IMG/VR virus record: IMGVR_UViG_3300046011_004931
Span: 1-35,575 of that record
DNA length: 35,575 nucleotides
Strand: one strand, 5' to 3'
Source of the DNA: a virus
Shown: positions 1-35,575 of the stretch, piece by piece
How the letters are laid out: each line of letters opens with the position of its first letter
Position numbering within the stretch: position 1 is the stretch's first letter
Position numbers and translations under genes: made by a program
The notes under the pieces: model-generated
What the model was told of the DNA's origin: nothing
Seen by the model: the letters and a program-made list of their open reading frames with translations, nothing else
Database searches by the model: none

Positions 1-6
1 AAGAGG

Positions 7-159
7 TATCTTTAAAACTCTACTTATACAAGAGAGAAAGATCAAATTATAAAGTAATAGGAAAACGCCAAAAAAAGGCGCATCGCGCACAAAAGGCGCA
101 CTTCACCCAAAAAACAGGAAAAATGAGCCCAATCAGTGACAACATGTCTATTCAGACCA
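7..159. repeat. Terminal direct repeat, left copy
   Basis: These 153 bases are identical to 35423-35575 at the right end. The first six bases of the window do not match the bases before the right copy, so the repeat starts at base 7. The copy contains the leader and the first 37 bases of the DnaA-like gene. It most simply reflects circular closure of the assembly, from a circular or circularly permuted genome. A true short direct terminal repeat is the alternative, but coding sequence inside it makes that less attractive. Confidence 0.9.
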
Positions 160-545
160 TCCTTCTCGTTTGCGAGCATGCCTGCGGGGTAAACAACATC
201 ACCAAAAGGTGCAGGGAGCGCGACGTGGTACTCGGCCGGCAGCTGGCTTTCAAACTGCTAAGGGAACACCTGAAGATGTCCTTCAAATCGATCAGCGAGG
301 TTTTTGGTGACGCCATCAAGGACCACAGCACGGTGATCCACGGCATCACCCGCATCAACGACTTACTGGACAGCGGAGACATCCTCGCATCCGAGAAGTT
401 CAACACGATTCTGAACGACCGAAGGCTTTTGCCCTACATCCGCACATACGACCAGGCGGTGACGGTTCTCATCCCCGAGCACATAGCCAAGGAGGAGTTT
501 TTTGCATACATCCAGGAGCGCTACCCGGACTCAGAGATGCTGTGA
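123..545 (+). CDS. Stand-alone DnaA domain IV-like replication protein
   Basis: A 140-residue protein whose residues 10-85 look like the C-terminal DNA-binding domain (domain IV) of the initiator DnaA. The helix-turn-helix is followed by DHSTVIHG at residues 67-74, matching the DnaA signature that reads the DnaA box. The AAA+ ATPase domain is absent, so the protein can bind DNA but should not form an ATP-driven initiation filament by itself. Residues 86-140 are an unrecognised tail. Its start lies just downstream of paired GGCGCA iterons (73-82 and 91-100). I infer that it binds the phage origin, or host DnaA boxes, and helps recruit the primase-helicase encoded at the other end of the linear map. 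The domain assignment is firm; the role is inference. Confidence 0.8.
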   Translation: MSPISDNMSIQTILLVCEHACGVNNITKRCRERDVVLGRQLAFKLLREHLKMSFKSISEVFGDAIKDHSTVIHGITRINDLLDSGDILASEKFNTILNDRRLLPYIRTYDQAVTVLIPEHIAKEEFFAYIQERYPDSEML

Positions 546-606
546 GTTATCCCTCACTTTTGCATAGTGCGCGTTTTGTGTCTGAAGTCGTGGTAAATTA
601 GCCGCG

Positions 607-993
607 ATGGCGTACGACAGGGAGGATGTAATCATGCAGGCGTTGAGGGTAATCGACGATGAACAGATCACCCGCGTGACCGATTTGGTGGCGTATCTGC
701 CCATCAGCAGGGCCACATTCTACAACTGGGAACTCGACAAGTTAGACGTGTTCCAAGAAAAGGTCAACGAAATCAAAATCAGCCTGAAGAACAAGATGAA
801 ACGCAAGTGGATCGAGGGCGACAACCCCGCTCTACAGATTGCGGCATTCAAGCTTATAGCCGAGGACGACGAGGTCGACAAGGTCACGCTAACGAAGGTG
901 AAGAACGAAACAACCATGACGCTCAAGCCGTCAGTCAGCATAGCCCTACATGGCACATCGGACGATAACGGTCAAGGCGACGAAGTCGTGTGA
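607..993 (+). CDS. terS: Terminase small subunit (putative)
   Basis: A 128-residue protein directly upstream of, and overlapping by 44 bases, the terminase large subunit gene. Residues about 20-47 form a predicted helix-turn-helix (segment PISRATFYNWELDKL). The middle is basic (KNKMKRKW), and residues 85-100 are charged and helical, fitting oligomerisation. Small terminases recognise the pac or cos site and load the large subunit. These proteins diverge quickly, so the call rests on position, size and the N-terminal HTH rather than on a family signature. A generic HTH protein is the alternative. Confidence 0.7.
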   Translation: MAYDREDVIMQALRVIDDEQITRVTDLVAYLPISRATFYNWELDKLDVFQEKVNEIKISLKNKMKRKWIEGDNPALQIAAFKLIAEDDEVDKVTLTKVKNETTMTLKPSVSIALHGTSDDNGQGDEVV

Positions 994-2116
994 CCGAACC
1001 ATAAGAGCTCTTTTACATTTGACGAAGCGGTACATCTGCCACGAGGGGGGTGCACGTTCGGGCAAGACCTACGGGATACTTCAGGCGCTGATATACTGGG
1101 CCGACTCGCATCCCAAGACGAAGATCAGCATCGTCTCGCATAGCCTGCCTCACCTGAAACGGGGAGCCATGCGGGACTTCTTCGACATACTGAACTCATG
1201 GGAGTGGTACGACGAGAACATGCACAATAAGACCGACGGCGTGTACACCTTCGACAGCGGCTCATACATCGAGTTCATCGGCCTGGAGGACCCGGGCCGT
1301 GCAAGGGGACCGGCACGAGACATCCTGTTCGTCAACGAGGCGAACCTGATCAGCAAGCCCCTCTTCGACCAGCTCGACATGCGGACCACACACAAGGTCA
1401 TCACGGACTTGAACCCGGCCGACTTCGACTCGTACGCCTACCACATCGCAGATGGAGACAACTCCGTCAAGATCGTGAGCACCTATCGGGACAACCCGCA
1501 TATTAGCGACATGCAGCGCGGTGTGATCGAGTCCTACCGAGACGCCGACCCGATGATGTGGAAGGTGTTCGGTCTTGGTGAGAGGGGCGCGAGTCAGGAG
1601 CAGATATACACGCACTGGCGCATTACGGACGCCATGCCCGACGGCGAGACCTTCTACGGACTTGACTTCGGATACCGAAACCCCACGGCGATCGTAAAAG
1701 CCGTCCTGCACGACAACAGCCTGTACATCCAGGAACTTCTCTACCTATCCAACCTCACAACGAACGACTTGACCAGCCTGATGCCTTCCATGGGCATAGG
1801 GCAGTACGACGAGATTTTTTGCGACGCGGCGGAGCCTAAAAGCATCGAGGAACTGTACAGGTGCGGATGGAATGTCAAGCCCGCCGACAAGGACGTCTAC
1901 GCGGGAATCATGAAGGTGAAGAGCCTTCCGCTCTACGTCCACGCCGGAAGTGCCAACCTGATCGCGGAGCTGAAGAGCTACAAATGGAAAACCGACAAGG
2001 ACGGACAGGTGATAGACAAGGAACCCGTGAAACTGAACGACCACGCCGTTGACGCGATGCGATACGCGGTGTTCACCAAACTAAAGCAGCCCCAGCTTAC
2101 ATGGGGCGTCATGTGA
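950..2116 (+). CDS. terL: Terminase large subunit
   Basis: The DNA-packaging motor, with an N-terminal ATPase and a C-terminal nuclease, 388 residues long. Visible motifs are Walker A GGARSGKT (33-40), Walker B ILFVNEA with the catalytic Glu at 130, and a coupling motif TDLNPAD (152-158). The RNase H-like nuclease acids follow: GLDFG (D239), CDAAE (D292) and NDHAVDAMRY (D364, D368). All essential residues are present. It would translocate DNA into the prohead through the portal encoded next and cut the concatemer. The start overlaps the small terminase gene; a later start would remove the region before Walker A. The gene end overlaps the portal start (TGATG). Confidence 0.97.
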   Translation: MAHRTITVKATKSCDRTIRALLHLTKRYICHEGGARSGKTYGILQALIYWADSHPKTKISIVSHSLPHLKRGAMRDFFDILNSWEWYDENMHNKTDGVYTFDSGSYIEFIGLEDPGRARGPARDILFVNEANLISKPLFDQLDMRTTHKVITDLNPADFDSYAYHIADGDNSVKIVSTYRDNPHISDMQRGVIESYRDADPMMWKVFGLGERGASQEQIYTHWRITDAMPDGETFYGLDFGYRNPTAIVKAVLHDNSLYIQELLYLSNLTTNDLTSLMPSMGIGQYDEIFCDAAEPKSIEELYRCGWNVKPADKDVYAGIMKVKSLPLYVHAGSANLIAELKSYKWKTDKDGQVIDKEPVKLNDHAVDAMRYAVFTKLKQPQLTWGVM

Positions 2117-3504
2117 TGGGAATATTCGACAGGTTCATCGACTCATACCTCCAGCGAAAGGGCTTTAACCCACAGCAGCCACAGCAGATGCTGCCCGTCA
2201 ACGCCTCCGCCGTCCTCTCCACCTTCGACGCCCAACGATACACCGACGCTTACGACAACAACGCTGACGTCTATGCGGTCGTCTCCTTCCTGGCACGGAA
2301 GGCGGCGAGCATCCCGTGGTACGTGTACCGCAAGAACGGCGGCAACAAGGCGGCCCTCGCGCTGGAGCGCTACAAGAGCCTGTCGAAAGGCATGGGCAAC
2401 AGGGGCGCCTACGAACGCGCCCTGATAGAGCGCAAGGCGGCATACGACGAGAACATGATCGTCGAGAACAGCCCGACCGCCGCGCTTCTGAAGCGACCCA
2501 ACGGATATCAAGGCCAGGACCAGTTTTTCGAGCAACTCTTCGGCTACCGCTTCCTTTCGGGGGAGGGGTTCATATGGGGCAACGATGGCAACCTCGACAG
2601 GGAGTTCGTGGAGATGTTCATCCTGCCCTCCCAATACATGGGCCTCATTCCCGACAAGGACGACCTGTACGGGGTCGCCGCGTGGGAGATGGAGGTCGGC
2701 ACGGGTAAGATCGTCCTGCAAAAGGACGACGTCATGCAGTGGAAGAGCTGGACCGCCAACTTCGACAGCGTGACGCGCAGCCACCTTCGTGGCGTCTCAC
2801 CCATCAAGGCGGCATGGAACACCTACCTCATGGGCCGGGAGGCGCAAAAGGCCGCCGCCTCGCAGATGGCCAATGGAGGCGCAAAGGGGGCGCTGGTGCC
2901 GAGGCCCGTCGGCAACGTCCTGCCTCCCATAAGCGAGGAGCAGGCGGCCAAGATGCAGAGGGCCCTCGCCGATCGTATCAACAACCAAGACAGGATGGGA
3001 CAGGTGGCGATGCTGCAATCGAGCTTCGACTATCTGTCTTTCGGCCTGTCCAACAGGGATATGGCCCTTATCGAGACCATGCAGTTCAGCTTGCAGCAGT
3101 GGTGCCGGGTGTTCGGCATGCCGGTGGTGCTGTTCAGCCCGGACAACATGGCGGACAACAACTATCAGAACGCTTTGCGCGACCTCGTCACGAACACCAT
3201 CGTGCCGATGGCCGCCCAGCTCCGCGACGAGCTGAACAGGTGGCTGGTTACGAGGATGGGAGAGACGGGTGTGTTCATCGACTTCGACATCTCGGCTCTT
3301 CCCGAGCTTCAAAGGGACATGGAGAAGATGGTCAACTCGCTTGTAAACGCCTCATGGCTTACCATGGACGAGAAGCGCATCGCCATGAACTACGAGCCGA
3401 AGGCGGGGGCATACGACATGAGCTATGTGTCACAGGGTCTGATTCCGTTGGAGCAGGCCGGAATGGATTTGGGCAGTGACGACGATCTCGATAACCGTAT
3501 CTGA
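2116..3504 (+). CDS. Portal protein (HK97 type)
   Basis: The dodecameric portal through which DNA enters and leaves the head, about 462 residues. The N-terminal segment with ADVYAVVSFLARKAASIPW and the central 'LSNRDMALIETMQFSLQQWC' region with following GMPVVLF are typical of HK97/lambda-type portal families. I chose the ATG at 2116, which overlaps the terL stop as TGATG. An in-frame ATG at 2101 would add five residues inside terL. The C-terminus is acidic (GSDDDLDNRI), and its last 29 bases overlap a possible small ORF. Portal followed by head protein, protease and capsid gene is the classical head-module order. Confidence 0.93.
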   Translation: MGIFDRFIDSYLQRKGFNPQQPQQMLPVNASAVLSTFDAQRYTDAYDNNADVYAVVSFLARKAASIPWYVYRKNGGNKAALALERYKSLSKGMGNRGAYERALIERKAAYDENMIVENSPTAALLKRPNGYQGQDQFFEQLFGYRFLSGEGFIWGNDGNLDREFVEMFILPSQYMGLIPDKDDLYGVAAWEMEVGTGKIVLQKDDVMQWKSWTANFDSVTRSHLRGVSPIKAAWNTYLMGREAQKAAASQMANGGAKGALVPRPVGNVLPPISEEQAAKMQRALADRINNQDRMGQVAMLQSSFDYLSFGLSNRDMALIETMQFSLQQWCRVFGMPVVLFSPDNMADNNYQNALRDLVTNTIVPMAAQLRDELNRWLVTRMGETGVFIDFDISALPELQRDMEKMVNSLVNASWLTMDEKRIAMNYEPKAGAYDMSYVSQGLIPLEQAGMDLGSDDDLDNRI

Positions 3505-3634
3505 GGAGATCACCCACTGGTTCTTTTACACGGACGGAGTGGTCAAGCAGGAGACCGTCGTCTATCGAAAATCGGAGGATGTATGGATACTGAACTCATT
3601 GATCGACTGGTCAAAGAGCGGTTCCCAAAACTGA
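3476..3634 (+). CDS. Possible 52-residue protein between portal and head protein
   Basis: A GTG-initiated reading frame of 52 residues, too short for standard ORF lists. It bridges the 78-base gap after the portal stop, overlapping the portal end by 29 bases and the next ORF by 52. The product begins MTTISITVSEEITHWFFYTD and has alternating hydrophobic residues suggestive of beta strands. It matches no family I can name. It is included because it covers an otherwise empty interval in a genome with almost no gaps. It could still be chance. Confidence 0.38.
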   Translation: MTTISITVSEEITHWFFYTDGVVKQETVVYRKSEDVWILNSLIDWSKSGSQN

Positions 3635-3819
3635 AAACCGAATGGACCTGCATCACGGAGAAAAGGTTCCGGGACGCGGCACGTGCCGCCTACCGACTAA
3701 AACTGATAGATGAATTTTCGAGAGCGGAGGAGATACTGGCTACAGGCGGCAAGGCAGATGCGCAGGCTGGAGCTGAACTACGCGGCGAAGATTCAACGCC
3801 TGTTGAAAGAACAGGTTAG
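3583..3819 (+). CDS. Small hypothetical protein, 78 residues
   Basis: A short protein with a charged, mostly helical N-terminal half (residues 1-50, Lys/Arg/Glu rich) and a low-complexity Gly/Ala-rich tail. It has one of the few clear Shine-Dalgarno sequences in the window, GGAGG at 3574-3578, five bases before the ATG. Its last 110 bases overlap the head-protein gene in another frame, and its tail may be constrained mainly by that gene. No function can be assigned. The position suggests a minor head component or a coupling ORF. Confidence 0.5.
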   Translation: MDTELIDRLVKERFPKLKTEWTCITEKRFRDAARAAYRLKLIDEFSRAEEILATGGKADAQAGAELRGEDSTPVERTG

Positions 3820-4522
3820 CTCTTTGATAATCAAGGCCGAGGAGGTCGGGTTCAACGCCGCGATCGGTAGCGCACCGCTGTTCAACGACAGGTTCATCGA
3901 ACTATTGATGGACATGTACAAGAAGGCGGGGTTGCAGTTCGCCATTCAGACGAACCGCTACCTGGCGAAGGAGGAACGCAAGGACGTCTTCTTCAACGCC
4001 GAGGTGCTGCAAATGATTGTCAACATACTGGGCAATCAAGCCCTGTCGCTGGTGACGCGGATGGACGACACGACCAAACAGGTTCTCCTCGACATCATCC
4101 AGCAGGGTGAGCTTGAGCAGAGGTCGTTCAGGGAAATCGCGCTGGCGATGGAGGCGTCGTGGATCGTTCAGTACCCAAGGGCGCTAACCATAGCACGCAC
4201 CGAGATAGGCAGAGCCGCCAACATCGGCAGCATGACCGCCGCCGAGAAGCAGCGCTTTCAGACGGTGAAGGTGTGGGTGAGCGGTCAGGACAGGCTGACT
4301 CGGACGTACGGCAAGAAGGACGAGTACGACCATTGGATACTTGACGGCCAGCGCAGGGAGTTCCTTGAGCCGTTCGAGCAGGCAGGCAGGACCAACGGCA
4401 TCACGGCGGTGGCGCAGCAACCGGGCGACCCTCTGGCCCCGGCGGCTTTCACGATCAACTGCCGCTGCGTGGTGGTCTTCGAGGCAAAAAGAGACGCAAA
4501 TGGCAGACTCGTCAGAAAGTGA
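3710..4522 (+). CDS. Phage head morphogenesis protein, SPP1 gp7 / MuF family
   Basis: A minor head protein of 270 residues. The family signature is clear in the C-terminal half: IARTEIGRAAN at 161-171, DHWILDGQ at 207-214 and INCRC at 249-253. SPP1 gp7-like proteins bind the portal, are packaged in the prohead and influence DNA ejection. The N-terminal half is helical. An internal in-frame ATG at 3758 would give a product 16 residues shorter and reduce the overlap with the preceding ORF. No toxin domain is fused at the C-terminus, unlike in some MuF polymorphic-toxin proteins. Confidence 0.9.
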   Translation: MNFRERRRYWLQAARQMRRLELNYAAKIQRLLKEQVSSLIIKAEEVGFNAAIGSAPLFNDRFIELLMDMYKKAGLQFAIQTNRYLAKEERKDVFFNAEVLQMIVNILGNQALSLVTRMDDTTKQVLLDIIQQGELEQRSFREIALAMEASWIVQYPRALTIARTEIGRAANIGSMTAAEKQRFQTVKVWVSGQDRLTRTYGKKDEYDHWILDGQRREFLEPFEQAGRTNGITAVAQQPGDPLAPAAFTINCRCVVVFEAKRDANGRLVRK

Positions 4523-4715
4523 GTTACCGAGGATAGCCTACGAGGTTGCCCTGAAGTGCAACTCATGCGGCTGTAAATGGCAGGACATGGCGAGCATGGA
4601 CGGCACGGTCAAACCGATGGGGATAGGTTACGAATGGAACCCGGTGCACTTCTGCCCGTACTGCGGAAAGATTGACAACGAAATAGACGGAGATGCCAGT
4701 AGAGAAATGCGGTAA
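4500..4715 (+). CDS. Small zinc-ribbon protein
   Basis: A 71-residue protein with two cysteine pairs, CNSCGC near residues 20-25 and CPYCG near residue 54. They are about 30 residues apart, as expected for a four-cysteine zinc ribbon. I used the ATG at 4500, which overlaps the end of the MuF gene by 23 bases. An in-frame upstream ATG at 4341 lies wholly inside that gene and would add an Arg/Ser-rich shadow sequence. The gene overlaps the protease start by 23 bases. Small zinc-ribbon proteins are frequent in phage head modules, but no biochemical role is known to me. Confidence 0.75.
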   Translation: MADSSESELPRIAYEVALKCNSCGCKWQDMASMDGTVKPMGIGYEWNPVHFCPYCGKIDNEIDGDASREMR

Positions 4716-5835
4716 CGGAAAATGGAGGATAGGCGACGGCCCTTGCATGTACACCAGCGAGGGGGCCGCCGATCGCGCCTATGTCGCGTACCTGGCGGCG
4801 GAGGAAGACGCGAAGAACCTGAAGGAGGACACCTACAACGACTATCCGGAGGCCGCAAGCAACAACGCCAAACGTGCTCTAAAGTACAAGGAGGAGAACG
4901 GGTCGAGCTGTGGCACGGATGTAGGATGGACCCGCGCCCGGCAGTTGGCGAACAGAGAGCGCCTCTCGCGCGACACGATCGCACGGATGGCGTCCTTCAA
5001 GCGCCACCAGCAGAACAAGGACGTGCCGTACAGCGAGGGGTGCGGCGGGATTATGTGGGACGCATGGGGCGGAGACGCAGGGATAGATTGGGCCATCGCC
5101 AAGCTGAAACGAATAGACGAAAAAAGCATACGAATGATATACGGCTACAAAAGACTGAACCAGGACGTGAAGGACGTTGACGCCAAGCAGGGCGTCGTGA
5201 CGGGATACTTCTCGGCCTTTAACATCAAGGACAGCGACGGAGACATCATCCGGCCGGGAGCGTTCAGGAAGAGCCTAGACGAATGGTTTCCCAAGGGCAG
5301 GATCAAGCACCTCCTCAACCATGACCCTCGCCAGCCGCTCGGCAAGATACAGGTCCTGAAGGAGGACGAGTACGGGCTGTACTACGAGAGCAAGGTCGGC
5401 ACCCACAATCTCGGCCGGGACTTCATCAAGATGGTGGAGAGCGGGTTGGTACAGGAGCACTCCATCGGGTTCTCGGTCAAGAACGAGAAGAAGGGCGCGG
5501 ACGCCAACGAGCTTCTTGACATCCAGCTGTTCGAGGGATCGAGCCTGACGTCATGGGGTGCCAACGAGTACACACCCATGCTCGGGATGAAAGGGCGGAC
5601 GGTGGCCGACCGCGTGGAGCGGCTGAAGAAGCTGGAGAAGTTCGTGAAGAGCACGGACGCCACCGACGAAACGATAGAGCTTTTGTTACTTGAAATAAAG
5701 CAGCTGCATCAGCTGATTGAGGACTTGAGTAGCCTGCCGGAAGCGGTTGACGCACCGGAAGAGCCAAAGGTCGAAGAGAAGTCGAGCGATGCGCTGAAGA
5801 AGGCTGTAGACATACTCATTTTCAAACACTTTTAA
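4693..5835 (+). CDS. HK97-family prohead protease with extra N-terminal domain
   Basis: The maturation protease that trims the capsid protein delta domain. The herpesvirus-assemblin-like fold occupies residues about 165-295: GYFSAFNIKDSDGDIIRPGA, then the nucleophile helpers His210 (LLNHD) and Ser257 (EHSIGF), then the SSLTSWGAN strand. The protein is 380 residues, roughly twice a minimal HK97 protease. Residues 1-143 form a separate conserved-looking domain with Cys6, Cys18, Cys73 and Cys117, and a run YPEAASNNAKRAL. I have the impression of having seen this module in other phage head proteins but cannot name it. Residues about 310-350 are predicted coiled coil and could act in scaffolding. 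The gene ends ten bases before the capsid gene. Confidence 0.92.
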   Translation: MPVEKCGNGKWRIGDGPCMYTSEGAADRAYVAYLAAEEDAKNLKEDTYNDYPEAASNNAKRALKYKEENGSSCGTDVGWTRARQLANRERLSRDTIARMASFKRHQQNKDVPYSEGCGGIMWDAWGGDAGIDWAIAKLKRIDEKSIRMIYGYKRLNQDVKDVDAKQGVVTGYFSAFNIKDSDGDIIRPGAFRKSLDEWFPKGRIKHLLNHDPRQPLGKIQVLKEDEYGLYYESKVGTHNLGRDFIKMVESGLVQEHSIGFSVKNEKKGADANELLDIQLFEGSSLTSWGANEYTPMLGMKGRTVADRVERLKKLEKFVKSTDATDETIELLLLEIKQLHQLIEDLSSLPEAVDAPEEPKVEEKSSDALKKAVDILIFKHF

Positions 5836-5845
5836 TCCGCAAACA

Positions 5846-6997
5846 ATGAGCGAGATCAAAGAAATCATCGAGACCCTCGAGCCCAAGATCAAGGGCTTCA
5901 AGGAAGAGCTGGCGGCCGACGTCGCCAAGCTGGACAGCAAGCTGGCCGCCGACGTGGCCCAGCTCAACGAGGACGCCGCCAAGAAGAGCGAGACGCTCGG
6001 CGAACTCAAGGCAAAGGTTGACGCCCTCGCCGCGAAGAACGGCAAGATGGTGGCCGGTGCCATCGAGAAGGCCGGGTGGAACAACTCCGACTTCATGAAG
6101 AGCGGTGTCATGGACATCGTCGCCGAGAACTTCGACAGCATCCGCAACGAGAAGCCCTTCTCCTCGCAGAAGATCGTCGGCAACATGACCATGATCGACA
6201 ACCTCACCGGAACCAGCCAGGTTTCCTACGTGCAGAACCCGATCATGAGGTCGTTCTTCAACCCGCACCTGTATGACGTCTTCCGCATCGTGCCCACCGC
6301 CACCGGCAACGTCACCTTCCCCAGGGGCAAGAGCCCCGTCGGTGAGGGTTCCTTCGGCGCGCAGACCGAGGGCAGTGCCAAGGCGCAGGTCGACTACGAC
6401 GTGGAGATGGTGAACGTGTCCGTCCCATTCATCGCCGGCTACGCTCGCGTAAGCCGTCAGATGTTGCAGGACCTTCCCTTCCTCCAGTCCTATCTGTCGC
6501 AGAGCCTGATCGAGGACTGGAACCGCGCCGTCAACGTGCGCTTCCTGAACTCCATCGCGACCAACTCGACCGCCCTGTCCACCTCGCAGACGCTGACCGT
6601 CGCCAAGATGATCGACGGCATCGCGCAGCACGGTAACCTCGGCCTCGGCAACGCGAACCTGATCCTCACCACCTGGCCTGCATGGAGCACGCTGCTTCTG
6701 ACCAAGCCCAGCGACTTCTCCGTGCCCGCCTCCGTGGCAGTGGACCAGTCCGGTGCCATCAGGATCAACGGCATCCCCGTCGTTCCCCACAGCCAGGTGA
6801 CCGGCTCGAGGTTCTACGTCATGAACACCAACGCCTTCGGCATCGCCCAGGCGAGCGGTCTTCAGGTACGCAGCACCGAGTTCAACGAGGACGACTTCGT
6901 GAAGAACCTGATCACCTACAGGGCAGAGGCTCGCATCGAGCTCCTCGCCTTCCAGCCCACCGCTGCCGTCTACGGCGCAACGGGCACCGCTTCCTAA
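5846..6997 (+). CDS. Major capsid protein (HK97 fold)
   Basis: The main shell protein, 383 residues. Residues 1-75 are a Lys/Glu/Ala-rich coiled coil with heptad repeats (ELAADVAKL-DSKLAADVAQL), matching the delta/scaffold domain the upstream protease would remove. The remainder has HK97-like features: the N-arm/E-loop region rich in Asn/Thr, RVSRQMLQDLPFLQSYLS for the spine helix, and the C-terminal P/A-domain strands ending in AAVYGATGTAS. Strongly biased GC-rich codons fit high expression. A terminator follows 25 bases after the stop. Confidence 0.95.
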   Translation: MSEIKEIIETLEPKIKGFKEELAADVAKLDSKLAADVAQLNEDAAKKSETLGELKAKVDALAAKNGKMVAGAIEKAGWNNSDFMKSGVMDIVAENFDSIRNEKPFSSQKIVGNMTMIDNLTGTSQVSYVQNPIMRSFFNPHLYDVFRIVPTATGNVTFPRGKSPVGEGSFGAQTEGSAKAQVDYDVEMVNVSVPFIAGYARVSRQMLQDLPFLQSYLSQSLIEDWNRAVNVRFLNSIATNSTALSTSQTLTVAKMIDGIAQHGNLGLGNANLILTTWPAWSTLLLTKPSDFSVPASVAVDQSGAIRINGIPVVPHSQVTGSRFYVMNTNAFGIAQASGLQVRSTEFNEDDFVKNLITYRAEARIELLAFQPTAAVYGATGTAS

Positions 6998-7022
6998 CCC
7001 TCTCCGGGAAGCCACAAAGAAA

Positions 7023-7054
7023 GGGGCCGGCCATAGTGCCGGTCTCCTTTTTTT
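7023..7054 (+). terminator. Rho-independent terminator after the capsid gene
   Basis: A nine-pair stem (7023-7031 with 7038-7046, including two G-U pairs) with a six-base loop CATAGT. One further C, then a seven-T run, ends at 7054. It separates the abundant head-gene transcript from the glycosyltransferase cassette, so the cassette is probably read at a lower level or from its own promoter. Confidence 0.85.
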
Positions 7055-7056
7055 GC

Positions 7057-7064
7057 TATTTTTG
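7057..7064 (+). promoter_or_regulatory. Possible Bacteroidota -7 box before the glycosyltransferase cassette
   Basis: TATTTTTG matches the Bacteroidota -7 element TAnnTTTG. It lies directly after the terminator T-run and only four bases before the ATG at 7069. There is no TTG at the expected upstream distance. If functional, it would give a leaderless or nearly leaderless transcript. It could be chance in a T-rich stretch. Confidence 0.3.
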
Positions 7065-7068
7065 ACAC

Positions 7069-7686
7069 ATGAGCCTAAACCAACACTTCGACAAGGTCGT
7101 GGTGCTAACCCAAAAAAAGCGCATCGACAGGCAGTACCTTTTCACGCAGATGGCTGAGGAGATCGGCCTCTCGTTCAAATGGTTCTACGCCATCGAGGAC
7201 GAGAACCCCAAGAAGTCCTTCAACCTCTCCCATAAGGCGATACTGACGCAGTTCACCGAGAGCAACCTTAACACGCTCTTGGTTCTCGAGGACGACTGCG
7301 ACCTTCGCAACCTCGACAAGCTCGATAGCATCATGCGGGCGGCGCCTGAGCAGTGGGACCTCCTTTATTTCGGGGCGAACCTGAAGCCGACTCCCGAGTT
7401 CACGCCTCCCGAGAAGGAGAACGAGCACTGGTACTCCATCACAAACGCCTACTGCACCCACGCCATCGCCTACGACAAGGGTGTCGCGGGTTACATTGCC
7501 AGGAACTACGACGGAGAGACCATGTACGACGCATGGCTCGACACCAAGCTGTCGCTTATGCAAGCCTTCTGTTGCTCTCCATTCCTCGCCTACCAGCGGC
7601 CGACCCGCTCCGACCTGTGGGACAGGAACGTGGACTACACGGACACCTTTCAAGCGAGTGAGGACTACCTAAAAACTATACCATGA
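7069..7686 (+). CDS. Glycosyltransferase family 25-like protein
   Basis: A 205-residue protein with the layout of LPS-type GT25 transferases. It has an N-terminal strand KVVVLTQKKRIDR, then FNLSHKAILTQ (51-61), the metal-binding acidic motif LVLEDDC (71-77, Asp/Glu 74-76), and WDLLYFGANL near 105. YCTHAIAYDKG in the C-terminal half matches the acceptor-side segment. GT25 enzymes transfer galactose or related sugars from nucleotide donors onto lipooligosaccharide or protein. It is the first gene of a six-gene overlapping cassette and shares its stop region with the next ATG. The acceptor is unknown; host surface glycan and virion protein are both possible. Confidence 0.83.
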   Translation: MSLNQHFDKVVVLTQKKRIDRQYLFTQMAEEIGLSFKWFYAIEDENPKKSFNLSHKAILTQFTESNLNTLLVLEDDCDLRNLDKLDSIMRAAPEQWDLLYFGANLKPTPEFTPPEKENEHWYSITNAYCTHAIAYDKGVAGYIARNYDGETMYDAWLDTKLSLMQAFCCSPFLAYQRPTRSDLWDRNVDYTDTFQASEDYLKTIP

Positions 7687-7940
7687 GTAAACAAACAGCA
7701 GTACAGTATTTGATTGAATTAATTAGAAAAGGTGAAAAATTAGAAATTACACCTACTAAATGCGGTCACATGATTTATGCGGAAGATGACATAATTGAAA
7801 AGGTTTTACAAATGGAGAAAGAGCAGATAATCGCAGCATGGAACGAGGGCATTTATCATACTTTGGACAAAGAATATTTGACAAAACCGAGATATAAAGA
7901 TGCCGAAGACTATTACAATAAAGTCCACAGCCAGCCATGA
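7683..7940 (+). CDS. AT-rich small hypothetical protein, 85 residues
   Basis: A small charged protein with MEKEQIIAAWNEGIYH in the middle and a Tyr-rich end. I have the impression of similar small proteins with a 'MEKEQII-A-EG' core in other Bacteroidota phages, but no function is known to me. The base composition is clearly more AT-rich than either neighbour, with AAA/ATT/TTA codons dominating, which indicates a separate origin. It begins with an ATGA overlap with the preceding transferase and ends with the same overlap into the next gene, so it is translationally coupled in the cassette despite looking foreign. Confidence 0.7.
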   Translation: MSKQTAVQYLIELIRKGEKLEITPTKCGHMIYAEDDIIEKVLQMEKEQIIAAWNEGIYHTLDKEYLTKPRYKDAEDYYNKVHSQP

Positions 7941-8641
7941 TCTACCACGTCTCCTACGCGTCCATTAATATGTCTAAATCACTGGACATTTGTCGCGCCT
8001 CCGCCCTACGGCATGGCTGCGATGCGACGCTGAACATCGACATCGACCCGGACTTCGCCGCACACAACCGGCACATCCTCGAGCAGCCGAGGGGGGCGGG
8101 GTACTGGCTATGGAAGCCGTACATCATCCACAGGGCCCTGATGGACTTTACCGTGCCGGGCGACTACATCGTCTACACCGACGCAGGCGTGGAGTTTGTC
8201 GCCAACATCAACCGCATCATCGACGAGATGGAGCGCAACGGCGAGGACATTTTCCTCTTTGGCAACCACTACCTACACCGCGACTGGTGCAAGCGCGAGG
8301 TCTTCGACGCGCTGAACTGCAAGGACGGCCATCAGGTGCAGGCCTCGGCAATGGTCTTGAGGAACAGCGAGAACGCCATGTACCTCGTTGAGGAGTGGCT
8401 CGAGCAATGCCAATACGGGAACCAAATCGACGACAACTGCGGACCCAATCAATACCCATTCTTCCGGGAGCACCGCCACGATCAGGCGATACTGACGGCC
8501 GTGGCGCAGGCGATGAACCTGAAGCTGCACTGGTGGCCTGCCATGTACAACGGTGGGGCGTTCGTATACGACAAAGGCACCTACACGGATGACTATCCGG
8601 TTATCTTCCACCATCACCGAAAAAGGAACGACGAATGGTGA
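7937..8641 (+). CDS. Putative glycosyltransferase (unclassified, GYWLWKPY family)
   Basis: A 234-residue protein with the signature of a poorly characterised bacterial and phage transferase group. It has RGAGYWLWKPYII at 52-64, then GDYIVYTDAGVEF at 75-87, where YTDAG carries the DxD-like metal site expected in a GT-A fold. The C-terminus has FHHHRKRN, plausible for the metal- or diphosphate-binding His of GT-A enzymes. Such genes usually sit in capsule or LPS clusters. It overlaps the next gene by seven bases. Donor and acceptor cannot be predicted. Confidence 0.75.
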   Translation: MIYHVSYASINMSKSLDICRASALRHGCDATLNIDIDPDFAAHNRHILEQPRGAGYWLWKPYIIHRALMDFTVPGDYIVYTDAGVEFVANINRIIDEMERNGEDIFLFGNHYLHRDWCKREVFDALNCKDGHQVQASAMVLRNSENAMYLVEEWLEQCQYGNQIDDNCGPNQYPFFREHRHDQAILTAVAQAMNLKLHWWPAMYNGGAFVYDKGTYTDDYPVIFHHHRKRNDEW

Positions 8642-9378
8642 CCTTTGCGCAGCTCGGCCGCTACGGCCGCCTCGGGAATCAGATGTTCCAGGTGGCCTCA
8701 ACCATCGGCATCGCCAAGGCCAACGGCTACGAATACGCCTTTCCCGAATGGGTCAATCACGACGCGGCTGAGCGGTTCGGAAGCAAGGAGGACGTGAGCG
8801 TAGGCGAATGGTTTCCGAATTGGAAACATGTGCCGCGACTTGACCGAGAGCTCCCCGACTACCACATCCCTTGGGGGTGGCATGGCCTCAACCACCCCGA
8901 CGACGTCAGCCTCGTCGGTCACATGCAGAGCGAGCGTTACTTCGCCCATTGCGCCGACTACATTCGGGAGCTGTTCGCCATGGACGACGACAAGGCCAAG
9001 GTGCCCTATACAGCCGTACATGTCAGAATGGGCGACTATGGCAGCTCCTACCATCCCATCTGCCCCTACGACTACTACGGGTCGGCGATGCACAGGATGA
9101 AGGGCCGCTTCATGGTCTTCTCTGACGAACCCGAGCGCGCGTGGAAGATGCTCAAGCCTTTGCTTGGCCCCGACGATGTCCTCTTCCACGGGGACACCCG
9201 GCAGGCGTTCCGCCGAATGAAAAAGTGCCACGCCCACATCATCGCCAACAGCACCTTCAGCTGGTGGGCGGCATGGCTGGCTGGCGGCGAGGTCATCGCA
9301 CCGAGCGAATGGTTCGGACCTGACGCCGCCCATCTCGACACCCTTGACATCTACCCTAATTCATGGACGGTAATATGA
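8635..9378 (+). CDS. Glycosyltransferase family 11 (alpha-1,2-fucosyltransferase-like)
   Basis: The most recognisable enzyme of the cassette, 247 residues and slightly short for the family. It has the N-terminal GRLGNQMFQVASTIGIA (11-27), GHMQSERYF (95-103), the nucleotide-sugar motif VHVRMGDY (128-135), VFSDEPERAW (161-170) and NSTFSWWAAWLAGG (205-218). Family members transfer L-fucose from GDP-fucose to galactose. The usual HxRRxD motif reads H-V-R-M-G-D here, so its second Arg is Met. That may alter donor use or activity. No GDP-fucose synthesis genes are present, so donor sugar would come from the host. It ends in an ATGA overlap with the DUF3310 gene. Confidence 0.9.
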   Translation: MVTFAQLGRYGRLGNQMFQVASTIGIAKANGYEYAFPEWVNHDAAERFGSKEDVSVGEWFPNWKHVPRLDRELPDYHIPWGWHGLNHPDDVSLVGHMQSERYFAHCADYIRELFAMDDDKAKVPYTAVHVRMGDYGSSYHPICPYDYYGSAMHRMKGRFMVFSDEPERAWKMLKPLLGPDDVLFHGDTRQAFRRMKKCHAHIIANSTFSWWAAWLAGGEVIAPSEWFGPDAAHLDTLDIYPNSWTVI

Positions 9379-9593
9379 GTGCATTGGACAAGCAGGAAGG
9401 TGGCGGACACTACAAGGAGTTCACCATTCAACCCATCGAGTTCATCCACGTGAACGGCATCCCATACATCGAGGGCAACGTCATCAAGTACATCTGCCGT
9501 TACAAGATGAAAAACGGCATCGAGGACCTACTCAAGGCCAAGCATTACATCGACCTGTTGATTGAGATGGAATACCAAAAAACCGACCAATGA
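9375..9593 (+). CDS. DUF3310 protein
   Basis: A 72-residue protein with the DUF3310 pattern: GGHYKEFTIQPIEFI, then GNVIKYICRYKMKNGIEDLLKA, then the helix HYIDLLIEME. These small proteins are very common in phages and are often labelled nucleotide kinase-like, but their activity is unproven. I chose the ATG at 9375, which overlaps the fucosyltransferase stop as ATGA; an ATG at 9363 would add four residues. It lies between two glycosyltransferases, which is unusual since DUF3310 genes normally sit in early metabolism regions. Confidence 0.9.
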   Translation: MSALDKQEGGGHYKEFTIQPIEFIHVNGIPYIEGNVIKYICRYKMKNGIEDLLKAKHYIDLLIEMEYQKTDQ

Positions 9594-10576
9594 ACATCCT
9601 CGCATCAGTCCACCTGTACCCGCCCGAGCACCTTTGCGGTGCCGAGTTCATGCTGCACGGAATCCTCAAACATATGCAGAAGCAAGGGCACACGGTCAAG
9701 GTGCTGCTCCACCAGGCGAACCAGTACAAAATCACCGAACACTACATCTACGACGACGTTGACGTCTTTCCGCCCGACCAGAACACAATCATGAACCTTT
9801 TCCGGTGGGCTGACGTGGTTATCACCCACCTGGACTACACCTCGTGGACGATACACATGGCGGCGGTGCAGCGGGTGCCGGTGGTGCACCTGATCCACAA
9901 CACCCACCCGTACATCCATATCATGGAGGCCGAGAAGCCTCAGCACATCGTGTATAACGCACAATGGGCGGCCGACAAGCTCAAGTATCCGCACGCCAGC
10001 ATGGTGCTCCCTCCGCCCGTCGACCCGGATGTGTATAACGTAGGCAAAGATTCTTCGACCAATGACGCCATCACTTTGATAAATTTGGACACCAACAAGG
10101 GTGGGCACATCCTCCGCGCAATAGCCGAGGCCATGCCCGACCGAAAGTTTATCGGGGTTGTTGGGTCCTACAGCGAGCCGCACAAGGACGGGCAGCATAC
10201 GAACCAGCCGACAAACGTTGAGGTGCTACCGAAGCAGCCCGACATCAAGAAGGTCTATGAGAGAACGAGGATTCTGATAATGCCGAGCCAGTACGAGAGC
10301 TGGGGGCGGACGGCCACCGAGGCCATGTGTAGCGGCATCCCTGTGATTTGTACGAGTACCCCTGGTCTGCTTGAGAATTGCGGAGAGGCGGGATACTACA
10401 TACAGGACAGGAGCAAGATTATCGACTGGGTCAAGGCCATAAAGCGGCTCGATGACAAGAAAATCTATGCCGCCGCATCTAAGAAAGCGAAGGAGCGAGC
10501 AGCCGCCCTGGACCCGAAAAAGAACCTACACCACCTCGAAAAATTCATGCAAAACGCAATCGCCACCTACCGATGA
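9590..10576 (+). CDS. Glycosyltransferase family 4-like protein
   Basis: A GT-B fold transferase of 328 residues. The N-terminal Rossmann half contains CGAEFMLHGILKHMQKQGH (16-34), the usual acceptor-side motif. The C-terminal half has the donor-binding segment MPSQYESWGRTATEAMCSGI (231-250), with the EX7E pair Glu236 and Glu244, followed by PVICTSTPGLLENCG. GT4 enzymes are retaining transferases using UDP-, GDP- or ADP-sugars in polysaccharide and glycoprotein assembly. It closes the cassette and overlaps the head-tail connector gene by four bases, so the cassette is read into the tail genes. Confidence 0.9.
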   Translation: MNILASVHLYPPEHLCGAEFMLHGILKHMQKQGHTVKVLLHQANQYKITEHYIYDDVDVFPPDQNTIMNLFRWADVVITHLDYTSWTIHMAAVQRVPVVHLIHNTHPYIHIMEAEKPQHIVYNAQWAADKLKYPHASMVLPPPVDPDVYNVGKDSSTNDAITLINLDTNKGGHILRAIAEAMPDRKFIGVVGSYSEPHKDGQHTNQPTNVEVLPKQPDIKKVYERTRILIMPSQYESWGRTATEAMCSGIPVICTSTPGLLENCGEAGYYIQDRSKIIDWVKAIKRLDDKKIYAAASKKAKERAAALDPKKNLHHLEKFMQNAIATYR

Positions 10577-11076
10577 ACCTTCTGATAGCCAAGGAGATAC
10601 AGCAGGACCTGACGAGCGAGCCGCTGTCATTGGCCGAGGCGAAGGCGGCGATGAAGGTGAACTTCACGGACGATGATGCGTATATCTCAGACCTGATCGT
10701 GACCGCCCGGCTGTGGCTCGAGAATTTCACGGGCAGGCAGCTCGGGACGAAGGTCATCAACTTGGTCGTGGAGATGACCGCCCATGACTGGTACGAACTC
10801 CCCGGCCCCGTGCAGGGAGTGGTCAGCGTTACGATGGACGGCGATTGTGTCGACTATAAGCAGTACGGCGACCAGCTGATGGTCTACTACCCTGGCATCC
10901 ACGAGATACTGCTTCAGTGTGGCTACACCACGGTCCCGGAGGACTACATGACCGACCTCAAGCGCATCGTCGCATGGTCTTATCAAAACAGGGGCATCGA
11001 CCTCTCCAACGAGGCGGCGACCCTCACCGACTTCCCCGAACTTATGACATCCTACCATAAGAAGCTCGTCATCTGA
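10573..11076 (+). CDS. Head-tail connector protein (gp6-like)
   Basis: A 167-residue protein. The N-terminal LTSEPLSLAEAKAAMKVNF and DDAYISDLIVTARLWLENFTG are typical of the phage connector family that forms a ring below the portal (HK97 gp6, SPP1 gp15). The middle is beta-rich, and the end returns to helices. It restarts the structural operon after the glycosyltransferase cassette, which has therefore been inserted between capsid and connector genes that are adjacent in most related phages. Confidence 0.88.
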   Translation: MNLLIAKEIQQDLTSEPLSLAEAKAAMKVNFTDDDAYISDLIVTARLWLENFTGRQLGTKVINLVVEMTAHDWYELPGPVQGVVSVTMDGDCVDYKQYGDQLMVYYPGIHEILLQCGYTTVPEDYMTDLKRIVAWSYQNRGIDLSNEAATLTDFPELMTSYHKKLVI

Positions 11077-11642
11077 TGGCAAAGGGCATCATCACCTTCA
11101 GACTCGACGGCGTCCAAGACGCCATCAACCGCCTGGCGAAGGTCGGCGGTCAGGTGGCGGAGGACGTGGAGGACGAGCTGGCGGCGGGGGCCAACGACAT
11201 TATCATATCAGCGGAAAGGAATCTGCAAAGGCAGGACCTTTTCGTGAGCGGAAATTTGGCAGGATCGAGATATGCCAAGCAGATAGCTCCACTTCGGTTC
11301 GAGGTTGGATTCAACGCCTTCCATGCGCCTTTCATAGAGTTCGGCACCCGTGGGAAGGTGCAGATACCTCCGGCCATGCAGGAGATAGCTGCCAAAATCA
11401 AAACCCGAAGAAGGGAGAAGGAAGGCAAGTTTGCCGACATGGTGCTGGCGATCCTCGAATGGGGTGGGAAAAAAGGATTGTGGGACGCCAATGACAAGAA
11501 GAGCAAGGGCCGTGCATTCATGATGGCGCGCAGCATCTATCGCAACGGCATTGCGCCGCAACCGTTCCTCTACCCCGCCTACGTCGAGAACAGGAAAAAG
11601 ATCATCGAACGCATAAAGAAGGTCGTTGAAAAACCCAGGTAG
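11076..11642 (+). CDS. HK97 gp10-like tail/neck protein
   Basis: A 188-residue protein with N-terminal LDGVQDAINRLAKVGGQVAE and a central FHAPFIEFGTRGKVQIPP segment, the 'a-fiEfGT' signature of the HK97 gp10 family. It also has APQPFLYPAY near residue 165, the usual C-terminal 'PFL-PA' motif. It acts at the head-tail joint or tail end during assembly. The start shares one base with the previous stop. Confidence 0.88.
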   Translation: MAKGIITFRLDGVQDAINRLAKVGGQVAEDVEDELAAGANDIIISAERNLQRQDLFVSGNLAGSRYAKQIAPLRFEVGFNAFHAPFIEFGTRGKVQIPPAMQEIAAKIKTRRREKEGKFADMVLAILEWGGKKGLWDANDKKSKGRAFMMARSIYRNGIAPQPFLYPAYVENRKKIIERIKKVVEKPR

Positions 11643-12051
11643 GGCGATACGAGATGCATACACCGCCGCGCTGGCGAACCTGACCTACCAAGGGCAGGCC
11701 GTCACCGTGTACGACAACGTGCCGTTCGAGACGACGCCCGACAGGTATGTCTACATCAACGCCGTCGACTACAGCCAAACGGGCAACAACCAGCTTTTCA
11801 TCCACGACGGCTCCGTCGCGCTTGACGTGGTGTGTAAGCAGTACAAGAAGATGGACCTGGACGCGGTCGACGACATCGCCGAGCTGGTACAAAACGCCAT
11901 CCTCGCCCTGCCGACCTCGACCGTGACCGACGCCAACTATCAAATCATCGCACCGACCATCGAGTCGGCCCGCTACTTGCAGGAGCAGGACGGGGCGTAT
12001 CATATCGTCAGGAAAATCATCAGGTTCACTCAATCCTTAATCCAAAAATAG
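11626..12051 (+). CDS. Tail completion / terminator-like protein (TTG start)
   Basis: A 141-residue protein in the position of tail completion proteins (gp11/gp17-like, DUF3168-like). The pattern NPGRAIRDAYTAALANLTYQ, then PFETTPDRYVYI, fits those families, which cap the tail tube and join it to the head. The only start giving the conserved N-terminus is TTG at 11626, inside the previous gene. The nearby ATG at 11654 is out of frame. The frame runs without gaps to two bases before the next ATG. Confidence 0.72.
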   Translation: MKNPGRAIRDAYTAALANLTYQGQAVTVYDNVPFETTPDRYVYINAVDYSQTGNNQLFIHDGSVALDVVCKQYKKMDLDAVDDIAELVQNAILALPTSTVTDANYQIIAPTIESARYLQEQDGAYHIVRKIIRFTQSLIQK

Positions 12052-12053
12052 AA

Positions 12054-12494
12054 ATGGGACAGATCCAAGGAACACTTCAGAACATCGAGGTCGACTTCAC
12101 CGGGGCGGGCTCGAGCTACAAGGCTCTCGTCTGCCTCCGCACCTCCTCGGTCAATACGACCGTGGCTGTGACGGAGGATGAGACCAACTGCGGCAAGCTG
12201 ACCAGCGTCGGCGAGCCGGGTTTCAGCTTCGACTTCGACGCGGTATGCGAGGTCAGCCCGACCGTGTCGCAGGCATCGTACGACGACTGCCTTTCCGCCA
12301 TCGTCGCCAAAACCAAGGTGAAGGTGCGCTTCTCGTCGCCCGTGGTCACCGGCTCCTCCCTTGGTGCCGCTTATCACCACGAATGCGAGGCGTTCTTCAC
12401 CGACCTCACGCTCAATCAGGATGCGGCAGGCGGTGCGTACATCTCATTCTCCGGCACGATTCAGTCGACGGGCACGCTCGACATCGTTCCGTAA
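12054..12494 (+). CDS. Probable major tail tube protein
   Basis: A 146-residue beta-rich protein with Ser/Thr/Val-rich strands and few Lys. It lies between tail completion and tail chaperone genes, the standard place for the tube subunit. FSGTIQSTGTLDIVP at the end resembles the closing strand of tube domains. I recognise no exact family signature, and a second tube-like protein is encoded at 16923. The call depends on order, size and composition. Confidence 0.65.
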   Translation: MGQIQGTLQNIEVDFTGAGSSYKALVCLRTSSVNTTVAVTEDETNCGKLTSVGEPGFSFDFDAVCEVSPTVSQASYDDCLSAIVAKTKVKVRFSSPVVTGSSLGAAYHHECEAFFTDLTLNQDAAGGAYISFSGTIQSTGTLDIVP

Positions 12495-12516
12495 CCAAAC
12501 CTAAACCAACCAGCCT

Positions 12517-12888
12517 ATGGGCAATGGATACGTCCAGATGGACATACTTGGGCGAAAGCGTGGCCTCAAGTTCGGCATGCTCGCCGTCCACAGGATCACG
12601 ATGGACGCGCAGAAGCTCGGGGCGACCTTGGGCGAGAGTATCGACTACGCCCTCGTGCCGGTCATCCTGTACTGGGGCCTGTTCAACAACGCCTACATCA
12701 AACGCGAAGACCCCGACTTCAGTTTCGAGGAAGTGGTCGAGTGGGTGGACGAGCACATCAACGAACCCGAGCAGTTCACGGAGGTCGTCAAAGCCTTCTA
12801 CGAGAGCAGGGCGGTGACGGGCAAGCAGCCGGAAGGGGACGAAAAAAAAAGTTCGACCTCGAAACCGAGGAAGGCTGGGAAGAGTTGA
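12517..12888 (+). CDS. Tail assembly chaperone, short form (gpG-like)
   Basis: A 123-residue acidic helical protein (FEEVVEWVDEHINEPEQF), just before the tape measure gene as in lambda gpG. It ends in a Lys/Ser-rich tail after a run of nine A residues where ribosomes can slip. Lambda-type chaperones coat the tape measure protein during tail assembly and are absent from the virion. Confidence 0.82.
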   Translation: MGNGYVQMDILGRKRGLKFGMLAVHRITMDAQKLGATLGESIDYALVPVILYWGLFNNAYIKREDPDFSFEEVVEWVDEHINEPEQFTEVVKAFYESRAVTGKQPEGDEKKSSTSKPRKAGKS

Positions 12889-13163
12889 GGGCGCACGTCA
12901 CGGGTGAGATAGGGGCGGACGGGTACGATGCGATGACCTTTTCCGAGGTCTTGCTGACGATGAAGGGTTACAACGAACGCCTTCTCAGTCAGTACCGACA
13001 GACCCGCCTGCTGATGTTCATGATGGCGCGGATGTGGGGCGACCCGAAGAAGGGCGCCAAGACGCCCGAGGAACTGTGGCCGCTGCCTGGTGACGATGTC
13101 GCAAGAATGACCGAGGACGACATCGCCAAAATGTTCGACAAGCTAAAGAAGAAGGATGGCTGA
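12517..13163 (+). CDS. Tail assembly chaperone, -1 frameshift product (gpGT-like)
   Basis: The second chaperone frame (in frame 0 to 13163) has no good start of its own. It becomes coherent from AAG at 12849 onward: KFDLETEEGWEELRAHV and then TFSEVLLTMKGYNERLLSQY. A -1 shift on A AAA AAA at 12843-12849 joins the first 111 residues of the short form to 104 further residues, about 215 in total. The extension overlaps the tape measure start by eight bases. Fused chaperones made this way are nearly universal in long-tailed phages, which supports the reading. Confidence 0.82.
12843..12849 (+). other. Programmed -1 ribosomal frameshift site
   Basis: A AAA AAA heptamer inside a nine-A run (12842-12850). 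Its codon phase matches X XXY YYZ in the frame of the gene starting at 12517. The -1 frame is open immediately downstream, and the zero frame stops at 12888. Confidence 0.8.
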
Positions 13164-14919
13164 CCAGCTACAGTTACAGATAGGCGCCGACACACAGGGC
13201 TTGCAGCAAGGGCTGAACCGTGCGGAGAAGGCGGTCAAGGACTTCGACGCGACGGCCCGGCGCAGCTCGGCCGCCGTCGGGCAGGCGGGACAGTCTCTCA
13301 CCAACTTGGGCAGGATCGCGAGCGACCTGCCTTTCGGTTTCATAGCCATTCAGAACAACCTTGACCCGCTGGTTCAGTCGTTCGGTAGTCTTACCCGCGC
13401 CTCGGGCGGCGTCGGTGGCGCACTCAAAGCGCTCGGAGGTGCACTGATAGGCCCAGCAGGCCTCGCTCTCGCCTTCGCAACGGTGAGCACCGGCATCACC
13501 CTTGCGATACAGAAATATGGCAGCCTTGGGGCTGCTGTGAGCGCCCTGATAGGGAAGGAGGACAAGCTCGGGCAGACCATTAACGACCAGGTCAAGGCCT
13601 ACGAGAAGCTGGTCGAAGGGGCAAGGACGCTCGAGCAAGTACGCCGCGAGAGTTCGGCATCGGTGCAGGACGAGATCGTCAAGGTGACGACGCTCATCGG
13701 CATCATCCAAAGCGAAACGTCCACACGCAACGAGAAGGTCACCGCGCTCAACGGCCTGAAGGCGGCGAACAAGGAATACTTCGGCGACCTGACGCAGGAG
13801 GCTCTGCTCACGGGTCAATTGACCAACAGGGTCAACGCCTACATCGACAGCCTTGTCAAGGCCGCACAGGTCAAGAATCTCACCGAGGAGTTCCTGCGGC
13901 AGGCGAAGGCACTCGAGGAAATAAACGAGGCGGCAAGGCTCGCCACGCAGGCGCTCGAGAGTGGCAATGGAGCATCACAAAGGAGTTTCCAAGCTCTGAC
14001 AAGGTTCGGTGCCAGCTATCAAGAAGCGGTTGCGCCGATACAAAATGCGGCGGCTGCGGTCGAACGGTTCAATGAAATAGGGGAAAAGCAGTTCCTCGCC
14101 ATTGAAAAATACAAGGAGCTCAAGCAGGCTCTCGCCGACGCCCTGGTGGCGCAGAACAGCACCAAGGCAAGCATAGACCAAACAGGCACCGCGCTGACAA
14201 ACAACACCAGCGCGACCAACATAAACAAGAACGCGCAGGCTTCTCTGACCGCGGAGCTCGCCAAGCAGAAGAAGGAATGGGACGAGCTTCAGCTGCGCCT
14301 CGCCCGTCTGAGAAGGCCGACGGAATCGGACACGGACATCACGCAGCAGTTCCAAACCGAGAACCCGGCAGGCGCAGAGCCGAGGGCTTTGCCATTTGAT
14401 CCGCTCGCGCTCATACAGGGTGCGCTTTCTTTGGAGAAGGCGGACAAGAATGCCGCCGCTTTTCAGGAACGCATCAAGGGCCTCGTGACCGACTTCAACG
14501 ATTTGCTTGGCCCAGCCATCAACACCGTCTTCGGGGCCATCGAGAATGGGCAGAACATTTTCAAGGCCCTCGGGCAGTCGCTCAAGGCCCTCGTGGTGCA
14601 GCTGGTAGCGACGGTGGCGAAGGCCGCCATCCTCGCCGCCATCCTCTCCCTGATACCGGGAGCAGGCGCGGCTCTCGGCGTCGCGGGTGCGGCGCAAGGT
14701 GCCACGGGTGGGTTTGGCGGCCTATTCCGCAACTTTTTGCCGTCCCTGCTCGGTGGCGGTGGCGGCGTTGGAAGATCAGCCGCCCCCACCTTCTCAGGCG
14801 CGGCGGGCATCAACGGCGGAGGCATCCAGCTCGCGGGACAGGTGGTTTTCGTGCAGCGTGGACCCGACCTCGTGGGTGTTCTCAATCAAGGTAACGCAAG
14901 AATCGGGAGGGTCGGATAA
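13156..14919 (+). CDS. Tape measure protein
   Basis: The tail-length ruler, 587 residues and short for the family. The N-terminal half is Ala/Gln/Lys-rich helix (residues 1-50, 130-330 coiled coil). A hydrophobic segment lies around residues 475-515 (LVATVAKAAILAAILSLIPG), followed by a Gly/Ala-rich tail with VVFVQRGPDLVGVLNQGN. At about 1.5 angstrom per residue the tail would be roughly 85-90 nm, which is inference from the known ruler relation. The hydrophobic stretch may insert in the host inner membrane during DNA entry. The gene shares a base with the next ATG. Confidence 0.9.
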   Translation: MADQLQLQIGADTQGLQQGLNRAEKAVKDFDATARRSSAAVGQAGQSLTNLGRIASDLPFGFIAIQNNLDPLVQSFGSLTRASGGVGGALKALGGALIGPAGLALAFATVSTGITLAIQKYGSLGAAVSALIGKEDKLGQTINDQVKAYEKLVEGARTLEQVRRESSASVQDEIVKVTTLIGIIQSETSTRNEKVTALNGLKAANKEYFGDLTQEALLTGQLTNRVNAYIDSLVKAAQVKNLTEEFLRQAKALEEINEAARLATQALESGNGASQRSFQALTRFGASYQEAVAPIQNAAAAVERFNEIGEKQFLAIEKYKELKQALADALVAQNSTKASIDQTGTALTNNTSATNINKNAQASLTAELAKQKKEWDELQLRLARLRRPTESDTDITQQFQTENPAGAEPRALPFDPLALIQGALSLEKADKNAAAFQERIKGLVTDFNDLLGPAINTVFGAIENGQNIFKALGQSLKALVVQLVATVAKAAILAAILSLIPGAGAALGVAGAAQGATGGFGGLFRNFLPSLLGGGGGVGRSAAPTFSGAAGINGGGIQLAGQVVFVQRGPDLVGVLNQGNARIGRVG

Positions 14920-16919
14920 TGGGGCTGAAGTTCAAACTTGAATTTGAGAACGTGCAGGGTGACGCCTGCTCCGTCAATTTCCTCTACGCCGACTACGAGG
15001 ACGAGCCCATCCTGCTCTACGGCGGGGCCCGTCCGTTCGTCCTCTCTGAGTTCAACACCGACCAAGACCTCTTCAAACCCGTCAGGCCGCAACAGGCCAC
15101 CATCGAGGTGCTGGCGTCCGCCGCAGGGGTCAAGATGGAGGACTTCATCACCGACAACGACGAGGACGTGGTCGTGCGCTTCGACTTCGGCGAATGGACG
15201 GGCTACTGGTACGGCTACCTATCTCAGGAGGACATCCAGGAGACGTGGATCGCGCAGAACCACATCCTGACGCTCCGGGCCGACGACGGCATAGGGAGGC
15301 TGAAGTACATTCCGCTCTCCGATGATGGGGCGCGACTTGTCGGCACCTTCACGCCCTTTCAGTATATTCAGTACGCCATGCAGACGCCCGTGGTGCAGTT
15401 CCTGCGATCCCGGGTGGTCAGCAACCTGTACCACACCTCCATGTCCTCGGCCAGCAACACGACGGGCATAGAGCAGTGCACCATCGACGCCCGCACCTTC
15501 GAGACGGCACCGGGCGAGTTCGAGGACTCCTACACCGTGCTCGAGAAGGTCAACCGCGCATGGAGCTCGACCTTGTTCCAATGGAACGGGGACTGGTTCG
15601 TCCTGCGCCTGGAGGAGATGTTCACCTCCGGCAACCTCGTCGGCTTCCGGCAGAACACGCCCGTGGTCGGTCAGAGGACGGGCATCAACCAGCGCTACGA
15701 CATCAGCGTCGGGGTGGACGAGTCGGTCAAACCCGTCGTGCCGGAGATGATCAAGACGCTTCAGAAGCCGAGCAAGGAGACGACGGTGCGGTTCGACTGG
15801 GTGCAGTTCGATCAAATCTTCTGTAATCAGACATTTCAGGAGGGTGTGAAATTGCGAGAGTTCACCATTCTCGGCGTCGAGTTCGACGCGTTCAGCGTGG
15901 TCAACTGGCTGTGGGAGAAAAACGTCTACGTATCCCCGACGCCCGTGCCGGAAGACCTCGAGAGGTGGACACGCTACAAATCCAACGACTTACCCGATGA
16001 CGACTTCCTCGTCCTCGCACCGCAACCATCGGCAGACAGCTGGGTGAAGTCGTGCATCGTGTACGTTCAGGAGGGTGACAACGTGCAAATCTCCTTCCAG
16101 CATCGTAACGACCAGGCGGTTACCACGACGGGAGACCTTCTCGCCTATCTCGTGTTCGAGGACTTCAGCGGCAATAAATACAGCCTCAACAGCGTGACAA
16201 AAAGATGGGACGCCTTCAGTAATTTCCCATTGGCCTCCTCCCTCGCGGTGCCACGCAACAACGACGGGGAGGAATGGTCGACCCTTGACGTGACGGCTCT
16301 CGACCCCATCCCGGCAAACGGCTTCATGCGTCTTTACCTCGTCCACGACTGGAGCGTGCTTGGGGCCCTGTTCCGCTATTTCAAGGACCTCAACATGACC
16401 GTGCAGCCCAGCATTCAGAACCTCCGACGGAGGCTGATCAAGGGGGACTACGACCGCTATACCATATCGAAAGAGGTCAGCAAGAACTTCGACGAGACCA
16501 TCTTCCTTGACGATGCGGAGACAAACAACTACAAGGGTGCCATCTACGAGGACGACGGCATCACCTTGACAAATGACGAATGGTACCGCCGCCGCTACAA
16601 CACCGAGCGATACACCTTCAAGCGTCAGCACGCGATAGCCAGGTGGTTCATGAACCGCTCGTACAAGACCAAGCTCGACGTGAACCTGTTCGGGCTGAAG
16701 TGGAATATCGGGGGTACAAATTACCCCGTAGGGATCATCAATACCCTTAAATTTGTTCAAGATGCGCCGACCAAGACATACGCCATCACCAACCTCCGGG
16801 AGGTTGACTTTCTGAGCTGCATCTGGTCGGCCAGCCTTGTTGAGGTCTACGATGCAACCTTCGAACCGGACGTGCCGGGCGACAGCGACGTTCACACCTT
16901 TGACTTTTACTATGAGTAA
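14919..16919 (+). CDS. Distal tail / tail tip protein
   Basis: A 666-residue protein following the tape measure gene, where the Dit/Tal tip components are found. The N-terminal 120 residues (LKFKLEFENVQGDACSVNFL and FDFGEWTGYWYGYL) resemble the beginning of large tip proteins I associate with Bacteroidota phages. The middle is beta-rich, and residues about 420-480 look like a carbohydrate-binding jelly roll (GDNVQISFQHRNDQ then SSLAVPRNNDGEEWSTLDV). There are no transmembrane segments and no recognised peptidase motif. It probably forms the hub connecting tail tube and fibre. Confidence 0.72.
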   Translation: MGLKFKLEFENVQGDACSVNFLYADYEDEPILLYGGARPFVLSEFNTDQDLFKPVRPQQATIEVLASAAGVKMEDFITDNDEDVVVRFDFGEWTGYWYGYLSQEDIQETWIAQNHILTLRADDGIGRLKYIPLSDDGARLVGTFTPFQYIQYAMQTPVVQFLRSRVVSNLYHTSMSSASNTTGIEQCTIDARTFETAPGEFEDSYTVLEKVNRAWSSTLFQWNGDWFVLRLEEMFTSGNLVGFRQNTPVVGQRTGINQRYDISVGVDESVKPVVPEMIKTLQKPSKETTVRFDWVQFDQIFCNQTFQEGVKLREFTILGVEFDAFSVVNWLWEKNVYVSPTPVPEDLERWTRYKSNDLPDDDFLVLAPQPSADSWVKSCIVYVQEGDNVQISFQHRNDQAVTTTGDLLAYLVFEDFSGNKYSLNSVTKRWDAFSNFPLASSLAVPRNNDGEEWSTLDVTALDPIPANGFMRLYLVHDWSVLGALFRYFKDLNMTVQPSIQNLRRRLIKGDYDRYTISKEVSKNFDETIFLDDAETNNYKGAIYEDDGITLTNDEWYRRRYNTERYTFKRQHAIARWFMNRSYKTKLDVNLFGLKWNIGGTNYPVGIINTLKFVQDAPTKTYAITNLREVDFLSCIWSASLVEVYDATFEPDVPGDSDVHTFDFYYE

Positions 16920-16922
16920 GCC

Positions 16923-17600
16923 ATGTCTGACGTAGTACGCGGAGACGGGGTGATTTTCTACGCCAAGCTGGGAACGACATTCTACCCGTTCGCCTGCTCG
17001 AAGGACGTCACGATCTCCCACACCACGGACAAGATAGAGCTCGCGCCGTACACGTCCGGCAAATGGCGGTCATACATCTACGGCCGCACGACGGGCAGCA
17101 TCACCTCCTCGGGCGTGGTCAAGGTCGTCGCGGACTCCGGCAAAAACAGCATCTTCGACCTACTCGACTCGCTGAAGGAGCATTTTATCATCCTGACCAA
17201 GTACAGCGTGGTCGACCCGTCGGGCAACACCAAAACCTACGAGGTGCCTTGCCTGATCGACGAGGTGACCATCTCGGGAACGGTCGGGGCGACCGCCACC
17301 TATACCTTCACGCTGACGATCAACGGCGACCCGGCATTCGACCAGGTTGTCGTTGACACACCGCTCACCGACGTTGACAGCTGGTCGTACACGGCCACGG
17401 GCGGAGAAACGGTCATCTCAGACTCCACCATCCTCGGCGTCGACGTGTTGGACGTAAGGAGAAACGGCATCGGCCTCGAGGTCATCTATACCGGCACACC
17501 AACGGGCAACCAGGTGCTATACAACAGCGGGGCGGGTAGCCTCACCTTCGGCTTCGCGCTCGGAGCGGGGGAGTGGATACTTACAATCTACGTCGACTGA
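16923..17600 (+). CDS. Tail tube-like protein with C-terminal beta domain
   Basis: A 225-residue protein. Residues 1-140 resemble TP901-1-type tail tube subunits: VVRGDGVIFYAKLGTTFYPF, then CSKDVTISHTTDKIE, then YGRTTGSITSSGVV. Residues 145-225 form a second beta-rich, Ig-like domain. A tube subunit normally precedes the tape measure gene, and that site is occupied by another protein (12054). This copy may form the last ring, a tip adaptor or a tube decoration. The start is four bases after the previous stop. Confidence 0.58.
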   Translation: MSDVVRGDGVIFYAKLGTTFYPFACSKDVTISHTTDKIELAPYTSGKWRSYIYGRTTGSITSSGVVKVVADSGKNSIFDLLDSLKEHFIILTKYSVVDPSGNTKTYEVPCLIDEVTISGTVGATATYTFTLTINGDPAFDQVVVDTPLTDVDSWSYTATGGETVISDSTILGVDVLDVRRNGIGLEVIYTGTPTGNQVLYNSGAGSLTFGFALGAGEWILTIYVD

Positions 17601-18427
17601 TGTACGGCTCGAGGACATACACGGTAACGGACGCACAGCCCTACATCGACACGGTGGGGGTCATAGCGCAGGACGTGGTCATCATCGACCGCAACGGCAT
17701 CGGCGTCCGGCACACCAACGCCTTCGGAGGCACACAGGTGGCCGACGTCTACACTTATGAGTGGTACGGCGTCAAGTTGGGCAGTCTGTCGAGCGGCAAC
17801 TGGATGATAACATTGTCCAACGTTCTTTCGGGAGGCGTCCGCACAATCCTCTACGAGTTCGGTCCCACCCCGACGGCGGGCAGCACCTACAGCGTCTACT
17901 ACGGCAGCACGATCGCCAAGTACACCGTGCAGACGGGCAACAACACCGCCGCCGTCAGGAACGGCCTCAAGTCGGCCATCGACGCGGCCTCATGGGGCAC
18001 GACGGTCACCACCACGGCCGTGAGCACCAACAGGCTCCAAGTGGTCATCACCGGCGCGGTCGTGAACTTCACCACCCAGCTTGGTACGCAGAAGTTCAAG
18101 AAGGGCCGCTACGTGACAATCAGCGGCATCAACTACATCATCATCGAGCAGGAGAGCCCGACGGCCTTCCCCGTGCTCCCTTCCGTCGCCGCGTCCTACG
18201 CCTTCGGGTCTCTGACCGCCATCGTGGGCACGGTTCAGAACTACCTGAACGAGCCGCTGACGGCCTCCACATACAGCGCATCGCTGACGACATCCACCAA
18301 CATCACGGGCCTGCCCGTGGTGGGGTCGGTCACGCCCGGACAGGCGGTCGTCGACGAGTCGGCGCAAAGGATATGGTTCGACTCAACGCTCAACTTCGGA
18401 GAAGTCATAAAAGTCTTTCAGAAATGA
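17600..18427 (+). CDS. Baseplate/tail tip hypothetical protein
   Basis: A 275-residue protein rich in Thr, Val, Ser and Gly, predicted beta structure throughout, with no recognised motif. It starts YGSRTYTVTDAQPYIDTV after the Met. The ATG at 17600 overlaps the previous stop as TGATG; the in-frame ATG at 17573 would overlap more. Residues about 75-84 (LSSGNWMITL) resemble the end of the previous protein (GAGEWILTIYVD), suggesting a shared repeated domain. It overlaps the fibre gene as ATGA and is probably the fibre attachment or baseplate part. Confidence 0.6.
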   Translation: MYGSRTYTVTDAQPYIDTVGVIAQDVVIIDRNGIGVRHTNAFGGTQVADVYTYEWYGVKLGSLSSGNWMITLSNVLSGGVRTILYEFGPTPTAGSTYSVYYGSTIAKYTVQTGNNTAAVRNGLKSAIDAASWGTTVTTTAVSTNRLQVVITGAVVNFTTQLGTQKFKKGRYVTISGINYIIIEQESPTAFPVLPSVAASYAFGSLTAIVGTVQNYLNEPLTASTYSASLTTSTNITGLPVVGSVTPGQAVVDESAQRIWFDSTLNFGEVIKVFQK

Positions 18428-21400
18428 GAATACTCGGTTACATTTTAGTGGTACTTTTTGTTACCACTTCGGCCATGGGTCAGCAGATCAACCCTGTGCC
18501 CGACTACATCTTCCGCAACCAGATGTCGGTGGGAAGGAACGCTCCCACGGACACCGCCGCCTACCTGTCGGTCGGTCCCCGCTACGGCGCGAACAAGGGC
18601 CTGATGCCGCCCATGGTGGTGGACACCAACGCCGTGACGGGGACGAAGAGGAACGGCCTGCTGATATTCTCCGTTCAGCTGAATAACTTCGCCTACTGGG
18701 ACAGCACGACCTCGAGGTTCCGGCAGATCACGGCGCAGGCAGTAGTGGACTCCTTGGTGTTCTCGACCCGTGCATGGAGGAAGAAGGGCGATGACAGCCT
18801 CGGGGCGGTCATAGCCACACGGACGGACACGGCTTTGCTGTCTACGAGGGCATACAGGCAGAAGGCGGTGGACAGCCTCGTGACACTTATCTCCACCCTC
18901 GGAGGCGGCACCGTCCTCTCGGTCAGCGCAGGGACGGGGATGAACTTCAGCACCATCACGACATCGGGGTCTGTATCGGCCGATACCTCCGTCCTCAGCA
19001 CCCGCGCCTGGAGGAAAAAGGGCGATGACTCCCTTGGTGCGGTCATCGCCCTCAAGGTCAACATCTCGGACACCTCCACGATGCTTGGCGCGTACCTCCG
19101 TAAAGCCGATACCACCTCTATGTTGTCTCCATACCTCCGCAAAACGGATACGACCGCCATGCTGTCTCCTTATGTCAGAACCGCAGGCTATGGCTTGCTG
19201 AAGGGTACACAGACCTTATCGGTTGACTCCGCAACTATTGCCACCCGTGCAAGGGTTCAGAAGGGGATAGATAGCGTGGCATCGCTTGTCGCTGCACCCG
19301 ACTCTGTCGTGTTCAGCACCCGTGCATGGAGACAGAAAGGCGTTGACTCCGTTGCTGCACTCGCGAACACGAAGGCAACTGCAACGGGTACGACAAACTA
19401 CCTATCCAAGTTCACCGGGACATCATCTTTGGGCAATTCCATCGTCTACGCCACCACAAGCGAGGTCGGAATATCAACGCCGTCTCCCACCCACCCTCTG
19501 GACGTAAACGGGCGGGCAAGGGTGCGGACGATAGATAGCACCGCCACGGGCATGAACATGCTCTACGCCGATGCGGACGGGGTCATCAAGAAGGCCGCCA
19601 TCCCAGCGGGAGGGTCGGGGTCTGTCACATCGGTCGCAGCAGGCACGGGCATGTCGTTCAGCACAATCACCACGACAGGGTCGGTCAGCGCGGACACGGT
19701 GGCGTTGAGTACGAGGGCGTGGAGGCAAAAGGGCATCGACTCCGTGGCAGCGTTGAGCAGGGTGACGGGGAGTGGGACAACGAACTACGTTGCAAAGTTC
19801 ACGGGGTCTACCGCGGTTGGGAATAGTTCGATATTTGATGATGGGGAAGTCAGGTTAGGAATGACTGCCGATAGCGGTCAGTACATTTTGCAAGCAACAG
19901 GAAATATTTATGCAAGCGGCGCCGCTCGTTTTGGAACAAGCAGAGTTCCATCCGCTGGAACAGTAAGGGTTCTCGCCAAAGGGGCAGGCGTTCAGGATAC
20001 TTACATGCAATTTGAAAATGGTGCAGGAGCCGGAGGACTAATTGGAAGTCGGTCTGGTGGTGGATTGAATTTTTATACTTTCACAGGAACCACAGGGTCC
20101 GAAACATACAGCGACATAATAATGAATGTCAACAATGGTAATGAATTAGTCATCGGCACCACAACCGACGCAGGCGACCACAAACTCCAAGTCGCAGGCT
20201 CGATCTACAACACCACGGGGGCGGTCTTCGCTGCGAGTAGTGGGAATGTAGGGGTGGGGACGGCGAGTCCTTCGGCTAAATTTGAAAACTATACATCAAT
20301 AGGAACGAAGCCAACTTTGGGAGATATAAGTGAAAACTACGCTATTGTATCAGGAGACAATAGAACAGGTACAGCAAGCGTAAGCGGTAATTTTGCAACG
20401 ACACTTGTGCTTGCTTCAAATACGAATAGTTTTTCCGCAGGCAATGGGGCATCCATGGGATTCCACTCCAAATGGAATAGTGGATTATACACATCATCGG
20501 CTCAATTCGCCTCTGTTTTCGGTGGCAAGGAAAATTCCACGGATGCGAATCTCGCAGGATATTTTTCTATTGCAACAAGGCCCGCTGGTGGAAATCCAAC
20601 AGAGAGAATGAGAGTGTCATCAACGGGCGATGTAGGCATCAACACCACCTCCCCCTCCGAACGCTTGCACGTTTCAGGCTCGGCCGTCAATGTAAGGGTA
20701 TCCAACGCCGCTAACAACGTTTACGTCAACCACGCATCGGACGGCATATTCTCGGTAGGTGGCCCTCTCACCTTGTTCGCGCCCACATCGCAACCGCTGA
20801 TTTTGTCATCGGGCAACGGGGAGGCCGCGAGGTTCACCGCCGACAAGGAATTGCTGATAAACACCACTACTGACGCGGGGGACTATCGTCTGCAAGTTTC
20901 GGGGGCGATATACAACACCACGGGGGCGGTGTTGGCTGCAAGTAGTGGGAGTGTGGGGATTGGCACGGCGAGTCCTGCAAATAAATTACACGTTGTATCA
21001 AATGTAAACACAAGCGGATATGCATCCGCATCGGCTGGGAACGGCCACATCAGATTGAACCCACTAAACCAAGGGCCCGGAGATATATTTTATGAAATTG
21101 GAGCATTAAACTCACCTACATCTCATTATTGGCATCAAACATTTTTGCGAAACGACGGAACGGCTGGTGGAAATTTAATATTTCAGCCAAGCGCAGGCAA
21201 TGTGGGCATCGGCACCACCTCCCCCTCCGAACGCCTTCATATCAACGGTCGCGCCCGCATCGCCACCATCGACTCCTCCGCTTCTCCATCTAACATGTTG
21301 TGGGCGGATGTCAACGGGGTGGTACGCAAAGCAGCCGTCCCAAGCGGTAGCAGCGGCACGGTGACCTCCGTGGCGGCGGGGGTAGGCATGGCGTTCACCA

Positions 21401-22410
21401 CCATCACCACCACGGGCAGCGTGGCGGTGGACACCGTGTCCATCTCAACACGGGCGAGGGTCTACAAGACGATAGACTCAATGAAAGTTGCAGGGTATAC
21501 TAACCTCTACAACTCCAACGGAACGCTGACAGGTAACAGGGTGATATCAAAGAACGGGAGCAACCTAACGCTAAGTGGAGATGTGGGTGAGTTCCGGGTG
21601 GAGAACGCAGCGGGCACGAACAGGGTGGCGGTGACAAATGACGCGATTATCGCTACAGGCACATCCCTTACCCTCTTTGCGCCGTCCGCTCAGTCACTCA
21701 TCCTGTCCTCAGGGAACGGAGAGGCGGGAAGGTTCAACGCGGACAAGGAGTTCCTAATCGGCACTTCATCCGATGCGGGCGATTATAAACTGCAAGTCAA
21801 CGGCAACGGATACGTATCGGGAAGGATGAACATAGCATCTGTGGATTCGTTCTCAACGGCTCAAAACATGCTCTTCGTTGACAACGATGGCCGCATCAAA
21901 AAAGCAGCCGTGCCTTCGGGAGGTGGCGGTGGAGTGACATCGGTTGCCACAGGGTTCGGCATTGACGGAGGAACTATTACATCCACGGGAACGCTGACCG
22001 CCGACACGGTAGAGATGGCAACCCGTGCGCGCGTGCAGAAGGGGATAGACTCGGTCGCTGGACTCGCACGGGTGACGGGCAGCGGAACCGCGAACTATTT
22101 CCCGTATTGGACGGGAACGACCGCACTCGGCAATTCGGAGATGTATCAACTAAACTCCGAGGTGCTGGTGGGATACACCTCCGACCAAGGCGCGTTTAAA
22201 TTGCAAGTAAACGGCAATACCTTCACAAATGGTCATATTAGAACATCTGCGCCATCAGGAGGAACGGCGGCGAATTGGAAACTTGGTAGCAGGGTCGCAT
22301 CATCTGTGGTACTTGACGGAACGCAATACATCGAGGTGGACATAGGTGGGACATTGTACTACCTTGCCACCGTCTCATTCCTTGAACCCAAACCCAAACC
22401 AAACCCGTAA
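18424..22410 (+). CDS. Large repetitive tail fibre with signal-peptide-like N-terminus
   Basis: A 1328-residue fibre, probably the receptor-binding protein. The ATG at 18424 overlaps the previous stop as ATGA. The in-frame extension further upstream is a shadow of the preceding gene. Residues 1-20 (MRILGYILVVLFVTTSAMGQ) look exactly like a Sec signal peptide with a cleavage-type AMG-Q end. The body has eight copies of 'STRA(W/R)..K..DSV', four of 'VTSVA-G-GM-F-TITT-GS' and three longer modules ending in a KAA(V/I)P-GG hinge. It also has 'GIGT-SPSERLHV' units typical of trimeric phage fibres. AT-rich stretches interrupt the GC-rich frame. There is no S74 chaperone domain; the end is EPKPKPNP. 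Confidence 0.85.
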   Translation: MRILGYILVVLFVTTSAMGQQINPVPDYIFRNQMSVGRNAPTDTAAYLSVGPRYGANKGLMPPMVVDTNAVTGTKRNGLLIFSVQLNNFAYWDSTTSRFRQITAQAVVDSLVFSTRAWRKKGDDSLGAVIATRTDTALLSTRAYRQKAVDSLVTLISTLGGGTVLSVSAGTGMNFSTITTSGSVSADTSVLSTRAWRKKGDDSLGAVIALKVNISDTSTMLGAYLRKADTTSMLSPYLRKTDTTAMLSPYVRTAGYGLLKGTQTLSVDSATIATRARVQKGIDSVASLVAAPDSVVFSTRAWRQKGVDSVAALANTKATATGTTNYLSKFTGTSSLGNSIVYATTSEVGISTPSPTHPLDVNGRARVRTIDSTATGMNMLYADADGVIKKAAIPAGGSGSVTSVAAGTGMSFSTITTTGSVSADTVALSTRAWRQKGIDSVAALSRVTGSGTTNYVAKFTGSTAVGNSSIFDDGEVRLGMTADSGQYILQATGNIYASGAARFGTSRVPSAGTVRVLAKGAGVQDTYMQFENGAGAGGLIGSRSGGGLNFYTFTGTTGSETYSDIIMNVNNGNELVIGTTTDAGDHKLQVAGSIYNTTGAVFAASSGNVGVGTASPSAKFENYTSIGTKPTLGDISENYAIVSGDNRTGTASVSGNFATTLVLASNTNSFSAGNGASMGFHSKWNSGLYTSSAQFASVFGGKENSTDANLAGYFSIATRPAGGNPTERMRVSSTGDVGINTTSPSERLHVSGSAVNVRVSNAANNVYVNHASDGIFSVGGPLTLFAPTSQPLILSSGNGEAARFTADKELLINTTTDAGDYRLQVSGAIYNTTGAVLAASSGSVGIGTASPANKLHVVSNVNTSGYASASAGNGHIRLNPLNQGPGDIFYEIGALNSPTSHYWHQTFLRNDGTAGGNLIFQPSAGNVGIGTTSPSERLHINGRARIATIDSSASPSNMLWADVNGVVRKAAVPSGSSGTVTSVAAGVGMAFTTITTTGSVAVDTVSISTRARVYKTIDSMKVAGYTNLYNSNGTLTGNRVISKNGSNLTLSGDVGEFRVENAAGTNRVAVTNDAIIATGTSLTLFAPSAQSLILSSGNGEAGRFNADKEFLIGTSSDAGDYKLQVNGNGYVSGRMNIASVDSFSTAQNMLFVDNDGRIKKAAVPSGGGGGVTSVATGFGIDGGTITSTGTLTADTVEMATRARVQKGIDSVAGLARVTGSGTANYFPYWTGTTALGNSEMYQLNSEVLVGYTSDQGAFKLQVNGNTFTNGHIRTSAPSGGTAANWKLGSRVASSVVLDGTQYIEVDIGGTLYYLATVSFLEPKPKPNP
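19501..22140 (+). repeat. Modular repeats inside the fibre gene
   Basis: Three long protein modules recur at about 19501-19830, 21241-21500 and 21814-22140: GRAR/IDS, then NMLYAD-DG-I/V-KKAA, then the VTSVA block, then the STRA block. A second unit, LTLFAP to DAGDY-LQV, occurs near 20767 and 21667. A third, IYNTTGAV to GTASP, occurs near 20203 and 20909 with long stretches of near-identical DNA. The repeats could support recombination that changes fibre length or tip. Confidence 0.85.
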
Positions 22411-22607
22411 TGAAGAAACTAACCGCCCTCGCAGCCATCACGCTGCTCTCGTTCACGCCCGCGCAACAGAAGACCGTGAAACTTGACCTGACGGTTGAGG
22501 AAGTCAATGTAATACTTGACGCCCTGGGAGAGATGCCCGCGAAGAAAAGCACGGCCCTGATCAACAAGATAATGTTAACCGCAACCGAACAACTAAAGGC
22601 GAAGTAA
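22410..22607 (+). CDS. Small secreted or membrane protein, 65 residues
   Basis: A short protein with an N-terminal export signal (MKKLTALAAITLLSFTPAQQ) and a charged helical remainder (LTVEEVNVILDALGEMP). The TAATG overlap couples it to the fibre gene. No family is recognised. It may be a periplasmic partner of the fibre or a lysis helper. The mature part would be about 46 residues. Confidence 0.65.
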   Translation: MKKLTALAAITLLSFTPAQQKTVKLDLTVEEVNVILDALGEMPAKKSTALINKIMLTATEQLKAK

Positions 22608-22608
22608 A

Positions 22609-22824
22609 ATGGAGATGTGGGTGATGACCATAATCGTGCAGTCTGTCGGGTTTGCGATCGGTCTGTTCAAGATTTACACGGATCTCCAGGTCAAGCTCAA
22701 GGAGCTGGACGTGCGGTTGAAGGCCGTCGAAAAGCAGGACGATGAGATTTACGCCAAGCTGGACAAGATCATGGACAAGCTCACCGTCATCGAGATAGGT
22801 CTGAACAATAAAGTGGACAGATGA
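22609..22824 (+). CDS. Small membrane protein with coiled coil, 71 residues
   Basis: One N-terminal membrane helix (MTIIVQSVGFAIGLFKIY) is followed by a heptad-like helix LKELDVRLKAVEKQ-DDEIYAKLDKI. The layout resembles XhlA-type or other holin-associated small proteins, but there is no specific signature. It overlaps the next gene by four bases. A lysis role is plausible, though the main lysis genes begin at 24506. Confidence 0.65.
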   Translation: MEMWVMTIIVQSVGFAIGLFKIYTDLQVKLKELDVRLKAVEKQDDEIYAKLDKIMDKLTVIEIGLNNKVDR

Positions 22825-23282
22825 TAATCCGTAAAGGCACCCATTCATCCTTCCGCGTCCCGGTCGTCACGATGGACACTGAGGTGGCATACAAGGTCAC
22901 CTTCATGCCCTCATGCCGATACGACATCGGACCCGAACAGGCGGACATCAACAAGCTATTCGGTCTCGGTTACATGCCGCACCACCACGACAACTCCGTC
23001 AGGTTCGGATGGCGGTACCACAAGGAGGTCGACATGGTCGAGGTGCTCGCCTACTGGTACGACAACGGCAAGAGGGCGTGGGCGTCCATGTTCTTCACCG
23101 CCATCGGTCAGGAAAGCGTCTACCGCATCCGAAAGCAGGGTGACATCCACATCCTTGAGGCAAGGCACAACACCATGAGGGTGCCTGTCTGCCCGCGGCG
23201 CATAGGATACCTCCTACGGCCGTACTTCGGCGGCAACACAACCGCCCCACACGACATACACATCAACATGACAAGGATATGA
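22821..23282 (+). CDS. Conserved hypothetical phage protein with HHHDNS-RFGWRY motif
   Basis: A 153-residue protein. The segment YMPHHHDNSVRFGWRYHKE near residues 51-69 belongs to a recurring family I associate with Bacteroidota phages and prophages, seen near tail and lysis genes. No activity is known to me. The His cluster with Asp/Asn could bind metal. The rest is beta-rich, and no signal peptide is present. It overlaps both neighbours by four bases. Confidence 0.65.
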   Translation: MIIRKGTHSSFRVPVVTMDTEVAYKVTFMPSCRYDIGPEQADINKLFGLGYMPHHHDNSVRFGWRYHKEVDMVEVLAYWYDNGKRAWASMFFTAIGQESVYRIRKQGDIHILEARHNTMRVPVCPRRIGYLLRPYFGGNTTAPHDIHINMTRI

Positions 23283-23617
23283 ACCCGGGCATCTACAACA
23301 TCATTGCCTACCGCAACGACACTCTCCAGCGCACGTTCACGATCGTGGACTCTGCCGGGAGCCCCGTCAGCCTCGCCACGGCGGCGATAAAGATACAGGT
23401 AAGGACCAAGGCGGACGGAGACGTTCTGTGGGAACTCACCGAAGGCGACGGCCTCACCGTCGGGGGTGCGGGCAACAACGTCATCACGCTGTCGAAGGTT
23501 TGCGACATCACCGGCTGCGGGGTGTACTATTACGACCTACAGGCGACCTTCGCCACGGGTGTGGTCAGCACCTACATCAGAGGGGCATTCATCGTGCAAA
23601 AAGACATCACACTATGA
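23279..23617 (+). CDS. BppU-like baseplate protein
   Basis: A 112-residue Ig-like beta protein. The pattern fits the N-terminal domain of BppU-type baseplate proteins: YNIIAYRNDTLQRTFTIVDS, then strands with IKIQVRTKADG, then GVYYYDLQATF and the closing GAFIVQKDITL. In lactococcal phages that domain anchors receptor-binding proteins to the baseplate. The next gene encodes a C1q-like protein, so the pair probably forms a second side fibre. Confidence 0.6.
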   Translation: MNPGIYNIIAYRNDTLQRTFTIVDSAGSPVSLATAAIKIQVRTKADGDVLWELTEGDGLTVGGAGNNVITLSKVCDITGCGVYYYDLQATFATGVVSTYIRGAFIVQKDITL

Positions 23618-24114
23618 ACACGGTAACCGTCAGCGAGAACGACATCACGGTCTACGTCGACCCACGGTGGTACGGGTCGTTCTACTCCACCCAGGATCAG
23701 ACCAACGCAGGGGCGACATCGACGAATAAGATGACCTACAACGTCACCGACATTTCCAACGGGGTGAGCATCGTCTCAAACAGCCGAATAACAATCGCCA
23801 ATGCCGGGGTATACAACATCGCCTTCTCGGTTCAGCTGGAGAAGACCGACAGCGGCGACGACGCCGTGCAGATATGGCTGCAAAAGGGAGGCGTCAACGT
23901 GGGAAATACGGCGACCGAGGTGACCATAGTTGGCAACAACGGCAAGTTCGTCGCCGCGTGGAACTTCTTCGTGCAGGCGGCCGCCGGGGACTATTTCGAG
24001 CTGTGCTGGCACAGCGCGGATACCGCGGTCAGCCTCCAGGCGCAGGGCACGGCGTCAAACCCGACCCGCCCTGCAATTCCTTCCGTAATCGTAACAGTAA
24101 ATCAAATAGCATGA
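23614..24114 (+). CDS. C1q/TNF-like fibre head protein
   Basis: A 166-residue protein. Residues about 55-165 have the jelly-roll pattern common at the tip of phage fibres: SRITIANAGVYNIAFSVQLE, then AVQIWLQKGGVNVGNTA, then FFVQAAAGDYFELCWHSAD, ending IPSVIVTVNQIA. Such domains are usually trimers that bind glycans or proteins. I used the ATG at 23614, coupled as ATGA to the BppU-like gene. The upstream in-frame extension is a shadow. Confidence 0.8.
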   Translation: MNTVTVSENDITVYVDPRWYGSFYSTQDQTNAGATSTNKMTYNVTDISNGVSIVSNSRITIANAGVYNIAFSVQLEKTDSGDDAVQIWLQKGGVNVGNTATEVTIVGNNGKFVAAWNFFVQAAAGDYFELCWHSADTAVSLQAQGTASNPTRPAIPSVIVTVNQIA

Positions 24115-24506
24115 AGTATGCAATCATGGTGCTATGTGCAATAATTGCACTCAATGCACAGGGACAGAGAAAGACGGCCGTCAACAACCAGTCCGCCGTA
24201 GTGGACAGCGTCAAGGCACCGAAAAGAAAAGGCATCGACGTCAACCCGGTCAAGGTATGGAAGGACGGCAAGACGGTCGACGGCGTGGACCTTGACGTGG
24301 ATGTGGCCTACGAGGACCTGGACAAGATGGTCCGCTTTTACTACCAGCTCAAGGACAGCGCGGGCGTTCAGATAGCGAACGGAAACGTGGAGGTCACGGG
24401 CAAGGACTACGACGACTACAAGACCCTTCCTAATCACGCCCAGCGAGCCTACAACATCGTCCTGCGCCACCTTCGTCTACAACAAAAACCCACAACTCAG
24501 AACTGA
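24111..24506 (+). CDS. Exported hypothetical protein, 131 residues
   Basis: It begins with a classical signal peptide (MKYAIMVLCAIIALNAQGQ) followed by a soluble charged domain with acidic repeats around DGVDLDVDVAYEDLDKMVRF. No family is recognised. Together with 18424, 22410 and 24892 it makes four products with export signals in 6.5 kb. The ATG at 24111 overlaps the previous stop as ATGA and the end overlaps the holin start as TGATG, so it is translated with the lysis genes. A periplasmic function during lysis or at the envelope is plausible. Confidence 0.68.
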   Translation: MKYAIMVLCAIIALNAQGQRKTAVNNQSAVVDSVKAPKRKGIDVNPVKVWKDGKTVDGVDLDVDVAYEDLDKMVRFYYQLKDSAGVQIANGNVEVTGKDYDDYKTLPNHAQRAYNIVLRHLRLQQKPTTQN

Positions 24507-24895
24507 TGAACAAGGAAACCATCTTCACCATCGCCCGTACGCTGCTCACCAGCGTAGGCGTGTTTTTGATCGGAAAGAATTTCCTCGGGCATGCCATCGA
24601 TCAGGTATTGTGGCAGATGCTCGTGGGTATCGCCATGTCGGCCTTCTCGGTCGTGTGGGGCATGTACGACAAGACCCTCGGACTTGAGATGCTTCAGAGC
24701 TTCATCAGGTCGGCAATCATCGGCCTCGGAGGCCTGCTCGTAGCAAAGGGCAGCCTGTCGCCCGAGAAGCTCGAGAGCATCCTCGGCATCGCCCTGGCTG
24801 TCCTTCCGCTGGTGTACTCCATCCTGTCTAAAAAGAAGAGCACCGAGCTGGCGGAAGGTTACATCGAGCCGAGCGCACTCAAGACACTCAAGTGA
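24506..24895 (+). CDS. Holin-like membrane protein
   Basis: A 129-residue protein with three or four hydrophobic helices: residues about 9-27, 31-50, 66-82 and 89-106. They are followed by a charged soluble tail starting SKKKSTELAEGYIEP. Size, helix count and position directly before the spanin and endolysin fit a holin that opens the inner membrane at the end of infection. No sequence family is named because holins are too divergent to recognise by eye. Confidence 0.7.
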   Translation: MNKETIFTIARTLLTSVGVFLIGKNFLGHAIDQVLWQMLVGIAMSAFSVVWGMYDKTLGLEMLQSFIRSAIIGLGGLLVAKGSLSPEKLESILGIALAVLPLVYSILSKKKSTELAEGYIEPSALKTLK

Positions 24896-25371
24896 GCAAA
24901 TCCTTCGCATACGGGGTTTTTTGGATCGGGGCGGTGGCCTTCGCTGCCGCCCTGTCCTGCAACCCCGCCAAGCATGCGCTGAAGCAGAAGGAGCTGATCG
25001 ACGAGGCCATCGCCAAGTGGGTGCTGGAGAACCCGGTCCCTATGAGCGAGATCGTCGTGCCGGGCGACACGTTGCGCATAGCCGACACCACGTGGTTGCC
25101 GTACCTCGTGTGGGACACCATCGTGGAGAAGGACACGGTGCGCATCGTGCAGATACGCTACCGGACCATAACCGAGCGTCAGACCATCCGCGACACGGTC
25201 ATCAGGACCGTGAACAACACCGAGGCCATCATCCGCCTGTCCGACGAGAAGAACCTCCTTCAGGGCAAGCTCTATGGGTCAGAAAAAACCCAGGAGAGGC
25301 AGAGATGGTGGATCATATTACTCATTGCCCTGACCATAGTGCTGCTACTGAGCCACATAAAAAGAAAATGA
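24892..25371 (+). CDS. Candidate one-piece spanin (u-spanin)
   Basis: A 159-residue protein with GTG start, coupled to the holin gene as GTGA. The N-terminus is a lipoprotein signal ending in the lipobox ALSC with Cys23. The C-terminus is a membrane helix, WWIILLIALTIVLLLSHI (139-156), with a basic end KRK. The periplasmic part has beta strands and repeated TVR/TIR dipeptides. An outer-membrane lipid at one end and an inner-membrane helix at the other is the architecture of unimolecular spanins such as that of phage T1, which fuse the two membranes in the last lysis step. This supports a Gram-negative host. The function is inferred from architecture only. Confidence 0.75.
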   Translation: MSKSFAYGVFWIGAVAFAAALSCNPAKHALKQKELIDEAIAKWVLENPVPMSEIVVPGDTLRIADTTWLPYLVWDTIVEKDTVRIVQIRYRTITERQTIRDTVIRTVNNTEAIIRLSDEKNLLQGKLYGSEKTQERQRWWIILLIALTIVLLLSHIKRK

Positions 25372-26333
25372 GGATAAAGGATTTGTGCCTGTCGTACCGC
25401 GAGAAGTACGGATGGGAGATGCCCAGCCTGAAACTCGCGCGGATTATTTACAAAGACAACAAGGAGACTTTCAAGGACGTAGAGGCCGTGCGTGCGGCAC
25501 TGAGGAGGTTGGAAGGCAAGGCATCAGCAACGCAGATACCGAGCAAGATCGTACCCGAGCGACCAAGGAACCCATACAACCTACCCGATAGTGAGGAGAC
25601 CGTCTACGATCCGTTCCCTATTGCTGCAAAGCGCGTACTGGTCCTTTCGGATGTTCACGTGCCCTATCATAGTTTGGACGCGCTTACTGCGTGCTTCGAT
25701 TATGCAAAGAACGAGAAACCGGATGCGGTACTTCTGAACGGCGATGCCATCGACTTCTTCATGCTCTCTCGCTTCGTCAAGGACCCTAAGGGGAGGTCGT
25801 TCGCACATGAACTCGACGCGTTCAGGAAGCTGTTCGAGGTCATCGCCACCATCTTCGACTGCAAGGTGTACTTCAAGCTCGGAAACCACGAGGAGCGGTA
25901 CGACCACTTCCTCTACACCAAGGCGGGCGAGCTCGACGGCGTGGACGAGTTCAAGCTGGAGAACATCATCAAGGCCCGGGCAGAGGGAATCGAGGTAATT
26001 GGCGGCAAGCGGGTCATCAAGCTCGGAGACCTGAACGTCCTCCACGGCCATGAGTTCGGAGGCAGCATCTTCAGTCCCGTGAATATCGCGCGCGGTCTGT
26101 TCTTGCGAGGAAAAGTGAGCGCCATGCAGGGCCACAACCATCAGACCAGCGAGCACACGGAGAGCAACATGAACGGGGACATCACCACCACGTGGTCGCT
26201 GGGGTGTCTGTGCGAGCTGCACCCAGCCTACCTCCCCATCAACAAATGGAACCACGGATTTTCCATCGTCGACGTGGACGGAAACAACTTTCACGTGCGA
26301 AACAAGCGCATCCACAAAGGTGTGATACTATGA
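25368..26333 (+). CDS. Calcineurin-like metallophosphoesterase
   Basis: A 321-residue enzyme with all family motifs: SDVHVPYH (Asp95, His97), NGDAIDFF (Asp126), GNHEERYDH (172-180), HGHEF (His226, His228) and GHNHQ (255-259). Residues 1-80 form an extra helical N-terminal region that may bind nucleic acid. Members hydrolyse phosphodiesters of DNA, RNA, cyclic nucleotides or phosphoproteins. The GNHE-GHNH pattern resembles phage phosphoesterases whose substrate is unknown. It lies between spanin and endolysin, an odd place for a nucleic acid enzyme. The ATG at 25368 overlaps the spanin stop as ATGA; the longer upstream frame is a shadow. Confidence 0.88.
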   Translation: MRIKDLCLSYREKYGWEMPSLKLARIIYKDNKETFKDVEAVRAALRRLEGKASATQIPSKIVPERPRNPYNLPDSEETVYDPFPIAAKRVLVLSDVHVPYHSLDALTACFDYAKNEKPDAVLLNGDAIDFFMLSRFVKDPKGRSFAHELDAFRKLFEVIATIFDCKVYFKLGNHEERYDHFLYTKAGELDGVDEFKLENIIKARAEGIEVIGGKRVIKLGDLNVLHGHEFGGSIFSPVNIARGLFLRGKVSAMQGHNHQTSEHTESNMNGDITTTWSLGCLCELHPAYLPINKWNHGFSIVDVDGNNFHVRNKRIHKGVIL

Positions 26334-26539
26334 GCGAGGAGACCGACATAATCATAACCGAGGCCGACGCCGAGCCCAAGGTGCTCGACATCATCGAGTC
26401 TCAGGTCATCATCATCAACGAATGCCACGAGTGGAGCGTCGACCTGTACGACGACATGGCGGCCGACAAGGTACGCATCATGTCGCAGGCGTTCCGAATA
26501 ATAGCCAAGGCTCAACGTAAACTATTGTCACAGATATGA
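26330..26539 (+). CDS. Small acidic protein, 69 residues
   Basis: A short protein with an acidic N-terminal half (EETDIIITEADAEPKVLDII) and a basic helical end (RIIAKAQRKLLSQI). No family is recognised and there is no signal or membrane helix. ATGA overlaps on both sides link it to the phosphoesterase and the endolysin. It could be a regulator or inhibitor of either enzyme, but nothing in the sequence proves this. Confidence 0.6.
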   Translation: MSEETDIIITEADAEPKVLDIIESQVIIINECHEWSVDLYDDMAADKVRIMSQAFRIIAKAQRKLLSQI

Positions 26540-27009
26540 GCAGCAGCGTAACCATGTGGGCCAAGTTGGGCAACCCGTTCAGTCCATCATTCAAGCGGAA
26601 TCTCGTAATGTGGGACGTGGCGGCAGACATGGAGATAGGCGTGATCCCCAAGCGCATCTACTGCCATAAGAGCCTCGTCAAGCCGCTTGAACAAGCCTTC
26701 CGCGCCCTGATCGCCAGCGGCCGGGTGAAGGAACTGAAGACGTGGGACGGGTGCTACAACCCTCGGCCCATACGCGGGTTCGAGAAGCAATGGCGGCGGT
26801 TCCAGGCGTCGGGCAACCCGAAGGGAGGGGCAAGGTACCTCTCGACGCACGCATGGGGCCTCGCCATCGACGTCAACGCGTTCGAGAACGCACTCGGCAA
26901 GAAACCCAAGCTGTCGGCGGGGTTCGTCAAATGCTTTACGGATGCAGGGTTCGTATGGGGCGGCAACTTCTCCCGCCTGGACGGGATGCATTTCGAACTG
27001 AAGACATAG
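26536..27009 (+). CDS. Endolysin, M15 family zinc peptidase
   Basis: A 157-residue cell-wall peptidase related to VanY and L-Ala-D-Glu endolysins. The zinc ligands are in STHAWGLAIDVN (His105, Asp112) and LDGMHFEL (His152), with the catalytic acid likely Asp149. The size is that of a single-domain phage lysin without a binding domain. No signal peptide is visible, so it should need the holin at 24506 to reach peptidoglycan. It is the last late gene, and a terminator follows 37 bases downstream. Confidence 0.9.
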   Translation: MSSSVTMWAKLGNPFSPSFKRNLVMWDVAADMEIGVIPKRIYCHKSLVKPLEQAFRALIASGRVKELKTWDGCYNPRPIRGFEKQWRRFQASGNPKGGARYLSTHAWGLAIDVNAFENALGKKPKLSAGFVKCFTDAGFVWGGNFSRLDGMHFELKT

Positions 27010-27045
27010 CCTTTTCTCATGTGCAAGGTTGGTTTTAGGTTTCTC

Positions 27046-27074
27046 GGCCCTCGGTTTCTACCGGGGGCCTTTTT
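27046..27074 (+). terminator. Rho-independent terminator after the lysis module
   Basis: A nine-pair stem, GGCCCTCGG (27046-27054) with CCGGGGGCC (27061-27069, one G-U pair), loop TTTCTA and five T residues. It ends the late transcript. Its loop and closing pairs resemble those of terminators at 29569 and 32116. Confidence 0.88.
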
Positions 27075-27103
27075 GATGCCTTGAAAAATATTTTCGTCAA
27101 ATG

Positions 27104-27134
27104 TTGTTTATTTTATCAAAGGTTCTTATCTTTG
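27104..27134 (+). promoter_or_regulatory. Early promoter, Bacteroidota type
   Basis: TTG at 27104-27106 and TATCTTTG at 27127-27134, separated by 20 bases, fit the known TTG-N19/20-TAnnTTTG consensus. It follows directly after the lysis terminator and lies 27 bases before the ATG at 27161, so it should drive the early/replication operon. Confidence 0.78.
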
Positions 27135-27145
27135 ATATATCAAAG
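27114..27145. promoter_or_regulatory. Operator-like half-sites over the early promoter
   Basis: TATCAAAG occurs at 27114-27121 and 27138-27145, and its inverse CTTTGATA at 27130-27137. The last two join into a perfect 16-base palindrome. The sites cover the spacer, the -7 box and the start of transcription, where a bound repressor would block RNA polymerase. The small HTH protein at 27417 is a candidate binder. Confidence 0.55.
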
Positions 27146-27160
27146 TAAAAACAACACACC

Positions 27161-27370
27161 ATGAACACCATGAAACTCTCCACCCAGTCAGTCGCAAACA
27201 GCGATGTTACTCACGAGGTAACTTTGTTGAGCCGGTCAGAAAAGACCGCCGTCATTATCGACGAGTTCGGTAAGACGAAGCGCTGCAAGATCTATACCTC
27301 ATCGATTACCGGGAAGGACTACATCATGCCATACGGCACTTTCCTCACCGCTCCATCCTTCGATCTTTGA
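27161..27370 (+). CDS. First early protein, 69 residues
   Basis: A small mixed alpha/beta protein, VTHEVTLLSRSEKTAVIIDE then KTKRCKIYTSSITGKDYIMP. No family is recognised. It is the first product of the early promoter, where phages often place host-takeover or anti-defence genes. An internal ATG at 27170 is an alternative start and would drop three residues. Confidence 0.68.
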   Translation: MNTMKLSTQSVANSDVTHEVTLLSRSEKTAVIIDEFGKTKRCKIYTSSITGKDYIMPYGTFLTAPSFDL

Positions 27371-27416
27371 GGGATGCCCACCGTCCAAAAAAATCTAACC
27401 ACCAAACCACACGCAA

Positions 27417-27647
27417 ATGGCAAACATAATAGATCCACGCATTATCGACTACTACAAAAGTCTCTACCGACGGGGCGACGCCGGACTCATTGCAGAAGAG
27501 GCGGGCGTACAGGCTGGCACCATACACGTCGCACTCTGCACGGGCCGCTGCTCCGTCCGCCTCGCAAGAGAGATAGAGGCATTCTATGACAAGCGCGCAG
27601 AAGAGCTCGAGAAAACACTCCTCACCGCAACCGACTACGATGAATAG
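27417..27647 (+). CDS. Small HTH DNA-binding protein, 76 residues
   Basis: Residues 5-55 read as helices with GLIAEEAGVQAGTIHVALCTG in the position of a helix-turn-helix, followed by SVRLAREIEAFYDKRAEELE. Size and pattern fit a Cro-like or Bacteroidota phage regulator. It could bind the operator-like repeats 270 bases upstream, which would make the early promoter autoregulated. Its last eight bases overlap a tiny membrane protein gene. Confidence 0.65.
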   Translation: MANIIDPRIIDYYKSLYRRGDAGLIAEEAGVQAGTIHVALCTGRCSVRLAREIEAFYDKRAEELEKTLLTATDYDE

Positions 27648-27729
27648 CACCATGACCAAGAAAGACAACCTCACCGTGGCGGTCATCGTGCTGCTCTGCC
27701 TGCTGGCCACCCTCGCCGACAACCTGTAA
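27640..27729 (+). CDS. Tiny membrane peptide, 29 residues
   Basis: A very short frame beginning in the end of the HTH gene. After MNSTMTKKDN it has a single hydrophobic helix (LTVAVIVLLCLLATLA) and ends DNL. It fills the only gap between the two neighbours and has the composition of a real membrane helix. Function unknown. Confidence 0.5.
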   Translation: MNSTMTKKDNLTVAVIVLLCLLATLADNL

Positions 27730-27748
27730 CAACCTAAACCCCATAACC

Positions 27749-28066
27749 ATGAACGAGATGTATTTTCTTTTCGCTCTCGCCGCGTTCTTCGGGTTCCTCA
27801 CGCTGATTAGCCACAGGGAGGAGACGCTCAAGCGCGAGAACTACGCTCAGATGCAGAACGACCATTTGCAGACATGCAACGCGATGCTGTACTGCACCCG
27901 CAACGACGCCGAAAGGTTGATCGACGCATTTTACGGCCGCTGGTCGGGCGTCATCGACGAGTGGGAGCTGTCAACCCGCACGGCCGCCCTGTACAAGCGC
28001 ATCATTGAGACGCAGAAGCAGCGCGAGGAGATGATCGAACGTCAGAAACGCTATCGTAAACCATAA
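27749..28066 (+). CDS. Membrane-anchored small protein, 105 residues
   Basis: An N-terminal membrane helix (YFLFALAAFFGFLTLI) is followed by a charged helical cytoplasmic domain with Arg/Glu-rich ends (ETQKQREEMIERQKRYRKP). Membrane-tethered early proteins can be involved in exclusion or takeover, but no family is recognised. Confidence 0.62.
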   Translation: MNEMYFLFALAAFFGFLTLISHREETLKRENYAQMQNDHLQTCNAMLYCTRNDAERLIDAFYGRWSGVIDEWELSTRTAALYKRIIETQKQREEMIERQKRYRKP

Positions 28067-28080
28067 ACCTTTAATAGCAC

Positions 28081-28674
28081 ATGGGACTACAATCCACAGG
28101 TAGCAGCACCGTCTACCTCAGCATCCAGGGCGGCAAGATTGCCCGCAGGGTCAGCGAAGCTACACAGCACAGCAGGGAGCGTCAGATCGAGAGCAGCGGC
28201 AAGGTCGTTCACGAGGAGCTCTACGACAGCCTCGAGGGCTTCATGACAGGGCTCACCACCCGAGACGGGCAGTTCGGCAAGGAGCTCCACATCCACATCG
28301 GAGACGACCTCAAGTACGTCGTGCAGCTCAAGCTCTCGAGCAGCCCCGCCTCCTCGTTCCTCAAGGCTCTCCCCAACGTCGACCTTTCCAAGCGGGTCAA
28401 GCTCATCCCCAAGCAGGAGGAGGTCAAGGACGGCGTCAAGCGGACGAACATCATCCTCGTCCAGGAGAGCGGCGGCATCAAACATGCATTCACGAAGGAC
28501 AACCCCAACGGCCTGCCGCCAATGAAGAAGGTGAAGGTCAAGGGCAAGGAGACATGGGACGACTCCGATCAGCTGGAGTTCTTTGAGAAGCTCATCGCCG
28601 ACATTCACGCCAAGCTCCAGGCCACTGGCACCCTCGCCATCGGGGCCGAAGCCGACGACGACGAGCCGTTCTAA
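28081..28674 (+). CDS. Single-stranded DNA-binding-like protein
   Basis: A 197-residue protein. The N-terminal 110 residues are beta-rich and basic, and the C-terminus is an acidic tip ending ADDDEPF, closely like the SSB tail that binds recombination and replication partners. It precedes recombination-type nuclease and helicase genes. It would protect single-stranded DNA during replication. The fold is not a recognisable classical OB sequence, so the call rests on the tail, size and context. Confidence 0.72.
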   Translation: MGLQSTGSSTVYLSIQGGKIARRVSEATQHSRERQIESSGKVVHEELYDSLEGFMTGLTTRDGQFGKELHIHIGDDLKYVVQLKLSSSPASSFLKALPNVDLSKRVKLIPKQEEVKDGVKRTNIILVQESGGIKHAFTKDNPNGLPPMKKVKVKGKETWDDSDQLEFFEKLIADIHAKLQATGTLAIGAEADDDEPF

Positions 28675-28697
28675 ACGCATCAGTTCGGATGACTGAA

Positions 28698-28784
28698 GCG
28701 CCGGTTAGCTCAAGTGGCCCAATGATGCCCAAGGCAGAGCCCCACCTTCGTGGGTGATGCGGGTTCGACCCCCTCACCGGCGCC
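28698..28784 (+). tRNA. tRNA-like gene with enlarged D-loop
   Basis: The 87 bases have a perfect seven-pair acceptor stem (GCGCCGG with CCGGCGC, or shifted one base, giving a G-1:C73 pair as in tRNA-His). They also have T8-A9 and a perfect four-pair D-stem, GCTC with GAGC. The T-arm holds GGGTTCGACCCC with one mismatch. The D-loop holds about 17 extra bases after AAGTGG, including CCCAA twice. The anticodon arm (near 28739-28756) is about five bases short, with CACC-TTCGTG-GGTG as the best stem and loop. An anticodon cannot be assigned safely. It may be an unusual tRNA, a decayed one or a decoy. Confidence 0.55.
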
Positions 28785-28805
28785 TAACCTAAAACCCAAA
28801 ACACG

Positions 28806-29543
28806 ATGAACTACATCATCGACACCTCGACCAGGCAGATCACGCTGCTGGACGCGAGGTTCTACCGCAACGAGGACGGCGTCTTCGTACCCAGCGTGAC
28901 GACGATCCTGGAGGCCTACCCCAAGGACGCCGCCTTCTATCAGTGGCTGAAGAACAACGGGCAGGACAGCGACGAGCTGCGCGACAAGGCCGCCGAGCGC
29001 GGCACGGCCGTGCACACTATGACTGAGGCGTACGACAATGGCTCCGAGGTGTCGCTACTGAACGACGACGGCCGCCCCGGATGGAAGCTCGGAGAGTGGG
29101 CCATGTTCGAGAGGTACGTCGAGTTCTCCCAGCGGTTCAGCCCGACCATCAAGATGAACGAGCAAAACTACGTCAGCGCGGAGCTGGGGTATGCCGGGAC
29201 CATCGACCGCGTGATGCAAGTGGACGGCAGGCTGCTGCTTGTAGACATCAAGACGTCCGGCAGCGTATGGCCCGCCTACTGGTTGCAACTCGCCGCCTAC
29301 CGCCGCCTGCTCTCCGAGGTCGGGGGCGTGGAGGTGGACGCGGTCGCCATCCTCCACCTTAACGCCAAGACCCGCACGGAAGGCAAAAAGGGCGACATCC
29401 AGGGCAAGGGGTGGCAGCTCATTGTCAAGGGGAACACGAACGACGACCTCTCGCTGTTCAACATCACAAAAACCCTTTGGCTGGCACAGCACGCGGGAGA
29501 ATTGCCGAGGCAGACCTCTTACAAGCTCGCGCACCGCAAATAA
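28806..29543 (+). CDS. PD-(D/E)XK nuclease, RecB/Cas4-like
   Basis: A 245-residue nuclease. Motifs are RGTAVH (65-70), a Glu in ELGYAGTIDRV (Glu126, Asp134), LLLVDIKTS (Asp147, Lys149) and QLAAYRR (161-167). These are the RecB-type catalytic elements in order. There are no cysteines for the iron-sulphur cluster of Cas4. In phages such enzymes act as 5' exonucleases for recombination or host DNA degradation. The SSB-like gene lies upstream and the helicase downstream, together a plausible recombination set. Confidence 0.87.
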   Translation: MNYIIDTSTRQITLLDARFYRNEDGVFVPSVTTILEAYPKDAAFYQWLKNNGQDSDELRDKAAERGTAVHTMTEAYDNGSEVSLLNDDGRPGWKLGEWAMFERYVEFSQRFSPTIKMNEQNYVSAELGYAGTIDRVMQVDGRLLLVDIKTSGSVWPAYWLQLAAYRRLLSEVGGVEVDAVAILHLNAKTRTEGKKGDIQGKGWQLIVKGNTNDDLSLFNITKTLWLAQHAGELPRQTSYKLAHRK

Positions 29544-29568
29544 TTTCGTGTTTTCAGAGGCAAGCACC

Positions 29569-29596
29569 CCCGACCCGTTTCCACGGGATGGGTTTT
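29569..29596 (+). terminator. Rho-independent terminator after the nuclease gene
   Basis: Stem CCC-GA-CCCG (29569-29577) with CGGG-AT-GGG (29584-29592), with one A-A mismatch and a G-U pair. The loop is TTTCCA and the run TTTT. Loop and closing pairs are the same as in the terminator at 32116-32145. Confidence 0.72.
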
Positions 29597-29622
29597 CTAC
29601 AAGCAAACGAAATAAACGCAAC

Positions 29623-29991
29623 ATGAGACCCAAAGTGATTTTCTTAGACAACAACTTTCTTGATTCCATTTGGAGCGTAGACATAGCCGCAAACACCCTC
29701 CACAACCGGGGGCTGTGCAAGAATATCTACATCAGCCTTCTGCACAGCGTCATGGATCGCATCCGCGCCAAGGCCAACATAATCATGATGAGCGGCGTTA
29801 AGCGCGACGACGATGTAATGGACCTGTTCGAGCTGTCTGTCAAGGCCGAGGCGATGATGCTGTGGTATCAAAAGAATGAAACCAAGTGGAGGACCGAGAT
29901 GATCGATGTCGACGGCATGTGCCGCTTCATCGACGATTTTTGTCTGAATGCCGACCAATCCTATGACTTTGTAAAGGAGGCCAAATCATGA
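29623..29991 (+). CDS. Hypothetical protein, 122 residues
   Basis: A mostly helical soluble protein (VIFLDNNFLDSIWSVDIAA and a charged DDDVMDLFELSVKAEAMM). I used the ATG at 29623, 27 bases after the terminator; the frame continues upstream into the previous gene but with shadow composition. It overlaps the helicase start by four bases. No family is recognised, and a helicase accessory role is possible. Confidence 0.65.
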   Translation: MRPKVIFLDNNFLDSIWSVDIAANTLHNRGLCKNIYISLLHSVMDRIRAKANIIMMSGVKRDDDVMDLFELSVKAEAMMLWYQKNETKWRTEMIDVDGMCRFIDDFCLNADQSYDFVKEAKS

Positions 29992-31265
29992 CGCTCAGAC
30001 CATACCAGCTTGATATCCGCGACAGGGGCGTGGCCATACTGAAAGAGCACGGTCTCCTCTACCTGGCGATGGAGGTCAGAACGGGCAAGACGCTTACCGC
30101 GCTGGCCATCGCCGAGGAGTACGGGGCGTTCAACGTCCTCTTCGTGACCAAGAAGAAGATACTCGACGACATTGCGAACCAGTACGAGAACATGCCCCAC
30201 ACTTTCGACTTCGACGTCATCAATTATGAGTCGCTGCACAAGCTCGAGGACCCGTCGGAGTACGACTTCATCATCCTCGACGAGGCGCACTGCCTCGGCG
30301 CTTTCCCCAAGCCATCAGAGAAGACGGCGGCGTTAAAGAAGATCATCCGCGACCGCCCCGTGGTGTTCCTGTCGGGAACGCCGACGCCTGAGTCGTGGTC
30401 GCAGATATTCCATCAGCTGTGGGTCAGCCAGCGCTCTCCGTTCGGGCACCACACCTTCTACCAATGGGCCAAGGACTACACCTACCCGAGCGTCAAGCAT
30501 TTCTATAATAGGGCCGTGAACGACTACTCCAAGGCCAAGGTCGAGGCCATCAGGGAGAAGGTGGACCACCTGTTCATCTCCTTCACCCAATCCGAGGCGG
30601 GGTTCACCGAGGCCGTGGAGGAGGAGATCCTGTGGGTGGACATGCTGCCACGGACGATGAAACTCGTCGACCGCCTGCGCCTGGACGGAATCTACGAGAA
30701 CAAGGAGGGCAGGGCCATCATAGCCGACACGGCGGGCAAGTTGATGAACAAGATACACCAGCTTTGCTCGGGGACGGTGATCACCGACGTGCCCGACCGC
30801 CTGTCCGTGGTGATCGACCCGACCAAGGCCAAGTATATCCTCGACCGATTCGACGGGCAAAAGATCGCCATTTTCTATAAATTCGTGGAGGAGATACACC
30901 TGATCCACGACCACATCGGCGAGGACAGGTTTGCTCCGACGCCCGAAGAGTTCAACGCAACCGGCCCTGACACATGGTACGTCTCGCAGATACAGAGCGG
31001 CAGGGAGGGCATCAACCTGTCGGCGGCGGATGCGATCGTGATGCTCAACATCGACTTCTCCGCGGTGTCGTACTTCCAGGCGCGAGCAAGGCTGCAAACC
31101 AAGGACAGGACGAAGAGCGCGAAAGTGTACTGGCTGTTCAGCCGGGGTGGGATAGAGGAGAAGATATACCGGGCGGTCATGAAGAAGAAGGACTACACCC
31201 TCGCCCATTTCAAACGAGACTACCTCACACCATGTGGCTCAAGCTCCTCCGAATCTTTGGAATAA
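29988..31265 (+). CDS. SF2 helicase (SNF2/DEAH-like)
   Basis: A 425-residue helicase. It has Q-motif-like LRPYQLDI (3-10), Walker A MEVRTGKTLTA (28-38), DEAH box FIILDEAHC (94-102), motif III SGTPTPE (129-135), QSGREGINLSAADAIVML near 345 and YFQARARLQTKDR near 370, the last a variant of motif VI. The order is that of SNF2-type phage helicases that remodel DNA-protein complexes or support replication and recombination. It lacks an added nuclease domain. Length is normal for the family. Confidence 0.92.
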   Translation: MTLRPYQLDIRDRGVAILKEHGLLYLAMEVRTGKTLTALAIAEEYGAFNVLFVTKKKILDDIANQYENMPHTFDFDVINYESLHKLEDPSEYDFIILDEAHCLGAFPKPSEKTAALKKIIRDRPVVFLSGTPTPESWSQIFHQLWVSQRSPFGHHTFYQWAKDYTYPSVKHFYNRAVNDYSKAKVEAIREKVDHLFISFTQSEAGFTEAVEEEILWVDMLPRTMKLVDRLRLDGIYENKEGRAIIADTAGKLMNKIHQLCSGTVITDVPDRLSVVIDPTKAKYILDRFDGQKIAIFYKFVEEIHLIHDHIGEDRFAPTPEEFNATGPDTWYVSQIQSGREGINLSAADAIVMLNIDFSAVSYFQARARLQTKDRTKSAKVYWLFSRGGIEEKIYRAVMKKKDYTLAHFKRDYLTPCGSSSSESLE

Positions 31266-31285
31266 CAGCAATAAAACACCCAACC

Positions 31286-31501
31286 ATGACGTTTTCAGAA
31301 AACGACGAGTACTCGCTGCTCGAGATCAATCAGACAGGCGCGTCGGCATCGTCGCCCATGCTGCTGCCTGAAATTACCAAGGCCGTGCTGGAGAAGTACG
31401 CCGACCAGCCGGTGAGGTACTTTAACGAGTACCGCCGCATCAAGGTCATTCACCTGAAGAGCGGCACCATAAGAGACGTCAACCTAAAACTTGAGATATG
31501 A
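31286..31501 (+). CDS. Small hypothetical protein, 71 residues
   Basis: A small protein, MTFSENDEYSLLEI followed by LPEITKAVLEKYADQPVRYF and a beta-rich end. An in-frame ATG at 31232 inside the helicase gene would add 18 mostly hydrophobic and basic residues. I prefer 31286 because it avoids that overlap. It is coupled to the tiny membrane protein that follows as ATGA. No family is recognised. Confidence 0.6.
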   Translation: MTFSENDEYSLLEINQTGASASSPMLLPEITKAVLEKYADQPVRYFNEYRRIKVIHLKSGTIRDVNLKLEI

Positions 31502-31599
31502 ACAAATGGACCGACCGACTGATCATCGCCTGCCTTGCGATGGCGTTCACCCTCATGCTTTGTGTTTTCCTTATCACCGTGAAGCTCTACTTCGCATGA
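31498..31599 (+). CDS. Tiny single-helix membrane protein, 33 residues
   Basis: A short frame below the usual size cut-off. After MNKWTDR it has one long hydrophobic segment (LIIACLAMAFTLMLCVFLI) and ends TVKLYFA. ATGA overlaps on both sides leave little doubt that it is translated. Function unknown; small inner-membrane proteins of this sort can act in exclusion or regulation. Confidence 0.65.
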   Translation: MNKWTDRLIIACLAMAFTLMLCVFLITVKLYFA

Positions 31600-31937
31600 A
31601 CCACGAGAACAACCCCGAGCGCGAGTCCGCGCTGGCGCATCTAAGGATGCAGCAGGACAACAAGACGCTGTACGCCGTCAAGTGGATCGCCATAAGCGAG
31701 AAGCTGATCGAGGAGAAAGCCGCCGAGAAGGCCCGCATCCTCGCCTTGGTTAGGGACTACCTCGACCATGTGCCCGACGAGAATGAGTACCTTCGCCGCA
31801 AGGGCGATGAACTTCTCAAACAAATCCGAGGCGCAGATACAGGCGGAGATCGTCAAGGAACTACGACGCCAGGGGTGGCTGGTAAACAAGCTGATACAGA
31901 CGACTTTGAATGGGAGCCCCGATCTGATTGCTCATAA
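31596..31937 (+). CDS. Charged helical protein, 113 residues, overprinted by VRR-NUC gene
   Basis: Residues 1-80 are a Lys/Glu/Arg-rich helix (SEKLIEEKAAEKARILALV) with heptad spacing. Residues 80-113 are Gly/Thr/Asp-rich low complexity (ADTGGDRQGTTTPG). That tail is encoded over the first 131 bases of the nuclease gene in another frame. The tail may therefore be a by-product of the nuclease frame. No family is recognised. Confidence 0.6.
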   Translation: MNHENNPERESALAHLRMQQDNKTLYAVKWIAISEKLIEEKAAEKARILALVRDYLDHVPDENEYLRRKGDELLKQIRGADTGGDRQGTTTPGVAGKQADTDDFEWEPRSDCS

Positions 31938-32088
31938 GGACGGCCGGACGGTGTACATTGAGGTCAAGCGGCCGGGTCAGAAGCCACGGCCATTGCAAGA
32001 CTACCGACACCGCGAGCTCGCCAAATACGGCATCATTACCTATGTTTTAGTCGATATTTCCGAAATATCGATGATCGAGTCGAAGTAG
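31807..32088 (+). CDS. VRR-NUC domain nuclease
   Basis: A 93-residue minimal nuclease. It has KSEAQIQAEIVKELRRQGWL (6-25), GSPDLIAHKDG (36-46) with Asp39, YIEVKRPGQKP (50-60) with Glu52 and Lys54, and Gln64. These are the VRR-NUC catalytic residues. Such stand-alone phage proteins are thought to cut branched DNA such as Holliday junctions, helping to resolve concatemers before packaging. The ATG at 31807 begins within the preceding gene; an in-frame ATG at 31768 adds 13 residues. Confidence 0.85.
   Translation: MNFSNKSEAQIQAEIVKELRRQGWLVNKLIQTTLNGSPDLIAHKDGRTVYIEVKRPGQKPRPLQDYRHRELAKYGIITYVLVDISEISMIESK
32052..32070. repeat. Perfect 19-base inverted repeat in the VRR-NUC gene end
   Basis: CGATATTTC, one central C, then GAAATATCG. 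It is in coding sequence 18 bases before the stop, so it may be accidental. A binding site controlling the downstream AT-rich gene is possible. It is not an intrinsic terminator because the T-run is 18 bases away. Confidence 0.45.
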
Positions 32089-32115
32089 TTTTTTGTACAT
32101 CGGCAATTAGATTTT

Positions 32116-32145
32116 CCCGGTCCGTTTCCACGGACTGGGTTTTTT
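32116..32145 (+). terminator. Rho-independent terminator before the AT-rich gene
   Basis: Nine-pair stem CCCGGTCCG (32116-32124) with CGGACTGGG (32131-32139, one G-U pair), loop TTTCCA and six T residues. It ends the transcript from the nuclease gene and isolates the AT-rich gene that follows. Confidence 0.88.
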
Positions 32146-32166
32146 AACCCCTAAAATAAAATTACA

Positions 32167-32487
32167 ATGGAAGTATTTTGCCTTTCTGATACCTATCAGG
32201 AAATAAAAAAGGAACTGACTACCCTTGGAATCATTGATAAAGACTTTGTATTTAGCTGTTTGATGGATGGCATGATGGTATACACATATGAGGATGAGTC
32301 TTACTTTCATGAATTAAAAGTCATTTGCGATCTAACTGAAAACGATTTTTTGTATGAAGAATCATTTAATGATTTATCAGAAAAATATGGGATTGGTTAT
32401 TTCATGCACCATGTTTTAAGCAAAGATTTAAATGGACGTTATTCTGTTATCGGTAAAAAAATATTTTCCTTGAAAATAGATGATTAA
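32167..32487 (+). CDS. AT-rich hypothetical protein, 106 residues (moron-like)
   Basis: A soluble acidic protein with many Asp/Glu/Tyr/Phe residues (MVYTYEDESYFHELKVICDL). The gene is far more AT-rich than the surrounding genome and uses AAA, GAT, TTA and ATT codons heavily. It sits directly behind a strong terminator, so it needs its own promoter. I could not find a convincing one. The features fit a recently acquired accessory gene. No family is recognised. An anti-defence or host-targeting role is only a guess. Confidence 0.7.
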   Translation: MEVFCLSDTYQEIKKELTTLGIIDKDFVFSCLMDGMMVYTYEDESYFHELKVICDLTENDFLYEESFNDLSEKYGIGYFMHHVLSKDLNGRYSVIGKKIFSLKIDD

Positions 32488-32495
32488 CAGCACCA

Positions 32496-32774
32496 ATGGA
32501 CACCAACAAACCCACTCGCCTCCTCTACAAGCTCCTCGCCGGACTGATCTACACCGACATCGAAATGCGTCCCAAGCATGAGCTGGAGCGGTACGCAGAG
32601 CACATTTGCGCGACCATCGGGGAGGCGGTCGACGGAGAAAGGCTCATTTTTAACCTCGTTAGCAACGGAGTGCTTACCTTGGCACGCACCGAGAAGGGTG
32701 TCGAGTACTACAGTCACAACCTACCTAAAACCCTGTCACATCGCCATGAGAGACCTGATCGTAAGCCTGCATGA
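32496..32774 (+). CDS. Hypothetical protein, 92 residues
   Basis: A helical small protein (LYKLLAGLIYTDIEMRPKHE then AEHICATIGEAVDGERLIFN) in the normal GC-rich composition of the phage. It overlaps the primase-helicase start by 29 bases. No family is recognised. The position suggests a replication accessory protein. Confidence 0.6.
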   Translation: MDTNKPTRLLYKLLAGLIYTDIEMRPKHELERYAEHICATIGEAVDGERLIFNLVSNGVLTLARTEKGVEYYSHNLPKTLSHRHERPDRKPA

Positions 32775-35283
32775 ACAGGGCATCCACGTCGTGCCGCTCA
32801 ACTACGCCAGCGGCAAGTTCATCCACCCCAACTACAGCGACCGCTTCGACACGGGCTTCAGCCTGGAGGAGCTGACGGCCCTCTACGAGGCCGGATATGA
32901 CAAGGGCATCGCCGTCATACATGGCAAGTGCAACCGCCTCCTTTGCGCGCTCGACTTTGATGAGAAGAACGCGCCGGGAGAGCACCTGTGGGAGAAGTTC
33001 CGGCACATCCTCGACCCTGACGTGTGGGGCAAGATCCTGTGGGAGTCAACCCGAAGTGCCGGTTACCACGGGTATTTCCTCTGCAACGTGCTGCCTACTC
33101 AGAAGAGCCTCGCCTCCTCGCCCACGGGGGAGGAATGGATAGCCGTAAGGTCGGCCGGGAACAACGGCATCACCTACTGCGCCCCGTCGCCGGGGTATGA
33201 CATGATCAACGGCTCCTTCGAGGACCTTCAGGAGCTTACCCTCGAGGAGATGCAGCACGTCTGCGACGCCGCCGCACAGCTCAACCAATGGGAGGGGCAT
33301 AAGAGTAAAAAAGGCAACAATCTACCCTCCATCGCGCCTCCCGCCGACCTTGCTCCCTATTTCCGCGAGTTCGACAAGCGTGTCTCCGCCGACTGGGTGT
33401 CGGAGTACCTCGTGGCCGAAGGTTGGACCACCGACGGGAACGTCAAGCGCAAGGCGTGGGACGGTCAGATATGGGAGTACATCAAGCTGTGGCGGCCGGG
33501 CAGGAGCCACCGTGAGCCCGCCTCTGCCAACCTTTGGCTGCAAAGCAAGCGGCTCTCCGTGTTCAGCACGTCCACCCCCATGCCCGCCTTCGGGGGCGAC
33601 GAGTCATTCAGTCATTTGCCGAGCCAGGTGCTTTACCACTACTGCGGCCGCGATTGGAAGGTGGCATACGGACACATAAGGGAGATAGCCGAGGACAAGC
33701 ACATCGAGCTCCCCGAGGCCGTCCCGATGGCCTACAGCGTCACGACGAGAGGCGGAGAGGTGTGGAAGGTGGACGTGAAGGGCATCATCGACTGGGCGAC
33801 CCGTGCGGGCTATCAATGGATGCGTATGTCATCGGCGGAGGAGTCGCAGAGCATCCTCGTGCGCATCGTGGACAATGTGATCTACGAGACCGACACGGCG
33901 TGCATTCAAAGGGACTACAGGCGGGAGGTGGACGCCAACTACCAGGAGGAAGGGGCGAACCGTGTCCTTTACAATTTTATGCCGTCCATCGTCAAGTACA
34001 TGGAGGCCCTGCCTGTGTTCGACGGCGACCTCGTTCGGGACGACAGGGAGTCGTCGTACATCTTCTTTCGAAACGGGGCCCTGAGAATCACCAAGGACAG
34101 GTCAGACCTGGTCCGTTACACCGACATTGACGGGTGCGTGTTCTCAAGGCACATCAAGGACTTTGACTACGAGCCCGCCACGGAGCACGGCTCGTTCGGG
34201 GAGTTTATCGACATGATCACCATTGACGAGGAGCACAAGCGGTTTATCATGACCGCCCTCGGGTACATCCTGCACTACTTCAAGCAAAGAGACTACGCGA
34301 AGGCCCTGATGATTATCGAGGACGTGGACGATCAGGAGCAGGCGCGTGGGCGGTCGGGCAAGGGCATACTTGCGCAGTTCATTGAGTATTTGCGCTGGAC
34401 GGTGCAGCAGGACGGGCGGAACTACAAGGCCGACTCGCAGTTCAAGAATCAGCGCATCGTGCCGGGGGTTCAGTGCTACTACCTGAACGACCCGGCTCCG
34501 GGGGTTCTGATGAACCAGTTCTACAACATGATCACGGACGACATGCTCATCGAGGCGAAGGGCAAGAAGAGCTACACCATACCGTACAAGCACAGCCCGA
34601 AAATCCTCATCACCACGAACTACCTACCGAACCTCGAGTCTGACTCAGACCGCGACCGATTCATCGTTCTACCCATCAAGAAGACCTTCGGGGCGTCGCA
34701 CAGCGTGAGGGATGCGTTCCCGGGGGAGACATTTTTCGACGACTCATGGAGCCGTGAGAACCGCAACGGGTGCATCCGCTTCGCCGTGGACTGTCTCCAA
34801 GCCTTCCTGTCGGCCGGGGTGGTGACCTACCTTAACGAGGACATGCAGCGCAACGCCGACCAGCGGGTCGTGAAGAACCTGGTCGCCGACTGCATAATAG
34901 AGTGTATGGAGAAGGTCATAGAGACGGGCAAGATCGCAGGCAGCGAAATGCAGTTCATAAAGGCTTTGGGCGAGGTTGACCTGATGGCGGAGAAGCCGGA
35001 GAGCATCACGAAGGCGTTCGGTTGGCAGTACGGACAGGTACGGATTTACATAAGTAGGTTCTACCAGTACTGCCTGAGGGGCTATCAGCTCAAGAACTAC
35101 ACGGACAAGAGGTTCTTCAAGGCGGTCAACCTGTACATCGACAAGATGGGCATTGTCAAGATATCAGACAGGCGAAACAACATTTTGGGCCGTCACATGA
35201 CCATTGAGGTCAAACCCGAAAACACGCACTTGGCAGATGGAAGCTACACTGATGGCAATTATGAGGAGGATGCACCCTTCTGA
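32746..35283 (+). CDS. Primase-helicase (prim-pol-like N-terminus, D5/SF3 helicase)
   Basis: The replication protein, 845 residues. Residues 1-200 resemble a bifunctional primase-polymerase domain: QGIHVVPLNYASGKFIHPNY, then GIAVIHGKCNRLLCALDFDE with Asp70 and Asp72 as likely metal ligands. The C-terminal half is an SF3-like helicase with Walker A GRSGKGIL (535-542) and motif C KILITTNYLP (619-628). The end is NYEEDAPF, an SSB-like acidic tip. It should prime and unwind at the origin, which begins right after its stop. I used the ATG at 32746; the in-frame extension to 32578 is a shadow of the preceding gene. No polymerase gene is present, so host polymerase is needed. Confidence 0.9.
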   Translation: MRDLIVSLHEQGIHVVPLNYASGKFIHPNYSDRFDTGFSLEELTALYEAGYDKGIAVIHGKCNRLLCALDFDEKNAPGEHLWEKFRHILDPDVWGKILWESTRSAGYHGYFLCNVLPTQKSLASSPTGEEWIAVRSAGNNGITYCAPSPGYDMINGSFEDLQELTLEEMQHVCDAAAQLNQWEGHKSKKGNNLPSIAPPADLAPYFREFDKRVSADWVSEYLVAEGWTTDGNVKRKAWDGQIWEYIKLWRPGRSHREPASANLWLQSKRLSVFSTSTPMPAFGGDESFSHLPSQVLYHYCGRDWKVAYGHIREIAEDKHIELPEAVPMAYSVTTRGGEVWKVDVKGIIDWATRAGYQWMRMSSAEESQSILVRIVDNVIYETDTACIQRDYRREVDANYQEEGANRVLYNFMPSIVKYMEALPVFDGDLVRDDRESSYIFFRNGALRITKDRSDLVRYTDIDGCVFSRHIKDFDYEPATEHGSFGEFIDMITIDEEHKRFIMTALGYILHYFKQRDYAKALMIIEDVDDQEQARGRSGKGILAQFIEYLRWTVQQDGRNYKADSQFKNQRIVPGVQCYYLNDPAPGVLMNQFYNMITDDMLIEAKGKKSYTIPYKHSPKILITTNYLPNLESDSDRDRFIVLPIKKTFGASHSVRDAFPGETFFDDSWSRENRNGCIRFAVDCLQAFLSAGVVTYLNEDMQRNADQRVVKNLVADCIIECMEKVIETGKIAGSEMQFIKALGEVDLMAEKPESITKAFGWQYGQVRIYISRFYQYCLRGYQLKNYTDKRFFKAVNLYIDKMGIVKISDRRNNILGRHMTIEVKPENTHLADGSYTDGNYEEDAPF

Positions 35284-35538
35284 TATTAGGTTATTTACTA
35301 ATATCCTATCTGCGAAGGTGCACCTTTTTGTGGCAAGTGCGCCTTTTTTGGGTTCTCGAAAAAAGAAGCACCACCTGTAACTCCTTGATAATCAATAAAC
35401 CATACTATTAGTGTACCTTTTTTATCTTTAAAACTCTACTTATACAAGAGAGAAAGATCAAATTATAAAGTAATAGGAAAACGCCAAAAAAAGGCGCATC
35501 GCGCACAAAAGGCGCACTTCACCCAAAAAACAGGAAAA
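35284..35538. other. Candidate replication origin (intergenic, crosses the circle join)
   Basis: The largest non-coding stretch, 255 bases between the primase-helicase stop and the DnaA-IV gene. In order it holds a stem-loop (GATATTAG / CTAATATC, 35282-35305), two inverted iterons, an AT-rich core at about 35353-35470, and two direct iterons. Flanking replication genes on both sides support an origin. The AT-rich core also contains TATCTTTA (35423-35430), one base off a -7 box, which may serve the DnaA-IV gene. No TTG lies at the right distance. Confidence 0.6.
35319..35516. repeat. Four iterons AAAAGGYGCA flanking the AT-rich core
   Basis: The ten-base unit AAAAGGYGCA is on the minus strand at 35319-35328 and 35338-35347, and on the plus strand at 35489-35498 and 35507-35516 (also seen as 73-82 and 91-100 in the left copy). 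Spacing within pairs is 19 and 18 bases, near two helical turns. The first is part of a perfect 12-base palindrome AAGGTGCACCTT. A weak partial copy, TGCACCCTT, lies at 35271. Confidence 0.75.
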
Positions 35539-35575
35539 ATGAGCCCAATCAGTGACAACATGTCTATTCAGACCA
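35423..35575. repeat. Terminal direct repeat, right copy
   Basis: Identical to bases 7-159. It includes the right half of the AT-rich origin core, two iterons and the first codons of the DnaA-IV gene. One copy should be removed when the genome is drawn as a circle. Confidence 0.9.

Follow-up and report, generated by a model that had tools for sequence, protein, structure and literature searches.

Between the genes for the major capsid protein (MCP) and the head-tail connector of a virus record from IMG/VR, four glycosyltransferase (GT) genes form a cassette that is probably a virion-glycosylation module fixed in this slot, as judged from gene content, gene order and comparison with relatives. 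The whole stretch analysed, referred to here as the window, comprised 35,575 bases; its contig ends overlap by 153 bases and the genome therefore looks complete, with a probable length of about 35.4 kb. According to Pfam and PHROG scans, the cassette was preceded by genes for the large terminase, the portal, a MuF-like protein, an S78 protease and the HK97-type MCP, and was followed by connector, tail-completion, tail and tail-fibre genes and then by lysis and replication genes. No integrase was found in these scans among the large ORFs of the genome, in agreement with the preliminary description of this DNA. A nucleotide search of phage records with the window returned no match, and Rfam and tRNA scans found nothing. 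The host probably belongs to Bacteroidota, since the MCP relatives in isolates (Flavobacterium, Cellulophaga), two MAG contigs (contig binning is weak evidence for a host) and the TANNTTTG motifs described below all point to this phylum.

Layout of the cassette and its enzymes

The features of the slot and its borders are listed in Table 1. The preliminary description had placed four GT genes, a DUF3310 gene and an AT-rich gene at 7069-10576 in the MCP/connector slot, and these coordinates were right. It had also stated that all junctions overlap. This holds from the GT25 gene to the connector, where the successive overlaps were 4, 4, 7, 16, 4 and 4 bases, mostly ATGA, but not between MCP and GT25, which are separated by a gap of 71 bases that holds a terminator-like hairpin. 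Since the translational-coupling overlaps run on into the connector and tail genes, the cassette does read into the tail genes as proposed.

Table 1 Features of the MCP/connector slot in the window
Feature	Positions	Strand	Basis
Major capsid protein (MCP), HK97 fold, upstream border	5846..6997	+	PF05065 6.8e-14; phrog_10 7.4e-24
MCP C-terminal tail GATGTAS, candidate Ser/Thr glycan acceptor	6974..6994	+	Tail type vs cassette type
Terminator-like hairpin with T-run, MCP/cassette gap, putative step-down or boundary of expression	7023..7046	+	Relatives count; fold -25.4 kcal/mol (7014-7056)
TATTTTTG, match to Bacteroidota -7 promoter motif TANNTTTG, lead only	7057..7064	+	Relatives count
GT25-like glycosyltransferase, 205 aa	7069..7686	+	PF01755 21.6 bits; structure-profile matches; EDD invariant
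AT-rich gene (AT85), 85 aa, apparent recent passenger	7683..7940	+	34.5% GC; no family
GYWLWKPY-type (GYW) glycosyltransferase, predicted GT-A fold, 234 aa	7937..8641	+	AlphaFold pLDDT 87.5; Foldseek
GT11 (alpha-1,2-fucosyltransferase family) enzyme	8635..9378	+	PF01531 2.5e-16; phrog_2644 4.2e-49
DUF3310 protein, passenger in some relatives	9363..9593	+	PF11753 1.1e-13
GT4 glycosyltransferase, core gene of the slot	9590..10576	+	PF00534 8e-17; phrog_26352 5.9e-70
Head-tail connector (gp6-like), downstream border	10573..11076	+	PF05135 4e-8; phrog_442 6.2e-14

The GT25-like protein of the window scored just below the PF01755 cut-off of 24 bits, and its homologue in a relative (L021) scored above it, at 26.4. 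The profile of this family matched the structures of mimivirus R655, which was its best PDB match, and of procollagen galactosyltransferase (2e-7 to 1.6e-6), and its EDD motif was invariant across the relatives. The GYW protein had no GT match in Pfam. However, its AlphaFold model matched GT-A enzymes in Foldseek (E 2e-7 to 5e-5), the best matches being LARGE1, XXYLT1 (xyloside xylosyltransferase), alpha-1,3-GalT and LgtC, and according to this model the protein is an unclassified glycosyltransferase of the GT-A fold. A sub-threshold match to TIR (0.026) was overruled by the model. Two motifs of the GYW protein, YxDAG and GAGYWLWK, were nearly invariant across the relatives. Membership of the third enzyme in GT11 was indicated by PF01531 and by an HxRxGDY motif that was invariant in the relatives, and the GT4 profile covered both domains (PF13439, 5.9e-8, in addition to PF00534), with a PS.YESWG-type motif that was invariant or nearly so. 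By families, fold and motifs, the four GTs are thus of different types, as had been claimed, and intact.

Conservation of the slot and variation within it

Relatives were collected by an MCP-only search, which gave 80 contigs, and by a GT4-alignment search, which gave 480 contigs; 80 of the latter were retained. A GT4 gene lay between MCP and connector, directly upstream of the connector, in 87 of the 87 distinct contigs covering the slot, a count made on loci retrieved via MCP but also via GT4. The order GT25-GYW-GT11-GT4 was kept in 36 of them and was the usual set at MCP identities of at least 64%; other relatives, down to about 50% MCP identity, carried a methyltransferase or a short GT25 relative together with GT4, and one (L070) had GT4 alone. 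The search for the same slot in related phages, suggested as a check in the preliminary description, therefore had a positive outcome. Furthermore, the same four-GT order was present in phage contigs of Saprospiraceae (MCP 30%) and Taibaiella (MCP 27%) MAGs. The cultured Flavobacterium phage 11b and Cellulophaga phage phi10:1 (MCP about 30%) were without an annotated GT in the slot, and such virions can therefore do without the trait. Judged from these comparisons, the GT cassette is ancestral to a large clade. No prior description of this gene arrangement was found in the open-access literature.

All four GTs are under purifying selection. The median dN/dS was 0.089 for GT4, 0.105 for GYW, 0.125 for GT25 and 0.127 for GT11 (range 0.09-0.13), and 0.098 for the MCP. 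At the same time, alleles of the outer GTs are exchanged among phages whose MCPs are 99% identical. For example, the window and the relative L003 share 99% identity in the MCP, yet only 65% in GT25 and 68% in GT11; similarly, L108 and L121 are 98% identical in the MCP, 99% in GT4 and 100% in the connector, but 76% in GT11. Methyltransferases come and go in the GYW-GT11 gap, where SAM-type enzymes were found in L003, L021 and L049 and DNA N6/N4-type enzymes in L004 and L008, and FkbM or other methyltransferases occurred upstream of GT4 in L074 and L051. Sugar-type methyltransferases (FkbM and others) are among these additions, which fit with a built glycan. An exposed glycan under diversifying pressure would be expected to show such a combination of constant core and variable periphery.

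The slot also recurs beyond the clade. The next-best GT4 homologues in bacterial genomes came from regions resembling prophages in Streptomyces, Kitasatospora, Sphaerisporangium and a Steroidobacteraceae MAG, and at ten bacterial-genome loci the immediate neighbours of the GT4 homologue were the MCP gene on its upstream side and a head-tail adaptor gene on its downstream side. In searches that started from such MCPs and ignored GT4, GT4 adjoined the MCP in about 106 of 115 distinct loci (four Ser/Thr-tailed MCPs first scored as lacking a GT were found to carry GT4 and were counted so). In the Streptomyces phage TurkishDelight, a tandem GT4 (gene 20) follows shortly after the MCP. This phage and the Streptomyces and Kitasatospora prophages share with the window a homologous GT4 gene behind that of the MCP, which in the prophages immediately precedes the connector gene, but they have only GT4 (single, tandem or paired), and GT25, GYW and GT11 were not detected in them by profiles. 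In phages of different phyla, some temperate and some apparently lytic, the GT4 gene is thus linked to capsid genes, which argues for a virion-related job, although slot conservation alone does not name the substrate of the GTs.

The most serious alternative, itself unlikely, is that the enzymes remodel host surface glycans (LPS, capsule, glycoproteins) late in infection, against superinfection or re-adsorption of progeny to debris. In its favour, bacterial gene clusters for surface glycans often contain GT25, GT11 and GT4 enzymes, the annotation of GT25 refers to LPS biosynthesis, and allele swapping would fit matching to host strains. However, the position between MCP and connector is fixed in phages of unrelated hosts, the genome has no detectable integrase, and an effect confined to the late phase of a lytic cycle would have little time to act. 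In addition, hydropathy analysis (highest 19-residue value 0.96) and Pfam/PHROG scans found no membrane segment, flippase or bactoprenol-GT in the cassette. Seroconversion of the gtrABC type was rated low, with neither a gtrA/B family match nor an integrase in the Pfam/PHROG scans and with no membrane segment. Virion glycosylation fits better than seroconversion because there is no integrase and no membrane or flippase protein and because the slot recurs in unrelated phages.

Some genes of the slot do not belong to this conserved set. AT85 has 34.5% GC, compared with 56.6% for the genome, had no family match in Pfam and PHROG scans and was found, among the relatives, only in the window and in one identical contig (L002), and the DUF3310 gene was present in 6 loci of relatives. 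From this distribution both look like later passengers, and a DNA methylase and an HNH gene were likewise found in the slot of some phages. The earlier view of the cassette as an insertion can accordingly be kept for AT85 and DUF3310 but not for the GTs, which are ancestral to the clade. These four genes would also suit a tolerated landing site for morons behind a terminator, at which GTs with assorted host-directed roles had collected and the position had no meaning. We consider this improbable, since it explains the passengers but not the universal GT4, and it was ranked below virion glycosylation: passengers come and go, unlike GT4, which was present in every relative covering the slot, the GTs are kept with low dN/dS, and the same GT4 family occupies the same slot in other phage lineages.

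Glycosylation of phage DNA bases against restriction is very unlikely, as GT25, GT11 and GT4 are to our knowledge not families of known DNA glycosyltransferases, PHROG/Pfam scans that covered the main ORFs of the genome found no hydroxymethylase or other modified-base genes, and the cassette sits with virion rather than replication genes. What speaks for it is that DNA modification by phage GTs is known (see the discussion in PMC12619734) and that L004 and L008 carry the DNA methylase within the cassette.

The hairpin after the MCP gene and the MCP tail

A hairpin with a T-run was found directly 3' of the MCP gene in 75 of 81 distinct relatives, as against 1 of 81 shuffled sequences, and the same hairpin type was never seen after ten other operon genes (0/643). 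The hairpin was kept although the stem sequences differ widely among the relatives. The conserved terminator-like hairpin suggests that the cassette belongs to the connector/tail transcript and not simply to that of the MCP; most likely it lowers transcription after the capsid gene, with the GTs sharing the level of the connector and tail genes. The proposed co-expression with structural genes is thus supported by the overlaps for connector and tail, but not for the MCP, from which the cassette is separated by the hairpin. It is possible that the cassette has its own transcription start. The TANNTTTG motif occurred within 90 nt after the MCP gene in 40 of 81 relatives versus 5 of 81 shuffles, although matches of this kind are made more frequent by the T-run, and the TATTTTTG copy of the window had no spaced -33 motif.

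The C-terminus of the MCP is a candidate acceptor. Within the clade, the MCPs of phages with the four-GT set ended in [TAQ][TS]GT(A,S) in 36 of 36 cases, and most of those with a GT4 plus methyltransferase set ended in SAS. MCPs beside a short GT25 and GT4 ended in AI (16/16, 15-16 distinct MCPs), as did those of six further clade loci in which GT4 was the only GT found. A Ser/Thr-bearing C-terminus was seen in the window (GATGTAS) and in most of the relatives, but not in the AI group. The distant four-GT phages had the tails VIS or AIM. Outside the clade, in a sample from viral contigs and Streptomyces genomes, about 108 of 113 MCPs beside GT4 had Ser or Thr as last residue, compared with 13 of 56 MCPs without GT4. 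The Fisher p of about 1e-22 for this association is clade-structured and so invalid as an independent test. A simple rule by which tail type predicts cassette type was weakened by the distant phages (L157 and L158) and by the same clade structure. The predicted MCP structure (pLDDT 67.7) was too poor for placing the C-terminus. The association of tail and GT4, together with the glycans reported at capsid and tail-tube C-termini of mycobacteriophages (PMC12619734), makes the Ser/Thr tail a testable acceptor, as a lead that has exceptions in AI, VIS and AIM.

Likeness to known systems and proposed mode of action

Among tailed phages, capsid glycosylation has been demonstrated for a few mycobacteriophages. 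Virion glycosylation of Che8, Corndog and Myrna is attributed to Freeman et al. (2023) in PMC12363180, PMC12619734 and PMC11256854; according to the first of these, capsid glycosylation in Che8 requires gp110. In our scans gp110 belonged to PF01755 (1.2e-7), its neighbour gp108 had a methyltransferase domain, and the Che8 MCP ended in KTGS. Like the window, Che8 has grouped phage-encoded GTs, among them a GT25-type enzyme of PF01755 that may be a counterpart of the window's GT25-like protein, and the methyltransferase domain recalls the relatives of the window; the direct hhalign match between gp110 and the GT25 family of the window was weak (probability 18.6). Unlike in the window, the Che8 GTs are located near the right end of the genome, a long way from the capsid gene, and are of the GT2 and GT25 types, not of the GT11, GT4 or GYW type. 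The host phylum also differs, and the virion glycan is established in Che8 but deduced from genes in the window. The closest phage homologues of the window's GT11 (up to 40% identical) are cyanophage enzymes of phrog_2644, which, unlike it, occur in large cyanophages beside nucleotide-sugar epimerases.

We know of no chlorovirus or mimivirus in which glycosylation genes are tied to the capsid gene as in the window. These viruses glycosylate capsids or fibres autonomously (PMC4691112), with a virus-encoded GT set and methyltransferase that make a complex glycan on a virion protein, as we read the window, but they are eukaryotic giant viruses and also make nucleotide sugars.

The target, sugars, order of action and benefit that we infer for virion glycosylation would be as follows. 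Late in infection, soluble cytoplasmic GTs would draw on nucleotide sugars of the host, with GDP-fucose as the probable donor for the GT11 enzyme, and before lysis would assemble a short oligosaccharide directly on one of the virion proteins. GT4 would be the core enzyme, and GT25, the GT-A enzyme, GT11 and the methyltransferases of some relatives would provide variable outer sugars. The acceptor would most likely be the MCP, possibly at its Ser/Thr-bearing C-terminal tail, with the tail tube as second candidate. The hairpin after the MCP gene would keep the capsid protein in excess, with the GTs on the lower-level connector/tail transcript.

More tentatively, a GT4 gene between capsid and connector in phages of Bacteroidota, actinomycetes and others could be the sign of a phage class with glycosylated capsids that is widespread but has gone unrecognised. 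In such phages GT4 might act on or near the Ser/Thr tail of the MCP. In the clade of the window, three further GTs that can be swapped, with methyltransferases in some of the phages, might turn this into a variable coat of several sugars, comparable to serotype switching. If the cassette does glycosylate the capsid, such glycosylation would be common in uncultivated phages, as the 480 contigs from one GT4 search suggest, and would be recognisable by gene order alone, and the coat would be diversified through allele swapping while the capsid stays constant. The cassettes would be a source of cytoplasmic protein glycosyltransferases for glycoengineering, and the role of phage capsid sugars in natural waters, such as resistance to grazing, sticking to particles or avoidance of empty adsorption, would become a question that can be asked.

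Genome ends and gene content of the window

The two contig ends (window 1-159 and 35417-35575) share a direct overlap of 153 bases, preceded by six mismatched bases at the window start. Because of this overlap, the genome is probably complete. The top matches of the tail-fibre-like protein were partial and weak. An intergenic TTG-N20-TATCTTTG was found at 27104-27134, upstream of the small genes at 27161, and is a candidate Bacteroidota-type promoter for the second gene block.

Genes in the window and extra genes in relatives' cassettes
Feature	Source	Position	Remark
Tail-fibre-like protein, 1549 aa	window	17761-22410	
Holin, Pam3 gp28 family	window	24506-24892	
Metallo-phosphoesterase	window	24921-26333	next after holin
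Possible endolysin	window	26536	after metallo-phosphoesterase
DNA N6/N4 methylase	L004	4461-5060	inserted, GYW/GT11 gap
DNA N6/N4 methylase	L008	12492-13097	inserted, GYW/GT11 gap
NUMOD4/HNH endonuclease	L157 (Saprospiraceae-MAG phage)	6699-7205	within glycosyltransferase cassette

Cassette variation among relatives

Sister contigs of the related phages L004 and L008, about 86-91% identical to them, were without the methylase. In the Streptomyces prophages L159, L160 and L161 (~9000-12650), two GT4 genes flanked the head-tail adaptor, one on each side, giving the order MCP-GT4-adaptor-GT4.
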